Shown: positions 1 to 64,000 of the stretch, in pieces | Layout: every line of letters begins with the position of its first letter | Position numbering within the stretch: position 1 is the stretch's first letter | DNA from: Actinomycetota bacterium | Lineage (GTDB): Bacteria > Actinomycetota > Rubrobacteria > Rubrobacterales > Rubrobacteraceae | Assembly: GCA_902810695.1 (NCBI GenBank) | Contig: CADDYV010000011.1 | Location: 1-64,000 of the forward strand | DNA: 64,000 nt | Reading direction: 5' to 3' | Made by a program: the position numbers and the translations under genes | Notes under the pieces: model-generated | What the model saw: only the letters and a program-made list of their open reading frames with translations | Told to the model about the DNA's origin: nothing | Database searches by the model: none

Positions 1-1
1 G

Positions 2-1285
2 GGTGGTTCTTCGGGGCAGGGGAGCAACACCCTCAAGGTTGCCTACCAGCTCTATGGGGGCGCGGACCAGGTTCAGCAGCTATTCAAGAGAGTCAAGAAG
101 GACTTCGAGAAGCAAAACCCCAAGGCGAGCATACAGCTTGTGCCCATAAAGGCTTCGGAGAACGACTACTACACCAAGCTCGGTCTGATGCAACGCTCAC
201 CAGAGACGGCTCCGGACGTGGTGTACGAGGACACCTTCCTCATCAACTCGGATGTCAAAGCCGGCTACCTTACGCCCCTGGATAACTACCTCAGCAAGTG
301 GTCCGACTGGTCCGAGTTTTTCAGTACATCCAAGCAGGCTGCCAGGGCGCAGGATGGCAAGATCTACGGCGTCCCGATGGGGACCGACACCAGGGCTCTC
401 TGGTACAGCAAGAAGATCTTCGCCAAAGCCGGGCTGAAAGTGCCCTGGCAACCCAAAAACTGGAACGACATTCTGGCGGCTGCCAGGAAGATAAAGGCCA
501 AGGTGCCGGGGGTTACGCCGTTCAACATCTACTCCGGCAAACCGGCGGGTGAGGCCTCGACGATGCAGGGCTTCGAGATGCTCCTCTACGGGACGAAGAA
601 TCCGCTCTACGACAGCAAGAGCAAGAAGTGGATAGTATCGAGCCCCGGCTTTCTGGACTCCCTCAAGTTTCTGCAGACCGTCTACAAAGAAAATCTGGCG
701 ATAAGCCCGCAGCAGGAGCTCGACCCCAACATCGGCAACGTGGTGGCCCAGCAGCTTTTGCCCTCCGGGAAGCTCGCCATAGACCTGGACGGGTCCTGGA
801 TACCGGGGACCTGGATCAAGGGCGGCCCCAAGCCGTGGCCCGAGTGGCACAAGGTCCTGGCGGTGGCGTACATGCCCACCCAGCACGGCCAGCCGCCGCA
901 CTACACCAGCCTCTCCGGGGGCTGGACCCTCTCCATAAGCTCCAAGAGCGCCAACAAGGACCTCGCCTGGAAGCTCGTCTCGCTCGCCTTGAACAAGCAG
1001 AACTCGATCTTCTACGACGTTGCGGCCAGCCAGATCGCGGTGCGCAAGGATGTGGCGAAGTCTTCCAAGTACCTGAGCAGCAACCCCACCATCAAGACCT
1101 TCACGAATCTGGTGAAGTACACCCACTATCGGCCCGCGTACCCGATCTACCCGCAGGTCTCCAACCAGATCCAGGTCGCGATGGAGAGCGTGATGACCGG
1201 CCAGAGCAGCCCCGAAGCGACCATGAAGCAATACGCCAGCTCGGTGAAGCAGATCGTAGGCAGCTCCAACGCGGTCAGCGTCTAG
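2..1285 (+). CDS. Sugar ABC transporter substrate-binding protein (5' truncated by window edge)
   Basis: This is an extracellular solute-binding protein (family 1) that would deliver a sugar to the two permeases downstream. The reading frame is open from base 2, so the start codon, signal peptide and lipobox lie before the window. The visible N-terminus is a Gly/Ser-rich linker (GGSSGQGSNTLK) followed by the mature fold (VAYQLYGGADQ), as expected just after a lipoprotein anchor. The family-typical segment APDVVYEDTF and a Trp/Tyr-rich ligand region follow. The stop codon TAG shares one base with the next start. The alpha-mannosidase gene in the same operon suggests a mannose-containing ligand, but that is inference. 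Confidence 0.93.
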   Translation, partial: GGSSGQGSNTLKVAYQLYGGADQVQQLFKRVKKDFEKQNPKASIQLVPIKASENDYYTKLGLMQRSPETAPDVVYEDTFLINSDVKAGYLTPLDNYLSKWSDWSEFFSTSKQAARAQDGKIYGVPMGTDTRALWYSKKIFAKAGLKVPWQPKNWNDILAAARKIKAKVPGVTPFNIYSGKPAGEASTMQGFEMLLYGTKNPLYDSKSKKWIVSSPGFLDSLKFLQTVYKENLAISPQQELDPNIGNVVAQQLLPSGKLAIDLDGSWIPGTWIKGGPKPWPEWHKVLAVAYMPTQHGQPPHYTSLSGGWTLSISSKSANKDLAWKLVSLALNKQNSIFYDVAASQIAVRKDVAKSSKYLSSNPTIKTFTNLVKYTHYRPAYPIYPQVSNQIQVAMESVMTGQSSPEATMKQYASSVKQIVGSSNAVSV

Positions 1286-2205
1286 TGAAGGCCGTGACGA
1301 TCCAGAAGTCAGCACCGGTAAGCCCGCCTCTGTGGGTGCGCTTGAAGGACCACTTTCGATGGATAGGGCCTATGGCGCCCGCGCTGGTCATCATCGCTCT
1401 GTTTTTCGCCGGCCCGATAATCTGGACCTTCTACATAGCGTTCACCAACATGGAGCTTACGGGCTCGACGGCGAGCACCTACTCCTTCGTGGGGCTGCAG
1501 AACTTCCAGCACATGTTCAACGACCCGACCTTCCGCCAGTCGGTGGTGCTTACCATAATCTTCACGCTGGGCTCGGCGGTCGTGGGGCAGGCGGGACTGG
1601 GGATGCTCCTGGCGCTCCTGATGCGGGGCAAAAACGGCGTTTTCCGGGGGATCCTGGGCGCCATCATCGTCGGGGCGTGGGTGGTGCCCGAGATCGTCGC
1701 CGCGTTCATCTGGTACGCGTTCTTGAACCAGCAGGGTTCTCTGAACGTGTTCCTGGGGGCGTTCGGTCTTCCCCAGAACAACTGGCTGTACGTGGCGCCG
1801 ATGGTCTCGGTCATCCTGGCGAACGTGTGGCGGGGGACCGCGTTCTCGATGCTGGTGTTCTCGGCGGCGCTCTCCGACGTCCCGAAGGATCTCCTGGAGG
1901 CCGCGGCGATTGACGGAGCCGGGTCCATGCAACGTCTCATCCGCGTAACGCTGCCGCTGATCAAGAATTCGATCATGACGAACCTGATCCTGATAACCCT
2001 GCAGACCCTCGCCCTGTTCACCCTCATCTTTGCCATGACCGGCGGGGGACCGGGGACCAAGAGCCAGACCCTGCCCATCTACATGTACCAGGAAGCTTTC
2101 AAGTTCTACCAGCTCGGTTACGGCGCGGCCATCGCGCTCGTGCTGCTCGTCATCGGGGCGGTTGCGTCCCTGATCTACGTCCGCGTCCTGAGGGTGGAGA
2201 TATGA
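1285..2205 (+). CDS. Sugar ABC transporter permease (MalF/UgpA type)
   Basis: Inner-membrane subunit of a carbohydrate importer, about 306 residues. About six hydrophobic segments are visible, the first near PALVIIALFFAGPIIWTF. The cytoplasmic EAA loop reads LEAAAIDGAGSMQRLIRVTL, the contact site for the ATPase. I chose GTG at 1285 because it overlaps the preceding TAG by one base (TAGTG); an in-frame GTG at 1294 is an alternative. The stop overlaps the next ATG (ATGA). No ATP-binding subunit is encoded here, so a shared MsiK/UgpC-like ATPase elsewhere probably energises it. Confidence 0.93.
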   Translation: MKAVTIQKSAPVSPPLWVRLKDHFRWIGPMAPALVIIALFFAGPIIWTFYIAFTNMELTGSTASTYSFVGLQNFQHMFNDPTFRQSVVLTIIFTLGSAVVGQAGLGMLLALLMRGKNGVFRGILGAIIVGAWVVPEIVAAFIWYAFLNQQGSLNVFLGAFGLPQNNWLYVAPMVSVILANVWRGTAFSMLVFSAALSDVPKDLLEAAAIDGAGSMQRLIRVTLPLIKNSIMTNLILITLQTLALFTLIFAMTGGGPGTKSQTLPIYMYQEAFKFYQLGYGAAIALVLLVIGAVASLIYVRVLRVEI

Positions 2206-3047
2206 AAGCACCATCCGTCGCTATGCCCCGCAAGAGCGTGAGTGCGGCGCTCGCCTACGCGGTGCTCACCCTGATCGGGATACTCTTCCTGGTGCCGTTC
2301 GTGTGGCTGTTTCTGGCGTCGGTGAACCCTTCGGCGAGCCTCGCCGTTACCGTGCCGAAGAGCCCCTCGCTGGCGAACTTCAAGAGCGTGTTTACCAGCG
2401 ACACCACGCTCACGCCGTTCGCGAACGGCCTGCTCATATCCGGGGGTACGGGGATACTGACGATGGTCTCGGCGGCCCTTGCTGCCTACCCGCTCTCCCG
2501 CTACAACCTGCGCTTCAAGCGGCCTTTCATGTACACGATCCTGTTCGCAACGGGCTTGCCGGTTACGGCCATACTCGTCCCGGTCTACGCGCTCTTCGTC
2601 CAGCTCAACCTTCTGGACTCGTTCTTCGGGACGATCATGTTCATGACGGCGACCTCTCTGCCGTTCGCCATCTGGCTGATGAAGAACTTCATGGACTCGG
2701 TGCCGCTGGAGCTTGAAGAGGCAGCCTGGGTGGACGGCGCCTCGGCGCTGAAGTCGCTGCGTACGATAGTGCTTCCGCTGATGTTGCCCGGCCTGGGGGT
2801 GGTTGGAATCTTCACCTTCATCCTGGCCTGGGGCAACTTCTTCGTGCCGTTCATCCTGCTTCTCTCGCCCAACAAGCAGCCAGCGGCGGTGAGCATCTAC
2901 CAGTTCTTCGGCCAGTACGGCTCGGTGGCCTACGGGCAGCTCGCCGCGTACTCGATCCTGTACTCCGCGCCGGTCGTCGCGCTGTACGTCTTTATCTCGC
3001 GCTTCCTGGGCGGGGCGTTCAACCTCGCCGGGGCCGTCAAGGGGTAA
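2202..3047 (+). CDS. Sugar ABC transporter permease (MalG/UgpE type)
   Basis: Second membrane subunit of the importer, 281 residues with about six transmembrane segments. The EAA loop reads LEEAAWVDGASALKSLRTIV about two thirds along the protein, as in MalG-type permeases. The ATG overlaps the previous TGA by four bases, so the two subunits should be translated in step. Sixty-four bases separate its stop from the alpha-mannosidase gene. Confidence 0.93.
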   Translation: MKAPSVAMPRKSVSAALAYAVLTLIGILFLVPFVWLFLASVNPSASLAVTVPKSPSLANFKSVFTSDTTLTPFANGLLISGGTGILTMVSAALAAYPLSRYNLRFKRPFMYTILFATGLPVTAILVPVYALFVQLNLLDSFFGTIMFMTATSLPFAIWLMKNFMDSVPLELEEAAWVDGASALKSLRTIVLPLMLPGLGVVGIFTFILAWGNFFVPFILLLSPNKQPAAVSIYQFFGQYGSVAYGQLAAYSILYSAPVVALYVFISRFLGGAFNLAGAVKG

Positions 3048-3111
3048 TCTTAAAAAGAATGCCGCCGATTATCGCTCCCTGCAAACTACGGAGCGAGCTA
3101 GAAAGGAGCAG

Positions 3112-6100
3112 ATGGATCGCAGAGACGAACTCCGCCTGCAGCGCCTCGTCCGCCGGATAGAGGAGCTAAGACTCTGGCGTAACGCGCGTGAGCGCAACAT
3201 CCGGGAGTGGCGCTTTTCCGCCGGGAACGGCAACGTCAGCAAGGTGAGGCTGGGCGATTTCTGGCCGGAGCCCGGGCTTCCGGTCCGGCTGTGGACGGAG
3301 ACGGAGGTTCCTCTGGAGTGGGTGGGGAACCCGGTCGAGATGGAGCTGTGGCTGGGTGGTGAAGGCTTCGTCAGGCTTTCGACCGGCGTAAGCGGCGGGT
3401 TGAACCCCTACCACACCGGCTTCAAGGTGGCGGAGAAGGCGCGGGGCGGAGAAGCGGTGTCTGTCGAGGCCGAGGTCGTGCCGAGGAGCATCTTCGGTTC
3501 GAGGGTGGCCGAGCCGCGCGTCGAGCGGGCCGCCCTGGTGGTGCCGGAGACGGAGGTGCGCGCTTTGGAGCGGGACCTTGCCTTAATCTCCGAAGCCTGC
3601 GAGCAGCTAGACGACCACGAGGCGGTGCCGCATCTGCTCGGCGTTCTCGAAGATGCCTTCGCGGGCCTTGCGGGACGCTGGCCTTCAGGCACGGAGGTTT
3701 CCCTTACGCGGTATTTGCAGAGCTACACTCGCCTGGGCGACGGGGCCCCCTGGAGCCTGCCGGAGCCACCGCGGGAGGTCGAGCCGCTCCCCGAAGAGAG
3801 CCGCCGGGCCGTGCGCGAGGCGCGCAAGCTCGTCGCGAGCCGCCTGGAGGAGATCAAGCGCGAGTACCCCCCAGTCGGGAGGCTGGCGCTCACCGGGCAC
3901 GCGCACCTGGATCTCGCATGGCTCTGGCCCGTCGCCGAGACACGCCGCAAGGGGCGCAGGACCTTCGCCAGCGTCCTCTCGCTCATGGACCGCTACGAGG
4001 ACTTCACCTTCAACCAGTCCTCGGCCCAGCTCTACGAGTGGATCGAGGAAGAGGCCCCCGAGTTGTTCGAGCGCGTCAAAAAGCGCGTTGCGGAGGGACG
4101 CTGGGAGCCGGTCGGCGGCTCGTGGACCGAGAATGACTGCCAGATCCCCGGCGGCGAATCCATGGCGCGCCAGCTCCTCTACGGCCAGAAGTATTTCGAG
4201 GAAAAGTTCGGGCGCTGCTCGACGGTGGCCTGGCTCCCCGACGCCTTCGGCTTCTCGCCTGCGCTGCCCCAGCTCCTCAAGGGCGCGGGGATGGATGGTT
4301 TCTTTACCTACAAGCTCAACTGGAGCGAGAACAACCGCTTCCCCTACGACCTCTACCTCTGGGAAGGGCTGGACGGTACGACCGTCGTGGCCCACGACTT
4401 CGACAACCCCGGCCAGGACTACAACGGCAACATCACGCCGCACGACCTGCTCGGCACCTGGCGAAACTTTGAGGGCAAGAGGCGGCATCCCGAGAGCATC
4501 TTCTCCTTCGGCTGGGGTGATGGTGGCGGCGGTCCGAGCGAACAGATGCTGGAGAACTACGCTCGCCTGAAGAGCTTTCCGGCGCTGCCCCGGCTCCGCA
4601 TGACCCGCGTTGACGAGTTCTTCGCCTCGCTCCCGCGCGAGGGACTGCCGAAGTGGACCGGAGAGCTCTACCTGGAACTCCATCGGGGTACGCTCACCAC
4701 GCAGGCCAGGGCGAAGAAGCTAAACCGCGAGGCCGAGCACCGCCTGCTCGAAGCCGAGGCTTTCGTAACTATCGCCTCGCTGAACGGAGCGCCGTACCCT
4801 GATGAAAAATTCGAGCGGGCCTGGAAGTCGCTGCTTCTCAACCAGTTCCACGATATTTTGCCGGGAACCTCCATCCCGGAGGTCTACCAGGAGGCCCACC
4901 GCCAGCTCGAAGCCGTGGTCGGGGCCGCGGAGAAGCTGCGCGATAACGCTTTGAGAGAGTTCGTGAATGATGGGGGCGATGCGCTGGTAGTGGCAAACGT
5001 CTCGCTCTCGCCGCGCCCACTCTCCGTACTTTTACCCGAGGATGCCGGTAAGATCTCATCCATTACCGATATGAAAGGCAACCCGCTGCCCGCGCAGAGA
5101 ACCGGAGAAGGGCTGCTCATTCACGCGCCGGGCCGTCTGGTGCCGTCTCTCGGTTGGATCTCTTTGCTAAAGCGCCGTGAGGAAGCTGACGACTTAACCC
5201 CGGAAGCTGCCGTATGGTCCGGGGAATCGGAGGACAGAACTTTCCTCGAAAACGAATTTTTGCGGGTGGAGATCGGGAGCGACGGCACGATCCACCACCT
5301 CTACGACAAAGAGCATGACCGGGAGGTCCTGAGCGACCGGGGCAACCAGCTCTGGGCCTACACCGACAAACCCCGTGAGTGGGAGGCGTGGGACATAGAC
5401 GAGGACTACGAGCGTGAGGGAGAGGAGATCCCCGCTGCCCGGAGCGTTGAGGTCGTAGAGGAAGGTCCCCTGCGGACGGCGGTTCGCGTCGTGCGCCGCT
5501 GGCGAGACTCCACCATTGAGCAGAGCTACCGGCTGCTCTCCAGATCGCGACGCTTGGACATCGAGACACACGTGGACTGGCACGAGCGAAGGGTGCTTCT
5601 GCGCGCGCTCTTCCCTCTGAACGTCCGCTCCCACGAGGCTACCTTCGAGACCATGTTCGGCGCCCAGAAACGCCCGACCCACCGAAACACTTCCTGGGAT
5701 CAGACCAGATTCGAGGTCTCCGCCCATCGCTTCTGCGACCTCTCCGAGCCCGGCTACGGCGTCGCGCTCCTCAACGACGGCAAGTACGGCCACAGCGCCA
5801 GAGACAACGTGCTCGGCATAAGCCTCATCAGGAGCCCCATGTACCCGGATGCTCTCGCCGACGAGGGCCGCCACCACTTCACCTACGCGCTCTACCCGCA
5901 CCCCGGCGACTGGACCGAGTCGGGCGTTACTGAGGAGGCGCTCGCGCTCAACAGCCCGCTCCTCGCCGTGCAGGGTGGGACGGGCGCGCCGGAGTTCTCG
6001 TTCGTCGAGGTCGGGGGAACGAAGCTCGCGCTCGGGAGCCTCAAGCGGGCCGAGGATGGGCGCGGTGTGATCCTGCGCCTCTATGAACCGCACGGCGCGC

Positions 6101-6270
6101 GCGGAAAGTGCACCCTGCGCTTCTGTAACAGAGTACGGAACGCCGCGCGGACCAACCTGCTCGAAGAACCGCTGGAAAGCGGTGATCTCACAGTCGAGGG
6201 TAACGCGGTCCGTTTTTCGGTACAGCCCTTCGAGGTCGTGACGCTGCGCGTCGAGCCGGAAGAGGAGTAA
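3112..6270 (+). CDS. Alpha-mannosidase, glycoside hydrolase family 38
   Basis: A 1052-residue GH38 enzyme that would release mannose from alpha-mannosides brought in by the adjacent importer. The zinc site HxD is visible as GHAHLDLAW (His265, Asp267) and the family nucleophile as WLPDAFGFSP (Asp377). The middle domain and the C-terminal beta-sandwich follow, and the total length matches bacterial GH38 enzymes. There is no signal peptide, so it should act in the cytoplasm. A ribosome site GAAAGGAGC lies just before the ATG. It is followed by two aldo/keto reductase genes in the same direction. Confidence 0.93.
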   Translation: MDRRDELRLQRLVRRIEELRLWRNARERNIREWRFSAGNGNVSKVRLGDFWPEPGLPVRLWTETEVPLEWVGNPVEMELWLGGEGFVRLSTGVSGGLNPYHTGFKVAEKARGGEAVSVEAEVVPRSIFGSRVAEPRVERAALVVPETEVRALERDLALISEACEQLDDHEAVPHLLGVLEDAFAGLAGRWPSGTEVSLTRYLQSYTRLGDGAPWSLPEPPREVEPLPEESRRAVREARKLVASRLEEIKREYPPVGRLALTGHAHLDLAWLWPVAETRRKGRRTFASVLSLMDRYEDFTFNQSSAQLYEWIEEEAPELFERVKKRVAEGRWEPVGGSWTENDCQIPGGESMARQLLYGQKYFEEKFGRCSTVAWLPDAFGFSPALPQLLKGAGMDGFFTYKLNWSENNRFPYDLYLWEGLDGTTVVAHDFDNPGQDYNGNITPHDLLGTWRNFEGKRRHPESIFSFGWGDGGGGPSEQMLENYARLKSFPALPRLRMTRVDEFFASLPREGLPKWTGELYLELHRGTLTTQARAKKLNREAEHRLLEAEAFVTIASLNGAPYPDEKFERAWKSLLLNQFHDILPGTSIPEVYQEAHRQLEAVVGAAEKLRDNALREFVNDGGDALVVANVSLSPRPLSVLLPEDAGKISSITDMKGNPLPAQRTGEGLLIHAPGRLVPSLGWISLLKRREEADDLTPEAAVWSGESEDRTFLENEFLRVEIGSDGTIHHLYDKEHDREVLSDRGNQLWAYTDKPREWEAWDIDEDYEREGEEIPAARSVEVVEEGPLRTAVRVVRRWRDSTIEQSYRLLSRSRRLDIETHVDWHERRVLLRALFPLNVRSHEATFETMFGAQKRPTHRNTSWDQTRFEVSAHRFCDLSEPGYGVALLNDGKYGHSARDNVLGISLIRSPMYPDALADEGRHHFTYALYPHPGDWTESGVTEEALALNSPLLAVQGGTGAPEFSFVEVGGTKLALGSLKRAEDGRGVILRLYEPHGARGKCTLRFCNRVRNAARTNLLEEPLESGDLTVEGNAVRFSVQPFEVVTLRVEPEEE

Positions 6271-6306
6271 GATACTCTGGAGCAAAACGGGAAAGGAGGC
6301 GAAGAG

Positions 6307-7182
6307 ATGGAACATCGCCGCTTGGGACGGCTGGGACGTGAGATATCGGTTTTGATCTACGGCGGGGCTGCGCTCGCGGAGGTGAGCCCAGATGTGGCGG
6401 ACGAGTCCATATCCCACGCTCTGGAAGCGGGCGTAACCCACTTCGACACCGCCCCCGACTACGGCGACTCCGAGCTGCACTACGGACGCTGGATGCCCGA
6501 GATTCGCGACGGGATCTTCCTCTCTACCAAGATCGAGGAGCGCGACAGAGACGGAGCCTGGCGCAACATCCACGCCTCGCTCGAAAGGTTACGGGTAGAC
6601 AACGTGGACCTCATCCAGCTCCACGCCTACGGAGACCTCGAAGACCTCGACCGCGCAACAGGCTCCGACGGTGCTCTGGAGGCGGCGGTAGAGGCCAGGG
6701 AGCAGGGACTGGTCGGGGCTGTCGGCATCACCGGACACGGTGACGGGGCTCCGGCCACCCACCTCGAAGCCCTGCGGCGCTACCCGTTCGACACCGTACT
6801 CACGCCCTGGAACTACATCCTCTCCACCGACGAGTCCTTCCGGGGTGACTTCGAGGCTCTGGTCGAAGAGGTAAGACTCCAGGATGCGGGCCTCATGACC
6901 ATAAAGACCATCTCGCGGCGCAACTGGCCGGGGGGCAATCCCCTCGAAGGGCAACGGTACGCGACGTGGTACGAGCCGTTCGACGAGCAGGAGTACATAA
7001 GCGCGGCGGTTGCCTGGGTGCTCTCGCACGAGTACATCAGCGGCATACCCATGGTCGGGGACGTGAACCTGGTGCCGAAGGTGATCGAAGCGGAGCGCAA
7101 CAGAATGCCTCTGGAGAGGGCAGAAGAGGTGCTCCAGAGGGCCCCGGATTACACCTCGCCGTTTGTCTCGATGCCGTTCTAG
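6307..7182 (+). CDS. Aldo/keto reductase family protein
   Basis: A 291-residue TIM-barrel oxidoreductase. The expected catalytic set is visible: Asp and Tyr in FDTAPDYGDSE, Lys in STKIEE, and His in LIQLHAYG. A strong ribosome site AAAGGAGG precedes the ATG. The C-terminal part resembles AKRs that act on sugars or inositol-like substrates. It follows the alpha-mannosidase gene by 36 bases and is probably co-transcribed, so a role in oxidising or reducing the released sugar is likely but not proven. Confidence 0.88.
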   Translation: MEHRRLGRLGREISVLIYGGAALAEVSPDVADESISHALEAGVTHFDTAPDYGDSELHYGRWMPEIRDGIFLSTKIEERDRDGAWRNIHASLERLRVDNVDLIQLHAYGDLEDLDRATGSDGALEAAVEAREQGLVGAVGITGHGDGAPATHLEALRRYPFDTVLTPWNYILSTDESFRGDFEALVEEVRLQDAGLMTIKTISRRNWPGGNPLEGQRYATWYEPFDEQEYISAAVAWVLSHEYISGIPMVGDVNLVPKVIEAERNRMPLERAEEVLQRAPDYTSPFVSMPF

Positions 7183-7224
7183 GTATATCTCCTACCGGAA
7201 GGCAGGACTTTCAGGGAGGTTCTC

Positions 7225-8178
7225 TTGGAGAAGCGTAGCTTCGGCATGACGGGGATGGATATCACCCTGATAGGCTTCGGGAGCTGGGCCGTAGGCGGCA
7301 GCGGGTGGGCCGGGGCCTGGGGCCCGCAGGACGACGAGGAAGCCATCGGAGCCATAAGGCGCGCCGTAGAGCTCGGCATGAACTGGGTGGATACCGCCGC
7401 CGTCTACGGGTTGGGTCACTCCGAGGAGCTGGTCGCCCGCGCCCTCGACGGCCTCCCCGAGGCCGACCGCCCCTACGTCTTTACCAAGTGCTCGCTGGTC
7501 TGGGACGAGAGCAGCGAGGTCCACAACGTTCTCAAGAAAGACTCCGTAAAGCGGGAGTGCGAGGACAGCCTGCGCCGTCTGCAAACAGACGTCATAGACC
7601 TCTATCAGATCCACTGGCCCATCCCCGACGAGGACATCGAGGAGGGCTGGGCGGCGATGGCCGAGCTCAAGGACGAGGGTAAGGTGAGGCATATCGGGGT
7701 CTCGAACTTCGACGTCTCCCAGATGAGGCGTTGCGAGGAGATAGCCCCGGTCGAGACGCTCCAGCCACCCTACAACATGCTCGACCGTGACATCGAGGAG
7801 AACATCCTGCCCTACTGCGAGGAGAACGGGATAGGTGTGATCGTCTACTCGCCGATGAAGAGCGGGCTCCTGACCGGCAAGATGACCCCCGAGAGGGTCG
7901 AGAACATGCCGGATGACGACTGGCGCAAGACCCACCCGGATTTCAACGAGCCGAAGCTCTCCTACAACCTCAAGCTGGTCGAGCTTCTGCGCGAGATAGG
8001 GGACTCCCACGACGCCTTTCCCGCCGAGGTGGCCATAGCGTGGACCCTGCGCCATCCGGCGGTAACAGCCGCGATAGTCGGCGGGCGGGGGCCGGCTCAG
8101 GTAGACGGAATCATCGGCGCGGCGGACCTGGATCTCACCGAAAAAGACCTGAACCGGATAGAGGAGTTTCTCGAATAG
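7225..8178 (+). CDS. Aldo/keto reductase (YajO/IolS-like)
   Basis: A 317-residue aldo/keto reductase. It starts at TTG (MEKRSFGMTGMD) with AGGGAGG upstream. The catalytic residues are Asp/Tyr in VDTAAVYGLGHSE, Lys in FTKCSLVW and His in LYQIHWP. The NADP-binding end VGGRGPAQVDG is intact. It is the last gene of the mannoside operon and converges on the CO dehydrogenase operon with 86 bases between stops. Its N-terminal order of motifs matches the decayed reductase that ends the second sugar operon. Confidence 0.9.
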   Translation: MEKRSFGMTGMDITLIGFGSWAVGGSGWAGAWGPQDDEEAIGAIRRAVELGMNWVDTAAVYGLGHSEELVARALDGLPEADRPYVFTKCSLVWDESSEVHNVLKKDSVKRECEDSLRRLQTDVIDLYQIHWPIPDEDIEEGWAAMAELKDEGKVRHIGVSNFDVSQMRRCEEIAPVETLQPPYNMLDRDIEENILPYCEENGIGVIVYSPMKSGLLTGKMTPERVENMPDDDWRKTHPDFNEPKLSYNLKLVELLREIGDSHDAFPAEVAIAWTLRHPAVTAAIVGGRGPAQVDGIIGAADLDLTEKDLNRIEEFLE

Positions 8179-8264
8179 TTCCCTGCACGGGCGCAGCGGC
8201 TACCGCTGGTGAGAGAGGATGGAAATGCCGAAGATGGCGTGCTGGCTTACGCGGCTTTCATGGG

Positions 8265-8870
8265 CTACGCGCCGCTCCGCCAGTGGGTGAGGGCTGCTTC
8301 GTAATCTTCTGGAGTGTCCACGTCCGGGGGTAGTGCGGCTTCTATCTCGGTTCGCAAAACCCGCTCCGGGTAAGCTTCGATGAGCTTCCAGACGGCCTTA
8401 TCCCCGTGCAGACCGCGTAGATCCCCGAAAGCTGCCCGTGAGAAGATGAACGGGTGCCCGAGCTTTCCCTGGTAAGAGGCTACGGAGGCCCAGGGCCTCT
8501 CCCACCGCCACCCGGCAAGCGCGAGGTTTATGAACTCCGGTCTCACACCCGGCTGGTCGCCCAGGAGCAGTACGAGTGCTTCGCAGTTTTCACCCGCGGC
8601 GTCCATCCCGGCGAGCAGCGAGGAAGCGCAGCCCGTGCCGTAGGTCGTGTTCTCGACCACCACAGCCCGGCCGAAATCCACGGAGTTTCGCAACTCTTCT
8701 GATGCCCGCCCCAGCACCACCACGACCCGGCCGAGGTTCGAGGCGGTGGCATTGCGCACCGCCTGTCCGAGCAGGGTAGTCTCGCCGAAGGGCAGCAGTT
8801 GCTTGGGGGTGCCGAACCTGCTGGAGCGGCCCGCGCCGAGCACCACGCCCACTACTTCTCGTTCGCGCAT
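8265..8870 (-). CDS. MocA-type molybdenum cofactor cytidylyltransferase
   Basis: A 201-residue nucleotidyltransferase with the signature GVVLGAGRSSRFGTPKQLL near the N-terminus and LLLGDQPGV in the middle, as in MocA/MobA-like enzymes. MocA adds CMP to molybdopterin, making the cytosine dinucleotide cofactor that CO dehydrogenases of this family need. That fits its place as last gene of the cox operon. I placed the start at ATG 8870, which overlaps the upstream TGA by one base (TGATG). An in-frame start 17 codons upstream would overlap the previous gene more deeply and adds nothing conserved. Confidence 0.88.
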   Translation of the reverse strand: MREREVVGVVLGAGRSSRFGTPKQLLPFGETTLLGQAVRNATASNLGRVVVVLGRASEELRNSVDFGRAVVVENTTYGTGCASSLLAGMDAAGENCEALVLLLGDQPGVRPEFINLALAGWRWERPWASVASYQGKLGHPFIFSRAAFGDLRGLHGDKAVWKLIEAYPERVLRTEIEAALPPDVDTPEDYEAALTHWRSGA

Positions 8871-9810
8871 CACGCGGAGATCCAGTGCTTTCCAGGGTTG
8901 CTGTCGAACTCGCGCTTGCACGCTGCCGAGCAGAAGTGGTACGTCTCTCCGCCGTACTCGCTCGTGTGCCGGGATGTTGCCACCTCGACGCTCATCCCGC
9001 AGACGGGGTCTGTAGCGTACTCGGGTTGAGATCTTTCCAGCAGACCGGGGCGGCGTTTGGCGTGTAAAGACAAGATCTCGACCATTATGGAGAGCGATAT
9101 CTCCTCTGGTCCGCTCGCTCCTATCGGGAGTCCGGCGGGCGAACGCACCACCTTCAGATCCTTCTCGCCATACCCGCGGGAGCGCAGCTCCGAGAGTACG
9201 CTCCCTGCCCGGCGCGCGCTGGCGACGAGCCCGATATACGGGAGCTTCAGCTTGATCCCGGCCTCTATGGCATCCTCGTCGAACTCGCCGAAAGTGGCGA
9301 CGACCATCCAGGTATCCCGCGGGTAGAGGACCGCCTCATCGCTCAGTTCCGTCCCGGCTCCCATCGGGATGAACCTGAAACCGAGAGGCGGGGCTATGGC
9401 GGCCAGCGTGTTTACCACTGGCGAATCACCTGCCGCCACGAGCGTGGGACGGGGAAGGAACGGCTCGACATAGAGGTCCGCCGTGCCTTCGCTGAGGCAG
9501 GTCATCTGTGCCATGCGGACGCCCGGCTGGTGGACGGCGGTGTCGGGTGTGATCCTGACGAGCCGGGGCGAGCCTTCTTCTAGGGCGGCGAGAGCTTCCC
9601 GGCGTGCTGTGGGTTGGATGCACCCGCCGCCGACCCAGCCTTCCATGCTTCCGTCCGGGAATACGATAGCCCGATTGCCGACGCGGGCAGATGTCGAGGG
9701 CTCGGTACGCACCACCGTAACCAAGGCGAAGGGGCGCTCCGCCTGCGCAAGCTCTCCAGCCCGCCGCAGCGAGTCCGCCCGGCGGGCGGCGGTGTTCGGG
9801 CCGGACGCTT

Positions 9811-9814
<4 letters not shown>
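8870..9814 (-). CDS. XdhC/CoxI-family maturation factor with C-terminal YHS domain
   Basis: Likely binds the molybdenum cofactor and helps sulfurate and insert it into the CO dehydrogenase. The XdhC core is seen as VGGGCIQPTARREA and the Rossmann part as LVAAGDSPVVNTLA. A YHS metal-binding domain is fused at the C-terminus (DPVCGMSVEVA, HFCSAACKREF). The start is uncertain. TTG at 9724 would remove the conserved first helix, whereas the frame upstream still encodes it (LRRAGELAQAERPFALVTV). No ATG, GTG or TTG exists there, and the only candidate at the coxL stop is CTG at 9814, overlapping it as CTGA. I give the longer form; 9724 is the conservative alternative. Confidence 0.82.
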
Positions 9815-12161
<2,347 letters not shown>

Positions 12162-12162
<1 letters not shown>

Positions 12163-12644
12163 TACGCGCTCACCTCCTCCCTGGCGGTGCGGTGATCCGC
12201 AGCCCACCGGACCGCTCTGATGATGTTCTCGTAGCCGGTGCAGCGGCAGAGGTTGCCGGAGATGGCCGCCCGGATCTCCTCTTCCGTCGGATCTGGGTTC
12301 CGCTCCAGGAGCGCGGTGGCGGTCATGATCATACCCGGCGTGCAGAAGCCGCACTGTAGCCCGTGCTCCTCGTGGAACCCTTCCTGCACCGGCGTCAGCC
12401 CGGTCCCGCTCCAGATCCCCTCGATGGTAGTAACCTCGTGCCCGTCGGCGCGCACGGCGAGTATGGTGCAGGATTTGACCGGCTCGCCATCCAGATGCAC
12501 GGTGCACGCCCCGCAATTGGAGGTGTCGCAACCCCAGTGGGTGCCGGTCAGCCCCAGATAATCCCGGATGAAGTGGACCAGGAGCAGCCTTGGTTCGACG
12601 TCCGCCTCCCGCATCTCGCCGTTGACATTTACCTGGATGTGCAT
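12162..12644 (-). CDS. coxS: Carbon monoxide dehydrogenase small [2Fe-2S] subunit
   Basis: A 160-residue iron-sulfur subunit that passes electrons from the molybdenum site to FAD. The plant-type cluster ligands are in [16 protein letters not shown] with a further Cys in KSC. The C-terminal helical domain cluster is in CGFCTPGM and [12 protein letters not shown] at 12644 overlaps the coxM stop (TGATG); GTG one codon earlier is also possible. Confidence 0.95.
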
Positions 12645-13513
12645 CACACCACCTCCGCCCGTTCGACTGCCTTCTCCAACGCCCTGCCAACCAGAACCCT
12701 CACCAGATCCCGCTTGTAGGGAGCGGTGCCGCGGGCATCTTCGAGGGGATTGCTCTCTTCAGCCGCCCGCTCCCCGGCACGCCCGTACAGCTCCGCGCCA
12801 GGACGTTGCCCTCTGAGCAACTCCTCCGTCTCGCGGGCTCTGAGCGTGGTGCTCCCGACGCCGCACATCCCGATGCGGACGTCCTCTATCTTTCCATCGG
12901 CCAGGTTCAACGCGACGCCTATCGCCGCCGAGGCGTAGTCGCCGGCCCTGCGCTCCACCTTGAAGTAGGCACTCCCCGCGGGCTGCCGCGAACACCGGAG
13001 TTCGGTGATGATATCGACCGGCTCCAGAACTGTCTCGTATGGCCCCGTATACAGATCTTCTACGGCGATGGTCCGCTCGCCGTCGGGGCCGCGCGCCACG
13101 ACTTCCGCCCCGAGGGCCACAAACGCCGCCGGAAGATCCTCCGCCGGGTCTCCGTTCGCCAGAGCGCCGCCCACCGTGCCCATGTTCCGCACCAGCGGGT
13201 CGGCGATCATGGTCTCCGCGTCGGTTAGCAGCGTGTAATGTTCCTTTACAAGCTCCGATTCGAGAACGTCCTTATGTCGGGCAAGTGCCCCTATCCTCAG
13301 CGTCCCGCCGTCGTCCCGGATGTAGCGGAGATCCTTATCCAGCCTGTGGATATCTACGAGCACCTCCGGCGAGGCCAGCCGGAGCTTCATCATCGGGATC
13401 AAACTGTGCCCCCCGGCCAGCAGACGTGTCTCCGATCCGTACCGTTGCAAGAGGCTTATGGCCCCCTCGACCGAGGTCGCCACCTCGTACTCAAACCGCG
13501 CCGGCACCTGCAA
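12644..13513 (-). CDS. coxM: Carbon monoxide dehydrogenase medium (FAD) subunit
   Basis: A 289-residue FAD-binding subunit. The two FAD motifs are [13 protein letters not shown] near residue 33 and [15 protein letters not shown] near residue 112. The start is TTG at 13513, preceded by GGAAAGGAG. It is the first gene of a five-gene operon (coxM, coxS, coxL, xdhC-like, mocA-like). The usual accessory genes coxD (AAA ATPase) and coxE (VWA protein) are not in the window. Confidence 0.95.
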
Positions 13514-13580
13514 TGCCGTCTCCTTTCCCGAGGCCTGTACAGGCGATTTTCACCCAGGTCCCCACAACCTGTTTAGAGAA

Positions 13581-13612
13581 AGTATAACAAAACGCACATG
13601 ATCTCATGAGAT
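13581..13612 (-). promoter_or_regulatory. Putative cox promoter with 12-bp operator palindrome
   Basis: On the minus strand a good -10 box TATACT (13586-13581) lies about 70 bases before coxM. Seventeen bases upstream the -35 position holds only TCATGA, which is part of a perfect palindrome ATCTCATGAGAT (13601-13612). A palindrome on a poor -35 box suggests control by a dimeric regulator. The HxlR-type gene directly upstream is a natural candidate. Confidence 0.5.
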
Positions 13613-13643
13613 ACGCTTCTCTATAAGAGAGCGGGACGGCGGC

Positions 13644-14315
13644 CTATGCCCCGGCGGGTGCCACCGGGTCGGGCAGAGGGAAGAGGGTAAGGAAACGCTC
13701 CACCGCCGACCTGTCGCCCCAGATCCTTACTTCTCCCGAACGCAGAGCCTCGTCGAGAGGGCGGCCTTCGAAGACCATCGCGGCCAGCGTGCTGGCGTCG
13801 GCCTCGATCCTGGCGTCGGGTTCTTTGGCGTGTCCGCGGGAGATATCGAAGCGTCCGTTATCCACCACCGCGTGGAAGCTTTCCTCGCCAAGCCCGAGCT
13901 CGTAGCTCGCGCTGAGCCTGCCGGCAGCGCGAGGGGCGAACATCGTCCGGAGCGCGAGGACAAACGCGTCGGTGCTCATCCCGGCGTCGCGGGGCCGGAA
14001 GGGGGAGCGGGCTCCCCACCGTCCGAGTTCGGTGATGACAGGCTCAAGCTCCTGGCCCCACTCCGTTAGCTCGTAAACCCTCGATGCCGCAGGCGGCGGG
14101 AGCTTGCGGCGGCGCACCACCCCCACCCGCTCCAGCTCCCTGAGACGCTGGGAGAGGACGTTGGGGCTCGCATTAGGCATGCCCCTCCGCAGGTCGGTGA
14201 AGCGTTTGGGACCAAGCAAAAGCTCGCGAACAACCAGAAGCGCCCATCGCTCCCCCACCAGGTCGAGAGCGTGGGCCGCGGCGCACCCGTCATCGTATGA
14301 ACGCATGGTAACCAT
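13644..14315 (-). CDS. HxlR-type winged-helix regulator with C-terminal SCP2-like domain
   Basis: A 223-residue transcription factor. Residues about 15-95 form the HxlR winged helix (ALDLVGERWALLVVREL, FTDLRRGMPNASPNVLSQRL). The C-terminal half resembles a sterol-carrier-type ligand pocket (DARIEADASTLAAMVFEG, GDRSAVERFLTLFP). It lies just upstream of coxM on the same strand with a 130-base gap holding a palindrome, so it may control the cox operon. ATG at 14306 is an alternative start. Confidence 0.85.
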   Translation of the reverse strand: MVTMRSYDDGCAAAHALDLVGERWALLVVRELLLGPKRFTDLRRGMPNASPNVLSQRLRELERVGVVRRRKLPPPAASRVYELTEWGQELEPVITELGRWGARSPFRPRDAGMSTDAFVLALRTMFAPRAAGRLSASYELGLGEESFHAVVDNGRFDISRGHAKEPDARIEADASTLAAMVFEGRPLDEALRSGEVRIWGDRSAVERFLTLFPLPDPVAPAGA

Positions 14316-14474
14316 ACCCGAGATTTTAGCACCAGAAGTCCTGACTTAGATTCATTTATTTACTTTGCAAGATTTCCTGGTTGTTTTTTAGGACTACTAA
14401 CGTATGCTCAGGCCAGACCACTTGTAGGCGGGGCGATGCGCTGTACCAGCGGGAATCAGATGAAGGAGATAGTT
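14316..14474. promoter_or_regulatory. AT-rich intergenic region with divergent promoters
   Basis: This gap separates the HxlR-type gene from the rightward PNPOx gene group. On the plus strand TTGTTT followed after 16 bases by TATGCT (-10 at 14403-14408) is a plausible promoter. On the minus strand TTGCAA and TAAGTC are weakly promoter-like. No gene is visible. Confidence 0.35.
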
Positions 14475-14549
14475 GTGAGAAAAGTGGCGACGATGGAGGC
14501 GCCCACTGTCACGCCGTTTCTCGATGAGCCCATGCTAGAAGCCGGGTGA
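14475..14549 (+). CDS. Putative 24-residue small ORF
   Basis: GTG start with a well-spaced GAAGGAGA ribosome site, encoding a 24-residue peptide that begins VRKVATMEAP. There is no recognisable domain. It is the first of two tiny ORFs ahead of the PNPOx gene, and could be a leader peptide or a chance ORF with a good ribosome site. Confidence 0.3.
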   Translation: MRKVATMEAPTVTPFLDEPMLEAG

Positions 14550-14583
14550 GCGGTACGCGATCAGAACCGGAGGAGATATCCTC

Positions 14584-14721
14584 ATGGCAGAAAGACAAAG
14601 GAAACTTCCCGAAATAAGGACCGGGAAGATTCCGGGGGGTATCCACAAACCCCACCGCATGAATGGTGGCGCCTCCATGACGAATACGACGCTTAAGGAG
14701 TACGCATGCCCGGACCGATGA
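14584..14721 (+). CDS. Putative 45-residue small ORF overlapping the PNPOx gene
   Basis: ATG start preceded by GGAGGAGATATCCTC, a strong ribosome site, encoding 45 mostly polar residues (begins MAERQRKLPEIRTGK). The last 16 bases overlap the start of the PNPOx gene, so translation could be coupled. No family is recognised, and there is no signal peptide or membrane segment. Confidence 0.35.
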   Translation: MAERQRKLPEIRTGKIPGGIHKPHRMNGGASMTNTTLKEYACPDR

Positions 14722-15149
14722 CCGAGAAAGAACGACAGGAGTTCCTTGCCGAACCGCATATCGGAGTGCTCAGCGTCGCAAACGATACCGGCAGGCCACC
14801 GCTTACTGTGCCGATCTGGTACGGTTACCAACCAGGCAGCAACATCACCTTTTTCACCGGTACGCAGGGTCGCAGGGCCCGGAAGACCAGGCTCATCCAA
14901 AAAGCGGAAGTGCTGAGCCTGACGGTTCAGCGTGAGGAATTTCCGTACAAGTACGTCACCGTCGAGTGCACCGTCGTCCGAACCGACCAACCGCCCTCTG
15001 CAGAACAGATGCTTGCTGTTGTCCGCCGATACCTGCCCGAAGAGCAAGCTCAAGGGTTCGTCCGGGCGGAGTTGGAAAATCCCTCAAGCGAGCTTGTGCT
15101 GTTCACGGTTCGGCCGGATCGCTGGCTGAGTGCCGACTTCTCGGGTTGA
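14706..15149 (+). CDS. Pyridoxamine 5'-phosphate oxidase-fold flavin/F420 protein
   Basis: A 147-residue split-barrel protein of the PNPOx-like group. The N-terminal strand pattern IGVLSVANDTGRPPLTVPIW and the segment TFFTGTQGRRARKTRLI are characteristic of small FMN- or F420-binding oxidoreductases in actinobacteria. The ATG follows TAAGGAGTACGC. Substrate unknown. It converges on the SHOCT genes. Confidence 0.82.
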   Translation: MPGPMTEKERQEFLAEPHIGVLSVANDTGRPPLTVPIWYGYQPGSNITFFTGTQGRRARKTRLIQKAEVLSLTVQREEFPYKYVTVECTVVRTDQPPSAEQMLAVVRRYLPEEQAQGFVRAELENPSSELVLFTVRPDRWLSADFSG

Positions 15150-15183
15150 CCCACGACCCGGCCGAAATCTTACCCCAGAGCAC

Positions 15184-15498
15184 TCAGAGGTTTCTGGGTT
15201 TTCTATCCGCTTCCCTGCGCAGTATTTTCAGGGATCTCTCGTACTCTTCGGCGTCCATCTCACCGCGAGCGAAACGCTCCCTCAGGATCTCCTCCGCCCG
15301 GTCCCTGGGCGCCGCCCGATAGTCGTCCGCGCGCCTTTTGGGAAACAGGCGCACCACGGCCCACGCTATCAGGGCCACGAACGTGCCCCAGAACAGCAAG
15401 GGTACGAGCAGCATCCACGGGTGAAAGGCGCCTCCAGCCCAGGGATGGCCGCCCCAGTTTTGCCCGTGCCAGTTTGCGAGGGCGATCATGGTGTGCAT
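15184..15498 (-). CDS. SHOCT-domain membrane protein (paralogue B)
   Basis: A 104-residue protein: a short His/Trp/Gly-rich N-terminus, one membrane helix (MLLVPLLFWGTFVALIAWAV) and a C-terminal SHOCT domain (AEEILRERFARGEMDAEEY). SHOCT domains are short helical modules seen at the ends of many membrane or oligomeric proteins; the function here is unknown. It lies 34 bases after its paralogue and is probably co-transcribed. Confidence 0.85.
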   Translation of the reverse strand: MHTMIALANWHGQNWGGHPWAGGAFHPWMLLVPLLFWGTFVALIAWAVVRLFPKRRADDYRAAPRDRAEEILRERFARGEMDAEEYERSLKILRREADRKPRNL

Positions 15499-15532
15499 CG
15501 TGCTCTACCCTTTACACAAAATCCGCTCATCG

Positions 15533-15898
15533 CTAGGAGTCTTCCTCGCGTTCGCGCTTGAGCCTATCTTCGGCCTCGCGCACGTAGTCTTCGTATCTGC
15601 TCTGCGAAGAGTTCCCATGCAGGGTCTCGACGGCCCGCTGGTATTCTTCGGCGTCCATCTCGCCACGCGCGAAACGTTCCCTCAAGATTTCCTCGGCCTG
15701 ATCTCCCCTCCTTCGGCTACCACCCGGCTGCCAGGTGGAGAACTTCCGCGTCACCGCCCACACTATGAGGCCGAGAAACGCTATCCAGAACAGCGTGGGG
15801 AAGAACATCCACGGACCCCAGAAACCAACGCCCCAGCCATGACCCCAGAATCCTCCCGCGTGAATCATGCCGATAGTAGTGCTCATCGTTGTCGTCAT
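15533..15898 (-). CDS. SHOCT-domain membrane protein (paralogue A)
   Basis: A 121-residue paralogue of the next gene. It has a Gly/Trp/His-rich N-terminus, a membrane segment (MFFPTLFWIAFLGLIVWAV) and the SHOCT core AEEILRERFARGEMDAEEY. The core is identical to that of the neighbour, so the pair arose by recent tandem duplication. An 11-bp direct-repeat array lies 67-110 bases upstream, within the 3' end of the histidine kinase gene, suggesting control by an OmpR-type regulator. Confidence 0.85.
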   Translation of the reverse strand: MTTTMSTTIGMIHAGGFWGHGWGVGFWGPWMFFPTLFWIAFLGLIVWAVTRKFSTWQPGGSRRRGDQAEEILRERFARGEMDAEEYQRAVETLHGNSSQSRYEDYVREAEDRLKREREEDS

Positions 15899-15964
15899 CT
15901 CCTTTCTGTTACGTAGATTTCGTCCGTGAAGCTAACTTACAGGGCAGATCTCAAGGCGATATGC

Positions 15965-16008
15965 AGGTAAGATGAAATTTGGATGACGAAGATCAAAGTT
16001 ACATCAAG
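15965..16008 (-). promoter_or_regulatory. 11-bp direct-repeat array upstream of the SHOCT genes
   Basis: Read on the minus strand, four abutting 11-base units begin CTTGATG, TTTGATC, TCATCCA and TCATCTT. The same layout and nearly the same first two units occur before the cupin gene and narG. Eleven-base direct repeats are typical of OmpR/PhoB-family binding sites. The array partly overlaps the last codons of the kinase gene. Confidence 0.6.
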
Positions 16009-17108
16009 ATCCCGCCTTGAGAGAGCGGCAGAGTGAACGAGAAGGCCGCTCCCTCGCCTGGACCCCTGCTCTCCGCCCGCATTCTTCCGCCCATCGCCTC
16101 TACCAGGGCTTTGGAGATGGTAAGCCCCACCCCGGAACCGCCTTCCTGGTGTGAGGGGGACTTCCCTACCCTGTAGAACCGCTCGAAGAGGTGTGGCAGG
16201 TGCTCGGGCGGTACGCCTTCTCCGGTGTCGGATACCTCGAAGGTCGCCTCTTCGCCTCCGGCCTCGATGTTTACCGTTACCCGCCCTCCACCCGGGGTGT
16301 GTCTGAGGGCGTTGGAGAGCAGGTTGGTCAACACCTGCACGACCCGGTCGGGGTCCGCCATAACCGGCGGCAGCTTTCTGCGCGCCGCGATCCCAAGCTC
16401 CACGCCCTTCTCCTCGAAGAGGGGCTCCATCCCCTCCGTTGCGAGCTCGACCATCTTCAGGGGAGAGACGGAGACGATGTTCAGGGCGAGCTGGCCCGCC
16501 TCGGCGCGGGAGAGATGCTTCAGGTCATCCACCAGCCGCGCCATGCGTTCGGTCTCCGTGTAGAGGAGCGAGAAGGTTTCCTCGGAAGGTTCGATCGCAC
16601 CACCAGCGAGACTCTCCAGGTAGCCTTGCAGCGTGGATAGTGGAGTTCTCAATTCGTGGGAAACCTCGGATATCACCGCCACCCTTCTTCTCTCTGCTTC
16701 TCCGAGGGCCCTGGCCATCGCGTTGAAGCTCTCCGAGAGCTCCCCGATCACATCGGCATCCTCTATCGGCACACGCTCGCCGTAGCGCCCCGAGGCGATG
16801 CGCCGGGTCGCGGAGAGCACGTAACGCAAGGGCTGCACGATCCTTCGGGATATCAAGAGGCTCGCCACGGCGGCGGCGAGTGTGGCCGCAAGTCCCGCCG
16901 CGAGCAGCGAGTAGAGTAGCGTCTGCCCGAAGGCGTCTATTATCGAGGACATCGCTGCTTCCATCCCGCCTGCAAGCCTTCCGAAAACAAGTGGCGCCGC
17001 GATGATGACGGCGGTGAGCATCGTGAGTGCGCCGACCAGGGCAACCAGGAAATGGGAGACGAAGAGCCTGGCACCGAGGCCGCGGGGCTGGCGCCGGAAC
17101 CATTTCAT
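15999..17108 (-). CDS. Sensor histidine kinase (HisKA/HATPase, HAMP)
   Basis: A 369-residue membrane kinase with two transmembrane helices (about residues 13-37 and 60-85), a HAMP linker (RRIVQPLRYVLSATRR), the phosphoacceptor H-box EVSHELRTPLS, the N-box QVLTNLLSNALRHTPGG and G-boxes DTGEGVPPEH and GGSGVGLTIS. The stretch between the helices is short, so the sensed signal may be in the membrane. The ATG overlaps the response-regulator TGA by four bases. Confidence 0.93.
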   Translation of the reverse strand: MKWFRRQPRGLGARLFVSHFLVALVGALTMLTAVIIAAPLVFGRLAGGMEAAMSSIIDAFGQTLLYSLLAAGLAATLAAAVASLLISRRIVQPLRYVLSATRRIASGRYGERVPIEDADVIGELSESFNAMARALGEAERRRVAVISEVSHELRTPLSTLQGYLESLAGGAIEPSEETFSLLYTETERMARLVDDLKHLSRAEAGQLALNIVSVSPLKMVELATEGMEPLFEEKGVELGIAARRKLPPVMADPDRVVQVLTNLLSNALRHTPGGGRVTVNIEAGGEEATFEVSDTGEGVPPEHLPHLFERFYRVGKSPSHQEGGSGVGLTISKALVEAMGGRMRAESRGPGEGAAFSFTLPLSQGGILM

Positions 17109-17803
17109 TGCTTGCGGAACCTGTAGCCCGCCCCACGCACGGTCTGGACGTAGCAGGGGTTGGATGGGTCGGCTTCGATCTTCTTGCGCAGTTTGGCGAT
17201 GTGGGCGTCTACCAGATGGTCGCTGCCGAAGTAATCCTCGCCCCAGACCCGCTCGAGAAGCCGCCTTCGTCCGAAGACGACTCCGGGCCGCGAGGCCAGG
17301 GTGGCGAGCAGGTCGAACTCCAGCGCGGTGAGATACACCTCTTCTTCGCCTATCTTCACTTCGCGCCGGTCGAGGTTCATGGCAAGATCCTCGAACCACA
17401 GTACCTGCTCTCTATCCTCTGTGTCGTTCGGCGATCCAGCCCTCGGTCTGCGGAGCATCGCCCGGATCCGGGCCATCAGCTCTCCTGGAGAGAAGGGCTT
17501 GGCGAGGTAGTCGTCGGCGCCGGTGGAAAGGCCAACTATCCTGTCTATCTCCTCTGTGCGGGCAGTGAGCATGATGACATAGGCGTCGGAGAAGCCTCTG
17601 AGCTCCCTCAAGACCCCCAGCCCGTCGAGCCCCGGGAGCATCCAGTCCAGCACCAGCACATCCGGGTTTACGCGGCGGGCCACTTCGAGCGCCTCCAGTC
17701 CGTCGAGGGCCTCATGTACCTCGAAGCCCTCTCGCTGGAGATGCACCCGCAGTAGGGCCACCAGGTTCTTCTCGTCTTCGACTATGAGGGTGCGGACCGT
17801 CAT
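17105..17803 (-). CDS. OmpR/PhoB-family response regulator
   Basis: A 232-residue two-domain regulator. The receiver domain has acidic pocket VEDE, phosphoacceptor Asp53 in LVLDWMLPG, and Lys in YLAKPFSPGE. The C-terminal winged helix contains LTALEFDLLATLASRPG and VDAHIAKLRKKIEADP. It pairs with the kinase that follows it. Regulators of this family bind direct repeats of about 11 bases, and such repeats occur upstream of the SHOCT and cupin genes on either side and upstream of narG 45 kb away. Confidence 0.95.
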   Translation of the reverse strand: MTVRTLIVEDEKNLVALLRVHLQREGFEVHEALDGLEALEVARRVNPDVLVLDWMLPGLDGLGVLRELRGFSDAYVIMLTARTEEIDRIVGLSTGADDYLAKPFSPGELMARIRAMLRRPRAGSPNDTEDREQVLWFEDLAMNLDRREVKIGEEEVYLTALEFDLLATLASRPGVVFGRRRLLERVWGEDYFGSDHLVDAHIAKLRKKIEADPSNPCYVQTVRGAGYRFRKQ

Positions 17804-18087
17804 GGTGCTACCCCCGGCAGCGCGTGAAGCTCGTGCCGGTAGCAGAACCGGCCGCTCTCCCCGACTCTGCGGCGTCTGGTGATCTGGTAGAGACCTATCG
17901 CGGGACCCCTTTTCCTTGAGTTTTCGCGTCATATGCCGATACCACCGGCATTGCTGTTGTACCGGGTCAGCAGGTAGAGAGACCTCTACCAAAGGGTGGA
18001 TTATGGGGTGGAGATCCATGGTTCGGGATAACCACGATTTATACGTTTACTTACCCCGTCAGCGACGCGGTGGGGAACGCACAGGGT
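17804..18087. promoter_or_regulatory. Intergenic region between response regulator and cupin gene
   Basis: A 280-base stretch with no gene. It contains a palindrome with 7-base arms GGTAGAG/CTCTACC (17973-17990) and a second copy of the half site GGTAGAG at 17886. These could be operators for the leftward two-component operon. No clear promoter boxes were found. Confidence 0.35.
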
Positions 18088-18152
18088 TTTGATCGAACTT
18101 TGATCCTGTCTCATACAACTTTCACCCTGGTTTGACTCCGGTTTGAGGTTAG
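18088..18152 (+). promoter_or_regulatory. 11-bp direct-repeat array upstream of the cupin gene
   Basis: TTTGATC occurs at 18088 and again 11 bases later at 18099. CTCATAC (18110) and TTCACCC (18121) follow in phase, then TTTGACT (18131) and TTTGAGG (18142), again 11 apart. The array ends about 70 bases before the ATG, as at narG and the SHOCT genes. This looks like an activator site for an OmpR-type regulator, and the regulator gene itself is divergently adjacent. Confidence 0.6.
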
Positions 18153-18220
18153 CGCCCTAGGCTGTTCTGCGTGGACAAGGTCCATACCCCGAAGAAACTC
18201 AAGAAGAAAGGAGCAGGAAG

Positions 18221-18796
18221 ATGATTCGCGCAGGTGACGTTCTGGAGAACCCCATAACCGGAGAGCGGCTTCTCTTCCGCAAAACGGCAAGCGACACGGA
18301 TGGCGAGGCCCTTGTCTTCGAGACGTTCGTCGAGCCGGATGGGTTCGTGGCGGCGACTCACGTCCACCCTTACCAGGAGGAACGATTCGAGATTCTGAAG
18401 GGGGCGGTGGGCTTCCGCATTGGGCGCGAGGAGCTTGTCGCCGGTCCCGGCCAGAGGATGACCGTTCCGGCGGGGACTGCCCACCGTTTCTGGAACGCGG
18501 GGGAAGAAGAAGTGCACTTTTTGTGCGAGGTGCGGCCCGCTCTGCGGTTCGAGCAACTCATCGAGACGATGGTCACGCTCGCCTCAGAGGGCAAGACGAA
18601 CGAGAGAGGCATGCCCAACCTCCTGCGTCTGGCCGTCATCGCGAATGCCACTTTCGACACGGTGCGCCTTCCTTTCCCACCAGCCTGGGTGCAGCGGATG
18701 GGGCTCGCTCTGGGCGCGCCGCTCGGCCGGCTGCTTGGCTACAAGGAGAGCTACGCCGCCCAAGATGAGCCCGAACAGGTGGATAGGGCCGCGTAA
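18221..18796 (+). CDS. Cupin-domain protein
   Basis: A 191-residue protein whose first half is a cupin barrel. The metal-site motif is visible as THVHPYQEERFEILKG and the second motif as PAGTAHRFWNAG. The second half is helical (RFEQLIETMVTLASEGK) and unassigned. A strong ribosome site AGAAAGGAGC precedes the ATG. Substrate unknown. It is divergent from the OmpR-type two-component operon, with the direct-repeat array in between. Confidence 0.85.
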   Translation: MIRAGDVLENPITGERLLFRKTASDTDGEALVFETFVEPDGFVAATHVHPYQEERFEILKGAVGFRIGREELVAGPGQRMTVPAGTAHRFWNAGEEEVHFLCEVRPALRFEQLIETMVTLASEGKTNERGMPNLLRLAVIANATFDTVRLPFPPAWVQRMGLALGAPLGRLLGYKESYAAQDEPEQVDRAA

Positions 18797-18887
18797 AAGG
18801 GTGCGCCGATGCCAATGAATCGTCATTTCTCTACCCGACACCCCGTTACAGCGAACGCCAGAAGAAAAGAGGAAGGAGTGGTCTGAA

Positions 18888-18998
18888 TTGACTGGTGGGC
18901 GCGTTTCGAGGAAAGAGTTCCTGCAGGAGTTCGAGGTCTGGATGAGAAATGGGATGCCCGTCTACTCGAAACAGGAGATGGGAACGCCAGGCGCGTGA
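18888..18998 (+). CDS. Putative 36-residue small ORF
   Basis: TTG start after GGAAGGAGTGG, encoding 36 residues (begins LTGGRVSRKEFLQEF). A stretch of alternating charges could form one helix. No family is recognised. It sits between the cupin and membrane-protein genes and may be translated with them. Confidence 0.3.
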   Translation: MTGGRVSRKEFLQEFEVWMRNGMPVYSKQEMGTPGA

Positions 18999-19033
18999 AG
19001 ATGCACAGGAGCTACGAAAAAAAAGGAGTGATC

Positions 19034-19777
19034 ATGCCAGAAGAACAAGTACAGCTAACCGATGAACAACGAGTATTGCTGCGTGTAGGAGCGGTGTGCG
19101 CGGTACTTGGATCCATCGTCTCCGTGGCCGCAGGCACTGGATTCGGCAACCTTACGAACAGCGCCGGTGCGGAGAGCGTTCTGCGCCACATCGCCGCGCG
19201 CCCGGAGTGGTACTGGCCTCTCGTCCATCTGGGCTTTATCGCGGGTGCTCTACTATGGGTGGGCGCGTTCATCGCGCTCCACGGTTCGCTCCGCGATGGA
19301 GCCAGCCGGGCTTTAGGCAGACTCGGAGCAGTGGGTGTGATCTTGGGGGCAACGGTCCACATCATTGACTCCTCTATAGATGGATTCGGCCTTACGGCGC
19401 TGTCCAGCGCCTGGGCGGCTGCTCCCGCCTCACAGCAGACTGACGTGCTGCACACCACAGTTGCGCTGCTCTTGATCCTGCACGGCACGTGGGCGGGCGT
19501 GATCAGCTTCTTCCACGGCGTGCCGTTCGTTCTCCTGGGGCTGGCTCTGATCTTCAGCCGGACCTATCCCGTATGGCTCGGCTGGGTAGGTGTCATTGGC
19601 GGCCTGGGCTCACTGGTGGCCGGGATAACCATGTTCTTTGGCGTTGGCTTCTTCGAAAGCGGGCTATTCGTGGTCTTCGCCATCGTCGTGAGCGTGTTCA
19701 TGCTGGTCATGGGAGCCCTGATGTGGCGGCACGCGGGCTCTGAGCAAGGCATGCTCTCCGCAGGCACCGGAGCATAA
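19034..19777 (+). CDS. Polytopic membrane protein of unknown function
   Basis: A 247-residue integral membrane protein with about seven hydrophobic helices, including VGAVCAVLGSIVSVAAG and WLGWVGVIGGLGSLVAG. No catalytic motif is obvious; conserved-looking His residues lie in the membrane segments (VHIIDSS, ILHGTWAG). I chose ATG 19034 because AAAAAGGAGTGATC precedes it; an in-frame GTG at 18995 would add 13 residues that look non-coding. It is probably in one transcript with the cupin gene. Confidence 0.75.
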   Translation: MPEEQVQLTDEQRVLLRVGAVCAVLGSIVSVAAGTGFGNLTNSAGAESVLRHIAARPEWYWPLVHLGFIAGALLWVGAFIALHGSLRDGASRALGRLGAVGVILGATVHIIDSSIDGFGLTALSSAWAAAPASQQTDVLHTTVALLLILHGTWAGVISFFHGVPFVLLGLALIFSRTYPVWLGWVGVIGGLGSLVAGITMFFGVGFFESGLFVVFAIVVSVFMLVMGALMWRHAGSEQGMLSAGTGA

Positions 19778-19898
19778 TGCGCGAAGCGTATCCAGGCCAC
19801 AGCTTGCCCCGAACACCTTTCTGTCCGGTCGAGCGAATCGCAAAATTACGCCAGGTATACGTTTTGAGTAGTATGCTCTTAAAAGACAGGTTCCTATG
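19778..19898. other. Intergenic region with no visible gene
   Basis: The stretch runs from the membrane-protein stop to the promoter of the second sugar operon. It becomes AT-rich towards the right. No terminator hairpin with a T-run was found. Confidence 0.4.
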
Positions 19899-19927
19899 TT
19901 GACAATCAAATAAACAGTTGATAACTT
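19899..19927 (+). promoter_or_regulatory. Sigma-70-type promoter for the second sugar operon
   Basis: A perfect -35 box TTGACA (19899-19904), a 17-base spacer and a -10 box TAACTT (19922-19927) lie in an AT-rich island. This implies a leader of about 215 bases before the binding-protein ATG. No clear LacI-type operator was found, and no repressor gene lies nearby. Confidence 0.6.
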
Positions 19928-20151
19928 TAAACAAAATCAAAAAAATCTGATCAAGCTTGAAGATCATGGGGAAAGGAAATTTCTGGGCGGATAGTTCTTG
20001 AGAGGCTGTGCGGTTGCGGCATAGGTGCGGTCGGCGCTTTACACTGACTATATGTGGAACTGTGTGGGGTAATGCAGGTTGGGTTCTGGCGCCGAGAGCG
20101 AGAGGAGAGGGCTCCGCGTAACGAGGCGAGGCTCTATGACAGGAGGAGTAT

Positions 20152-21489
20152 ATGCGTAGCGGTGGGATGACGGGGAACCAGAGGTTCAGCCGGGGAGATT
20201 TTTTGAGGATAGGGGGAGCGGGGCTGGCCGGGGCCGGTTTGCTCGGGAGCGCGGCTTGCGGCGGAGGGTCGCAGGGGTCTGGCGGGCCGGTTACGCTGAC
20301 TTTCTGGTCGTGGGTGCCGCACATCGAGAACGAAGTCAAGATGTTCGAGAAGGCGCACCCCAAGATCAAGATCAAGTACGTAAACGCCGGGCAGGGCACG
20401 CCGGAGTACACCAAGCTCAGGACGGCTCTCAAGTCGGGATCTGGAGCGCCGGATGTCGTGCAGATCGAATTCCAGTACCTGCGCACGTTCGAGCAGATAA
20501 ACGCTCTGGCCGACATCTCGAAGTACGGTGCGAGCAAGGTCAAAAACGATTTCGTTCCCTGGACGTGGGAGCAGGTGTCTGAGGGCTCCAAGGTGTACGC
20601 CATCCCCCAGGACAGCGGTCCTATGGGCCTGCTTTACCGCAAGGACATCTTCGACAAGTACGGCCTGAAGGTTCCCCAGACGTGGGATGAGTTCGCGCAG
20701 GAGGCGGCGAAGCTCCGCAAGGCCAACCCGAACATCTTCATGACTGACTTCCCGCCCAATGATGGGGGATGGGTCACGGGGCTTCTGTGGCAGGCGGGGT
20801 CGCGTCCCTTCAAGGTCAACGGCACCAACCTGACGATCAGCATAAACGACGCCGCAGCGAAGAAGGTCGCCGGATACTGGCAGAAGCTGATAGATAACAA
20901 GCTGGCCGACACGGCCCCCGACTTCAACAACGAGTGGTACTCGGCGCTGGACCGGGGAAAGTATGCGGTCTGGGTTTCGGCTGCGTGGGGACCGGTGTTC
21001 CTGCAGGGCATTGCCAAGAAGAGCAAGGGCAAGTGGCGCGCGGCTCCGCTGCCGCAGTGGAATGCCGGGGAGCACATCTCGGCCAACTGGGGAGGCTCGA
21101 CGAGCGCCGTGACCGCCCAGAGCCAGCATCCCAAAGAAGCGACCGAGTTCGCCATCTGGCTCAACCACAACTCTAAGTCCGCGAAGATGCTCGCCGACAA
21201 GAGCTTCCTCTTCCCGACGCTCAGTAGCCTGCTGGACAGCCCGAGCTTCAAAAACAAGTCCTATTCCTTCTACGGTGGACAGCAGGTCAACCAGGTCTTC
21301 ATTGATTCCTCGAAGCACGTGAACCTGGGGTTCCAGTGGAGCCCCTTCCAGGACTACGTCTACACGCAGATGACCAACCAGTTGGGGCCGGTGAGCAACG
21401 GCAAGAGTACCCTGAGCCAGGCGTTTGACAACCTTCAGAACCAGGTCGTGAAGTACGCCAAGTCCCAGGGATTCAAGGTACAGGGGTAG
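20152..21489 (+). CDS. Sugar ABC transporter substrate-binding lipoprotein
   Basis: A 445-residue solute-binding protein (family 1). The N-terminus has SRGDFLRIGGAGLAGAG followed by a lipobox at GSAAC, so it is a lipoprotein. The SR-x-x-FL pattern is a variant of the Tat motif with Gly in place of the second Arg. The mature part starts with a Gly/Ser linker and LTFWSWVPHIENE, typical for the family. GGAGG lies 5 bases before the ATG. The GH42 and GH1 genes downstream suggest a beta-galactoside or beta-glucoside ligand. Confidence 0.94.
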   Translation: MRSGGMTGNQRFSRGDFLRIGGAGLAGAGLLGSAACGGGSQGSGGPVTLTFWSWVPHIENEVKMFEKAHPKIKIKYVNAGQGTPEYTKLRTALKSGSGAPDVVQIEFQYLRTFEQINALADISKYGASKVKNDFVPWTWEQVSEGSKVYAIPQDSGPMGLLYRKDIFDKYGLKVPQTWDEFAQEAAKLRKANPNIFMTDFPPNDGGWVTGLLWQAGSRPFKVNGTNLTISINDAAAKKVAGYWQKLIDNKLADTAPDFNNEWYSALDRGKYAVWVSAAWGPVFLQGIAKKSKGKWRAAPLPQWNAGEHISANWGGSTSAVTAQSQHPKEATEFAIWLNHNSKSAKMLADKSFLFPTLSSLLDSPSFKNKSYSFYGGQQVNQVFIDSSKHVNLGFQWSPFQDYVYTQMTNQLGPVSNGKSTLSQAFDNLQNQVVKYAKSQGFKVQG

Positions 21490-21514
21490 GTCCGTATCAC
21501 GCAGAGGAGCGCCG

Positions 21515-22471
21515 ATGGCTAGCCAGATCTCATCTCCCGCCGAAGAACGCTCGGAGAGTTCGGGCAAACGCTTTGCTCCGCGCGGGAAGGGGAGGCACCG
21601 GATACTGCAGGCGGGGATTCCCTACCTGTTCTTGCTCCCCTTCATGCTGGTGTTCTTGGTGTTTTTGATCCTGCCGCTCTTCTACGCGCTCGGGATAAGC
21701 CTGTTCGAGACTCGCCTGGCGACCGGGACCGCTTTTGCCGGGCTGCAGAACTACGCGCACGCTTTAGGCGACAGCAACTTCTGGGATGGGGTCAGGCGCA
21801 TGGTCATATTCGGGATCTTCCAGGTCCCGATAATGCTCGGGCTGGCGCTCGTCTTCGCCCTCGTGCTTGATGGGGGGACGGTGTGGCTGCGCAACCTGTT
21901 CCGTCTGGGGTTCTACCTGCCCTACGCGGTGCCGAGCGTGGTGGCGGCTTTGATCTGGGGCTACCTCTACGGCCCCTCTTTCGGGCCGTTCACGCAGCTC
22001 GCTCACACCTTCAGCCTTCCCGCGCCAAACTTCCTCTCGGACTCCCTGATGCTGCCTTCCATCGCGAACATCGTGACCTGGGAGTTCACCGGATACAACA
22101 TGATCATCATGTACGCAGCGCTCCAGTCCATACCCTCCGAGCTCAACGACGCGGCGGCGGTGGATGGAGCCAGAGGGTGGCAGATAGCGCTCCACGTCAA
22201 GATACCGATGATCCGCTCCGCCATACTGCTTACGATCATCTTCTCCATAATCGGCACGCTGCAGCTCTTCAACGAGCCGCAGATAATGCAGGCGATCGCG
22301 CCGCAGGTGATAGGCGACCACTACACGCCCAACCTCTACGCCTACACGCTGGCGTTCACCAACCAGCAGTACAACTACTCGGCGGCGATATCGTTCGTCC
22401 TGGGGGCCGTGGTGGTCGTCTTCTCCTACACCTTCATGCTGCTGGCGAATAGAGGGGAGCTTCGCCGATGA
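21515..22471 (+). CDS. Sugar ABC transporter permease (MalF/UgpA type)
   Basis: A 318-residue permease with a 30-residue basic N-terminus, about six membrane helices and the EAA loop LNDAAAVDGARGWQIALHV. It follows the binding-protein gene by 25 bases, and its stop overlaps the next ATG by four bases. The ATPase partner is not encoded in the window. Confidence 0.94.
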   Translation: MASQISSPAEERSESSGKRFAPRGKGRHRILQAGIPYLFLLPFMLVFLVFLILPLFYALGISLFETRLATGTAFAGLQNYAHALGDSNFWDGVRRMVIFGIFQVPIMLGLALVFALVLDGGTVWLRNLFRLGFYLPYAVPSVVAALIWGYLYGPSFGPFTQLAHTFSLPAPNFLSDSLMLPSIANIVTWEFTGYNMIIMYAALQSIPSELNDAAAVDGARGWQIALHVKIPMIRSAILLTIIFSIIGTLQLFNEPQIMQAIAPQVIGDHYTPNLYAYTLAFTNQQYNYSAAISFVLGAVVVVFSYTFMLLANRGELRR

Positions 22472-23352
22472 GCACGTTCGCGGGGAGCAAGGGCGCGCGC
22501 GGAAGTCTCCAGCGCAGGAAAGCCCTCAACACGGCGCTTCTGCTCATCTTCCTGCTCTACTCGTTCCTGCCGCTCTTTTACCTGATCGTCTCGTCAACCA
22601 AGAGCAACGCCAACCTGTTCTCGTCGTTCGGACTGTGGTTCGCCTCCTCCTTCGACCTGCTCTCCAACCTGCACAAGGTCTTTACTTTTAACGGCGGGAT
22701 CTACCTGAGATGGCTGTTGAATACGGCGTACTACTCGGTAATAAGCGCCGTCGGAGCCACCTTCCTCGCCACGATGGCGGGCTACGTCTTCGCCAAGTTT
22801 CACTTCCGGGGGCGCACGCTGCTCTTCGCGTTGATTCTGGGCGCTATCATGATTCCCCAGACTGCGCTGGCCATCCCTCTCTACCTCTTGCTCAGCAAGA
22901 TCGGGCTCGTAAACACGCCCTTCGCGGTCATCCTGCCGTCGCTGGTATTCCCTTTTGGGGTCTACCTGATGCGAGTCTACGCCGAGCAGTCCGTCCCGGA
23001 TGAGCTTCTCGAAGCAGCGCGGATAGACGGGGCGGGGGAGTTCCGGATCTTCTTCCGGGTGGTCCTGCGCATACTCGCGCCGGGCTTCGTGACCGTCTTG
23101 CTCTTCTCCTTCGTGTTCACCTGGAACAACTACTTCCTGCCCCTGATCGTGCTGAACGACCCCAGGCTCTACACGATAACGGTCGGCCTGGCCGCCTGGA
23201 ACTCGCAGGCCAGCGCGGCGGGAGGCGGCTCGCAGGCGCTGTTCCCGCTCGTGATCACAGGCGGTCTGGTGGGGATCATCCCCATCATCGCGGCGTTCCT
23301 GTTCCTGCAACGCTACTGGCAGGGCGGCCTGACCTTCGGCAGCCTGAAGTAG
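22468..23352 (+). CDS. Sugar ABC transporter permease (MalG/UgpE type)
   Basis: A 294-residue permease with about six membrane helices and the EAA loop LLEAARIDGAGEFRIFFRVV. Its start overlaps the preceding stop (ATGA). A 73-base gap to the GH42 gene contains TACAAT, which could be a weak internal promoter. Confidence 0.94.
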   Translation: MSTFAGSKGARGSLQRRKALNTALLLIFLLYSFLPLFYLIVSSTKSNANLFSSFGLWFASSFDLLSNLHKVFTFNGGIYLRWLLNTAYYSVISAVGATFLATMAGYVFAKFHFRGRTLLFALILGAIMIPQTALAIPLYLLLSKIGLVNTPFAVILPSLVFPFGVYLMRVYAEQSVPDELLEAARIDGAGEFRIFFRVVLRILAPGFVTVLLFSFVFTWNNYFLPLIVLNDPRLYTITVGLAAWNSQASAAGGGSQALFPLVITGGLVGIIPIIAAFLFLQRYWQGGLTFGSLK

Positions 23353-23425
23353 CCGGGAGACTCAACCTGTAATCTGTACAATAATCGGCGGCATAGCGCG
23401 CTTTTGAGAGGGAAGGGAGGCGGAT

Positions 23426-25423
23426 TTGTTCACCGGGAAGGTTCCCCACATCATCTACGGCGGCGACTACAACCCCGAGCAGTGGCCGGAGGAGACCTGG
23501 GCTGAGGACGTCAGGCTCATGCGCGAGGCCGGGGTGAACCTGGTCTCCTTGGGTATCTTTTCCTGGGCGAAGCTGGAGCCGCGTCCCGGAGAGTACGACT
23601 TCGGATGGCTGGACCGGATCCTGGGCCTGCTCCACAGGGAGGGCGTCATGGTGAACCTCGCGACCGCCACCGCCTCGCCGCCGCCCTGGCTCGCGAAGCT
23701 CCACCCCGAGAGCCTGCCCGTAACCAGAGACGGCACAACCCTCTACCCCGGAAGCCGTCAGCACTACTGCCCTTCGAGCGCCGCCTACAAGGAGTGCGCC
23801 GCCGCGCTGGTGCGTAGGATCGCCGAGCGTTACAAAGACCACCCCGCCCTCGCGATGTGGCACGTGAACAACGAGTACGGCTGCCACGTCCCAGAGTGCT
23901 ACTGCGATACTTCCGCGGCGGCGTTCCGCGAGTGGCTGAGAGAGCGTTACGGCACGCTGGAGGCGCTCAACGAGGCATGGGGGACGGCATTCTGGAGCCA
24001 GCACTACTCGGAGTGGGACGAAATACTGCCGCCGCACACGACCCCGACCTTCGCCAACCCCACCCAGCAGCTAGACTTCAGGCGGTTCTCTTCCGACGCC
24101 TTGCTCGACCTCTTCGAGATGGAGAAGAGGATACTGCGCGAGGTAACGCCTGGCGTGCCCGTAACCACCAACTTCATGGGCTTCTTCAAGCCGGTGGACT
24201 ACTGGAAGTGGGCAGCAAGGGAGGATCTGGTCTCCCAGGACTCCTACCCGGACCCCGCAGATCCAGAGTCTCACATCGGGGCCGCGATGGTCTGCGATCT
24301 GATGCGCTCGCTCGGGGAGGGGCCCTGGGTGCTCATGGAGCAGACGGCCTCGCGGGTCAACTGGCGCAGGCGCAACGTCCTCAAGAAGCCGGGCCAGATG
24401 CGCCTGTGGAGCTACCAGGCCGTGGCGCGCGGCGCCGAGGGGGTCATGTTCTTCCAGTGGCGCGCCTCGAAAGCCGGTGCCGAGAAGTTCCACGGCGCGA
24501 TGGTCCCGCACGTGAAATCCGAGATCTCCCGTAGCTGGCGGGAGGTGAAGCAACTCGGCAACGAGCTCAAGAAGCTCGACGCTATGCAAGGAGCCGGAGG
24601 GGAGGCGGAGGTTGCGATCCTGCTCGACTGGGAGAATTGGTGGGCGCTGGAGCTGGACTCGAAGCCCTCAGCCGACGTGCGGATGCTCGAAGGCATCTAC
24701 TCCTTCTACAAACTGCTCTTCGAGGCGAACATCCCCGTAGATTTTGCCCATCCCGAAGCCAACCTGTCTAAGTACCGGGTCGTGATCTCCCCGCACCTCT
24801 ACCTGGTTACCGACTCTTCGGCGGCGAACCTGAACCGCTTCGTCCGGGACGGCGGTAAGCTGGTGATGTCCTTCTTCTCCGGCATCGTGGACGAGAACGA
24901 GCACATCCGGCTCGGCGGGTATCCGGCTCCCTTCAGGGAAATGCTCGGTCTGGTCATTGAGGACTTCACCGCGATTCCCGAGGGAGAGACCGAGCGCATC
25001 GAGACGCAGGATGGCGAGTCCTACGCTTGCGACTCGTGGTTGGATCTCATCCACCTCGAAGGAGCCGAAGTACTCGCGAGCCATACGGACGGTTTCTACG
25101 CCGGAACCCCCGCCGTGACCCGCCACGCCTTCGGAGAAGGAGCGGCCTACTATCTCGGCACCCGTCCCGAGGAGGAATACGTGAAGTCTCTGCTGCAGCG
25201 GGCCTGTCGCGAAGCAGGAGTAGAGCCGCCGCTCGAAGCGCCGTCGGGCGTCGAAGTCGTCCGCCGCAAGAGCGATACAGGTTCCTTCCTGTTCTTGCTC
25301 AACCACAACGAGGAGCCCGCAGAGGTCCAGGTGAGCGGTCGGGACCTGCTTACTGATGCCAGGCGCGTTGATGGTGTGCGGATCGAACCCTTTGGAATCG
25401 TCATTTTGGAGGAGCAGCGATGA
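23426..25423 (+). CDS. Beta-galactosidase, glycoside hydrolase family 42
   Basis: A 665-residue GH42 enzyme, normal for the family. The hallmark N-terminus GGDYNPEQWPEETW is present. The acid/base is Glu150 in NNEYG and the nucleophile Glu305 in VLMEQT. The structural-zinc-type cysteines CHVPECYCD follow the acid/base. Translation starts at TTG after AGGGAGGCGG. There is no signal peptide, so it hydrolyses imported galactosides in the cytoplasm. The stop overlaps the GH1 start (ATGA). Confidence 0.94.
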   Translation: MFTGKVPHIIYGGDYNPEQWPEETWAEDVRLMREAGVNLVSLGIFSWAKLEPRPGEYDFGWLDRILGLLHREGVMVNLATATASPPPWLAKLHPESLPVTRDGTTLYPGSRQHYCPSSAAYKECAAALVRRIAERYKDHPALAMWHVNNEYGCHVPECYCDTSAAAFREWLRERYGTLEALNEAWGTAFWSQHYSEWDEILPPHTTPTFANPTQQLDFRRFSSDALLDLFEMEKRILREVTPGVPVTTNFMGFFKPVDYWKWAAREDLVSQDSYPDPADPESHIGAAMVCDLMRSLGEGPWVLMEQTASRVNWRRRNVLKKPGQMRLWSYQAVARGAEGVMFFQWRASKAGAEKFHGAMVPHVKSEISRSWREVKQLGNELKKLDAMQGAGGEAEVAILLDWENWWALELDSKPSADVRMLEGIYSFYKLLFEANIPVDFAHPEANLSKYRVVISPHLYLVTDSSAANLNRFVRDGGKLVMSFFSGIVDENEHIRLGGYPAPFREMLGLVIEDFTAIPEGETERIETQDGESYACDSWLDLIHLEGAEVLASHTDGFYAGTPAVTRHAFGEGAAYYLGTRPEEEYVKSLLQRACREAGVEPPLEAPSGVEVVRRKSDTGSFLFLLNHNEEPAEVQVSGRDLLTDARRVDGVRIEPFGIVILEEQR

Positions 25424-26784
25424 GATTTCCTGAGAATTTTCTTTGGGGTGTAGCTACCGCCGCCTACCAGATCGAGGGCGCGGTGAACGAGGACGGGCGC
25501 GGCCCCTCTATCTGGGACACTTTCAGCCATACTCCCGGTAAGGTGCTCCACAGCGATACCGGCGACATAGCCTGCGACCACTACCACCGTCTGGAAGAGG
25601 ACCTCGACCTCATGGCCTCTCTGGGTATACGGGCCTACCGCTTCTCCGTGGCCTGGCCCCGCATCCAGCCGGAAGGGAGCGGTCTCGCAAACCAGAAGGG
25701 CCTGGACTTCTACCGGCGTCTCGTCGCGGGCTTGAGGGAGCGGTCCATCGAGCCGACTCTCACCCTGTATCACTGGGATCTGCCGCAGGCGCTAGAAGAT
25801 CGGGGCGGCTGGACGGTTCGGGAGACGAGCGAACGCTTCGCCGAGTATGCCGGGATCGTCTACGAAGCTCTCAAGGGTGAGGTTGGAGCCTGGATCACGC
25901 TGAACGAGCCCTGGGTATCCGCGTGGCTCGGCTACGGCGCGGGCGTCCACGCTCCCGGCCGCAGGGATATCTCCGAGGCCCTCGCCGCGACCCACCATCT
26001 CCTGCTCGGCCACGGCCTCGCGGTCGAGAACATGCGTTCTCTCGGCGGTAACGACCGGATCGGCATCACCCTCAACCTCTCGCCCGTAAGGGCCGCCTCC
26101 GAAGATGCTGCGGACACGGAAGCCGCGCGCCTCGTGGACGGCAACGCCAACCGCCTCTACCTAGACCCGCTCTTCCGCGGAGCGTACCCGGAAGACATGC
26201 TGCAGCATTACGCCTCAGAGAGCGACTTCTCGTTCGTCCGGGATGGAGACCTGGAGACCATCGCCGCACCGTTAGATTTCCTCGGGGTCAACTATTACAT
26301 GCGCCACACCGTCAGGGCCGCAGCGGAAGAAGGGAGGAGCAGGTTTCCGGGGATGCGGGCGGAGATGCTGATCCCGCCCGGCGCGCAGACAACCGCTATG
26401 GGCTGGCCTGTCGAGCCAGACGCTCTGACCGAACTTCTCGTGCGTATTGACCGGGAGTACACGCAGGTTCCGATCTACATCACCGAGAACGGCGCTGCGT
26501 TCTACGACTACGCAGACCCCGAGGGTGACGTGGACGACGAGGAGCGCATCGAGTTTCTGGATTCTCACTTCCGCGCCGCCCATGAGGCCATCGAGCAAGG
26601 AGTGAACCTCGCCGCCTACTTCGTGTGGTCGCTTCTGGATAACTTCGAGTGGGCCGAAGGATATTCCAAGCGGTTCGGGATCGTCTACGTGGACTATCCT
26701 ACCCAGAGGCGCATACCGAAGATGAGCGCCCGCTGGTACGCGGATGTGATCCGGCGCAACGGACCACCCGATACGAACGAGTGA
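25420..26784 (+). CDS. Beta-glucosidase, glycoside hydrolase family 1
   Basis: A 454-residue cytoplasmic GH1 enzyme. The N-terminal signature FLWGVATAAYQIEGA, acid/base Glu163 in LNEPW and nucleophile Glu356 in YITENG are all intact. The aglycone-side segment SLLDNFEWAEGYSKRFG near the C-terminus is typical. It should split beta-glucosides or beta-galactosides together with the GH42 enzyme, to which its translation is coupled. Confidence 0.95.
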   Translation: MRFPENFLWGVATAAYQIEGAVNEDGRGPSIWDTFSHTPGKVLHSDTGDIACDHYHRLEEDLDLMASLGIRAYRFSVAWPRIQPEGSGLANQKGLDFYRRLVAGLRERSIEPTLTLYHWDLPQALEDRGGWTVRETSERFAEYAGIVYEALKGEVGAWITLNEPWVSAWLGYGAGVHAPGRRDISEALAATHHLLLGHGLAVENMRSLGGNDRIGITLNLSPVRAASEDAADTEAARLVDGNANRLYLDPLFRGAYPEDMLQHYASESDFSFVRDGDLETIAAPLDFLGVNYYMRHTVRAAAEEGRSRFPGMRAEMLIPPGAQTTAMGWPVEPDALTELLVRIDREYTQVPIYITENGAAFYDYADPEGDVDDEERIEFLDSHFRAAHEAIEQGVNLAAYFVWSLLDNFEWAEGYSKRFGIVYVDYPTQRRIPKMSARWYADVIRRNGPPDTNE

Positions 26785-26794
26785 GGAGGTAGCC

Positions 26795-27058
26795 TTGGAG
26801 TACAGAGACCTGGGGAGCACGGGGATGCGGGTCTCGGAGATAAGCCTCGGGACCTGGGCGGTCGGGGCCAACTGGGGTTCCGTGAGCGAGGAGGAAGCCT
26901 ACGCGACCCTGAACCGGGCCGTGGACCTCGGGGTGAGCTTCTTCGATACCGCAGATGTCTACGGCGACGGGCGCAGCGAACGATTGATAGGCAATATCTC
27001 CTGAAGGACATCTTCGCCGCCACCAGGGCCAGGCGACGACTGGCCCGCACACAGCCGG
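26795..27058 (+). pseudogene. Decayed aldo/keto reductase gene
   Basis: It starts like a complete aldo/keto reductase at TTG with GGAGG upstream (YRDLGSTGMRVSEISLGTWA, then FFDTADVYGDGRSERLIG), but the frame ends after 69 residues where the family runs to about 320. Just past the stop, another frame reads LKDIFAATRARRRL, resembling the next strand of such enzymes (usually DVFVATK.GRR). The gene was therefore frameshifted and then cut off by the opposite-strand hydrolase gene. Its position matches the intact reductases that end the first sugar operon. Confidence 0.72.
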
Positions 27059-27679
27059 CTACTGGGCTCGCTCGACATCCAACCCTCGGGCGTCAATCCG
27101 ATCGAGAAAGGCGAGTACCCGCCGCCACATAGCCTCCGACGACGCCCGATCGTACTCGGGCAGGCCTGTATCGGCGAACAGATGGCCCGAGCCGGGATAG
27201 ATGTGCTCCTCGAAGATGGCTCCGGCTTTCCTGACGGTCTCGCCGAGGGCTTTAACCTCCTCCGCCTCTACCCACGGGTCCTCGGCAGCGTAATGCACCT
27301 GTACCGGCACCCCCGACGGCCAGCGCTCGACGCCGAACCCCTCCAACTCCTCGACGGGTATAGCGCCGTGCATGAGCACCGCTCCCCGGGCTCCTGGCCT
27401 GGTGGTAACCAAAAGCTCGGCGGGAGCGATTCCAAGGGAGAACCCGGCGAAGACCAGCCCCGTAGACAGCCCGGCTATAGATTTCCTCGTCCTTCGGACG
27501 ATCTCTGCGTAGCCGAGCGCGTCGCGCTTTTGCAGGCCCTCGTCCAGGTTATCGAACACTTCCCCGTCGTAATAGTCGGGTGTGTGGACCGTGTGCCCGG
27601 CCGCACGCAGCCTATCAGCGGCGTTGATCACCGCTGGCCGCAGCCCCAGGGCGGAATGGAACAGAACCACCTCGGCCAT
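27059..27679 (-). CDS. Dienelactone hydrolase-family alpha/beta hydrolase
   Basis: A 206-residue alpha/beta hydrolase. The nucleophile elbow is GFSLG, with Ser in place of the Cys of classical dienelactone hydrolase. The acid is in AAEDPW and the His in GSGHLF near the C-terminus. It has no leader. It abuts the decayed reductase gene and may mark the deletion end point. Substrate unknown. Confidence 0.88.
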   Translation of the reverse strand: MAEVVLFHSALGLRPAVINAADRLRAAGHTVHTPDYYDGEVFDNLDEGLQKRDALGYAEIVRRTRKSIAGLSTGLVFAGFSLGIAPAELLVTTRPGARGAVLMHGAIPVEELEGFGVERWPSGVPVQVHYAAEDPWVEAEEVKALGETVRKAGAIFEEHIYPGSGHLFADTGLPEYDRASSEAMWRRVLAFLDRIDARGLDVERAQ

Positions 27680-27971
27680 CGAACTCCTCCTCCGATCAGA
27701 CGACGTAGGACCCTACCTCAGCCCGTTCCGAGAGCGGGCCCTCTAAGTCTACGGGTCTCGCCGCATCCTCCCAAGAAGAGAAAGTGAAGCCCGAGCTGCG
27801 AGGGACGAAATGAGTCGCGCACTTTACGGTTGGGTTTGGACACCAGCTCCCAAAAGCTCATAGTAGACCTCACCTGATTTCAGGCAGATCCAGCCTTCTC
27901 TGCAAGTTTTCGGAGCCTACAGACTAATTTGGTTTTGCAGAGCTAATAGCGCCTATAACCCTCTTCACGCT
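27680..27971. other. Intergenic region with no visible gene
   Basis: About 290 bases between the divergent hydrolase and PfpI genes. A short hairpin GCCCG/CGGGC (27721-27739) is present without a T-run. Ribosome-site purines for the leftward gene lie just before 27679. Nothing else was recognised. Confidence 0.4.
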
Positions 27972-27997
27972 GTTTAGACCCCATATCTGGTGGGTAC
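27972..27997 (+). promoter_or_regulatory. Sigma-B/sigma-F-like stress promoter
   Basis: GTTTAG (27972) and GGGTAC (27992) are separated by 14 bases, matching the actinobacterial general-stress sigma consensus (GTTT then GGGTA(T/C)). It lies about 50 bases before the ATG of the PfpI gene, leaving a leader of roughly 40 bases. Confidence 0.55.
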
Positions 27998-28045
27998 GGC
28001 TAAGGTGGACGCTTTCTAAAGGTGTTTTGAAAGGAGACTTTACTC

Positions 28046-28621
28046 ATGGCCAACGAGCTACAAGGACGCAGGGTAGCCATCCTGCTCGCCCCGGCCGGAA
28101 CCGAGCAGGTCGAGTTCACCGAGCCCAAGAAAGCTGTCGAAGAGGCTGGTGCCAGCGTGGATGTCATCGGCGTTGAGGCTGGCGAAGTCCAGACCATGAA
28201 CCATGACGTCGAACCTGGCGACACTTTTACGGTGGAGAAGACTTTCTCCGAAGTCTCCGCCGACGACTACGACGCCCTGATCGTACCTGGAGGATGCGTG
28301 GGCGCTGACAAGCTGCGTGCCAACGAAGAGGCGGTGAGCTTCATACGCTCCTTCTTCGAGCAGGCCAAGCCGGTCGGTGTGATCTGCCACGGCCCGTGGA
28401 CGCTGGTCGAGGCGGATGTGGTCAGAGGACGGAGGCTAACCTCGTACTGGAGTGTTGCGACCGACATCCGCAATGCCGGCGGCGAGTGGGTTGATGAGGA
28501 AGTTGTTACCGACCAGGGACTCGTTACGAGCCGCTATCCAGGCGATCTGGAGGCGTTCTGCTCCAAGATAGTCGAGGAGTTCGCCGAGGGCAAGCACGCT
28601 GCCCAGGCCCGCAGCGCCTGA
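28046..28621 (+). CDS. PfpI/DJ-1 family protein (general stress protein 18-like)
   Basis: A 191-residue class I glutamine amidotransferase-fold protein of the PfpI group. The nucleophile elbow is VICHGPW (Cys then His) and the conserved acid is Glu near the N-terminus (VEFTEPKKA). Members act as deglycases, proteases or chaperones, so the exact activity is uncertain. AAAGGAGAC precedes the ATG. A strong hairpin follows the stop. A sigma-B-type promoter fits a stress role. Confidence 0.93.
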   Translation: MANELQGRRVAILLAPAGTEQVEFTEPKKAVEEAGASVDVIGVEAGEVQTMNHDVEPGDTFTVEKTFSEVSADDYDALIVPGGCVGADKLRANEEAVSFIRSFFEQAKPVGVICHGPWTLVEADVVRGRRLTSYWSVATDIRNAGGEWVDEEVVTDQGLVTSRYPGDLEAFCSKIVEEFAEGKHAAQARSA

Positions 28622-28637
28622 ACCTTGAGGTAAATCC

Positions 28638-28985
28638 TCATCTTGAAGAAGAGCCGGACTCTGCCAGAGTCCGGCTCTTCTTGTTGGTCCGTTTTCTGCT
28701 CTTCAGCGCTTTCAGTGTCCTATCTGCCAGGACCTTCCGTGGGAAAGCTTCAGAGGGGGGTTTCTTTTTCTCTCCTTCCGGGTGTCGCAATACCTTCGGT
28801 TCGGCGCTTCGCTCGTCGGTAAGACGCGCCTTCTCTTTCGCCTGTGAACTCATACTGAACCTCGAGTAGAGGCGGCGGGCAGAGGCGCCGCAGGATGGGC
28901 AGCGTGCTGACTCTGCGCCTTCCCCGAGGGCGCGGCGTTGCTCGAAGGGTCCGCAATCGTCGCATAAATACTCGTAGTACGGCAT
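28638..28985 (-). CDS. FmdB-family zinc-ribbon protein
   Basis: A 115-residue protein. Its N-terminal 45 residues form the FmdB/CxxC zinc ribbon (MPYYEYLCDDCG, ARCPSCGASARR), followed by a basic, lysine-rich tail. FmdB is known from the Methylophilus formamidase locus, where it is linked to fmdA expression. Here too it is divergent from a formamidase gene, sharing a 104-base promoter region. The C-terminal codons form the terminator of the converging PfpI gene. Confidence 0.85.
   Translation of the reverse strand: MPYYEYLCDDCGPFEQRRALGEGAESARCPSCGASARRLYSRFSMSSQAKEKARLTDERSAEPKVLRHPEGEKKKPPSEAFPRKVLADRTLKALKSRKRTNKKSRTLAESGSSSR
28646..28682. terminator. Bidirectional terminator hairpin
   Basis: Perfect 16-base arms (28646-28661 and 28667-28682) enclose a five-base loop. 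The arms start AAGAAGAGCC and end GGCTCTTCTT, so either strand offers a T-rich tail. It ends the PfpI transcript, and its sequence also encodes the last residues of the opposing FmdB-type gene. Confidence 0.8.
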
Positions 28986-29003
28986 ATCTGGTACGGGTCG
29001 GCT

Positions 29004-29064
29004 TTGACGCTCCTATCCCTGGTATGTATGCTGAAGCTTAGCAGATGCTCTGTGGGGAGCATCT
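29004..29064 (+). promoter_or_regulatory. Formamidase promoter and leader hairpin
   Basis: TTGACG (29004) and TATGCT (29027) with a 17-base spacer form a good promoter. Its short leader contains an 8-base-pair hairpin, AGATGCTC/GAGCATCT (29043-29064), ending just before the ribosome site GGAAGGAGG. The hairpin could influence translation or mRNA stability. Confidence 0.6.
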
Positions 29065-29089
29065 GGGGAAAGGAAGGAGGAGTCTTCCC

Positions 29090-30334
29090 GTGGCCGAGAA
29101 CGTTTTTCCGCTGGATCAGAGCGAAAGCATGTTCGAGCAGGAGGTGCCGGGGCACAACCGCTGGCATCCGGAGATACCTTCGGTGGCGAACGTGAGGCCG
29201 GGTTCCGATTTCCGGATGGATTGCCGGGAGTGGACCGACGGTCAGGTCAAGAACACCGACGACGCCAACGACATCCGCGACATGGACCTCTCCAGGAACC
29301 ATGTCCTCTCCGGTCCCATCGCCATAGACGGCGCAGAGCCGGGAGACATCCTGGTGCTGGACATCCTGGATATGGGACCGCACCTGCCCGAGAGTGCTCC
29401 CGAGGGTCTGGCCGGGATGGGCTGGGGCTATACGGGCATCTTCGCCAGGGAGAACGGGGGCGGCTTTCTGACCAACTACTTCCCGGAGGCGCAGAAGGCG
29501 ATCTGGGACTTCCACGGCATCTACGCCACCAGCCGCCACATCCCCGGCGTGAGGTTCGCGGGGATAGGACATCCGGGGCTCTTCGGCTGCGCTCCCTCTC
29601 ACGAGCTTCTGGCCGAGTGGAACCGTCGGGAACGCGAGCTTATCTCCAGGGATCCCGCGAGGGTCCCGCCGCTGGCGCTACCGCCGAATCAGGAGAATGC
29701 TCTGCTCGGGACGCTCCCCAGTTCCGAGTTCGACCGGGTGGCGGGAGAAGCCTGCCGGACCGTTCCTCCGCGCGAGCACGGCGGCAACGTGGACATCAAG
29801 AACCTCTCGCGCGGGGCGCGCTGCTACCTGCCGGTCTACGTAGAAGGGGCGAAGTTCTCGGTTGGCGACCTGCACTTCTCGCAGGGGGATGGTGAGATAT
29901 CCTTCTGCGGAGCCATCGAGATGGGGGGCTGGATCGAGTTCGGCGTGGATCTCATAAAGGGAGGCGTCGCCAAGTACGGGTTGACCAACCCGCTTTTCAG
30001 GCCCGGTCCCGTCGAGCCCCGCTACTCGGAATTCATATGCTTCGAGGGCATCTCGGTCGAGGACGGCACCAACTACTACATGGATGCCACTGTCGCCTAC
30101 CGGCGCGCCTGCATGAACGCCATCGAGTACCTCGCCAAGTTCGGCTACACCAGCGAGCAGGCATACCTGCTGCTCTCCGCCGCTCCCATCGAGGCCCGCT
30201 TCAGCGGCATGGTGGACATCCCCAACGCCTGTGCCACCCTTTACATCCCGACCGATATCTTCGACTTCGACGTTCTCCCCTCAGACGCCGAACTGGTCAC
30301 GAGAGATCTGGGTCATCAGGCTTCCACTACCTAG
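29090..30334 (+). CDS. Acetamidase/formamidase family amidohydrolase
   Basis: A 414-residue FmdA/AmdA-family enzyme that hydrolyses formamide or short amides to the acid and ammonia. Recognisable features are the early strand SRNHVLSGPIAIDGAEPGD, the segment GGNVDIKNLSRGARCYLPV and HFSQGDGEISFCGAIE. I chose GTG 29090, which has GGAAGGAGG at good distance; an earlier in-frame start at 29045 falls inside the leader hairpin. A 28-base perfect palindrome ends the transcript. Confidence 0.92.
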   Translation: MAENVFPLDQSESMFEQEVPGHNRWHPEIPSVANVRPGSDFRMDCREWTDGQVKNTDDANDIRDMDLSRNHVLSGPIAIDGAEPGDILVLDILDMGPHLPESAPEGLAGMGWGYTGIFARENGGGFLTNYFPEAQKAIWDFHGIYATSRHIPGVRFAGIGHPGLFGCAPSHELLAEWNRRERELISRDPARVPPLALPPNQENALLGTLPSSEFDRVAGEACRTVPPREHGGNVDIKNLSRGARCYLPVYVEGAKFSVGDLHFSQGDGEISFCGAIEMGGWIEFGVDLIKGGVAKYGLTNPLFRPGPVEPRYSEFICFEGISVEDGTNYYMDATVAYRRACMNAIEYLAKFGYTSEQAYLLLSAAPIEARFSGMVDIPNACATLYIPTDIFDFDVLPSDAELVTRDLGHQASTT

Positions 30335-30364
30335 CGCCTTACATCACTCTCTATCTGGAATGGA

Positions 30365-30392
30365 AAAGGGGCGGCACCGGTGCCGCCCCTTT
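30365..30392. terminator. Bidirectional terminator palindrome
   Basis: A 28-base perfect palindrome with arms reading AAAGGGGCGGCACC lies between the convergent formamidase and pterin dehydratase genes. It has A-rich and T-rich flanks, so it can stop transcription from both sides. Confidence 0.75.
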
Positions 30393-30418
30393 CTTCCTCT
30401 AAGCTGAATGGAACCTCG

Positions 30419-30742
30419 CTAGAGTTGGTCCACCTTCGCGGCGAAGATGAAATCGCTCTCGGTGAGGCCGTCTATCTTGTGGGTGAAGACCGTGATATCG
30501 ACCTTCCCCCAGCCGAAGCTGATGTCCGGGTGATGGCCTTGCTCCTCGGCCAGCTCTCCCACCCGGTTGACGAAATCCAGCGCCTCCCGGAAGTTCTTGA
30601 AGCGGAACTTCCTGTGGAGGTGATGTTCATCAACTACTTCCCACTCCGGGACCTGCTGCGCCAGCACTTCGACTTCGGGTCCCTTCATCGGGGGCGTCCC
30701 ACCCTTGCACGGTACGCAGGTCTTGCTCGCAAGCTCGGTCAT
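30419..30742 (-). CDS. 4a-hydroxytetrahydrobiopterin dehydratase (pterin carbinolamine dehydratase)
   Basis: A 107-residue protein of the PCD/DCoH family. The signature histidines are in EEQGHHPDISFGW and the fold-typical FRFKNFREALDFVNRVG is present. It recycles oxidised pterin cofactors; some homologues assist molybdopterin enzymes or have unknown roles. ATG 30742 is preceded by AAGGAGATGGAGC; a longer start at 30760 is less likely. It lies 33 bases after the LLM oxidoreductase gene and may be the last gene of that operon. Confidence 0.92.
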   Translation of the reverse strand: MTELASKTCVPCKGGTPPMKGPEVEVLAQQVPEWEVVDEHHLHRKFRFKNFREALDFVNRVGELAEEQGHHPDISFGWGKVDITVFTHKIDGLTESDFIFAAKVDQL

Positions 30743-30775
30743 GCTCCATCTCCTTTCCATTCTTCTTGCCCGATT

Positions 30776-31792
30776 CTAACCCCTGGAGTGAAGCGTTGAG
30801 GCGAGATCCCGCCAGAACCTGTCATCGGGAGGATAGGTTTCCCCGTACGGAGATAGCCTGTCCACCAGCCCCTCGTAACGGCGGAGAAGAAGGTCTCCGA
30901 TTTCTTCGGGCGTACCCTCGACGGCGAACTCGGCGAGCATCTCGTCCGTGATAAGCTCCGGCATCTCGTCCCACTCGCCCCGGCGGGCGATGTCGGCGAG
31001 CCGCTCCTGCACCTCGGACCACCCATGATGTGCGAGTACCGCCCGGTAGGACGGGGTCGAGGCATAGAAGGCTATCTGCTGCCGGACAGCCGTGCGAGCC
31101 TTCTCGCGCTCGGCGTCCGTTCGTCCACAGATTACAAAGGCCGAGCCTATCATCTCGATCTCATCGGGCGAGCGTCCGGCGCGGGCGGCTCCTTCTTCCA
31201 ACCGCGGCCTGACGACTTCGACCAGATAGCTGCGGGTGTGGATCGGGTGTAGATGGAAGCCGTCGGCGATCTCTCCGGCCAGCCGGATCGAAGCTGCGTT
31301 CACCCCGGCGGTCGAGATGGGCACCCGCCGGTATTCCGCGGGGTCCGGGCTGAAAAATGGCGTCATCAGGGTGAGCTTGTAGTGCTCGCCGTGGTAGTTC
31401 AATCGTTCGCCGGATCTCCAGGACTCCCAGACGGCCCGGATCACCTGCACCGTCTCCCGCAGCTTCGGTATCGGCTGCGTCCAGGGGACCCCGAAGCGGC
31501 GCTCGATGTGGCCCCGGACCTGCGTTCCCAGGCCGAGGTCAAACCGACCGCCAGATAGAGTGGCGAGATCCCACCCGAGATGAGCCAGGACGGTCGGGCT
31601 GCGAGCAAAGGCAACCGCAACGGCGGTGCCGAGCTGTACCCTGTTTGTCGCCTGTGCCATCAGGGCGAGCGAGATAAACGGGTTGTGCCTGGTCTCCGGC
31701 ACCCGCACGCCGTCTATGCCTGCGGACTCGGCCTTGCGGGCGAAGTCTGCGGCCTGTTCCGGCCCTCCCCAGAACGTGATGTCCAGCTTCAC
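30776..31792 (-). CDS. LLM-class F420/flavin-dependent oxidoreductase
   Basis: A 338-residue luciferase-like TIM-barrel enzyme. Typical segments are GVRVPETRHNPFISLALMA, LGTAVAVAFARSPTVLAH and LSGGRFDLGLGTQV. It is of the group usually annotated as F420-dependent. It is the fifth gene of the operon with the EPSP-synthase-like, ligase, acyl-CoA dehydrogenase and SDR genes and overlaps the SDR stop by four bases. It may carry out one of the ring reductions of the proposed pathway. Confidence 0.9.
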   Translation of the reverse strand: MKLDITFWGGPEQAADFARKAESAGIDGVRVPETRHNPFISLALMAQATNRVQLGTAVAVAFARSPTVLAHLGWDLATLSGGRFDLGLGTQVRGHIERRFGVPWTQPIPKLRETVQVIRAVWESWRSGERLNYHGEHYKLTLMTPFFSPDPAEYRRVPISTAGVNAASIRLAGEIADGFHLHPIHTRSYLVEVVRPRLEEGAARAGRSPDEIEMIGSAFVICGRTDAEREKARTAVRQQIAFYASTPSYRAVLAHHGWSEVQERLADIARRGEWDEMPELITDEMLAEFAVEGTPEEIGDLLLRRYEGLVDRLSPYGETYPPDDRFWRDLASTLHSRG

Positions 31793-32583
31793 GGCGAGGT
31801 TTGATCCGGCGCGTCTTCCGCGAACGGGGGAGAGACTACGCTAAGGCCGCCGTCCACGACGAGCGTAGTGCCGGTTACGTAATCGGCGTCATCGGAGAGG
31901 AGAAAGAGCGCGGCGGCGGCCATCTCTTCCGCCGTCCCTACCCGGCGGCGCGGTATGCGCGCGACGACGCTCTCCATCGGCGGTATGTTCGGCATGTTGT
32001 AGAAGAAGTGGAGCGAGTCGGTGTCTATGAGCCCGCCGCTCAGCGCGTTTACCGTGATGCCCTTCGGGCCGTACTCCGTCGCCATGAACCGGACCCAGGC
32101 TTCGAGCGCCGCCTTCGCCGAGCCGAGGTTGGCGTAGGTGGCGAACGCGCGCTGGCTCCCGTAGCTCGATAGGACCAGCATGCGGCCCCCGGAGTTCATC
32201 AACCTCGCGGCGTGCTGCGCGCAGAGGACGAAGGCTTCGACGTTCAGGGCGAAGTTTCTCGTCAGGTGGTGGGGCTTGTACTCGCCGACCCGCCGGAAGA
32301 CGCTCGCCCCGGCGTTGGAGACGAACAGGTCGAGGCGGTTGTAGCGCTCCCGGATCTGGCCGAAAAGAGCGTCTATCGCCTCCGGGTCTTCCAGGTCGGC
32401 CTGCAGCGTGATCGCGCGTCCCCCAGCCTGTTCGATGTCCGAGGCGGTTGATTCTGCCTCGTCCTGGCGTTGCTTGTAGTGGACGACGACCTCGGCTCCC
32501 CTTTTGCCGAGGGCTAGGGCTATCGCCCTGCCGATCCCCCGAGAACTGCCGGTTACCAGCGCAACTTTTCCCTCGAATCCCAA
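31789..32583 (-). CDS. SDR enoyl-thioester reductase (FabL/ChcA-like)
   Basis: A 264-residue short-chain dehydrogenase. The NADP site is TGSSRGIGRA. The catalytic pair is spaced Tyr-x6-Lys (YANLGSAK), as in enoyl reductases such as FabL, not Tyr-x3-Lys as in ketoreductases. The segment LSGGLIDTDSLHFFYN matches the substrate loop of B. subtilis FabL. It could reduce a 1-cyclohexenecarbonyl-CoA-like enoyl thioester, the role of ChcA in Streptomyces. It starts directly after the acyl-CoA dehydrogenase stop. Confidence 0.88.
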   Translation of the reverse strand: MGFEGKVALVTGSSRGIGRAIALALGKRGAEVVVHYKQRQDEAESTASDIEQAGGRAITLQADLEDPEAIDALFGQIRERYNRLDLFVSNAGASVFRRVGEYKPHHLTRNFALNVEAFVLCAQHAARLMNSGGRMLVLSSYGSQRAFATYANLGSAKAALEAWVRFMATEYGPKGITVNALSGGLIDTDSLHFFYNMPNIPPMESVVARIPRRRVGTAEEMAAAALFLLSDDADYVTGTTLVVDGGLSVVSPPFAEDAPDQTSP

Positions 32584-33720
32584 TTAGTCCTCCTTACGTA
32601 GCAGGGCGCGGGCGATAACCGCCTTCTGGATCTCGGCGGTCCCCTCCTCGAAGCGTTGCACCCGCGCGTCCCGGTAGATCCGCTCCATCGGCTTGCTCGC
32701 GAAGTACCCGATGCCGCCGTGGATCTGGAGCGCCTTGTCCGTAACCCGCTGGAGCATCTCCGTCGCGAACAGCTTTGCCATCGAGGACTCGGCGACGCGC
32801 TCTCCGCCCGACTCCCACCGCCGGGCGGCCCAGTAGACGAGCTGGCGCGCAGCCTCGATCTCCGTGGCCATCTCCGCGAGCATGTGCTGTATCGCCTGCC
32901 GCTCGCTTATCGGTTTGCCGAAGGTTACCCGATTTCTGGCGTGTTCTCTTGAGAGATCCAGGGCCTTAGAAGCGAGCCCCACACAGCTCATCGCCACCGC
33001 GATGCGACTCGGAGCCAGAAACCCCTCGAAAGCGACACTCAAGCCCTCGCCCTCTTCTCCCAGCCGGTTGGCGACCGGAACTGGAGCATCATGGAACGAG
33101 AGATAGGCATAGTCGGTCCCGCGCAACCCCATCGGCTCGGGCATCTCGACGGCTTCGAGGCCGGGTGTCTCGCGGGGAACCATCAGCGCGACGGTCCCCT
33201 CGGCACCGGTAGTGCCTTCCAGCCGGGCGAAGAGCAGCAGGTAGTCGGCGCTCGGGCCGAATGTGATCATGTGCTTCTCGCCGGAGAGGTAGTACGTATC
33301 CCCTTCGCGGCGGACGGAGGACTTGAGGTCGGCTCCGCCCCCGGAGTTCGGTTCGGTCAGGGTAAAGGCCACCCGGATGTCGCCCTGGACCAGAGGTTTG
33401 ACGAACCGCTCGCGCTGCTCGGGGGTCGCGGACCTGTCAACCGCGCGCCAGATCCCGTTGACCACGTGGACTATCGTGCGGAGCGAACCGTGCATCCGGG
33501 CAAACAGCTCCATCAACTCCAGATAACTCGAAAAAGGGATTCCCAGGCCCCCCAGCTCTACCGGCGCGGCGAGCCGCAAATAATCTCGCCGCCGCAACTC
33601 CTCCCAGATCTCACTAGAGACCGCGTGCTCGCGCTCGATTTCGACCGCCATCTCCTCCGCCGGGCCGTTCACGAAGTCGGTGACACCGGCCTTCAGGCGC
33701 TGGAAGTCGGCCTCGTTCAT
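32584..33720 (-). CDS. Acyl-CoA dehydrogenase family protein
   Basis: A 378-residue flavoenzyme with normal family architecture: helical N-terminus, beta-domain (VAFTLTEPNSGGGADL) and helical C-terminus with the catalytic Glu in EEGTAEIQK and the FAD contact QIHGGIGYF. In this operon it may dehydrogenate, or run in reverse to reduce, a cyclohexadiene or cyclohexene carboxyl-CoA. The ATG overlaps the ligase stop by four bases. Confidence 0.93.
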   Translation of the reverse strand: MNEADFQRLKAGVTDFVNGPAEEMAVEIEREHAVSSEIWEELRRRDYLRLAAPVELGGLGIPFSSYLELMELFARMHGSLRTIVHVVNGIWRAVDRSATPEQRERFVKPLVQGDIRVAFTLTEPNSGGGADLKSSVRREGDTYYLSGEKHMITFGPSADYLLLFARLEGTTGAEGTVALMVPRETPGLEAVEMPEPMGLRGTDYAYLSFHDAPVPVANRLGEEGEGLSVAFEGFLAPSRIAVAMSCVGLASKALDLSREHARNRVTFGKPISERQAIQHMLAEMATEIEAARQLVYWAARRWESGGERVAESSMAKLFATEMLQRVTDKALQIHGGIGYFASKPMERIYRDARVQRFEEGTAEIQKAVIARALLRKED

Positions 33721-35342
33721 ACCAGTTCCGCCGCCTTCTCCCGCAGGAGGTATTTCTGGATCTTGCCACTCGGCGTGCGCGGCAGCTCATCCACCGTTTC
33801 GAGGCGCTCGGGCCAGTACTGCTTCGCCATCCCGCGCGAGCGGAGATATTCCTGCACGTCATGCAGCGTGAGCGACTTTCCCGCTCGCAGGACCACGTAC
33901 GCGCACGCGCGCTCTCCCAGGCGCACATCGGGCATCGCGACGACCGCGACTTCCGCCACCGATGGGTGTTCGTAGAGGAGTTGCTCGACCTCGGCGACCG
34001 GGACCTTCTCCCCGCCGCGGTTGATGATGTCTTTGACCCGGCCGGTGATGCTGAGGTATCCGTCGTCGCTGATCGTCGCGAGATCCCCGGCGTCGAACCA
34101 CCCGTCCGGGCTGACGGCCTGCCTGTACCACTCCGGGTGGTGCAGGTAGGTGGTGAACAGGCACGGCGTCTTTACCTGGAAACGGCCCTCCACGCCTGCC
34201 GGAAGCGGCTTCCCCCGATCGTCTACGACCCTCATCTGCATCCTGGGCAAAAGCCGCCCGTCCGTCTGCCACGCCTTCTCCGGCGGGTCCTCTGGCGTGC
34301 CGGCCGTCACCAGACAACCCTCGGTCGTGCCCCAGGCCCCGCAGACACTCGTGCCGAGCACCTCGCGCGCCTCCTGCGCCACACTCCTCGGGACCGTCGC
34401 GCCGGTGGCGACGAAGATACGCAATTGCTCTGGTCTGCGCCCGCCGTTTTTCACAGCCTCGACTAGATCTACCAGAAACGGCGTCGCCGCCTGGACGAAC
34501 CGCACCCGCCAGCGGCCCATGAGGTCGAGCGCCTTCTGCGCGTCCCAGATATCCTGGTAGACGGCCGTAGCACCCCGGACCAGAGCGAGCCACATCCCGT
34601 AGAGAAACCCCGTCTGGTGGGCGCAGGGTGAGGGGATGAACACGGTATCCTCTTCCTGGAGCCCGAAGTGCTCGATGTGCAGGAGATTTGCCAAAATGAG
34701 CGCGTTGTGGACGTGCAGCACGCCCTTGGGCTCTCCCGAAGTGCCCGAGGTATACAGGAGCTGGGTCGGTTCGGCGGGGGAGGGGCGAGAGGCTTCGAGA
34801 TCATCCGGTGATGGGTCGGCATCGAGGAGCCTGTCGAACGGCTCGGCCCAGTCCGGCACGCTCTCGCCGACGATGAAAACCCGCTCCAGCGACGGTAGCG
34901 AGGGAGCCAGGCCCTCGATCATCGGCAGGTAGTCGAACCGGCGAAATTTGTCCATGGCGATCAGAAACCGGCAGCCGGACTGCCGGATCATCAGCTTCAT
35001 CTCCCGCTCGCGGAAAATGGGCATCAGCGGGCAGCTAACAGCGCCGATCCGCACCAGGGCGAGCTGGAGCGCGACGAATTCCCAGTAGTTCGGAAGCTGG
35101 AAGCAGACGACCTCATTCGGGCGCACGCCGAGTCGCAGGAGCGCCGTGGCGATGCGGTCAACCCGCTCTCTCAAATCGGCGAAGCTCAGAGCCGCTTTCT
35201 GGTTTCGGCTTTCGTCTACAACCGCGATCTTCTCGGACGACCTTTCGGCGTGCTCCCGGAGAAAGTCGGTGATCAGACGTTCCGGCCAGGGTCTCTCGAA
35301 GAGGTGCGGGTAAACCGGTTTTAGGGCTTCCCGATCAAGCAT
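33717..35342 (-). CDS. AMP-forming acyl-CoA/acid ligase
   Basis: A 541-residue ANL-superfamily ligase. Motifs in order: LLYTSGTSGEPKGV (P-loop), GAWGTTEG, WFDAGDLATISDDGYL, GRVKDIINRGGEK, and the C-terminal catalytic Lys in TPSGKIQKYLL. The sequence resembles ligases for cyclohexanecarboxylate, dihydroxybenzoate and related cyclic acids. It would activate a shikimate-derived acid as its CoA thioester. It overlaps the upstream gene by eight bases. Confidence 0.92.
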   Translation of the reverse strand: MLDREALKPVYPHLFERPWPERLITDFLREHAERSSEKIAVVDESRNQKAALSFADLRERVDRIATALLRLGVRPNEVVCFQLPNYWEFVALQLALVRIGAVSCPLMPIFREREMKLMIRQSGCRFLIAMDKFRRFDYLPMIEGLAPSLPSLERVFIVGESVPDWAEPFDRLLDADPSPDDLEASRPSPAEPTQLLYTSGTSGEPKGVLHVHNALILANLLHIEHFGLQEEDTVFIPSPCAHQTGFLYGMWLALVRGATAVYQDIWDAQKALDLMGRWRVRFVQAATPFLVDLVEAVKNGGRRPEQLRIFVATGATVPRSVAQEAREVLGTSVCGAWGTTEGCLVTAGTPEDPPEKAWQTDGRLLPRMQMRVVDDRGKPLPAGVEGRFQVKTPCLFTTYLHHPEWYRQAVSPDGWFDAGDLATISDDGYLSITGRVKDIINRGGEKVPVAEVEQLLYEHPSVAEVAVVAMPDVRLGERACAYVVLRAGKSLTLHDVQEYLRSRGMAKQYWPERLETVDELPRTPSGKIQKYLLREKAAELV

Positions 35343-36660
35343 GCGCCGCTTGGCGAACGGGCTTGCGGCTCTCGATGTGCAGGTCGAGCCCCACCGAGTT
35401 CATGTCGTCGAGAAAGCCGGGGTAGGAGATGCGGTAAGCATTGGGGAAGGTGAGCCGGGTCGTACCTTCGGCTACCGTACCGGCGATCGCCAGCGACATG
35501 AGTACGCGGTGGTCGTTGTACGAGCTGAGCGACTGCCCTCTCAGATGCCGGACGCCCTCGATGACGATCCGGTTGTCGGTCGCCTCCATGCGTGCCCCCA
35601 TGCGGGTTAGCTGCATTGAGGCGCGTACCCGGTCTGACTCCTTGCGGCGGGCGTGCGCGACGTTCTCCATCACCGTCCGGCCCTCAGCCAGAGCCGCCGC
35701 CACGCACAGCACCGGCAGCGCATCCGGGAGATCCGTGCAGTCAATCGTCGTTCCCCGCAGCCGCAGCCCGTCGTGCGCGAGGCGCAGCTCGCGGATGTGG
35801 TCGTTGAATTCGAGCGGCGCTCCCATCCGGGAGAGCACGTCGAAGACCGCCCGCTCAGGGTGGTCGTCGCAGCTCCTCGTGGCGGTAAAGAGAATGTCGC
35901 TCGGGTGCAGGCTCGCGGCGACGAGGCCGAAAGCTGCAGAGGATATGTCCGAGGAGAGGACCAGCCTGGGCCTCGGTTTGTAGGTCTGGTTCCCGCGTAT
36001 CTGGAAGAGACGCCAATCAGGGGACACCTCGACTTCGACTCCGAACTTCTTGAGCATCCGCACCGTCAGCTCCAGGTAGTGGCGTTCGTTAAGCTCGCCG
36101 GTAACCTCGATGGTGCTGTCGCCGGTCGCCAGCGGCGCGACCATGAGCAGACCGGAGATCCACTGCGAGAGCGTACCCTGGATCTTGACGTGACCGCCTT
36201 CAGGCAGGCCCGGATACACCGTTACCGGCAGCCGATCATCCTGCGACTCCAGGCGCACCCCGAGACTTCGCAGGGCCTCTAGCAGCGCGCCGATGGGCCG
36301 GTTTCGGAGCTGCTTCTCGGCGGTGAACGTAACCGGGGTCTCGGACCGGCAGCCCAAGCCAATCAGGAAATACGCCAGGCTGCCACAGCTTCCTAACGAG
36401 ACCTCTGAGGTGGATGGCCGGTAATCGCCGCCCTGGACGAGGTAGGTGTTGTCCTTGATCTCGATCCCGATGCCGAGGTTGCGGAGGGCACGGATCGTGT
36501 GTCCGACGTGCTTGGCGTCGATTCGCCCGACCACGCGGGTCAAACCGGCGGCGAGCGAGCCCATGATGAGCGCGCGATGCGCGTGGTACTTGGATGGCGG
36601 AACAGATATCGTACCCCGGAGCGGCGCATCGGTGCGGCAGACATGAAGATGACCCATCAT
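35335..36660 (-). CDS. EPSP synthase-like protein with altered PEP site (probably not a housekeeping AroA)
   Basis: A 441-residue protein clearly of the 3-phosphoshikimate 1-carboxyvinyltransferase fold (SYNDHRVLMSLAI, LLEALRSLGV, RRKESDR). By E. coli numbering it keeps Lys22, Arg27, Gln171, Asp313, Lys340, Arg344 and Arg386. It lacks PEP-binding Arg124 (Gln in EKQLRNRPI) and Lys411 (Ile in RISYPGF), and has Ser23 to Tyr (SKYHAHR), Thr97 to Ser, Ser169 to Leu, Ser197 to Glu and Asn336 to His. It probably binds a shikimate-like ring without transferring enolpyruvate. A TATAAA box (36682-36677) lies just upstream. It heads a five-gene operon. Confidence 0.88.
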   Translation of the reverse strand: MMGHLHVCRTDAPLRGTISVPPSKYHAHRALIMGSLAAGLTRVVGRIDAKHVGHTIRALRNLGIGIEIKDNTYLVQGGDYRPSTSEVSLGSCGSLAYFLIGLGCRSETPVTFTAEKQLRNRPIGALLEALRSLGVRLESQDDRLPVTVYPGLPEGGHVKIQGTLSQWISGLLMVAPLATGDSTIEVTGELNERHYLELTVRMLKKFGVEVEVSPDWRLFQIRGNQTYKPRPRLVLSSDISSAAFGLVAASLHPSDILFTATRSCDDHPERAVFDVLSRMGAPLEFNDHIRELRLAHDGLRLRGTTIDCTDLPDALPVLCVAAALAEGRTVMENVAHARRKESDRVRASMQLTRMGARMEATDNRIVIEGVRHLRGQSLSSYNDHRVLMSLAIAGTVAEGTTRLTFPNAYRISYPGFLDDMNSVGLDLHIESRKPVRQAAHA

Positions 36661-36891
36661 CCAACCCCCTCTCTATTTTATACTGAGTTCCCGTTTTCGG
36701 TGTTTGCGGCGGCTGTCTGTTGTATCCCTGGAGACGTGCTGATACAGACGGGGCGGAGTCGCTCCAGTGGGACGCTAACCGGGTACTCTATCGCGGTCTT
36801 TGCAACATCGAAGGATACGTGATAACTCCCGCCCATGACGGAGAGCAGTATACTCAAAACTGTGGGAGCGCGCCGGGCGAGTGGATCTCTG

Positions 36892-36960
36892 AGGTGCCGG
36901 AGATGGGGCTCGAACCCACACAGCCTCGCAGCCAACGAATTTCGAGTCCTCGTAGCTGGC
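36892..36960 (-). pseudogene. tRNA-Leu remnant (3' part)
   Basis: On the minus strand this matches the 3' two thirds of the intact tRNA-Leu at 48.7 kb at 49 of 57 positions, from the anticodon arm through the variable arm, a still-pairing T arm (GTGGG/CCCAT) and acceptor end CTCCGGCA. The 5' acceptor strand GCCGGAG is missing, the anticodon loop now reads CTCGAAA and the terminal CCA has become CCT. It cannot be a working tRNA. It may be an old integration end or a decayed isoacceptor gene. Confidence 0.65.
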
Positions 36961-37476
36961 GCAATCGGTGGTGGGTTGGCAGCGTGACTCTTCGGTCTAC
37001 GCTATGTTCAGGCGTCAAAGGCCCTGCGGCGAACGCGCGGACAGTAAGGCCTCGTCTGGCACTTATGTATCCTGGGATACAAAGCTAAATATGAGCGTAG
37101 CGCCAAGGTCCAGCTTTCACTAGTATCTATATTCACAATATTTGCTACATAGAGGTAGAGGCCTCGAACTCCGTCCCAAGAAGGTGGGCACCTGATAAGG
37201 GGCGTAGGGAGCCAGTGGTGCAACCGGCTACCGGATCTCTTAGGAGACCGTGGCCGGTTTTGTTTTGGTGAAGATCCAGGAAAGGAGGTGAGGTATAAGC
37301 CGGGCGGGAAGATTAGACCCCAGAGAAAAGGAGGGGTAACCGAAGAAAAGCACCATTGTGCAGCGATTCTACACGGCAATGGACGGCGGGTGAAGAGGGC
37401 ATGTTTCTGTCCTGAAGTTCGCGATGCGAGGGCCTACCGGCGGTGCCGGGCGCTGGAGCGGTGCGGATAAGCACTG
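36961..37476. other. Gene-poor region with hairpins
   Basis: About 500 bases without a convincing gene. A small palindrome TGTATCC/GGATACA lies at 37066-37081. An imperfect hairpin with outer arms AACCGGC/GCCGGTT (37222-37259) is followed by TTGTTTTGG and resembles a weak rightward terminator or attenuator ahead of the kinase gene. Purine-rich ribosome-like stretches occur near 37281 and 37329, but no good ORF follows them. Confidence 0.4.
37222..37266 (+). terminator. Possible terminator or attenuator hairpin
   Basis: Outer arms AACCGGC (37222-37228) and GCCGGTT (37253-37259) close a partly paired 24-base interior and are followed by TTTGTTTT. It lies 210 bases before the PAS-kinase gene. 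I found no riboswitch signature. Confidence 0.35.
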
Positions 37477-38763
37477 GTGAAGTGGATGAGAGTGAGAAGA
37501 TGGTTCTTCTCTGAGGTAGGATTCTGGTTTATCGCGGTCACGGCTGCGGTACTCTACTGGGGTCTCGAAGACCTGACGGACGTTTTGTTCGGGGAAGGAA
37601 CATTCACCGAGCGGCTCTTTCCCGCCGATCCCAACGAGGTGTGGGCGCGTCTGGTTACCCTGATGCTGCTCGTTGCCTTCGGGGTGTATTTCCGGCGTGC
37701 CGTCGGCGAACATGCCCGGCTGGAGCACAAGTACCGCTCGATCTTCGAGAACGCCGTGGAAGGGATCTTCCAGATCACCACCTCTGGACACATTTTGACG
37801 GCCAACCCCGCCATGGCACACCTCTTCGGTTATCAGACACCAGAGGAATTTATCTCAAGCCTCTCCGAGAACGGAGAGGAGATCTGGGAAGACGCCGAGA
37901 GTCGCAAGACGTTCTTTCGGCGGATGTGGGAGCACGGTTCCGTCTCCGGCTACGAAACGACGATGAGGCGCAGGGATGGAACCCCGATCCACGTTTCCAT
38001 CAACGCCCACGCTCTGAGCCCCACTTCAAGAAGTGGTGGTGAGCTGGAGGTAATCGAGGGCACTGTAGAGGACGTGACGGTGCGCAAGCGGGCTGAGGAA
38101 GCCGCCGCCGAAATTCGCGAGGCCGAGCGACGGCGCATTGCCCGCGACCTCCACGACGTGGTGTTACAGGACCTGGTAGCCGCCTTGCAGGCTATGCAAG
38201 CCGCTCACCTGAGGGGCAAGGTGTCGGATGCGGTGCTGAGCGAAGCGATCGTCGCGCTCCGCGAAGCCGTCCAGGGCCTTCGTTCCGCAGTCTACGACCT
38301 CAGACCGGAGCGAGAACGCCCCCTAGTTCGACTCGTGGAGTCCATGATGGAGTTCACCAGGCAGCGGATGCCGGGATGCGAGGTGAGGCTGATAAAAGCA
38401 GATGCGTCCTCTGCCGGCTTCCCAGAGGAAGTAAAAGTCGAACTGGTGCGCATCGTTCAAGAGGCGCTCTCCAACGCCCGGCGTCACTCTGGCGCCCGTC
38501 ATATCGAGGTAATCCTGGGTAGTAGTGACGGGGACGGGACGATGCGGGTAGAGGTGGCCGACGATGGCACCGGTTTCCTACCGGATGCGACTTCCGAGGG
38601 AGTGGGGCTCTCCGCGATGCGTGAGCGGGCGCTCGCGCTCGGCGGCGAACTGGAGGTCCACAGCGAGATAGGTGCGGGGACGAAGATAGCCGTCAGGGTC
38701 CCCAGTCGGGCTTCCCGTACCGGGACTCCAGCTCGTCTAAGTCCACAAGGCCCTCGCGGATAG
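37477..38763 (+). CDS. PAS-domain sensor histidine kinase (NarL-partner type, HisKA_3)
   Basis: A 428-residue kinase with two membrane helices in the first 75 residues, a PAS domain at about 85-205 (SIFENAVEGIFQITTSGHIL), the HisKA_3 phosphoacceptor in RRRIARDLHDVVLQDL, and an ATPase domain (VQEALSNARRHSGA, DGTGFLPD, GLSAMRERA). The start is GTG at 37477. Its last 71 bases overlap the opposing response-regulator gene, so its C-terminal tail after VRVPS is encoded antisense to the regulator. Confidence 0.9.
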   Translation: MKWMRVRRWFFSEVGFWFIAVTAAVLYWGLEDLTDVLFGEGTFTERLFPADPNEVWARLVTLMLLVAFGVYFRRAVGEHARLEHKYRSIFENAVEGIFQITTSGHILTANPAMAHLFGYQTPEEFISSLSENGEEIWEDAESRKTFFRRMWEHGSVSGYETTMRRRDGTPIHVSINAHALSPTSRSGGELEVIEGTVEDVTVRKRAEEAAAEIREAERRRIARDLHDVVLQDLVAALQAMQAAHLRGKVSDAVLSEAIVALREAVQGLRSAVYDLRPERERPLVRLVESMMEFTRQRMPGCEVRLIKADASSAGFPEEVKVELVRIVQEALSNARRHSGARHIEVILGSSDGDGTMRVEVADDGTGFLPDATSEGVGLSAMRERALALGGELEVHSEIGAGTKIAVRVPSRASRTGTPARLSPQGPRG

Positions 38764-39442
38764 CGTAGAGGACAGCCTGGGTGCGGTCGAAGATGTGCAG
38801 TTTCCTGTAGATGTTCGAGGCGTGGTTGCGTACGGTCTTCTCCGTGATGCCTAAAGCTTTCGCTATCTGCTTGTTGCTCTTGCCCTGGGCGAAGCCCGCG
38901 ATCACCTCCAGCTCCCTCTCCGTGAGGGGCGGGAGAAGCTTCGCGCCCTCCGAACCAAGCTCGAACGTCACGAGCATCTTCCTTGCTATGTCCTCGGCCA
39001 TAATGGTGTCTCCGGCGTAGACCGCCCGGATCGAGCGCGCGAGGGTTTCCGGCGTGCAGTCTTTGAGCAGGTAGCCCTGCGCGCCGGCTTTGATCCCCTG
39101 GAAGACGTGCTCGTCATCGGCGTGCACCGTGAGTATCAGAATCCTGGTGGAAGGCGAGAGGTCTCGTATCTTGCGGGTGGCGCTCACCCCGTCCATCACC
39201 GGCATCGAGATGTCCATCAGGACCACATCCGGCGTCTTCTCCCGACACAGAGCGACCGCCTCCTTGCCGTCGTGTGCCTCACCGAGCACTTCCATGTCGG
39301 GCTGGGCATCCACGATCCTCGCCAGCCCGCTGGCGAAGAGGCGCTGGTCGTCGGTGATCAGCACCCCGATCTTCTCTTCTGCGCTCAGATCTTGTTCTCG
39401 AACTTCCACTAACGCGTCCACTTTATCACCGAAATGCCACAT
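38693..39442 (-). CDS. NarL/DevR-family response regulator
   Basis: A 249-residue regulator with receiver domain (ITDDQRLFASG; phosphoacceptor Asp77 in VLMDISMPVMDG; Lys in YLLKDCTPE) and a LuxR-type helix-turn-helix (LTERELEVIAGFAQGKSNKQIA, KTVRNHASNIYRKL). It is convergent with, and overlaps, its presumed kinase partner. Two tandem 84-base repeats with DevR-like boxes lie upstream and may be its own binding sites. Confidence 0.93.
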   Translation of the reverse strand: MWHFGDKVDALVEVREQDLSAEEKIGVLITDDQRLFASGLARIVDAQPDMEVLGEAHDGKEAVALCREKTPDVVLMDISMPVMDGVSATRKIRDLSPSTRILILTVHADDEHVFQGIKAGAQGYLLKDCTPETLARSIRAVYAGDTIMAEDIARKMLVTFELGSEGAKLLPPLTERELEVIAGFAQGKSNKQIAKALGITEKTVRNHASNIYRKLHIFDRTQAVLYAIREGLVDLDELESRYGKPDWGP

Positions 39443-39511
39443 CCAGAAACGGATACTCGACGCTTGACTGAGGAAAAGGTATTAAGCGGAATGTCAGCCT
39501 GTCCATGTCTA

Positions 39512-39679
39512 ATGGTTGCACCTGCAACCCGAATCGGCCATAGGACTTTTCAATTAACGCCTGTGGGTCATTTGTCCCATTACCGGGTGCGTCCGATGGT
39601 AGCACCGGTGAGTCGGTTAGAACATAGGACTTTTTGCCTAACGCCTGCGGGCCGTTTGTCTCATGTCCGGGGATGCCGA
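39512..39679. repeat. Tandem 84-bp imperfect repeats with DevR/NarL-like boxes
   Basis: Two units (39512-39595 and 39596-39679) share the frame ATGGTNGCACC, then CATAGGACTTTT, TAACGCCTG and GGG-N8-C.C. The best box, GGGTCATTTGTCCC (39565-39578), is close to the DevR/DosR palindrome GGGACNNNNGTCCC. The array lies between the divergent regulator gene and the RND operon and could control both. Confidence 0.65.
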
Positions 39680-39763
39680 CAACTTTACTCTTGATTCTGC
39701 CGGCGCCTTCATGGAGGAGCCTGGTGCGGATGGTGGGATAGTAGCTCGCGTAAGGAGAGCGAT

Positions 39764-39877
39764 GTGAGAAACGCGACGATGATATTACTCGCGGGGTTCG
39801 TGGGGCGTCTGCCGCGCGGACCTGCTTCCTCTGGTGACAGTTCGAAAGCGTCCGCGCGAGGGGGGGCCCGGCAATGA
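39764..39877 (+). CDS. Putative 37-residue leader ORF coupled to the RND gene
   Basis: GTG start with TAAGGAGAGCGAT in front, encoding 37 residues that begin with a hydrophobic stretch (NATMILLAGFVGRL). Its TGA overlaps the ATG of the RND transporter gene (ATGA), the arrangement of a translationally coupled leader. No family is recognised. Confidence 0.45.
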   Translation: MRNATMILLAGFVGRLPRGPASSGDSSKASARGGARQ

Positions 39878-42800
39878 TCATTCGCTCGATTATCCGTTCG
39901 AGTCTGCGGTTCAGGATCCTGGTTATCGCCATCGCGGTGGGTCTGATGGCCGTGGGGATCACACAGCTCCGCGGCGCACCCGTGGACACCCTTCCCGAGT
40001 TCACACCGCCCTACGTGGAAGTTCAGACCGAGTCTCTGGGGCTCTCCGCCCAGGAAGTCGAGCAGTTGATCACCGTCCCGCTGGAGGCTGATCTGCTCAA
40101 CGGCGTGCAGGGCATAGACGTGATCCGCTCGAAGTCGGTTCCGGGGCTCTCCGACATCGTGATGGTCTTCGACAACAAGACGAGTCTCTACCAGGCGCGG
40201 CAGCTGGTGCAGGAGCGGCTCATACAGGCGCATGCACTGCCCAACGTCTCCAAGCCGCCCACGATGATCAACCCTCTATCATCCTCCAGCCGGGTGATGA
40301 TGATCGGGCTCGACCCGAAGAAGATATCGCCGATCGAGGCATCGGTGCTCGCCCGCTGGACCATCAAACCTTCCCTGCTGGGCGTTCCGGGCGTAGCGAA
40401 CGTAGCCATCTGGGGCAGCCGCGACCGGCAGCTTCAGGTGCAGGTAAGCCCGGAGCAGCTCAAGAATCAGGGGATCAAGCTGAGCCAGGTCATAGATACG
40501 GCTGGCAACGCGCAGCTGGTGTCACCGCTGACCTTCCTCGAGGCTTCGACGCCCGGTACGGGCGGGTTCATCGAGACGCCCAACCAGAGACTCCAGGTCC
40601 GTCACGCCTTCGGTCAGCTCACCACACCGAAGGGCCTCGGCCAGGTGCCAGTGGATGGTACGGATGGCAAGATGCGTCTCTCCGACGTGGCAAAAGTAGT
40701 GAACGGTCACCCGCCGTTGATCGGCAACGCCATCGTGAGCGGCAACAGCAAAGGCTTGCTGCTGGTCGTGGAGAAATTCCCCGGTGCAGATACCGCTAAG
40801 GTTACCTCCGGGGTCCAGGATGCGCTCAACAAGCTGAAGCCCGGTCTCTCCGGCATGACTATTGACACGGGAATCTTCCAACCGACTACTTATATCCAGG
40901 ATGCGATCAGCAACCTGACGCTCGCGCTCATCATCGCCGGTATTCTCCTGGCCCTCGCCCTCATTGCCTTCCTCTTCCAGTGGCGCACCGTGTTGATCTG
41001 CCTGATCGTGATCCCGCTGTCTCTGGTGGCGGCGGCGTTCGTGATCTACCTGCTAGGCCAGACGTTCAACGCGATCTTGTTCGCGGGGCTCGCGGTGGCG
41101 ATAGCGGTTGTTATAGACGACGCCGTCGCCAGCGTCCACAACGTCGTCCGGCGCCTGCGCGAGCATAGCCAGGCCGGCGGCGAGAGATCAAAAGCAGAGG
41201 TCGTGCTCACGGCCTCCGCCGAGGCGCGCAGCCCCCTCATGTACGCCACGCTCATCGCGCTGCTCGCGATCGTGCCGGTCGCCGTCATGGACGGCCGTCC
41301 CGGCGCGTTCTTCGCGCCGCTCGCCCTCTCCTACGTGCTCGCCGTGGTGGCGTCGCTGGTCGTCGCGCTGACCGTTACGCCGGCGCTATGCCTGCTGCTG
41401 TTCTCCTGGGGTTCGCCGAGACTCCGGGTCTCCCCGATCCTGCGGCGCCTCAGTCCACGCTACGAGGGCGCCCTTTCGCGGTTCATCCGAGCGCCACGCG
41501 CCGCGCTCATCGTTTGTGGCATCCTGGTGGTGGCCGGCCTCGGGGCGCTGCCGCTGCTCCATGCGTCGGTGATCCCCTCGTTCAAGGACAGGGACGTGCT
41601 GGTACACCTCCAGAGCCCGCCCGGCACCTCGGAGGCGAAGATGAGCGGCGCGACGGCGCAACTCGGTAGCCAGTTGGAGAAGATTCCGGGGGTCGAGAAA
41701 GTCGGCGCTACCGTCGGACGCGCCATCACCGGAGACCAGATCGTTGACGTGAACTCCAGCGAACTCTCGGTCAGGATCTCCCCCAGCGCCAACTACGATG
41801 CGACGATGGCGTCCATCAAGGACGCCGTGGGCCGCGTACAAGGTGTCCGCAGTTCGGTCGGGACCTCCCTGAATCAGGACATCCGCAACGTCGGGGCGCT
41901 CTATACCGGCGAACAGCCGAAGCCCGGCAACAACCTCGATGTCCTGACGGGGGTGCATGAGCCCCTCGTGGTGCGTGTCTACGGTCAGAACCTGGATGTC
42001 CTGCGCGGCGAGGCGAAGAAGGTGCAAGGAGTCATCTCCGGGGTGGACGGCGTCGTCAATCCGCGCGTCCGGCTCGAACCCGAGAGGCCGGTGATCAACA
42101 TCGAGACGAACCTCTCCAGGGCGCTGCGCTACGGCCTCAAGCCGGGCGATGTCCGCCGGACGGAGGCCGCGCTGGTCCAGGGTATCCAGGTCGGCAGCAT
42201 CTTCCGCGAGCAGAAGGTCTTCGATGTGGTCGTACTGGGCAAGCCCTCCGTCAGGCAGAACGAGGCGAGCGTCCGCAATATGCTGATAGATACGCCGAAC
42301 GGCGGTCATGTGCGGCTGGGACAGGTCGCCAACGTGCGGACCGGATCCGCGCCGACCGTCATCAATCGTGAGGCCGTCTCGCGGTACGTGGATGTCACAG
42401 CCAACGTCAGCGGTCGCAGCCTCGGTGCGGGCGCCAGCGACGTCAAGGCTCGCCTCGCGAACGTCAATTTCCCACTCGAGTACCACGCCGAGGTGCGTCA
42501 GGCATCCACGAACCAGGAGATCAACCTGGCCGCGATCGTGGGCTCCGCCCTCATCGTCGTGATCGCCATCTTCCTGCTTCTCCAGGCCGCGCTCAGGAGC
42601 TGGCGCCTGGCGACTCTGGCCTTCCTCACCCTGCCGGTGGCTCTCGCCGGCGGAGTGCTTGCTGCGCTCATCAACGGCGCCGCGCTCCCGCTCGGCGCGT
42701 TGATCGCGTTCCTCGCGATTCTGGGTATCGCCGCCCGCAACGCCATCGTTCTGATTCATCGCTGCCAGAGACTCCAACTCGACGCGGCCTACCCCTTTGG

Positions 42801-43242
42801 CGCGGACCTCGTTCGGCGCGGGGCGGGAGAGCGGTTCGCGCCGGTCCTGACGAGCGCCTCGACGTTGGCGCTGGTCGTCCTGCCCTTCGTGATCATGGGC
42901 AACGTCGCCGGTCTTGAGATCGTCCACCCGATGGCGGTCGTCATTCTGGGCGGCCTGGTTACCTCCACTTTGCTCGGCCTGTTCATGCTGCCGGCCCTCT
43001 ACCTGCGTTTCGGCGCCGCCGCGCAGCCGGAGGTCGAGCTGGTGCCCGGCTGGACCGGTGACGAAGCCGTGCTGGTGGGCGGCGACGGAAGGGTGTTTGA
43101 TCCCAACGGCTCTCGCCGATCCGAGAGAGAACCCGAGCGGCAGACTGCTGCCACCCATCAAGAACAATCGGCTAGAGCGGGTTCCACCCCACCCGCGGAT
43201 GAAAGCGGCAGTAGCGGTTCTGCGGGGAAGGACGGTGAGTGA
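39874..43242 (+). CDS. RND-family efflux transporter (CzcA/CusA-like)
   Basis: A 1122-residue resistance-nodulation-division pump with the usual two halves of six membrane helices and two large extracytoplasmic loops. The N-terminus PEFTPPYVEVQTESLGLSA and TM4 motif AVVIDDAVASVHNVV resemble heavy-metal RND proteins. The usual Glu-Asn after VDDA is replaced by His-Asn. A hydrophilic tail of about 60 residues is unusual. No TolC-like protein is encoded. Substrate (metal ion or organic) is not clear. Confidence 0.9.
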   Translation: MIIRSIIRSSLRFRILVIAIAVGLMAVGITQLRGAPVDTLPEFTPPYVEVQTESLGLSAQEVEQLITVPLEADLLNGVQGIDVIRSKSVPGLSDIVMVFDNKTSLYQARQLVQERLIQAHALPNVSKPPTMINPLSSSSRVMMIGLDPKKISPIEASVLARWTIKPSLLGVPGVANVAIWGSRDRQLQVQVSPEQLKNQGIKLSQVIDTAGNAQLVSPLTFLEASTPGTGGFIETPNQRLQVRHAFGQLTTPKGLGQVPVDGTDGKMRLSDVAKVVNGHPPLIGNAIVSGNSKGLLLVVEKFPGADTAKVTSGVQDALNKLKPGLSGMTIDTGIFQPTTYIQDAISNLTLALIIAGILLALALIAFLFQWRTVLICLIVIPLSLVAAAFVIYLLGQTFNAILFAGLAVAIAVVIDDAVASVHNVVRRLREHSQAGGERSKAEVVLTASAEARSPLMYATLIALLAIVPVAVMDGRPGAFFAPLALSYVLAVVASLVVALTVTPALCLLLFSWGSPRLRVSPILRRLSPRYEGALSRFIRAPRAALIVCGILVVAGLGALPLLHASVIPSFKDRDVLVHLQSPPGTSEAKMSGATAQLGSQLEKIPGVEKVGATVGRAITGDQIVDVNSSELSVRISPSANYDATMASIKDAVGRVQGVRSSVGTSLNQDIRNVGALYTGEQPKPGNNLDVLTGVHEPLVVRVYGQNLDVLRGEAKKVQGVISGVDGVVNPRVRLEPERPVINIETNLSRALRYGLKPGDVRRTEAALVQGIQVGSIFREQKVFDVVVLGKPSVRQNEASVRNMLIDTPNGGHVRLGQVANVRTGSAPTVINREAVSRYVDVTANVSGRSLGAGASDVKARLANVNFPLEYHAEVRQASTNQEINLAAIVGSALIVVIAIFLLLQAALRSWRLATLAFLTLPVALAGGVLAALINGAALPLGALIAFLAILGIAARNAIVLIHRCQRLQLDAAYPFGADLVRRGAGERFAPVLTSASTLALVVLPFVIMGNVAGLEIVHPMAVVILGGLVTSTLLGLFMLPALYLRFGAAAQPEVELVPGWTGDEAVLVGGDGRVFDPNGSRRSEREPERQTAATHQEQSARAGSTPPADESGSSGSAGKDGE

Positions 43243-43724
43243 TGGGCTGGTTGTCCATTGACCCCAGGCGGCGATTGCGCGCCGCCTGCTCGGGTCTCGC
43301 GCTGGTCGCCGCGTGCGTATCGCTCTCGGCGTGCGGACAGGCCAAGGGGGTATCCACGGGCGGCTACGAGGCCGACAAGCCCGCCGAGCCAGTCTCCACG
43401 GTGGTGCCGATCAAAGGCACGGAGTCAGAGCTCGTGAAGTTCTCTGCTTTGGGAGCGAAAAAAGTCGGCCTGAAGACGGCTGTGATCCGCAGGGAAGGCG
43501 GGCAAAAAGTCATGCCCTATGCCGCCCTCCTCTACGACGCCGAGGGCAGATCATTCACCTACACAAGCCCCGAGCCGCTGACCTTCCTGAGAAAGGACGT
43601 CAAGGTCGAGCGCGTGGACGGTGATATCGCTGTGCTATCGGCTGGGCCGCCCGTGGGCACCAGGGTCGTGACGACCGGGGCCGACGAAGTGTACGGCACC
43701 GAAGTGGGGGTGGAACCCGAATGA
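43242..43724 (+). CDS. Short adaptor-like lipoprotein between two RND genes
   Basis: A 160-residue lipoprotein with signal SGLALVAACVSLSAC (lipobox LSAC). The rest looks like the C-terminal membrane-proximal domain of RND adaptor proteins (MPYAALLYDAEGRSFTYT, VGTRVVTTGADEVYG). The hairpin and lipoyl domains of full adaptors are absent, which fits a cell without an outer membrane. It overlaps both flanking RND genes, so a complex with one or both pumps is likely. Confidence 0.78.
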   Translation: MGWLSIDPRRRLRAACSGLALVAACVSLSACGQAKGVSTGGYEADKPAEPVSTVVPIKGTESELVKFSALGAKKVGLKTAVIRREGGQKVMPYAALLYDAEGRSFTYTSPEPLTFLRKDVKVERVDGDIAVLSAGPPVGTRVVTTGADEVYGTEVGVEPE

Positions 43725-46700
43725 ACGAGCAGGGAAAGCTGATGCGCTGGATCGTGGCTTCCAGCCTGCGGTTCCGGTGGCTGGTGGTCTTCGCCGCGGC
43801 AGCACTGATAATCTTCGGCGTCAGCGCGAGCCGCAAGGCTTCCATAGACGTCTATCCGGAGTTCGCGCCGCCGCGCGTGGAGGTCCAGACCGTCGCGCTC
43901 GGCAACTCCTCACAGCAGGTCGAGCAGTTGATCACGATCCCGCTGGAGGAGCAACTCAACGGGATTCAGGGGCTCGAAGACATGCAGTCCACGTCGGTTT
44001 CCGACCTCTCGGACATAAATCTCATCTTCAAGCGGGGAACCGACATCTACCACGCGCGGCAGTTGGTGCAGGAGCGCATGACGGCGGCGACACCCACCTT
44101 GCCCACCTGGGCGGCCCCGCCTCAAATAATGCCTCTGCTGTCGTCCGGGAGCCGGGTCATGGAGATCGGGCTCTCCTCGAACAAGTTGAGCCTGATCGAG
44201 ATGTCCAAGATCTCCTACTGGGACATCAAGCAGCGCCTTTTGCGTGTGCCCGGCGTCGCGGACGTGAATATCTGGGGTGAGCATATACCGCAGGAGCACG
44301 TGCGGGTGGATCCGAACAAGCTCGCCCAAAACGGCGTCACATTACAGAACGTCATGGACGCCACGGCGGGCTCCCTGGACTCGGGGCTGCTCAGGTACCT
44401 GGACGGCACGCTGGTCGGGACCGGTGGTTACGTCAATACATCCGGCCAGAGGCTCGATGTGCGCAACGTGCAGGCCATCGCGAACGCGAAGGAGCTCGCC
44501 CAGGTGCCGATCGTGAGAAAGAACGGCAAGGAAGTGCGCCTCTCGGACGTGGCGACCGTGGTGGGCGGCAACCAGCCGCTCTCCGGCGAGGCCGTCATCA
44601 ACGATGGTCCGGGGCTGATGCTAATAGTCCAGAAGTTCCCCAACGCCAACACCCTGGAGGTTACGCGGGGCGTCGAGCAGGCCATCAATGAGATGCGCCC
44701 CGGCCTCTCCGGCATGCACATAGACACCACGATCTTCCGGCCGGCAACCTTCATCGAGATGGCGATCCAGAACCTCACCACGGCGCTGTTCTTGGGTATC
44801 CTGCTCGTGATCCTGATCCTGATCGCCTTCCTCTTCGAGTGGCGAACCGCGTTTATCAGCCTGATCGCCATTCCGCTTTCTGTTATCGGGGCGGTGATAG
44901 TGCTCGTGCTGCGCGATACCACCATAAACGTGATGATCTTAGCCGGGCTGATCGTCGCCGTGGGCGTCGTGGTGGATGACGCGATAATTGACGTTGAGAA
45001 CATAGTGAGACGCCTCAGGCAGGCTCGCACGGAGGGAAGCAATCGCTCGACGTTCTCCATCGTGCTGGAAGCCTCCGTGGAGGTAAGGACCGCCATCGCT
45101 TATGCGACGCTGATCAACGTGGTTGCCATAGTACCGGTGTTCTTCCTTGGGGGGCTCTCGGGCTCGTTTTTCCGGCCACTGGTTTTCTCCTACGGGCTGG
45201 CGGTGTTGGTCTCCATGCTGGTGGCTTTGACTGTCACGCCTGCTTTGTGCCTGATCCTGCTCTCCAGAGGGCAACAGAGGCGGGAATCTCCCCTGTTGCG
45301 GGTGCTAAAGCAGGGCTATGAGGCGGTTCTCTCGCGGGTTATACGCACTCCGCGCCCGGCTATAGCCACTGCTGCTGTGGTCATGGTGGCTGGCATTCTG
45401 GTGGTGCCTACCCTCGGGCAGTCTCTGTTTCCGAACTTCAAGGAGAGGGACTTCCTTATGCACTGGATGACCAAGCCCGGCACGTCGGCGGGGGAAGAGG
45501 TGCGGATGGCGACTCTGGCGTGCAAGGACCTGCGCCAGATCCCTGGGGTGCGCAACTGTGGGACGCACATAGGGCAGGCCGTGCTGGGGGAAGAGGTGCA
45601 TGGCGTGGACTTCGGTGAGAACTGGATCAGCATCTCTCCCAACGTGGACTACGACAAGACCGTGGCCGCCATCCGGAAGACCGTGGACAGCTATCCGGGG
45701 CTCTATCACGACGTGCAGACGTACTTGAGGGAAACCGTCAAGGAGGCGATAGCGCCGGGCACGACCGAGTCCATCGTCGTGCGTATCTCCGGCCCCGATC
45801 TGGGCGTGCTTCGCGCCAAGGCGGACGAGGTCGCTGGCAAGATCAAGGGTATAGACGGCGTTATCGAGGCGCATCCCTCCTTCCAGGAGAGCGTGCCGCA
45901 CATAGCGGTCAAGGTGAACCTTCCCGAGGCTGAACGCTACGGCATAAAGCCGGGTGATGTGCGCCGCCAGGCAGCCACCCTGGTAGCGAGCGAAGAGGTC
46001 GGCGACATCTTCCGGGGCGGCAAGGCCTACGACGTGCACGTGTGGAGCACGCCCCAGTCCCGCGACAGCGTGAGCAAAGTGCGAGAGCTTCCCATTTACA
46101 CCCCCGGAGGCAAGCAGATTCGCCTGGAGCAGGTGGCAGACGTTCGCACCGCCCCGACTCCCAACGTCGTAGAGAGGGACCAGCAGACGAACAAGATCGA
46201 CGTTGGCGCCAACGTGGCGCAGGGGCAAGACCTCGGCTCCGTCATAAAGCAGGTCAGGGCTCGCATTGCGGGAGTGAAGTATCCGCATGGGTACAGCTAC
46301 GAGATTCTGGGAGAATCCACCGAACTGGCCGCCGCACAGAAGAACCTGTTGCTCTACGGACTAGCCGCAGCCATTGTAATATTTGCCCTCTTGCAGGCTT
46401 CCTTCGGGAGCCTGCGCCCGGCGCTCGTGCTCTTCCTCACCCTGCCGATGGCGCTGGTGGGCGGGGCGTTCGCGGTGCGGATGGGCGGCGGGATACTCTC
46501 GCTGGGCTCTCTGGTCGGCTTCCTGACCGTGTTCGGCATCGCAGCGCGAAACGGTATCCTGATGATCAGCCACTTCCAGCACCTCGAACGCGAGGAGGGC
46601 GTGCCGTTCGGACCGGAACTCGTCCTGCGCGGGGCGAAGGAGCGGCTCGCGCCGATCCTGATGACCGCCCTGGCGACCGCCCTGGCGCTCGTCCCGCTGG

Positions 46701-46837
46701 CGGTGGCGGGCGAGATTCCCGGCAACGAGATCCAACACCCCATGGCGATCGTGATCCTGGGCGGCCTCACCACCTCGACGCTCCTGACCTTGTTCGTCCT
46801 CCCCTCCCTGTATCTGCGTTTCGGAAAGAGAGTGTGA
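43721..46837 (+). CDS. RND-family efflux transporter (CzcA/CusA-like), second copy
   Basis: A 1038-residue RND pump paralogous to the one upstream (PEFAPPRVEVQTVALGNSS; TM4 VGVVVDDAIIDVENIVRR with the normal Glu-Asn). It lacks the long tail of the first copy. The start overlaps the lipoprotein stop (ATGA). The two pumps may form a heteromeric complex, as in MdtBC-type systems; this is inference. Confidence 0.9.
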   Translation: MNEQGKLMRWIVASSLRFRWLVVFAAAALIIFGVSASRKASIDVYPEFAPPRVEVQTVALGNSSQQVEQLITIPLEEQLNGIQGLEDMQSTSVSDLSDINLIFKRGTDIYHARQLVQERMTAATPTLPTWAAPPQIMPLLSSGSRVMEIGLSSNKLSLIEMSKISYWDIKQRLLRVPGVADVNIWGEHIPQEHVRVDPNKLAQNGVTLQNVMDATAGSLDSGLLRYLDGTLVGTGGYVNTSGQRLDVRNVQAIANAKELAQVPIVRKNGKEVRLSDVATVVGGNQPLSGEAVINDGPGLMLIVQKFPNANTLEVTRGVEQAINEMRPGLSGMHIDTTIFRPATFIEMAIQNLTTALFLGILLVILILIAFLFEWRTAFISLIAIPLSVIGAVIVLVLRDTTINVMILAGLIVAVGVVVDDAIIDVENIVRRLRQARTEGSNRSTFSIVLEASVEVRTAIAYATLINVVAIVPVFFLGGLSGSFFRPLVFSYGLAVLVSMLVALTVTPALCLILLSRGQQRRESPLLRVLKQGYEAVLSRVIRTPRPAIATAAVVMVAGILVVPTLGQSLFPNFKERDFLMHWMTKPGTSAGEEVRMATLACKDLRQIPGVRNCGTHIGQAVLGEEVHGVDFGENWISISPNVDYDKTVAAIRKTVDSYPGLYHDVQTYLRETVKEAIAPGTTESIVVRISGPDLGVLRAKADEVAGKIKGIDGVIEAHPSFQESVPHIAVKVNLPEAERYGIKPGDVRRQAATLVASEEVGDIFRGGKAYDVHVWSTPQSRDSVSKVRELPIYTPGGKQIRLEQVADVRTAPTPNVVERDQQTNKIDVGANVAQGQDLGSVIKQVRARIAGVKYPHGYSYEILGESTELAAAQKNLLLYGLAAAIVIFALLQASFGSLRPALVLFLTLPMALVGGAFAVRMGGGILSLGSLVGFLTVFGIAARNGILMISHFQHLEREEGVPFGPELVLRGAKERLAPILMTALATALALVPLAVAGEIPGNEIQHPMAIVILGGLTTSTLLTLFVLPSLYLRFGKRV

Positions 46838-46838
46838 A

Positions 46839-47747
46839 ATGCGCGATCTTCGCATTGCAGTCATCTTTGTCTCAGGGTTAGTAGTGCTCTCGGCTGCAGC
46901 CTGCGGCGCCCAGAGCGCGAGCCAGGGCACCGGTCCAACCCGATCCGAGCGTTTGAGCACTGTCAGCGCGAAAGACTTTGACCGCGCCAACTTCGGCAAC
47001 AATTCGGCCATAGTCAACAACAAATGGTTCCCTCTCAAGCCTGGAGCGTACTCTGCTTTCGAGGGTTCCGCTATAGACACCGGCGAGCGCGTTTCCCGCC
47101 GCGTGGAGTCCACCGTCACCGACCTGACCAAGGTGATCAACGGCGTGAACACCGTGGTTGTTCTGGAGAACGACATCACCAGTGGCGAGCTGGAGGAGTC
47201 GGAACTCTCCTTCTATGCACAGGACAAAGATGGGAACGTCTGGCACATGGGTGAGTACCCCGAGGAGTACGATAGTGGGAAGTTCGTTAAAGCTCCGGGC
47301 TGGCTTGCCGGTTCTGAAGGCGCAACGGCAGGGATAATGATGAGGGCGCAGCCGCGGACGGGGACGCCCAGCTACTCCGAGGGATACGCTCCCCCTCCGA
47401 TAAGCTGGAAGGACCGGGGGAAGGTGTACAAGGTGGGCCAGAAGACCTGTGTGCCCGTCAAATGCTACAAAAACGTCCTGGTGATCGAGGAGTTCGAGCG
47501 GGACAAACCAGGAGCCTATCAGACCAAGTACTACGCGCCCGGTGTGGGCAATGTTCGAGTCGGATGGCGAGGGCCCAACGAAGATGAGAGGGAGACCCTC
47601 TCTCTGGTCAAAGACACGCGTCTCAGCCCGGAAGCCTTGGTGGAAGCACGTGAGAGCGCACTCAAGCTGGAGAAGCACGCCTACAAGCTCAAGGACTTCT
47701 ACCGTAAAACGCAGCCAGCGAAGCCCACGCTCCGGGTGGGACGATAA
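46839..47747 (+). CDS. Lipoprotein of unknown function (paralogue 1)
   Basis: A 302-residue lipoprotein with signal FVSGLVVLSAAAC. The mature part is related to the next gene: NNKWFPLKPGAYSAF against DNKYFPLKPGTTFIY, then repeated blocks LSFYAQDKDGNVWHMGE, GIMMRAQP and KYYAPGVGNV. It may be an extracellular beta-rich domain. Only one base separates it from the RND stop, so it belongs to the efflux operon. Confidence 0.78.
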   Translation: MRDLRIAVIFVSGLVVLSAAACGAQSASQGTGPTRSERLSTVSAKDFDRANFGNNSAIVNNKWFPLKPGAYSAFEGSAIDTGERVSRRVESTVTDLTKVINGVNTVVVLENDITSGELEESELSFYAQDKDGNVWHMGEYPEEYDSGKFVKAPGWLAGSEGATAGIMMRAQPRTGTPSYSEGYAPPPISWKDRGKVYKVGQKTCVPVKCYKNVLVIEEFERDKPGAYQTKYYAPGVGNVRVGWRGPNEDERETLSLVKDTRLSPEALVEARESALKLEKHAYKLKDFYRKTQPAKPTLRVGR

Positions 47748-47894
47748 CACAGGGACAAAACCTGGGCCTCCACGTCCTGATGAAGTTCTCGGAATCGGAG
47801 TATGGACTGACCGACGAAGCTCGTTTCGGGAGTCGCTGGACGCATGAGATGAGGGCCGAGGTTGGAGTCCCTCGAGAAAGGATGGTTGACGGTC

Positions 47895-48575
47895 ATGGGA
47901 CGAAAAGCGGTATTGAGCGCCATCATCGGCTCGGTGCTTGTGCTTCTGGCCGGGTGCGCGAGCTCCTCAGGGAAAACTTACGCGCCCCACATCAAACCCG
48001 CCGGGTTCACCACCACAATTGACAACAAGTACTTCCCCCTGAAGCCGGGAACCACCTTCATCTACCGGGGCAAGGGAGAGCGCGACGAGATGGCCGTCAC
48101 ATCCGACACCAGGCGGATCATGGGCGTGAACTGCGTCGTAGTTAACGACAGGGCATGGGAAGCCGGCAAGCTGGTCGAACAGACCTACGACTGGTACGCT
48201 CAGGACCAGAAAGGCACCGTCTGGTACTTCGGGGAAGACACGAAGGAGTACAAGAATGGCAAGGTTGTGAGCACCAAAGGCTCGTGGGAGGCTGGCAGAG
48301 ATGGAGCCAAGCCGGGCCTCATCATGCAGGCTCACCCGAAAGTAGGCAAGTCTTACCACCAGGAATACTACAAGGGCAAAGCTGAAGATATGGCCCGCGT
48401 GCTGAGCCTCAACGAGTCGATTAAGGTACCCTATGGTTCCTTCCACCACGTGCTGAAAACCAAGGAGTGGACGCCACTGGAGCCGAATATCGTCGAGCGC
48501 AAGTATTACGCTTCTGGAGTGGGCTACGTGGGCCAGCTGGGGGGCTTACAGCTGATCGCTGTGAAGCATGGATGA
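47895..48575 (+). CDS. Lipoprotein of unknown function (paralogue 2)
   Basis: A 226-residue lipoprotein with signal SVLVLLAGC. It shares with its neighbour the order of motifs: DNKYFPLKPG, WYAQDQKGTVWYFGE, GLIMQAHP, KYYASGVGYV. It lacks the C-terminal helical part of paralogue 1. I chose ATG 47895, at the start of a normal signal peptide; in-frame TTG codons at 47862 and 47886 are alternatives. Last gene of the efflux group. Confidence 0.78.
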   Translation: MGRKAVLSAIIGSVLVLLAGCASSSGKTYAPHIKPAGFTTTIDNKYFPLKPGTTFIYRGKGERDEMAVTSDTRRIMGVNCVVVNDRAWEAGKLVEQTYDWYAQDQKGTVWYFGEDTKEYKNGKVVSTKGSWEAGRDGAKPGLIMQAHPKVGKSYHQEYYKGKAEDMARVLSLNESIKVPYGSFHHVLKTKEWTPLEPNIVERKYYASGVGYVGQLGGLQLIAVKHG

Positions 48576-48711
48576 GGGAAGCTGCTGCACACCCGTGCAG
48601 GAGATGCAAGTGAGAGGACTCTGGCGGACCAGAACTTCAGGGAACACTCCTTCATGAGTCTGTATGAGTAGGATTTGTCTGCGAGAAAAAGCAGGTTGCA
48701 GGACTTTTGTC

Positions 48712-48798
48712 TGGTGCCGGAGGTGGGACTCGAACCCACACGACCTTGCGGCCACCGAATTTTGAGTCCGGCGCGTCTACCAGTTCCGCCACTCCGGC
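48712..48798 (-). tRNA. tRNA-Leu (anticodon CAA)
   Basis: The minus strand folds as a class II tRNA: acceptor GCCGGAG/CTCCGGC, anticodon stem CCGGA/TTCGG with loop CTCAAAA (anticodon CAA at 48764-48762), long variable arm, T arm GTGGG-TTCGAGT-CCCAC, and encoded CCA. It reads UUG leucine codons. Confidence 0.93.
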
Positions 48799-48959
48799 AG
48801 AGTGAGCGAGAGGATTATACCAATGCATGCAGGTTTCTTTGAATAACGCTGGTCAAAAACGTCAATAAATCCTTTACGACGTCGGTTCTGCCGTAGATCT
48901 GCATGAGGGTACAAATTCACGCCAAGCGTATTTTTAAGACTGGTTACTGTTAGAAAACT

Positions 48960-49934
48960 TCAAGGAGTTGCGAAGTCTCTGCTTATGATCAAGGCTTCTT
49001 CCATTTCGCCGCGCAGGTCTTCTTTGGAACCTACGTGGTAGAAGTGGTTGGCTGTTTTGATGACGACGGAAGGCATCTCTCTTTCCAGAGACGGGTTGGA
49101 TCTGTGTCTGTTCTGCTTCCAGGTAGATAGAGCAAAACCAGCGGGCAGATCTCGCAACCTCGCAAGGAGTTCTACGAACTCTTCGCTCGTCCAGCTATTG
49201 TAATAATCGGTGTGACGACCAGCATACGGTGGATCCGCATAAACGAAATCCCTTTTTCTGACCCCGGAGAGAGTCTCGCGCCAATCCGCAACTGCGAATA
49301 CCCAATCGCGAGATCTTATCAACCGCGAGACCCAGGAAACTTGATTCACGATCTTCGTTATATACGCCCTGCTGAAACGCTCGGGCTTCTTGCAGAAAGG
49401 TACGTTGAACTCTCCCTTTTTATTGAAGCGCATAACACCGTTGAAGCAGGCACGGTTCAGAAAGAGGAGGTCGAGACTGGATGGATGAGCATTGAATCTC
49501 TTTCGTACATTGTAGTAATGCTCATCTCCATAGATAGATAAAGAACGGCCCTCGCGCTCAAGGTATTCTCTGACTGTCTTTCCAGTGACATTGCCGGAGG
49601 CAATATCACGATAAAAATTGATGATGTGGAGGTTCGTATCTGCGACCAGTGCCCGCCTGGGCGCAAGGTTGAACAATACTGTCCCCGATCCCAGAAACGG
49701 CTCGATCCAGCGTCCGGCTCCGTTCCACCGAATAGATGAAAATATAAAAGGTGTCAGCTTGGTCTTGATGCCCTGGCATTTCAGGGGTGGCGCTTTGACA
49801 ATATTGGTGATCCGGGGCAGCGATACAGCACTGCTGCTTGTGCCATCAAAGCCGCTTAACGTTAGCTGATCTGGATACTCCAACAACATATTCCTTGATT
49901 GAACAGTTACACCAATTTCTGACTCAGGTTGCAC
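48960..49934 (-). CDS. Orphan DNA adenine methylase (D12/Dam type)
   Basis: A 324-residue N6-adenine methyltransferase of the Dam/DpnM class. The SAM motif is EPFLGSGTVLFN and the catalytic motif is YADPPYAGRHTDYY. No restriction gene lies nearby. Base composition is noticeably more AT-rich than in the flanking genes, which suggests transfer. The start is GTG 49934; ATG 49889 would also give a complete domain. The recognition site is probably GATC-like by family, but this is not certain. Confidence 0.9.
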   Translation of the reverse strand: MQPESEIGVTVQSRNMLLEYPDQLTLSGFDGTSSSAVSLPRITNIVKAPPLKCQGIKTKLTPFIFSSIRWNGAGRWIEPFLGSGTVLFNLAPRRALVADTNLHIINFYRDIASGNVTGKTVREYLEREGRSLSIYGDEHYYNVRKRFNAHPSSLDLLFLNRACFNGVMRFNKKGEFNVPFCKKPERFSRAYITKIVNQVSWVSRLIRSRDWVFAVADWRETLSGVRKRDFVYADPPYAGRHTDYYNSWTSEEFVELLARLRDLPAGFALSTWKQNRHRSNPSLEREMPSVVIKTANHFYHVGSKEDLRGEMEEALIISRDFATP

Positions 49935-50183
49935 GTCGTTTATGGCCTAGTCAAGGCTGTAAGGATAGCGTGTAATACGACGGTCCCAGGGCATTCACCG
50001 CATGATGAGAGGTCGGAGATCTCCTCATGTTACGGCGGCGCATCGCCAGCCACCTACGGGATGCACTCAGGGCAACAACTTGCCCAAGAAGCTTTGCAGT
50101 CTGCGCAGGGCTTGCTTTGCGCCATCTCCAGAAGTGCGGTGATGCTGGAGAAGGAATGATCTTTTGCCTGCCGCGCTCTCCGG

Positions 50184-50197
50184 TATAATCTCTCTGA
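50184..50197 (+). promoter_or_regulatory. polA promoter giving a near-leaderless mRNA
   Basis: A perfect TATAAT (50184-50189) ends eight bases before the polA ATG. Transcription should start at or one to two bases before the start codon, and no ribosome site is present. The -35 region (about TTTTGC at 50162) is weak. Confidence 0.6.
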
Positions 50198-52708
50198 ATG
50201 CGTGTCTATTTGATTGACGGCTACTCCCTTCTATATCGTGCGTTCTACGCGCTGCCGCAGAGCATAGTCACTTCGAGCGGCCTGATGACCAATGCTCTCT
50301 ACGGGTTTACGAGCGTCCTCTTGAAGCTGCTCGACGAGGAGGGCGAGAAGGGGGTCGCGGTCGTCTGGGACGGAGGGATGCCGAAGTTTCGGACGGAGAT
50401 CTTCCCCGAGTACAAGGCCCAGAGATCGGAGATGCCCGAGGAGCTGAAGTCCCAGCTCGACCACCTGGATGAGATCCTGGAGGCCATGAACATCCCGGCG
50501 ATCCGGGCCGAAGGTTTCGAGGCCGACGACTCCATAGCGACGCTCTCGAAGCGTATCCCCGAAGGCACCGAGCTCATGATCGTAACCGGCGATCAGGATG
50601 CGATGCAGCTCGTGGACGGCAATGTGAAGGTCCTGCGGACGAGCGCCCGCCGCGGGTTCTCCCAGACCGAGGTCTACGGCAGGGACGAGGTCATCGAGGA
50701 GTACGGCGTGACGCCAGAGCAGATCCCCGACTACAAAGCCCTCGTCGGAGACCCCTCGGACAACATCCCTGGCGTGAGAGGCATCGGGCCCAAGAGCGCG
50801 GCGAGCCTGCTGCGAGAGTTCGGGAGCGTGGCCGGAATCTACGATAACCTGGACAAGATCTCCGCCAAGGGTACTCGAAAGAAACTCGAAGACGGCAGGG
50901 AGAGCGCGTTTCTGTCGCTGGAGCTGGTGAAGATGCGCTTCGACGTGCCAGTCGAGTTCGACGCGGACGCTCTGAGATTCGAGGGGGTATCGCCGGAGTG
51001 CCGGAAGGTGTTCGAACGCTACGAGTTCAACACCTTCCTCGAAGCTCGACTGCCGAACCTGCCGGTGGTCGGGGGGGAGAGGATAGAACCGCCCGAGAAG
51101 CTGGAAGTTCGCGTCTCCGAAGAGCCGTTACAGCCGAGCTTCGAGCCGGTGGCCCTGGCGCCGGTCGGGGACGGACGCTGGTGCGTTGCGACGGCGGCGG
51201 ATGAGGTGCATCTCTCGGGCGAGGTGCCGCCCGGATCTCTGCAGGTTCACGACGCCAAGAAGACCGGGGTGCGCCAGGCGTCCTTCGACACCTATCTCGC
51301 CGCCTACCTGATACAGCCGGGGACCCGCAGCTACGAGCCGGAAGCCCTGGCGAGAGAGCGGGGACTCCGGCGGGTCGAGGCGAGGCACGAGGATCCTGCG
51401 GTTGCGGGGGCGGCGAAGCGGGCGGCGCTGGTCTACGCGCTCGCGCCGGTGCTGAACGAGCAGCTAGAGGAGATGAAACTCGCCCGGCTCTACTACGACG
51501 TGGAGCTGCCGCTGGCCGATGTGCTGGCGAAGATGGAGAAAGTGGGAATGCCGGTAGACCGCCGGGCTCTGGAGGATATCGGCGCGGAGATCGAAGGTCA
51601 GATCAAAGAGGTCGAGCAGAGGATCTTCGAGGATGTCGGGCATCCGTTCAATATCGGGTCGCCGAAGCAGCTCGGGGAGGTGCTCTTCGAGGAGCTCTCC
51701 ATCCCGCCGGTCCGCAAGACCAAGACCGGCTACTCCACCGATGCGAAGGTCTTGCAGCAGCTAGCGGTGCAGGGCTACACCGTCGCCGAGCGCATCATCA
51801 CCTACCGCGAGCTTGCCAAGCTGAGGGGCACCTACATCGAGGGGCTCGCGAAGCTTATCGGCGAGGATGGCCGCATCCACACCACCCTGAACCAGACCGC
51901 CACGACGACGGGCCGCATCTCCAGCGACTCGCCGAATCTGCAGAATATCCCGGTGCGCACCGAACTGGGGACGCGCATCCGGGACGCCTTCACCGCTTCG
52001 CCGGGACGCAGGCTCCTCGTCGCCGACTACTCCCAGATCGAACTGCGCATCCTGGTGCACATGACCCGCGAGCCCGCGCTCGTCGAAGCGTTCAGAAACG
52101 GCGAGGACATCCACACCCGCACCGCGGCCGAGGTCTTCGACGTTCGCCCCGAGAGCGTTACCCCCGAGCTTCGCCGCCGGGCGAAGATGGTCAACTTCGG
52201 CATCCTCTACGGCATCTCCGGTTACGGGCTCGCCATGCGCCTCGGCAACGTCCACCCTTCCGAGGCTGACCGCTACATAAGGCGCTACTTCGAGCGTTAC
52301 CCGAAGGTTACGGAGTTTATCCAGAAGACCAACGAGGAAGCCGAGAGGTTAGGGTACTCGACGACCCTGTTCGGACGCAGGCGTTACGTGCCGGAGCTCC
52401 GGAACAAGAACAAGAATATTCGCAAGCTGGGGGAGAGGCTCGCGTTCAACGCCAGGGTGCAGGGGACGGCGGCGGATATCATCAAGGTGGCGATGGTGGA
52501 CCTCGACGCCCGGCTCCCCGCGCTCGGGGCAGATATGCTGATGCAGGTGCACGACGAGCTCGTCTTCGACGTGGACGAGGAGAGGTTGGGTGAGGTGGCA
52601 GAACTCGCCACCGAGCGCATGGTCGCGGCCTACGATCTGGACCCGCCGCTCGAAGTCGAGGTAAAAATCGGAGAAAGATGGGGCAGAGTTAAACCATTCG
52701 CTCCATGA
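50198..52708 (+). CDS. polA: DNA polymerase I
   Basis: An 836-residue family A polymerase. The 5'-3' exonuclease domain occupies about residues 1-290 (EGFEADDSIATL, VTGDQDAMQLV). The polymerase domain is C-terminal (LVADYSQIELRILVHM, RRRAKMVNFGILYGISGYG, VHDELVFDV). The middle exonuclease-fold domain is short and lacks the DxE proofreading motif, so it resembles Taq polymerase in being proofreading-deficient. The protein is expected to fill gaps and remove primers in repair and replication. Confidence 0.96.
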   Translation: MRVYLIDGYSLLYRAFYALPQSIVTSSGLMTNALYGFTSVLLKLLDEEGEKGVAVVWDGGMPKFRTEIFPEYKAQRSEMPEELKSQLDHLDEILEAMNIPAIRAEGFEADDSIATLSKRIPEGTELMIVTGDQDAMQLVDGNVKVLRTSARRGFSQTEVYGRDEVIEEYGVTPEQIPDYKALVGDPSDNIPGVRGIGPKSAASLLREFGSVAGIYDNLDKISAKGTRKKLEDGRESAFLSLELVKMRFDVPVEFDADALRFEGVSPECRKVFERYEFNTFLEARLPNLPVVGGERIEPPEKLEVRVSEEPLQPSFEPVALAPVGDGRWCVATAADEVHLSGEVPPGSLQVHDAKKTGVRQASFDTYLAAYLIQPGTRSYEPEALARERGLRRVEARHEDPAVAGAAKRAALVYALAPVLNEQLEEMKLARLYYDVELPLADVLAKMEKVGMPVDRRALEDIGAEIEGQIKEVEQRIFEDVGHPFNIGSPKQLGEVLFEELSIPPVRKTKTGYSTDAKVLQQLAVQGYTVAERIITYRELAKLRGTYIEGLAKLIGEDGRIHTTLNQTATTTGRISSDSPNLQNIPVRTELGTRIRDAFTASPGRRLLVADYSQIELRILVHMTREPALVEAFRNGEDIHTRTAAEVFDVRPESVTPELRRRAKMVNFGILYGISGYGLAMRLGNVHPSEADRYIRRYFERYPKVTEFIQKTNEEAERLGYSTTLFGRRRYVPELRNKNKNIRKLGERLAFNARVQGTAADIIKVAMVDLDARLPALGADMLMQVHDELVFDVDEERLGEVAELATERMVAAYDLDPPLEVEVKIGERWGRVKPFAP

Positions 52709-52753
52709 GGGTGTAAAATAAAGCTGTTGCGTATTACATTTGAGGAATTCTTG

Positions 52754-52759
52754 TATAAT
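52754..52759 (+). promoter_or_regulatory. Probable rpsA -10 box
   Basis: A perfect TATAAT in the 93-base gap between polA and rpsA, about 43 bases before the rpsA ATG. The -35 region is poor (nearest TTGCGT is 21 bases upstream). It allows rpsA expression separate from polA. Confidence 0.45.
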
Positions 52760-52801
52760 CACTGTTCTGCAAGCTATGAAGAAGAGGAAAGTAACTGTTA
52801 G

Positions 52802-54055
52802 ATGACGGAAACCACTGAAAAAACTTCCCGGGCGCTGACCATGAAAGACTTCTTTCGGGAGGAGAACGGGGAGATAGTCCCCATAGATGAGAGCGTCCTG
52901 ATGGACTTCAGCGACGGGGACATAGTCGAGGGCGACATCGTCAGAATAGACAAGGACGAGGTCCTCGTTGACATCGGATACAAGTCGGAGGGGATCATCC
53001 CGGCCAACGAGCTTTCCATCCGCAAGGGCGTGGACCCGCAGGAGGTCGTGGAGCTCGGCCAGCACATCGAGGCGCTGGTGATGCAGAAAGAGGATGCCGA
53101 CGGACGGCTGGTTCTCTCCGCCAAGCGCGCCGCCTTCGAGCGGGCCTGGAATCGCATAGAGGAAGCATACTCCGAGCAGCGCACCGTCGAGGGACCGGTT
53201 ATCGAGGTGGTCAAGGGAGGTTTGATCCTTGACATCGGCCTGCGGGGCTTTTTGCCGGCCAGCCTGGTGGACATCCGCAGGGTTAGGGATCTGGACTCCT
53301 TCCTCGGCCAGAAGCTCGAGTGTAAGGTCATAGAGCTGAACCGCAGCCGCAACAACGTTGTCCTCAGCCGGCGGGCGGTGCTCGAAGAGGAGCGCAAGGA
53401 GGAGCGCGAGAAGATCCTCACCTCGCTGCACGAAGGCGAGGTAGTCAAGGGCACGGTCTCCAACCTGGTTGACTTCGGAGCGTTCGTGGACCTCGACGGC
53501 ATTGACGGTCTGATCCACATCTCCGAGCTCTCCTGGAACCACGTGGACCATCCGAGCGAGGTGGTTCACGTTGGAGAAGAGGTAGAGGTCAAGGTCCTGG
53601 AAGTGGACCAGGATCGGGAGCGGATCTCCCTCGGCCTCAAGCAGACGCGCAGGGACCCGTGGCAGGAGATCGTGGAGCGGGTCAAGGTCGGAGAGACGAT
53701 CCACGGTCGGGTCACCAAGCTGGTCTCCTTCGGGGCTTTCGTCGAGGTTGCCGAGGGCGTCGAGGGTTTGATCCACATCTCCGAGCTTGCCGAGCACCAC
53801 GTCGAGACTCCGGGCGAGGTAGTGCGCAGCGGCGACGAGGTGGACGCCCGGATCATTGATGTGGATCCCAAGCGGCGTCGGCTCTCTCTCAGCCTGCGGC
53901 CCAAGAGAGAGGAGCGCGAGGAGGAGCACCGGCCCCGCCGCGAGGAGCGCGAGGAGCGCCCCCGCCGCGACCGTGACCGCCAGCCTCGCGAGGGCGGTAT
54001 CAGGACCGCCGGAGCCTTCGACCAGCTTTCGGACCTGGATCTGGAACGAGAGTAA
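52802..54055 (+). CDS. rpsA: 30S ribosomal protein S1
   Basis: A 417-residue protein with four S1 RNA-binding domains (starting near GDIVEGDIVRID, EGPVIEVVKGGLIL, EGEVVKGTVSNLVDFGAF and VGETIHGRVTKLVSFGAF). The four-domain form is usual in Gram-positives; E. coli has six. It ends in an Arg/Glu-rich tail (EEREEEHRPRREERE). It helps the ribosome load mRNAs. A strong hairpin follows the stop. Confidence 0.94.
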   Translation: MTETTEKTSRALTMKDFFREENGEIVPIDESVLMDFSDGDIVEGDIVRIDKDEVLVDIGYKSEGIIPANELSIRKGVDPQEVVELGQHIEALVMQKEDADGRLVLSAKRAAFERAWNRIEEAYSEQRTVEGPVIEVVKGGLILDIGLRGFLPASLVDIRRVRDLDSFLGQKLECKVIELNRSRNNVVLSRRAVLEEERKEEREKILTSLHEGEVVKGTVSNLVDFGAFVDLDGIDGLIHISELSWNHVDHPSEVVHVGEEVEVKVLEVDQDRERISLGLKQTRRDPWQEIVERVKVGETIHGRVTKLVSFGAFVEVAEGVEGLIHISELAEHHVETPGEVVRSGDEVDARIIDVDPKRRRLSLSLRPKREEREEEHRPRREEREERPRRDRDRQPREGGIRTAGAFDQLSDLDLERE

Positions 54056-54078
54056 CGCACACCTCTCAAGGACTCAAA

Positions 54079-54113
54079 AAAGGGCCGGTAACCGTGGCGG
54101 TTACCGGCCCTTT
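54079..54113 (+). terminator. Perfect 16-bp hairpin overlapping the coaE start codon
   Basis: Arms 54079-54094 and 54098-54113 (AAAGGGCCGG... and ...CCGGCCCTTT) pair perfectly around the loop TGG. An A-run precedes it and only a short T-run follows. It looks like the rpsA terminator, yet the GTG start codon of coaE begins at 54094, at the loop, and the right arm encodes coaE residues 2-6. Confidence 0.6.
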
Positions 54114-54678
54114 GGCGTGCGGGAAGAGCACCTTCGTCCACATGCTCGCTTCTCTGGGAGCCGAGAGCGTCTCCTCGGATGAGATCGTCCACACCCTGCT
54201 CGCCGATGATTCCGAGACCGCCATCCGCGTCGCCGAACGCTTTGGTGAACACGTGCGGGGCGAGCGGGGCATAGACCGCAAAGCACTCGGAAAAGAGGTC
54301 TTCGGAAACCCGGAAGCTCTCAACGATCTCGAACGTATCTTGCACCCGCTGGTGCGCCGGGAGACCGACCGCAGGATAAAAAGCTCCGATGCCGAAGTAT
54401 TTGTCGCCGAGATTCCTCTTCTGTTCGAGAGCGGGCGTGAGAGCGACTTCGACGTTACGGTCGCGGTGGTCGCGCCGGAGAAACGACGGCGGGCCTGGGC
54501 CGAGGAGCGTGGAATCGGCGAGGACCGGTGGCAGGCCATAGAAGAGCGTCAGTTCTATGGAGAAGAGAAAGCGCGCCGCGCCGACCTGGTAGTACAAAAT
54601 GATGCAGGCAAAGATAAACTTATGGAGCAGGCCAGAGATGTATGGAGTACGGTCCTGAGAGGAGGGTTCGGACGGTAA
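54094..54678 (+). CDS. coaE: Dephospho-CoA kinase
   Basis: A 194-residue enzyme for the last step of coenzyme A synthesis. The P-loop is TGPLACGKST (usually TGGIGSGKS), followed by SSDEIVHTLL, HPLVRRE and VAEIPLLFESG. GTG 54094 gives the expected few residues before the P-loop, and no other start fits. This start lies in the loop of a 16-bp hairpin, which may reduce or regulate translation. It overlaps the transglycosylase gene by 37 bases. Confidence 0.92.
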   Translation: MAVTGPLACGKSTFVHMLASLGAESVSSDEIVHTLLADDSETAIRVAERFGEHVRGERGIDRKALGKEVFGNPEALNDLERILHPLVRRETDRRIKSSDAEVFVAEIPLLFESGRESDFDVTVAVVAPEKRRRAWAEERGIGEDRWQAIEERQFYGEEKARRADLVVQNDAGKDKLMEQARDVWSTVLRGGFGR

Positions 54679-55274
54679 CCTACACGGGCAGGAGGCGCGG
54701 ATACGCGAAACGGAGAGCCCGGCACCGGAGGCTTCTTGCTGTGGGGCTGACGCTCGCCGTTGTTGTCCTGCTTTGCTTGCCGTTTCTACCGCGTATACAG
54801 GAGGCGATTCAGCGGGAGATATATCCCCTGAAGTATGCGCCCCAGATCCGGGCCGACAGCAGGGAGTTCGGCGTGGACCCGACGCTCGTGGCGGGGGTGG
54901 TCTACGTGGAGAGCCGCTTCGGGTATGACTCCGAGTCTTCTAAGGGCGCCTATGGCCTCATGCAACTCATGCCTTCCACCGCAAAATTTATCTCCGAGCG
55001 CAGTGGCATCAGAGGAGATTACCGGGACCCGGAGGTGAACTTGCGGATGGGTACCTGGTACCTGAGCTACCTCGAAAGCCGTTACCCGAATAACAAGAGG
55101 ATGGCACTCGCGGCGTACAACTCCGGCGAAGGGCGGGTGAATGTGTGGGCTTTGCGCAAAGGCTTCGACATACGACGGGATATCCCGTACAAGGAGACGC
55201 GCGACTACGTCCAGAACGTCCTTGAAGCCCAGAAGACCTACAGAGAGCTCTACGGGAAGAATCTGAATCGCTGA
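54642..55274 (+). CDS. Membrane-anchored lytic transglycosylase (SLT domain)
   Basis: A 210-residue protein with an Arg-rich N-terminus, one membrane helix (LLAVGLTLAVVVLLCLPFL) and an SLT/goose-lysozyme-type domain. The catalytic Glu is in VYVESRFG, followed by GLMQLMPSTAKFI and LAAYNSGEGRV. It cleaves peptidoglycan outside the membrane. It is placed after coaE as in other actinobacteria. Confidence 0.92.
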   Translation: MEYGPERRVRTVTYTGRRRGYAKRRARHRRLLAVGLTLAVVVLLCLPFLPRIQEAIQREIYPLKYAPQIRADSREFGVDPTLVAGVVYVESRFGYDSESSKGAYGLMQLMPSTAKFISERSGIRGDYRDPEVNLRMGTWYLSYLESRYPNNKRMALAAYNSGEGRVNVWALRKGFDIRRDIPYKETRDYVQNVLEAQKTYRELYGKNLNR

Positions 55275-55534
55275 AAGCTAGCTGTCCGGGAATCAACCGC
55301 GAAAGAAACCGGAGTCCCGTAACAAGGAACTCCGGTCTCGATGGCCCGGTAACGGCTGGAAGGAGGCGGGGGAGGGGACCGCCGCTCCGGTCTCAGAAAT
55401 AGTACGATGCCGCAATAGGCGTACACATCAGCCATCTGGACTATCTTTTATGGTGTAAATATTAGCCGCACAGCCTATTTCTAGGTGTTGCGAGAAAAAT
55501 TGTAGCAGGCGCGGTGATATAAGGGGTTTCGGGG
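55275..55534. other. Intergenic region with a hairpin
   Basis: About 260 bases between convergent genes. The arms ACCGGAGT/ACTCCGGT (55308-55336) form a hairpin without a T-run. An AT-rich patch at 55440-55510 contains nothing I recognise. Confidence 0.4.
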
Positions 55535-56179
55535 CTAGAGCCGGTGCGTTGAGAATCCCCCTTCCCGCTCGCGTGCGCCGGACAATAATCGCAGAATGGT
55601 TTGCGTGCACTCCTCTGGACTTACTTCCTGTCCGGACAGGAGGATTTCGCTGGCGTAAATATTCTCGTCCCAAAACTCCTGGCCCAGCGCCTGCAAGAGA
55701 GTGTGCTGCGATAGCTGGCTTGCGGTGCGGAGCGGGTCGGGAGGCTCCGTTGCTTCGATGCTGAGGCTGAGCACGTGGCCTCCGCGCTGCTTGCGCATGA
55801 ACGGTAGTGCCGCTGCCACGCAGTATAGGAAACCCTTGATATTCACATCCACCGAGCGTTCCCAGGAGTCGATATCCAGGCTACCGAGCGGGGCTGCTCC
55901 GGCTCCGGCCATGTAGAGCAGCATATCCAGGCTGCCGAACTGACTCGCTGCAGTCTCTATCAGGTGGGCCGGATGGTGGCGTTTGGCGAGGTGGGTTCCG
56001 AAAGCGATCACCTGTCCTTCGTACTCTTCAGATTCTTTTTCCAGTGCCTCCAGACGCTGGCGGTTCCGGCCGCCGAGAACCAGGTTCGTTCCCTCGCGAG
56101 CGAGCGCCCTGGCGGTTGCCGCGCCATAGGGTCTCGACGCGCCCAGGACTACAGCGGTTTTCCCGGCAAGCTCGCCCAT
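55535..56179 (-). CDS. Short-chain dehydrogenase/reductase
   Basis: A 214-residue SDR. It has the Rossmann start VVLGASRPYGAATARAL (a variant TGxxxGxG) and the segment MLLYMAGAGAA in place of the NNAG motif. The Ser-Tyr-Lys triad is not in its usual spacing (SLSIEATEPPDPLRTASQ has no Tyr-x3-Lys), so it may be catalytically altered. It begins three bases after the narI stop and is probably transcribed with the nitrate reductase operon. Confidence 0.75.
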   Translation of the reverse strand: MGELAGKTAVVLGASRPYGAATARALAREGTNLVLGGRNRQRLEALEKESEEYEGQVIAFGTHLAKRHHPAHLIETAASQFGSLDMLLYMAGAGAAPLGSLDIDSWERSVDVNIKGFLYCVAAALPFMRKQRGGHVLSLSIEATEPPDPLRTASQLSQHTLLQALGQEFWDENIYASEILLSGQEVSPEECTQTILRLLSGAREREGGFSTHRL

Positions 56180-56182
56180 GCC

Positions 56183-56986
56183 CTACTTGACCTTCCTGTT
56201 CCGCTGCGCTTTGGCTGAGCCTCCTGCTTCGCGCCGCAAGCGATCACGGACCAGAGATGTCCGGGGAGTGCGGCTGCGGTACTGGATGCGTCTGCGCCGC
56301 AGGTATCCGATCGGGGCGCTCCAGACGTGGACCAGGTGCGAGTAGGGCCACAGGAAAAACAGCAGGAAGGCGAAGAGAATGTGGATCTTGAAGATCGGGG
56401 GAATGTTTATCATCAGCTTCGGATCGGGGGCGAAGGAGAACAGGCTGCGGGCCCACGGGCCTATGGAGGTGCGGTAGTCGAAGGTCGGGTTCCCGAAGAA
56501 GCTAGCGCCCGGCATGTTGAAGTAACCGACCCAGATCCTGTAGCCGAGCGTGACGATCACGCCTATGAATATCACGACGAGCAGCAGTGCATCAATAACG
56601 AATTTGATGTTGCTGGTGGTGTTGCGGCGAACCCGTTTGACGAACCAGCGTCTGAGGTTGATGATCAGGATGCCGACCGCAGCCGCTGTGCCCGCCGCCG
56701 TGCCGGCCCACAAGGAAAGAAGCTCGTACCAGGGATCCTTGAAGCCGATGGCGTGGTAGAACTGGATCGGGATGATGATCCCCATCACATGCCCGAAGAA
56801 GGCCAGGATTATCCCCCAGTGGAAGAGGATCGAACCCCACACCAGCATCCTCTTCTCCAGCAGCTCGCTCGACTCCGAGGTCCAGCCGAACTGATCCCAG
56901 CGGTATCGGAAGACGTGCCCGGTGACGAAGGAAGCTATGGCCAGGTAGGGCCAGATCACCCACAAAAAGTTATCAAGCAGGCTCAT
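56183..56986 (-). CDS. narI: Respiratory nitrate reductase gamma subunit (cytochrome b)
   Basis: A 267-residue membrane subunit with about five helices. The haem-ligand histidines are at the expected spacing: FHWGIILAFFGH and KIHILFAFLLFF...LVHVW (10 and 18 residues apart, as in E. coli). It takes electrons from quinol and passes them to NarH. The ATG at 56986 overlaps the narJ stop (ATGA); upstream sequence in the same frame is not part of the protein. Confidence 0.94.
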   Translation of the reverse strand: MSLLDNFLWVIWPYLAIASFVTGHVFRYRWDQFGWTSESSELLEKRMLVWGSILFHWGIILAFFGHVMGIIIPIQFYHAIGFKDPWYELLSLWAGTAAGTAAAVGILIINLRRWFVKRVRRNTTSNIKFVIDALLLVVIFIGVIVTLGYRIWVGYFNMPGASFFGNPTFDYRTSIGPWARSLFSFAPDPKLMINIPPIFKIHILFAFLLFFLWPYSHLVHVWSAPIGYLRRRRIQYRSRTPRTSLVRDRLRREAGGSAKAQRNRKVK

Positions 56987-57603
56987 CTCTTTCTCCCGTG
57001 AAAGACTACGTTGCTCTGCTTCTGGTCTCCGTAGGGCTCGAGCCCGACCTCTTCTCTGGGAGGTCCGTGGACCACGAGGTTGCGCGCCTCCTGAACGTCG
57101 CTCTCTTCGATCTCTGGCAGCTCGCTTCTCAAGGCTTCGATCAGGTGCGAGTAGGGGCTTTTGCGCTGGATGAGGGCTTTGCGTATCACCTCGAGCCCCC
57201 CGCGATAGGAGGAGATAAGAGAGATTCCTTCCTCGGGGCGCTCCGCGGCGAACTCCAGCATCACCGGCAGGTAGTCCGGAAGCTCGCTGGTTTCGAGCGC
57301 ATACCCTGCCCGGGCGTAGACTTCCTTTATCCCGGCGAGTATCTGTCCCCTCACCCTCTGGTCTCCGTGGCGGAAGTAGGTGAGATACAGGCAGTTCTTG
57401 GCTGCGAAATCGAAGGTGTGGGCGTAGTCGGTGCGCAGTTTGATGGCGGGCGTCTGCTCCCAGTAGAGCAGAAAGCGCATCATGCTTTCTTTCGCGGCGC
57501 AATCCAGGAGATCCCTGACCGTTTCGGCTATCTCTTCTCTGGCGGAGATGACTTCCTCGTCAGGGTAGCGGAGGAGCACCGAGAGCAGCTTGAAGACCAT
57601 CAT
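56983..57603 (-). CDS. narJ: Nitrate reductase molybdenum cofactor assembly chaperone
   Basis: A 206-residue NarJ chaperone needed for cofactor insertion into NarG. The helical family pattern LSVLLRYPDEEVI, DYAHTFDF, YLTYFRHGDQRVRG and PDYLPVMLEFAAE is visible. ATG 57603 overlaps the narH stop; a second ATG follows immediately. Confidence 0.93.
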   Translation of the reverse strand: MMVFKLLSVLLRYPDEEVISAREEIAETVRDLLDCAAKESMMRFLLYWEQTPAIKLRTDYAHTFDFAAKNCLYLTYFRHGDQRVRGQILAGIKEVYARAGYALETSELPDYLPVMLEFAAERPEEGISLISSYRGGLEVIRKALIQRKSPYSHLIEALRSELPEIEESDVQEARNLVVHGPPREEVGLEPYGDQKQSNVVFHGRKR

Positions 57604-59228
57604 GCTCCCGCCTCCCCCGTCTTGAGGTGGAACGCCTCGAAGTCGGCCTTGCTGCGGAAGAAGTTGACGTTGGGTGCGGATATTTTCTGGCCCATCTCTT
57701 CGGCTCTCTTTTCGAGTTCCTTCTTCATGGCATAGAACTCTTCGTTGCGCCCGCCGCTCTCTGCCGTCGCGCAGCTACCCGGACCTCCGGCGAAGTCCAG
57801 GCCGCAGGAGCCCTGTTGCTCGTCGAGCCGGGCGGCGAGTTCCCGGTGGGCCTTGGGGATCACGTAACGCTCGTCATAGTTGGCGATGGCGAGCAGGCGG
57901 TACATATCCACGATCTCTTGATGAGACATCCCGACCTCCCCGGCGAGCGCAGGGTCGGACTCGCCGGCGATGTCGAGTTCGCGCATGTAGGCGCGCATCG
58001 CAGCCAACCGCTTCAAGACCCGCCTGATCTCCTTCTCGTCTCCGGCGGTGAGCATGTTTGCCAGGTACTTGGCGGGGATGCGCATCTCGTCTATCGCCGG
58101 GAAGACCTTGTCGGGGTCTGGCTCGCCGTCTTCGACCAGGCTCATCACCGGCGAGAGCGGGGGCACGTACCAGACCATCGGCAGCGTCCGGTACTCTGGG
58201 TGCAGCGGCAGCCCGACGCCCCACTCGATCGCCAGCTTGTACAGCGGGGAGCGCTGGGCAGCCTCGATCCAGTCCTCCGGGATGCCATCGAAGCGAGCCT
58301 GCTCTACGACCTGCGGGTCGTGGGGGTCGAGGAAGATGGAGCGCTGGGCGTCGAGGAGGTCCTGCTCGTCGGGTACCGAAGCTGCCTCCTCGACCCGGTC
58401 GGCATCATAGAGCAAAAGCCCGATGTAGCGGATGCGCCCGACGCAGGTCTCCGAGCAGATGGTGGGCTCTCCGTTCTGGATGCGGGGGTAGCACAGGGTG
58501 CACTTCTCGGCCTTGCCCGTATGCCAGTTGAAGTAGACCTTCTTGTACGGGCATCCGGTTACGCAATAGCGCCAGCCGCGGCACTGCTCCTGGTCCACGA
58601 GCACGATACCGTCCTCCTCGCGCTTGTACATCGCTCCCGAGGGGCAGGAAGCCACACACGAAGGGTTCAGGCAGTGCTCGCAAATGCGCGGCAGGTACAT
58701 CATGAACACCCGCTCGTACTCCATCCGCACCCGCTCTTCCAGATCGGGTGTGATGTTGGGGTCGTGCGGTGCGGTCTCCTGGGAGCCCGCGAGATCATCC
58801 TCCCAGTTAGGCCCCCATTCGAGCTCCATCGGGTCGCCGGTTATGCGGGAGTGGGGGCGGGCTACCGGCTGATGGGCGGAGGGCTTGGCTTTGGTGAGCG
58901 TCTCGTAGTCGTAGGTCCAGGGCTCGTAGTAGTCCTCTATCACCGGGAGGTCCGGGTTGTAGAAGATATTGGCGAGCTTCTTGAACTTGCTTCCAGCCTT
59001 CAGTTCGAGCTTGCCGTTCTTCTTGAGCTCCCAGCCGCCTTTCCACTTCTCCTGGTTTTCCCATTCTTTGGGGTATCCGACGCCGGGCTTGGTCTCCACG
59101 TCGTTGAACCAGATGTACTCGGTGCCCTCCCGGTTAGTCCAGGTATTTTTGCAGGTAACCGAGCAGGTGTGGCAGCCGAGGCACTTGTCCAGGTTCATGA
59201 TCATGCCGATCTGTGCCTTGACGAGCAC
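57600..59228 (-). CDS. narH: Respiratory nitrate reductase beta (iron-sulfur) subunit
   Basis: A 542-residue electron-transfer subunit with four Cys groups: CLGCHTCSVTCKNTW, CEHCLNPSCVASCPSG, CRGWRYCVTGCPY, and CTLC with CSETC. The Trp in the third group marks the [3Fe-4S] site, as in other NarH proteins. GTG 59228 overlaps the narG TAG by one base. Confidence 0.95.
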   Translation of the reverse strand: MLVKAQIGMIMNLDKCLGCHTCSVTCKNTWTNREGTEYIWFNDVETKPGVGYPKEWENQEKWKGGWELKKNGKLELKAGSKFKKLANIFYNPDLPVIEDYYEPWTYDYETLTKAKPSAHQPVARPHSRITGDPMELEWGPNWEDDLAGSQETAPHDPNITPDLEERVRMEYERVFMMYLPRICEHCLNPSCVASCPSGAMYKREEDGIVLVDQEQCRGWRYCVTGCPYKKVYFNWHTGKAEKCTLCYPRIQNGEPTICSETCVGRIRYIGLLLYDADRVEEAASVPDEQDLLDAQRSIFLDPHDPQVVEQARFDGIPEDWIEAAQRSPLYKLAIEWGVGLPLHPEYRTLPMVWYVPPLSPVMSLVEDGEPDPDKVFPAIDEMRIPAKYLANMLTAGDEKEIRRVLKRLAAMRAYMRELDIAGESDPALAGEVGMSHQEIVDMYRLLAIANYDERYVIPKAHRELAARLDEQQGSCGLDFAGGPGSCATAESGGRNEEFYAMKKELEKRAEEMGQKISAPNVNFFRSKADFEAFHLKTGEAGA

Positions 59229-62200
59229 TAGTATTCAACCTCCTCCTGGCGCTTGCGGATGACGGTTACGGTATCCCTCTGGGAACCGGCTGGTCCGTAG
59301 TAGTTGAAGAAGTAGGAGAGCTGGGCGTAGCCCCCGATCATGTGCGTGGGTTTGACCACGATCCTGGTTACGGAGTTGTGCGTCCCGCCTCTGGTGCCTG
59401 AAGTCTCGCTCTTGGGCACGTTCACATGCCGGTCCAGGGCGTGATACATCAGCGCCATCCCTTCGGGGAGACGGTGGCTGACGACGGCGCGGGTCGCTAT
59501 CACGCCGTTGCCGTTGTAGACCTCGATCCAGTCGTTGTCTTTGACGTCTATCTTGTTCGCGTCCTCGACGCTCATCCACACCACTGGGCCGCCCCGGAAT
59601 ATGTCGAGCATCCGCTGGTTGTCCTGGTAGGTGGAGTGGATGGACCACTTGGAGTGCGGGGAGATGTACCGAACCTCCACCTCGGCTTTCCCGGCCTCAT
59701 CTCGCGCGCCGAGTCTGAGCGGAGGCCGGTAGATCGGCAGTCCCTCGCCGTACTCCAGCATCCACTCGTGGTCCAGGTAGAAATGCTGGCGCCCGGTCAG
59801 AGTGTGCCAGGGCTTGCCTTTGTCCACGTTTATGGTGAAAGCCGAGTAGCGTCGGGTGCGGCTCTCGGCTCCCGACCACTCGGGCGAGGTTATGACCTTG
59901 CGGGGCTGCGCCGTTATGTCCTTGAGGTTGAAGACCTCATCGGCCTTCTCCTCCGCGAGATCCGCCAGTTCGAGACCGGTCTGTTTCTCCATAGACCTGA
60001 AGCCCTCGACTGCGAGGCGGCCGTTGGTGGTCCCGGAGAGCGCGAGGATGGCGTCGCAGATCTGCTCCGCCCGCTCCGTGCGGGGTCTTCCGGCGGCCGG
60101 ACCTTCGCGCACCGCCCCATTCTGTCGGCGCATCTCATCCGCCTCCACGGTGGCCTTCCAGGTCGCTCCCTTGGAGCCGATCCCCGGTTCCTCGACCAGC
60201 GGCCCCAAGGAGCACATCTTCTGCGCCACGGCGGTGTAGTCGCGCTCTATGACGGTGAGCCGGGGCATGGTCCTGCCCGGCACCGGCTCGCACTCGCCCT
60301 TCTTCCAGTCTCGCACCGCACCCCACGGCTGGCCCAGCTCGTCCGGGCTGTCGTGCATGAGCGGGGTGGCGGTCACGTCCTTGCGGACGCCGAGATGTGC
60401 AGCGGCAAGCTCCGAGAACTTCTTCGCTATCGCCTTGAAGGAGTCCCAGTCGCTCCTGGCCTCCCACGGCGGGGTTATCGCCTGGTTGAAGGGATGCACG
60501 AAGGGATGCAGGTCGGTCGAGGAGAGATCGTGTTTCTCGTACCAGGTCGCCGCCGGGAGGACGATGTCGGCGTAGAGCGTGGAGCTGTTCTGCCGGAAGT
60601 CTAAAGTAGTGAGGAGATCCAGCTTCCCCGACGGCGCCTCCTCGTGCCAGCGCACATCGCGGGGCCTCTTCTCTTCGGGCGTCTCCTCTTCCGTAACCGC
60701 CGCATCCGGGACACCGAGGAGATGCTTGAGGAAGAACTCGTGTCCCTTGCCGGAGGAACCAAGAAGGTTTGAGCGCCAGAGCGTCAGCACGCGCGGGTAG
60801 TTCTGCGGAGCGTCGGGGTCCTCGACCGCAAAGTTCAGGCGGCCTTCTTTCAGCTCCCGAACAACGTGCTCCTCGACGGAGATACCCTCACGTTCGGCTT
60901 CCTCTGCTATCTCCAGCGGGTTGCGGTCGAAGGTAGGGTACGAGGGCTGCCAGCCGAGCCGGGAAGCCTGGGCTATGCAATCTATAAACTGCATCCCGGA
61001 GAATTTGCCCTTCGCGGCGGGCGAGGCGTGTGCCTCGGGCGAGGTGTGCTCGTAGCGCCACTGGTCGGCGGCAACGTACCAGTTAGAGGTGCCCGCCATG
61101 TGCCGCGGAGGGCGGTTCCAGTCCAGCGCGAAAGCCATCGTGGACCAGCCGGTGAGCGGCCTCACCTTCTCCTGGCCGGTATAGTGCGCCCAGCCGCCGC
61201 CGTTTACGCCCTGGCAGCCGCACAGCAGCACCATCGTCAGGATCGAGCGGTAGGTCTGGTCGGCGTTGTACCAGTGATTGATACCGGAGCCCATGATGAT
61301 CATCGAGCGTCCCTCGGTTCGCTCGGCATTGCGGGCGAACTCGCGGGCTATGCGTATGGCCCGGCCCGCGTCAACGCCGGTGATCTCCTGCTGCCAGGCC
61401 GGGGTGTAGGGCTCGGGGTCATCGTAGTCCTCGGGCCACTCGCCCGGCAGACTATCTCTCCTCACCCCGAACTGGGCCATCAACAGGTCGAAGACCGTGG
61501 TGACGAGCCTGCCCCCGATTCGCCTGGCGGGCACACCACGCGTGAGCGTCTCTCTGGTGTCGAAGCGCGGCAACTCGACCTCGACGGGCTGGTAGTGGTG
61601 CCCGCCGAGCAGGGTCAGCGCCGGGTTGGTGTCTCCGACATCCAGGTTCCAGCGGCCCTCGCCCTCTTTGCCGTAGCGCGTACCGAGGGTCCCGTTGGGG
61701 CTGACTGTTTCGCCGGTCTTCTCGTCCAGCAGAACAGGCTTCCACTCCGCGTTCTCGCTACCATCACCGAGGTCCGAGGCGCGCAGGAACCTGCCGGGGA
61801 CGTACTTTCCATCCTCACTCTCCTGCAGCGTGATGAGAAATGGCAGGTCGGTGTACTTCTTTACGTAATCTATGAAGTAGGGGACCTGCCTGTCTGCGTA
61901 AAACTCCTTGAGGATGACGTGCCCCATCGCCATCCCTAAAGCGCCGTCGGTTCCGGGCTGGGCCGGGAGCCAGTGGTCAGCGAACTTGGTGTGGTCGGAG
62001 TAGTCGGGGGAGACGACCACCGTCTTCTGGCCCTTGTAGCGGGCCTCGGTCATGAAGTGGGCGTCCGGGGTGCGGGTCATGGGGAGATTCGCCCCCCACA
62101 TCATCAGGTAGGAAGCGTTGTACCAGTCGGCGGACTCGGGGACGTCGGTCTGGTCGCCCCAGATCTGGGGTGAGGCCGCGGGCCAGTCGGAGTACCAGTC

Positions 62201-62863
62201 GTAGAAGCTCGGGATCACACCGCCTATCAGCGAGTAGAACCTGGTCCCGCTGGCGTAGGAGACCATGCTCATCGCCGGGATGGGGGTGAAGCCCATGACC
62301 CGATCCGGGCCATACTTCTTTACGGTGTACACGTGAGCCGCGGCGACGATTTCCGTGACCTCATCCCACGACGCTCTGAGCAGACCACCCTTACCTCTCT
62401 GGACCTTGTAGCTTCTCGACTTCTGCGGGTCCTCGACTATGCTCGCCCACGCTTCTACCGGATCGCCCGCCTGCTGCTTCGCCTCGCGGTAGAGTTCTAG
62501 CAGGGCGCCACGGACGTAGGGGTACTTTATCCTCAAGGGCGAGTAGGTGTACCAGGAGAAGGAGGCTCCTCTGGGGCAGCCGCGCGGCTCGTACTCCGGG
62601 AAGTCCGGGCCGTTGGTGGGATAGTCGGTGGCCTGGGTTTCCCAGGTGATGATGCCGTCTTTTACGTAGACCTTCCAGGAGCACGATCCGGTACAGTTGA
62701 CCCCGTGGGTGGAGCGTATGATCTTGTCGTGCTGCCAGCGATTTTCGTAGGTGTATTCCCAGCCTCTGTCGCGCGCGCTCAGCTCGCTCCAGCCATTGGA
62801 CCGTTTTTCGGTCCGGCCGAGGTATTGCATTGCGCGCAGGATAGGTTTGGCCGCCCTGGGCAA
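59228..62863 (-). CDS. narG: Respiratory nitrate reductase alpha (molybdenum) subunit
   Basis: A 1211-residue catalytic subunit. The FS0 cluster ligands are in [17 protein letters not shown] (His, Cys, Cys) with the fourth in EPRGCPRG. The molybdenum ligand Asp is in [13 protein letters not shown]. Bis-MGD contacts continue through the C-terminal domain. There is no Tat signal, so it faces the cytoplasm. The start is TTG at 62863 after GGAAGGAG. The promoter upstream has an 11-bp direct-repeat array. Confidence 0.95.
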
Positions 62864-62920
62864 AGTGCCTCACTCTCCTTCCGCATTCAACCTTCCTGCA
62901 TTCCCAACTCTCGGAATGAG

Positions 62921-62973
62921 GCTATAAGACCCGCTTCAAGCTGCTATCAAGAAAGGATCAAGCAGGGATCAAA
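62921..62973 (-). promoter_or_regulatory. narG promoter with four 11-bp direct repeats
   Basis: On the minus strand four abutting 11-base units begin TTTGATC, CTTGATC, CTTGATA and CTTGAAG (62973 to 62930). The third unit supplies a -35 box TTGATA, followed after 17 bases by TTATAG (or after 18 by TATAGC). This is the layout of OmpR/PhoB-type activation. No FNR palindrome (TTGATNNNNATCAA) is present. Confidence 0.65.
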
Positions 62974-63012
62974 CTTCGCAGCACTCGGCTTTCGGATGAA
63001 AGGAACTCGCTG

Positions 63013-63040
63013 CTGTCAACGGCCAGGAGGCGCGTATAAT
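63013..63040 (+). promoter_or_regulatory. uvrB promoter
   Basis: CTGTCA (63013-63018), a 16-base spacer and a perfect TATAAT (63035-63040) lie 50 bases before the likely start. I saw no SOS-box-like palindrome next to it. Confidence 0.5.
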
Positions 63041-63091
63041 CGTTGGAGCGTTTGTTTGTCGGGTCTCATGCAAGGATGTCGGGGTTTGCCG

Positions 63092-64000
63092 ATGGAATGG
63101 TCGATCAAAGATGGATTTCAGGTAAGCAGCGAGTACCGGCCTACGGGCGACCAGCCGCAGGCCATAGAGAAGCTCGCCTCCGGGGCTATCTCCGGGATGC
63201 GGGCGCAGACCCTGCTCGGCGTGACCGGGAGCGGCAAGACGCACACGATGGCGCGGGCTATAGAGAAGATCGGGCGTCCGGCGCTCGTGATCGCGCACAA
63301 CAAGACCTTAGCAGCTCAGCTCGCGAGCGAGTTCAGCGAGTTCTTCCCGAACAACGCCGTCGAGTACTTCGTCAGCTACTACGACTACTACCAGCCCGAA
63401 GCCTACGTCCCGAGCACCGACACGTTCATCGAGAAGGACGCCCAGATCAACGAGGACATAGACCGCCTGCGGCACTCCGCCACGAGTTCCCTGTTCACCC
63501 GGCGGGATGTGATCGTGGTGGCCAGCGTCTCCGCGATCTACGGTCTCGGTAGCCCGGAAGAGTACCGCTCGAAGATGGTGCTGCTCGAAGAGGGCGGGTT
63601 CTACGACCTCGACGACGTTCTCCGGGATCTCGTCAGGATCCAGTACGCCAGAAACGACTACCAGCTTAACCGCGGCACATTCCGCGTGCGGGGCGACGTG
63701 CTGGAGGTCCACCCAGCCTACCAGGATACGATCTACCGGATATCCTTCTTCGGCGACGAGGTTGAGAACATGACCGAGGTTGACCCGCTCACGGGCGAGA
63801 TCCTGCGCGAGCACGAGACCCTGACCGTCTACCCGGCAACCCACTTCGTTACCGGAGACGAGAAGCTGGAGCGCGCGATCAAAGGCATAGAGGAAGAGCT
63901 AGAAGAACGTTACGCTGAACTTGAGGGTGAAGGTAAGCTGCTTGAAGCTTACCGGCTGCGGCAGAGGACGCAGTACGACCTGGAGATGCTCCGGGAGCTC
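63092..64000 (+). CDS. uvrB: Excinuclease ABC subunit B (3' end beyond window)
   Basis: The first 303 residues of UvrB, the damage-verifying helicase subunit of nucleotide excision repair. The Q motif region [13 protein letters not shown], Walker A GVTGSGKT, and the beta-hairpin [12 protein letters not shown] used for strand separation are intact. I chose ATG 63092 (MEWSIKDGF); an in-frame ATG at 63068 and TTG at 63086 are alternatives, and no start has a strong ribosome site. The full protein should be about 660 residues. Confidence 0.95.

Follow-up and report, generated by a model that had tools for sequence, protein, structure and literature searches.

The window, i.e. the whole stretch of 64,000 nucleotides that was analysed, carries on its plus strand a gene series consisting of polA (which we take it to be from the sequence of its ORF), rpsA for ribosomal protein S1, coaE for dephospho-CoA kinase, a protein essential in bacteria, and a transglycosylase-like gene. 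The rpsA stop codon is followed after 23 nt by a hairpin spanning the rpsA–coaE junction (54079–54113) and after 32 nt by the position (54088) at which coaE starts in related genomes. The features of the junction are collected in Table 1. If the transglycosylase-like gene is given its longest ORF, it shares 37 nt with the far end of coaE (54642–54678), and its true start may be further downstream.

Table 1: Features of the rpsA–coaE junction in the window.
Feature	Position	Strand	Basis or remark
rpsA, ribosomal protein S1 (S1 domains)	52802..54055	+	Pfam S1, E 5.7e-75; ORF list
rpsA stop codon TAA	54053–54055	+	
Untranslated spacer, rpsA stop to stem	54056..54078	+	23 nt in the window; 15–38 nt across 32 genomes
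Left arm; its foot AAAGGG is a Shine–Dalgarno-like purine run	54079..54094	+	hairpin fold; arms re-checked
GTA at the GTG-start position of 31 relatives; start apparently lost here	54088..54090	+	alignment of 32 genomes
coaE, dephospho-CoA kinase	54094..54678	+	Pfam CoaE, E 6.4e-35
Predicted GTG start of coaE here, formed by the last base of the stem and the first two of the loop	54094..54096	+	no other in-frame ATG/GTG/TTG ahead of the P-loop
Loop	54095..54097	+	hairpin fold
Right arm; coding for the first P-loop residues of CoaE (A V T G P)	54098..54113	+	hairpin fold; codon analysis
T pairing with A54090, C in 30 of 31 other genomes; compensatory change matching the loss of the start codon	54102	+	alignment

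The junction hairpin is perfect, with 16 Watson–Crick pairs and a loop of three nucleotides, as had been described in a first-pass annotation of this DNA, and it exceeds chance expectation: the 81 nt around it fold with −40.2 kcal/mol against a mean of −25.8 kcal/mol for shuffled sequences (z = −4.25), and none of 200 shuffles was as good. The same annotation had placed the GTG of coaE on the last base of the left arm and the following loop bases, which holds, but the residues encoded by the right arm are 2 to 7 (with residues 2 and 7 only in part) instead of the 2–6 given there. Perfect hairpins of at least 13 bp occur only twice in the 64 kb window, at the junction and at 28646–28682, and a search of positions 53900–54300 with the Rfam covariance models gave no matches at E-values up to 5. 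The hairpin at 28646–28682 has 17 perfect pairs, lies 25 nt past a plus-strand gene call, ends in CTCTTCTTGTTGG and resembles an ordinary terminator. Terminator-like as well is a 12-bp hairpin with a pyrimidine-rich tail at 30365–30392, located between convergent gene calls.

A protein search gave a coaE match for 33 of the 39 family genomes, that of the window included, and a wider search of the class gave no genomes beyond the same 39. The six family genomes without a coaE match are also without a full-length rpsA match, suggesting gaps in their assemblies. L026 was left out of all junction counts as its contig ends within the left arm. In all 32 readable genomes of this Rubrobacteraceae-type family, including Rubrobacter marinus SCSIO 52915 (L012), the hairpin is present at the same place of the rpsA–coaE junction. 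These 32 stems show 11–18 unbroken pairs and energies between −18.0 and −38.7 kcal/mol, the weakest of them being that of L009 on the minus strand with 11 bp, −18 kcal/mol and one A·C mismatch. The rpsA gene of L009 has a different, longer C-terminus, and its stop codon is the nearest to the stem of all (15 nt). Two batches with together 40 regions, 3 from the family and 37 from an outgroup of other families of the phylum, were also compared, and the start of CoaE was recognised by our script in 33 of the 37 outgroup regions (not in L045, L046, L070 and L071). None of these 33 junctions carries the family stem as judged by inspection of sequences and folds, and an S1-like ORF is usually present upstream of coaE; the gene order is thus the older feature, to which this lineage has added the hairpin. 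One outgroup region (L067, around base 1541) has an unrelated 10-bp hairpin, GGGGATCCGC...GCGGATCTTC, at the start of coaE with a GTG in its loop. Since the covariance model of the element also matches generic GC-rich hairpins outside the family with up to 49 bits, it identifies the element only in combination with its place.

Counted from the G of the family GTG (54088 in the window), base i pairs with base 16−i. The left arm of the family comprises the last approximately nine untranslated bases and GTG ACC, and the right arm is GTC ACC GGC CCN, where the P-loop begins (V T G P). In 31 of the 32 genomes the GTG is found at position 0 inside the left arm, the window being the exception, and the predicted probability of this position being unpaired is 0.000–0.001 in all 32. 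At its foot the left arm carries a Shine–Dalgarno-like run, as scored against an anti-Shine–Dalgarno sequence. An in-frame ATG, GTG or TTG within 60 nt upstream is absent from 16 of the 32 genomes, namely the window and 15 of the 31 others. As there is no such upstream start in these genomes and the arms covary (see below), the suggestion of the first-pass annotation that the hairpin would hide the start codon if it forms in the mRNA is well supported as anatomy. An upstream coaE start and arms that do not covary were the two findings which that annotation had named as refuting its idea, and neither was observed. Among 319 called gene starts in 464 kb (400 kb of R. marinus plus the window, whose own coaE is not counted as the gene caller did not call it), coaE of R. 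marinus ranks first for start-covering pairing, and only one other start has at least 11 Watson–Crick pairs over it.

Across 15 pairs and 29 distinct rows the arms are paired in 96.3% of 435 cells. Two-sided changes were found in six of the 15 pairs, and another six never vary and are therefore uninformative for pairing. In 500 shuffles neither the pairing nor the number of two-sided changes was ever as high as observed, slid-partner controls brought the pairing down to 31–52%, and RNAalifold predicts exactly the junction stem. Because related genomes are not independent, we simulated unlinked columns along the coaE plus rpsA tree, and the variable pairs showed 272 of 288 paired cells against 245.7 expected (one of 300 simulations as high) and 36 two-sided cells against 8.7 expected (none of 300 as high), so that the covariation in relatives which the first-pass annotation had named as a check of its idea is indeed present. 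For the paired cells single pairs are mostly non-significant alone and it is their sum that is significant, and a tree-based independent-pairs test was non-significant with only 4–5 supported contrasts and some slid controls being similar. Parsimony places two-sided changes at (−8,24), (−7,23), (−5,21), (−4,20), (2,14) and (5,11), several of them recurring on separate branches, and many join an untranslated base with a synonymous codon position. In three genomes the proline of the right arm is replaced by serine (L019, L033 and L034), accompanied by a matching A in the left arm of L019 and L034 and by a G·U pair in L033.

The codons of the right arm are chosen in a narrow way. Thr6 is encoded by ACC in 29 of 29 cases (46% of the Thr codons of the gene), GTG is never used for Val5 and GGG never for Gly7, the two making up 42% of the Val and 40% of the Gly codons of the gene, and all 27 cases of Pro8 are CCT or CCC and never CCG, the codon of 68% of its prolines. 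The right arm thus shuns the codons that are most frequent for Val, Gly and Pro. Codons 13 and 14, which lie past the stem, are biased too, and codon bias alone is thus no proof. The near-identical L014 and L023 were excluded from this test as well as from the competing-helix, G·U/A·C and spacer tests. It is hardly credible that the peptide PVTxxVTG alone creates the inverted repeat, even if the coding sequence of a biotin-carboxylase-like gene does produce the same core: one half of the left arm precedes the start, the 16 genomes mentioned above offer no in-frame start within 60 nt upstream, and synonymous and untranslated bases covary, so that such a coding coincidence appears already disfavoured by these tests. 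In L104 and L105, both of genus g9, the core CCGGTGACCATCTCGGTCACCGG is found at bases 1501–1523 opposite the codons for P-V-T-E-M-V-T-G of the biotin-carboxylase-like gene, where it is a coding coincidence.

A palindrome acting as DNA is expected to treat G·T and A·C mismatches alike. The inner pairs of the stem contain 2 A·C against 14.9 expected and 15 G·U against 27.2 expected, and the lowest A·C count in 2000 permutations was 8. This stronger depletion of A·C favours an element that acts as RNA of the coding strand, and a strand-symmetric constraint on the sequence, as for a DNA operator, was not found. A palindromic operator bound by a regulator would fit the core CCGGTGAC...GTCACCGG, which is nearly invariant in sequence, but the pairs of the foot covary freely, A·C mismatches are avoided far more than G·T, and second genomic copies in genus g9 sit within the coding region of the biotin-carboxylase-like gene, which makes an operator very unlikely.

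In the window the GTG at position 0 has changed to GTA and its partner codon GTC to GTT, by which a G–C pair became A–U and the pairing was kept. The start of coaE has apparently moved two codons downstream, into the loop; GTG at +6 is also present in four other genomes, each of which has a GTG at position 0 as well. The lineage of the window has thus retained the stem although it abandoned the start codon of its ancestors, and the structure has outlived the start codon here. The left arm also contains a TGA (54089–54091; TAA in the window) that overlaps the family start as GTGA, and the rpsA frame past its own stop is in phase with it in 27 of the 32 genomes. Readthrough of the rpsA stop into this TGA or TAA was considered and rejected, with the frame fitting in these 27 genomes and being broken in five.

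The possibility raised at first that the hairpin terminates rpsA transcripts is not borne out. A GC-rich hairpin as in an intrinsic (Rho-independent) terminator is present in all 32 genomes, and the eight bases past the stem contain at most four T in all 32, mostly one, and one in the window; as these tails are not U-rich, a canonical terminator is unsupported. The stem might also serve the 3′ end of rpsA by blocking exonucleases or by ending transcription without a U-tract, with more rpsA than coaE mRNA as the result, and this would explain its conservation and suits its location 15–38 nt past rpsA in all 32 genomes. We regard this as improbable given the T-poor tails, as the RNA polymerase of mycobacteria reportedly requires a U-tract (by the title of a 2014 paper), and as the centring of the stem on the Shine–Dalgarno run and the start codon would be left unexplained.

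We therefore favour, with a probability of roughly 0.7, that a conserved RNA stem-loop in the rpsA–coaE messenger sequesters the Shine–Dalgarno run and the start of coaE and holds coaE translation below that of rpsA. The start and the Shine–Dalgarno run are predicted to be paired and the pairing is under selection, as would be expected for a start-site-sequestering hairpin, and with both of them paired a translational reading is the most economical one. The stem would pair the Shine–Dalgarno run and start region of coaE with coaE's own first codons; when folded it would shut the start, ribosomes would enter only during transient opening, and far less CoaE than S1 would thus be made from the shared transcript. 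The two genes are probably co-transcribed, the hairpin would be expected to lower coaE translation, and this may be useful as S1 is presumably needed in bulk and CoaE in small amounts. As to an internal promoter, a −10-like TANNNT was found between −22 and −6 in none of the 32 genomes and between −70 and −6 in three. Two points speak against such a brake: a simple brake would not require a stem as strong as approximately −30 kcal/mol, and the same covariation would be expected from an RNA element serving the 3′ end of rpsA.

With a strong hairpin that apparently covers the translation start the cell must have some means of opening the stem. One possibility, tentative and in our view rather unlikely, is a coupling device in which coaE depends wholly on ribosomes fresh from rpsA, so that the outputs of both genes are matched, either because 70S or 30S particles scan across the spacer or because S1 helps to melt the stem. 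The conserved order of rpsA and coaE and the short gap between them (19–49 nt) would suit coupling. A ribosome covers approximately 12–15 nt beyond the stop codon. The stem begins 15–38 nt, mostly 25–32 nt, past the rpsA stop, and with this footprint a ribosome that terminates on rpsA would probably fall short of the stem; in addition the spacer is neither especially unpaired nor U-rich, and a mini-ORF bridging it is found in one clade only (3 of 32 genomes). A review describes RBS-sequestering structures for several coupled pairs, with E. coli rpmI-rplT at +52 nt, and states that coupling weakens with distance (PMC12548453).

Besides the bridging mini-ORF, other candidates were rejected. The spacer gave no sign of a standby or S1 site, as it is unpaired to 0.42 against 0.43 in shuffles, is above the control in 13 of 30 genomes and contains 10% T. 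For a bistable switch or riboswitch with a competing upstream helix the mean z was −0.23 over 30 genomes, though some looked suggestive by eye. This leaves as routes into coaE translation scanning, transient opening and co-transcriptional entry. The last of these could amount to a kinetic gate that opens once per transcript, with the coaE start being usable only from the time it leaves RNA polymerase until the right arm is made, an idea that we consider a long shot. If true, only the ribosome trailing the polymerase through rpsA could enter coaE, CoaE would be made in proportion to rpsA transcripts and not to rpsA translation, and the shift of the start into the loop with compensated pairing in the window would be a natural second solution.

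Under the sequestering stem-loop that we favour, the start of coaE would be locked in a stem of approximately −30 kcal/mol throughout the family, with one lineage having kept the stem while losing the start codon. The hairpin offers a compact natural test case for ribosome entry at a strongly closed start, and it illustrates clearly how synonymous codons can come under selection via RNA pairing across the boundary of untranslated and coding sequence. A search of the available literature gave no paper joining Rubrobacter and coaE, nor Rubrobacter, RNA motif and covariation.

Several known systems are similar in part. In the mgtC-mgtB intergenic region, stem-loops control the downstream start as proposed here and, according to PMC8092293, are opened by the small ORF mgtQ, whereas the coaE junction has neither a conserved small ORF (3 of 32, one clade) nor an alternative upstream pairing. 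Structured mRNAs such as rpsO, which PMC3858243 describes as melted by S1 on the 30S subunit, likewise have their start region within a structure that needs active unfolding, but the coaE element is a plain hairpin and not a pseudoknot, and a role of S1 is putative. With coupled pairs of the rpmI-rplT type, as presented in PMC12548453 cited above, the junction would share a ribosomal-protein operon, a hidden downstream RBS and a stop and start that are tens of nucleotides apart, and it differs in that the coaE stem does not overlap the upstream gene, that the start codon itself is in the stem and that coupling is putative. The nearest described kind thus appears to be the intercistronic RBS-sequestering structures of coupled pairs, among which the coaE hairpin would belong by its working, with the coupling as a putative feature.
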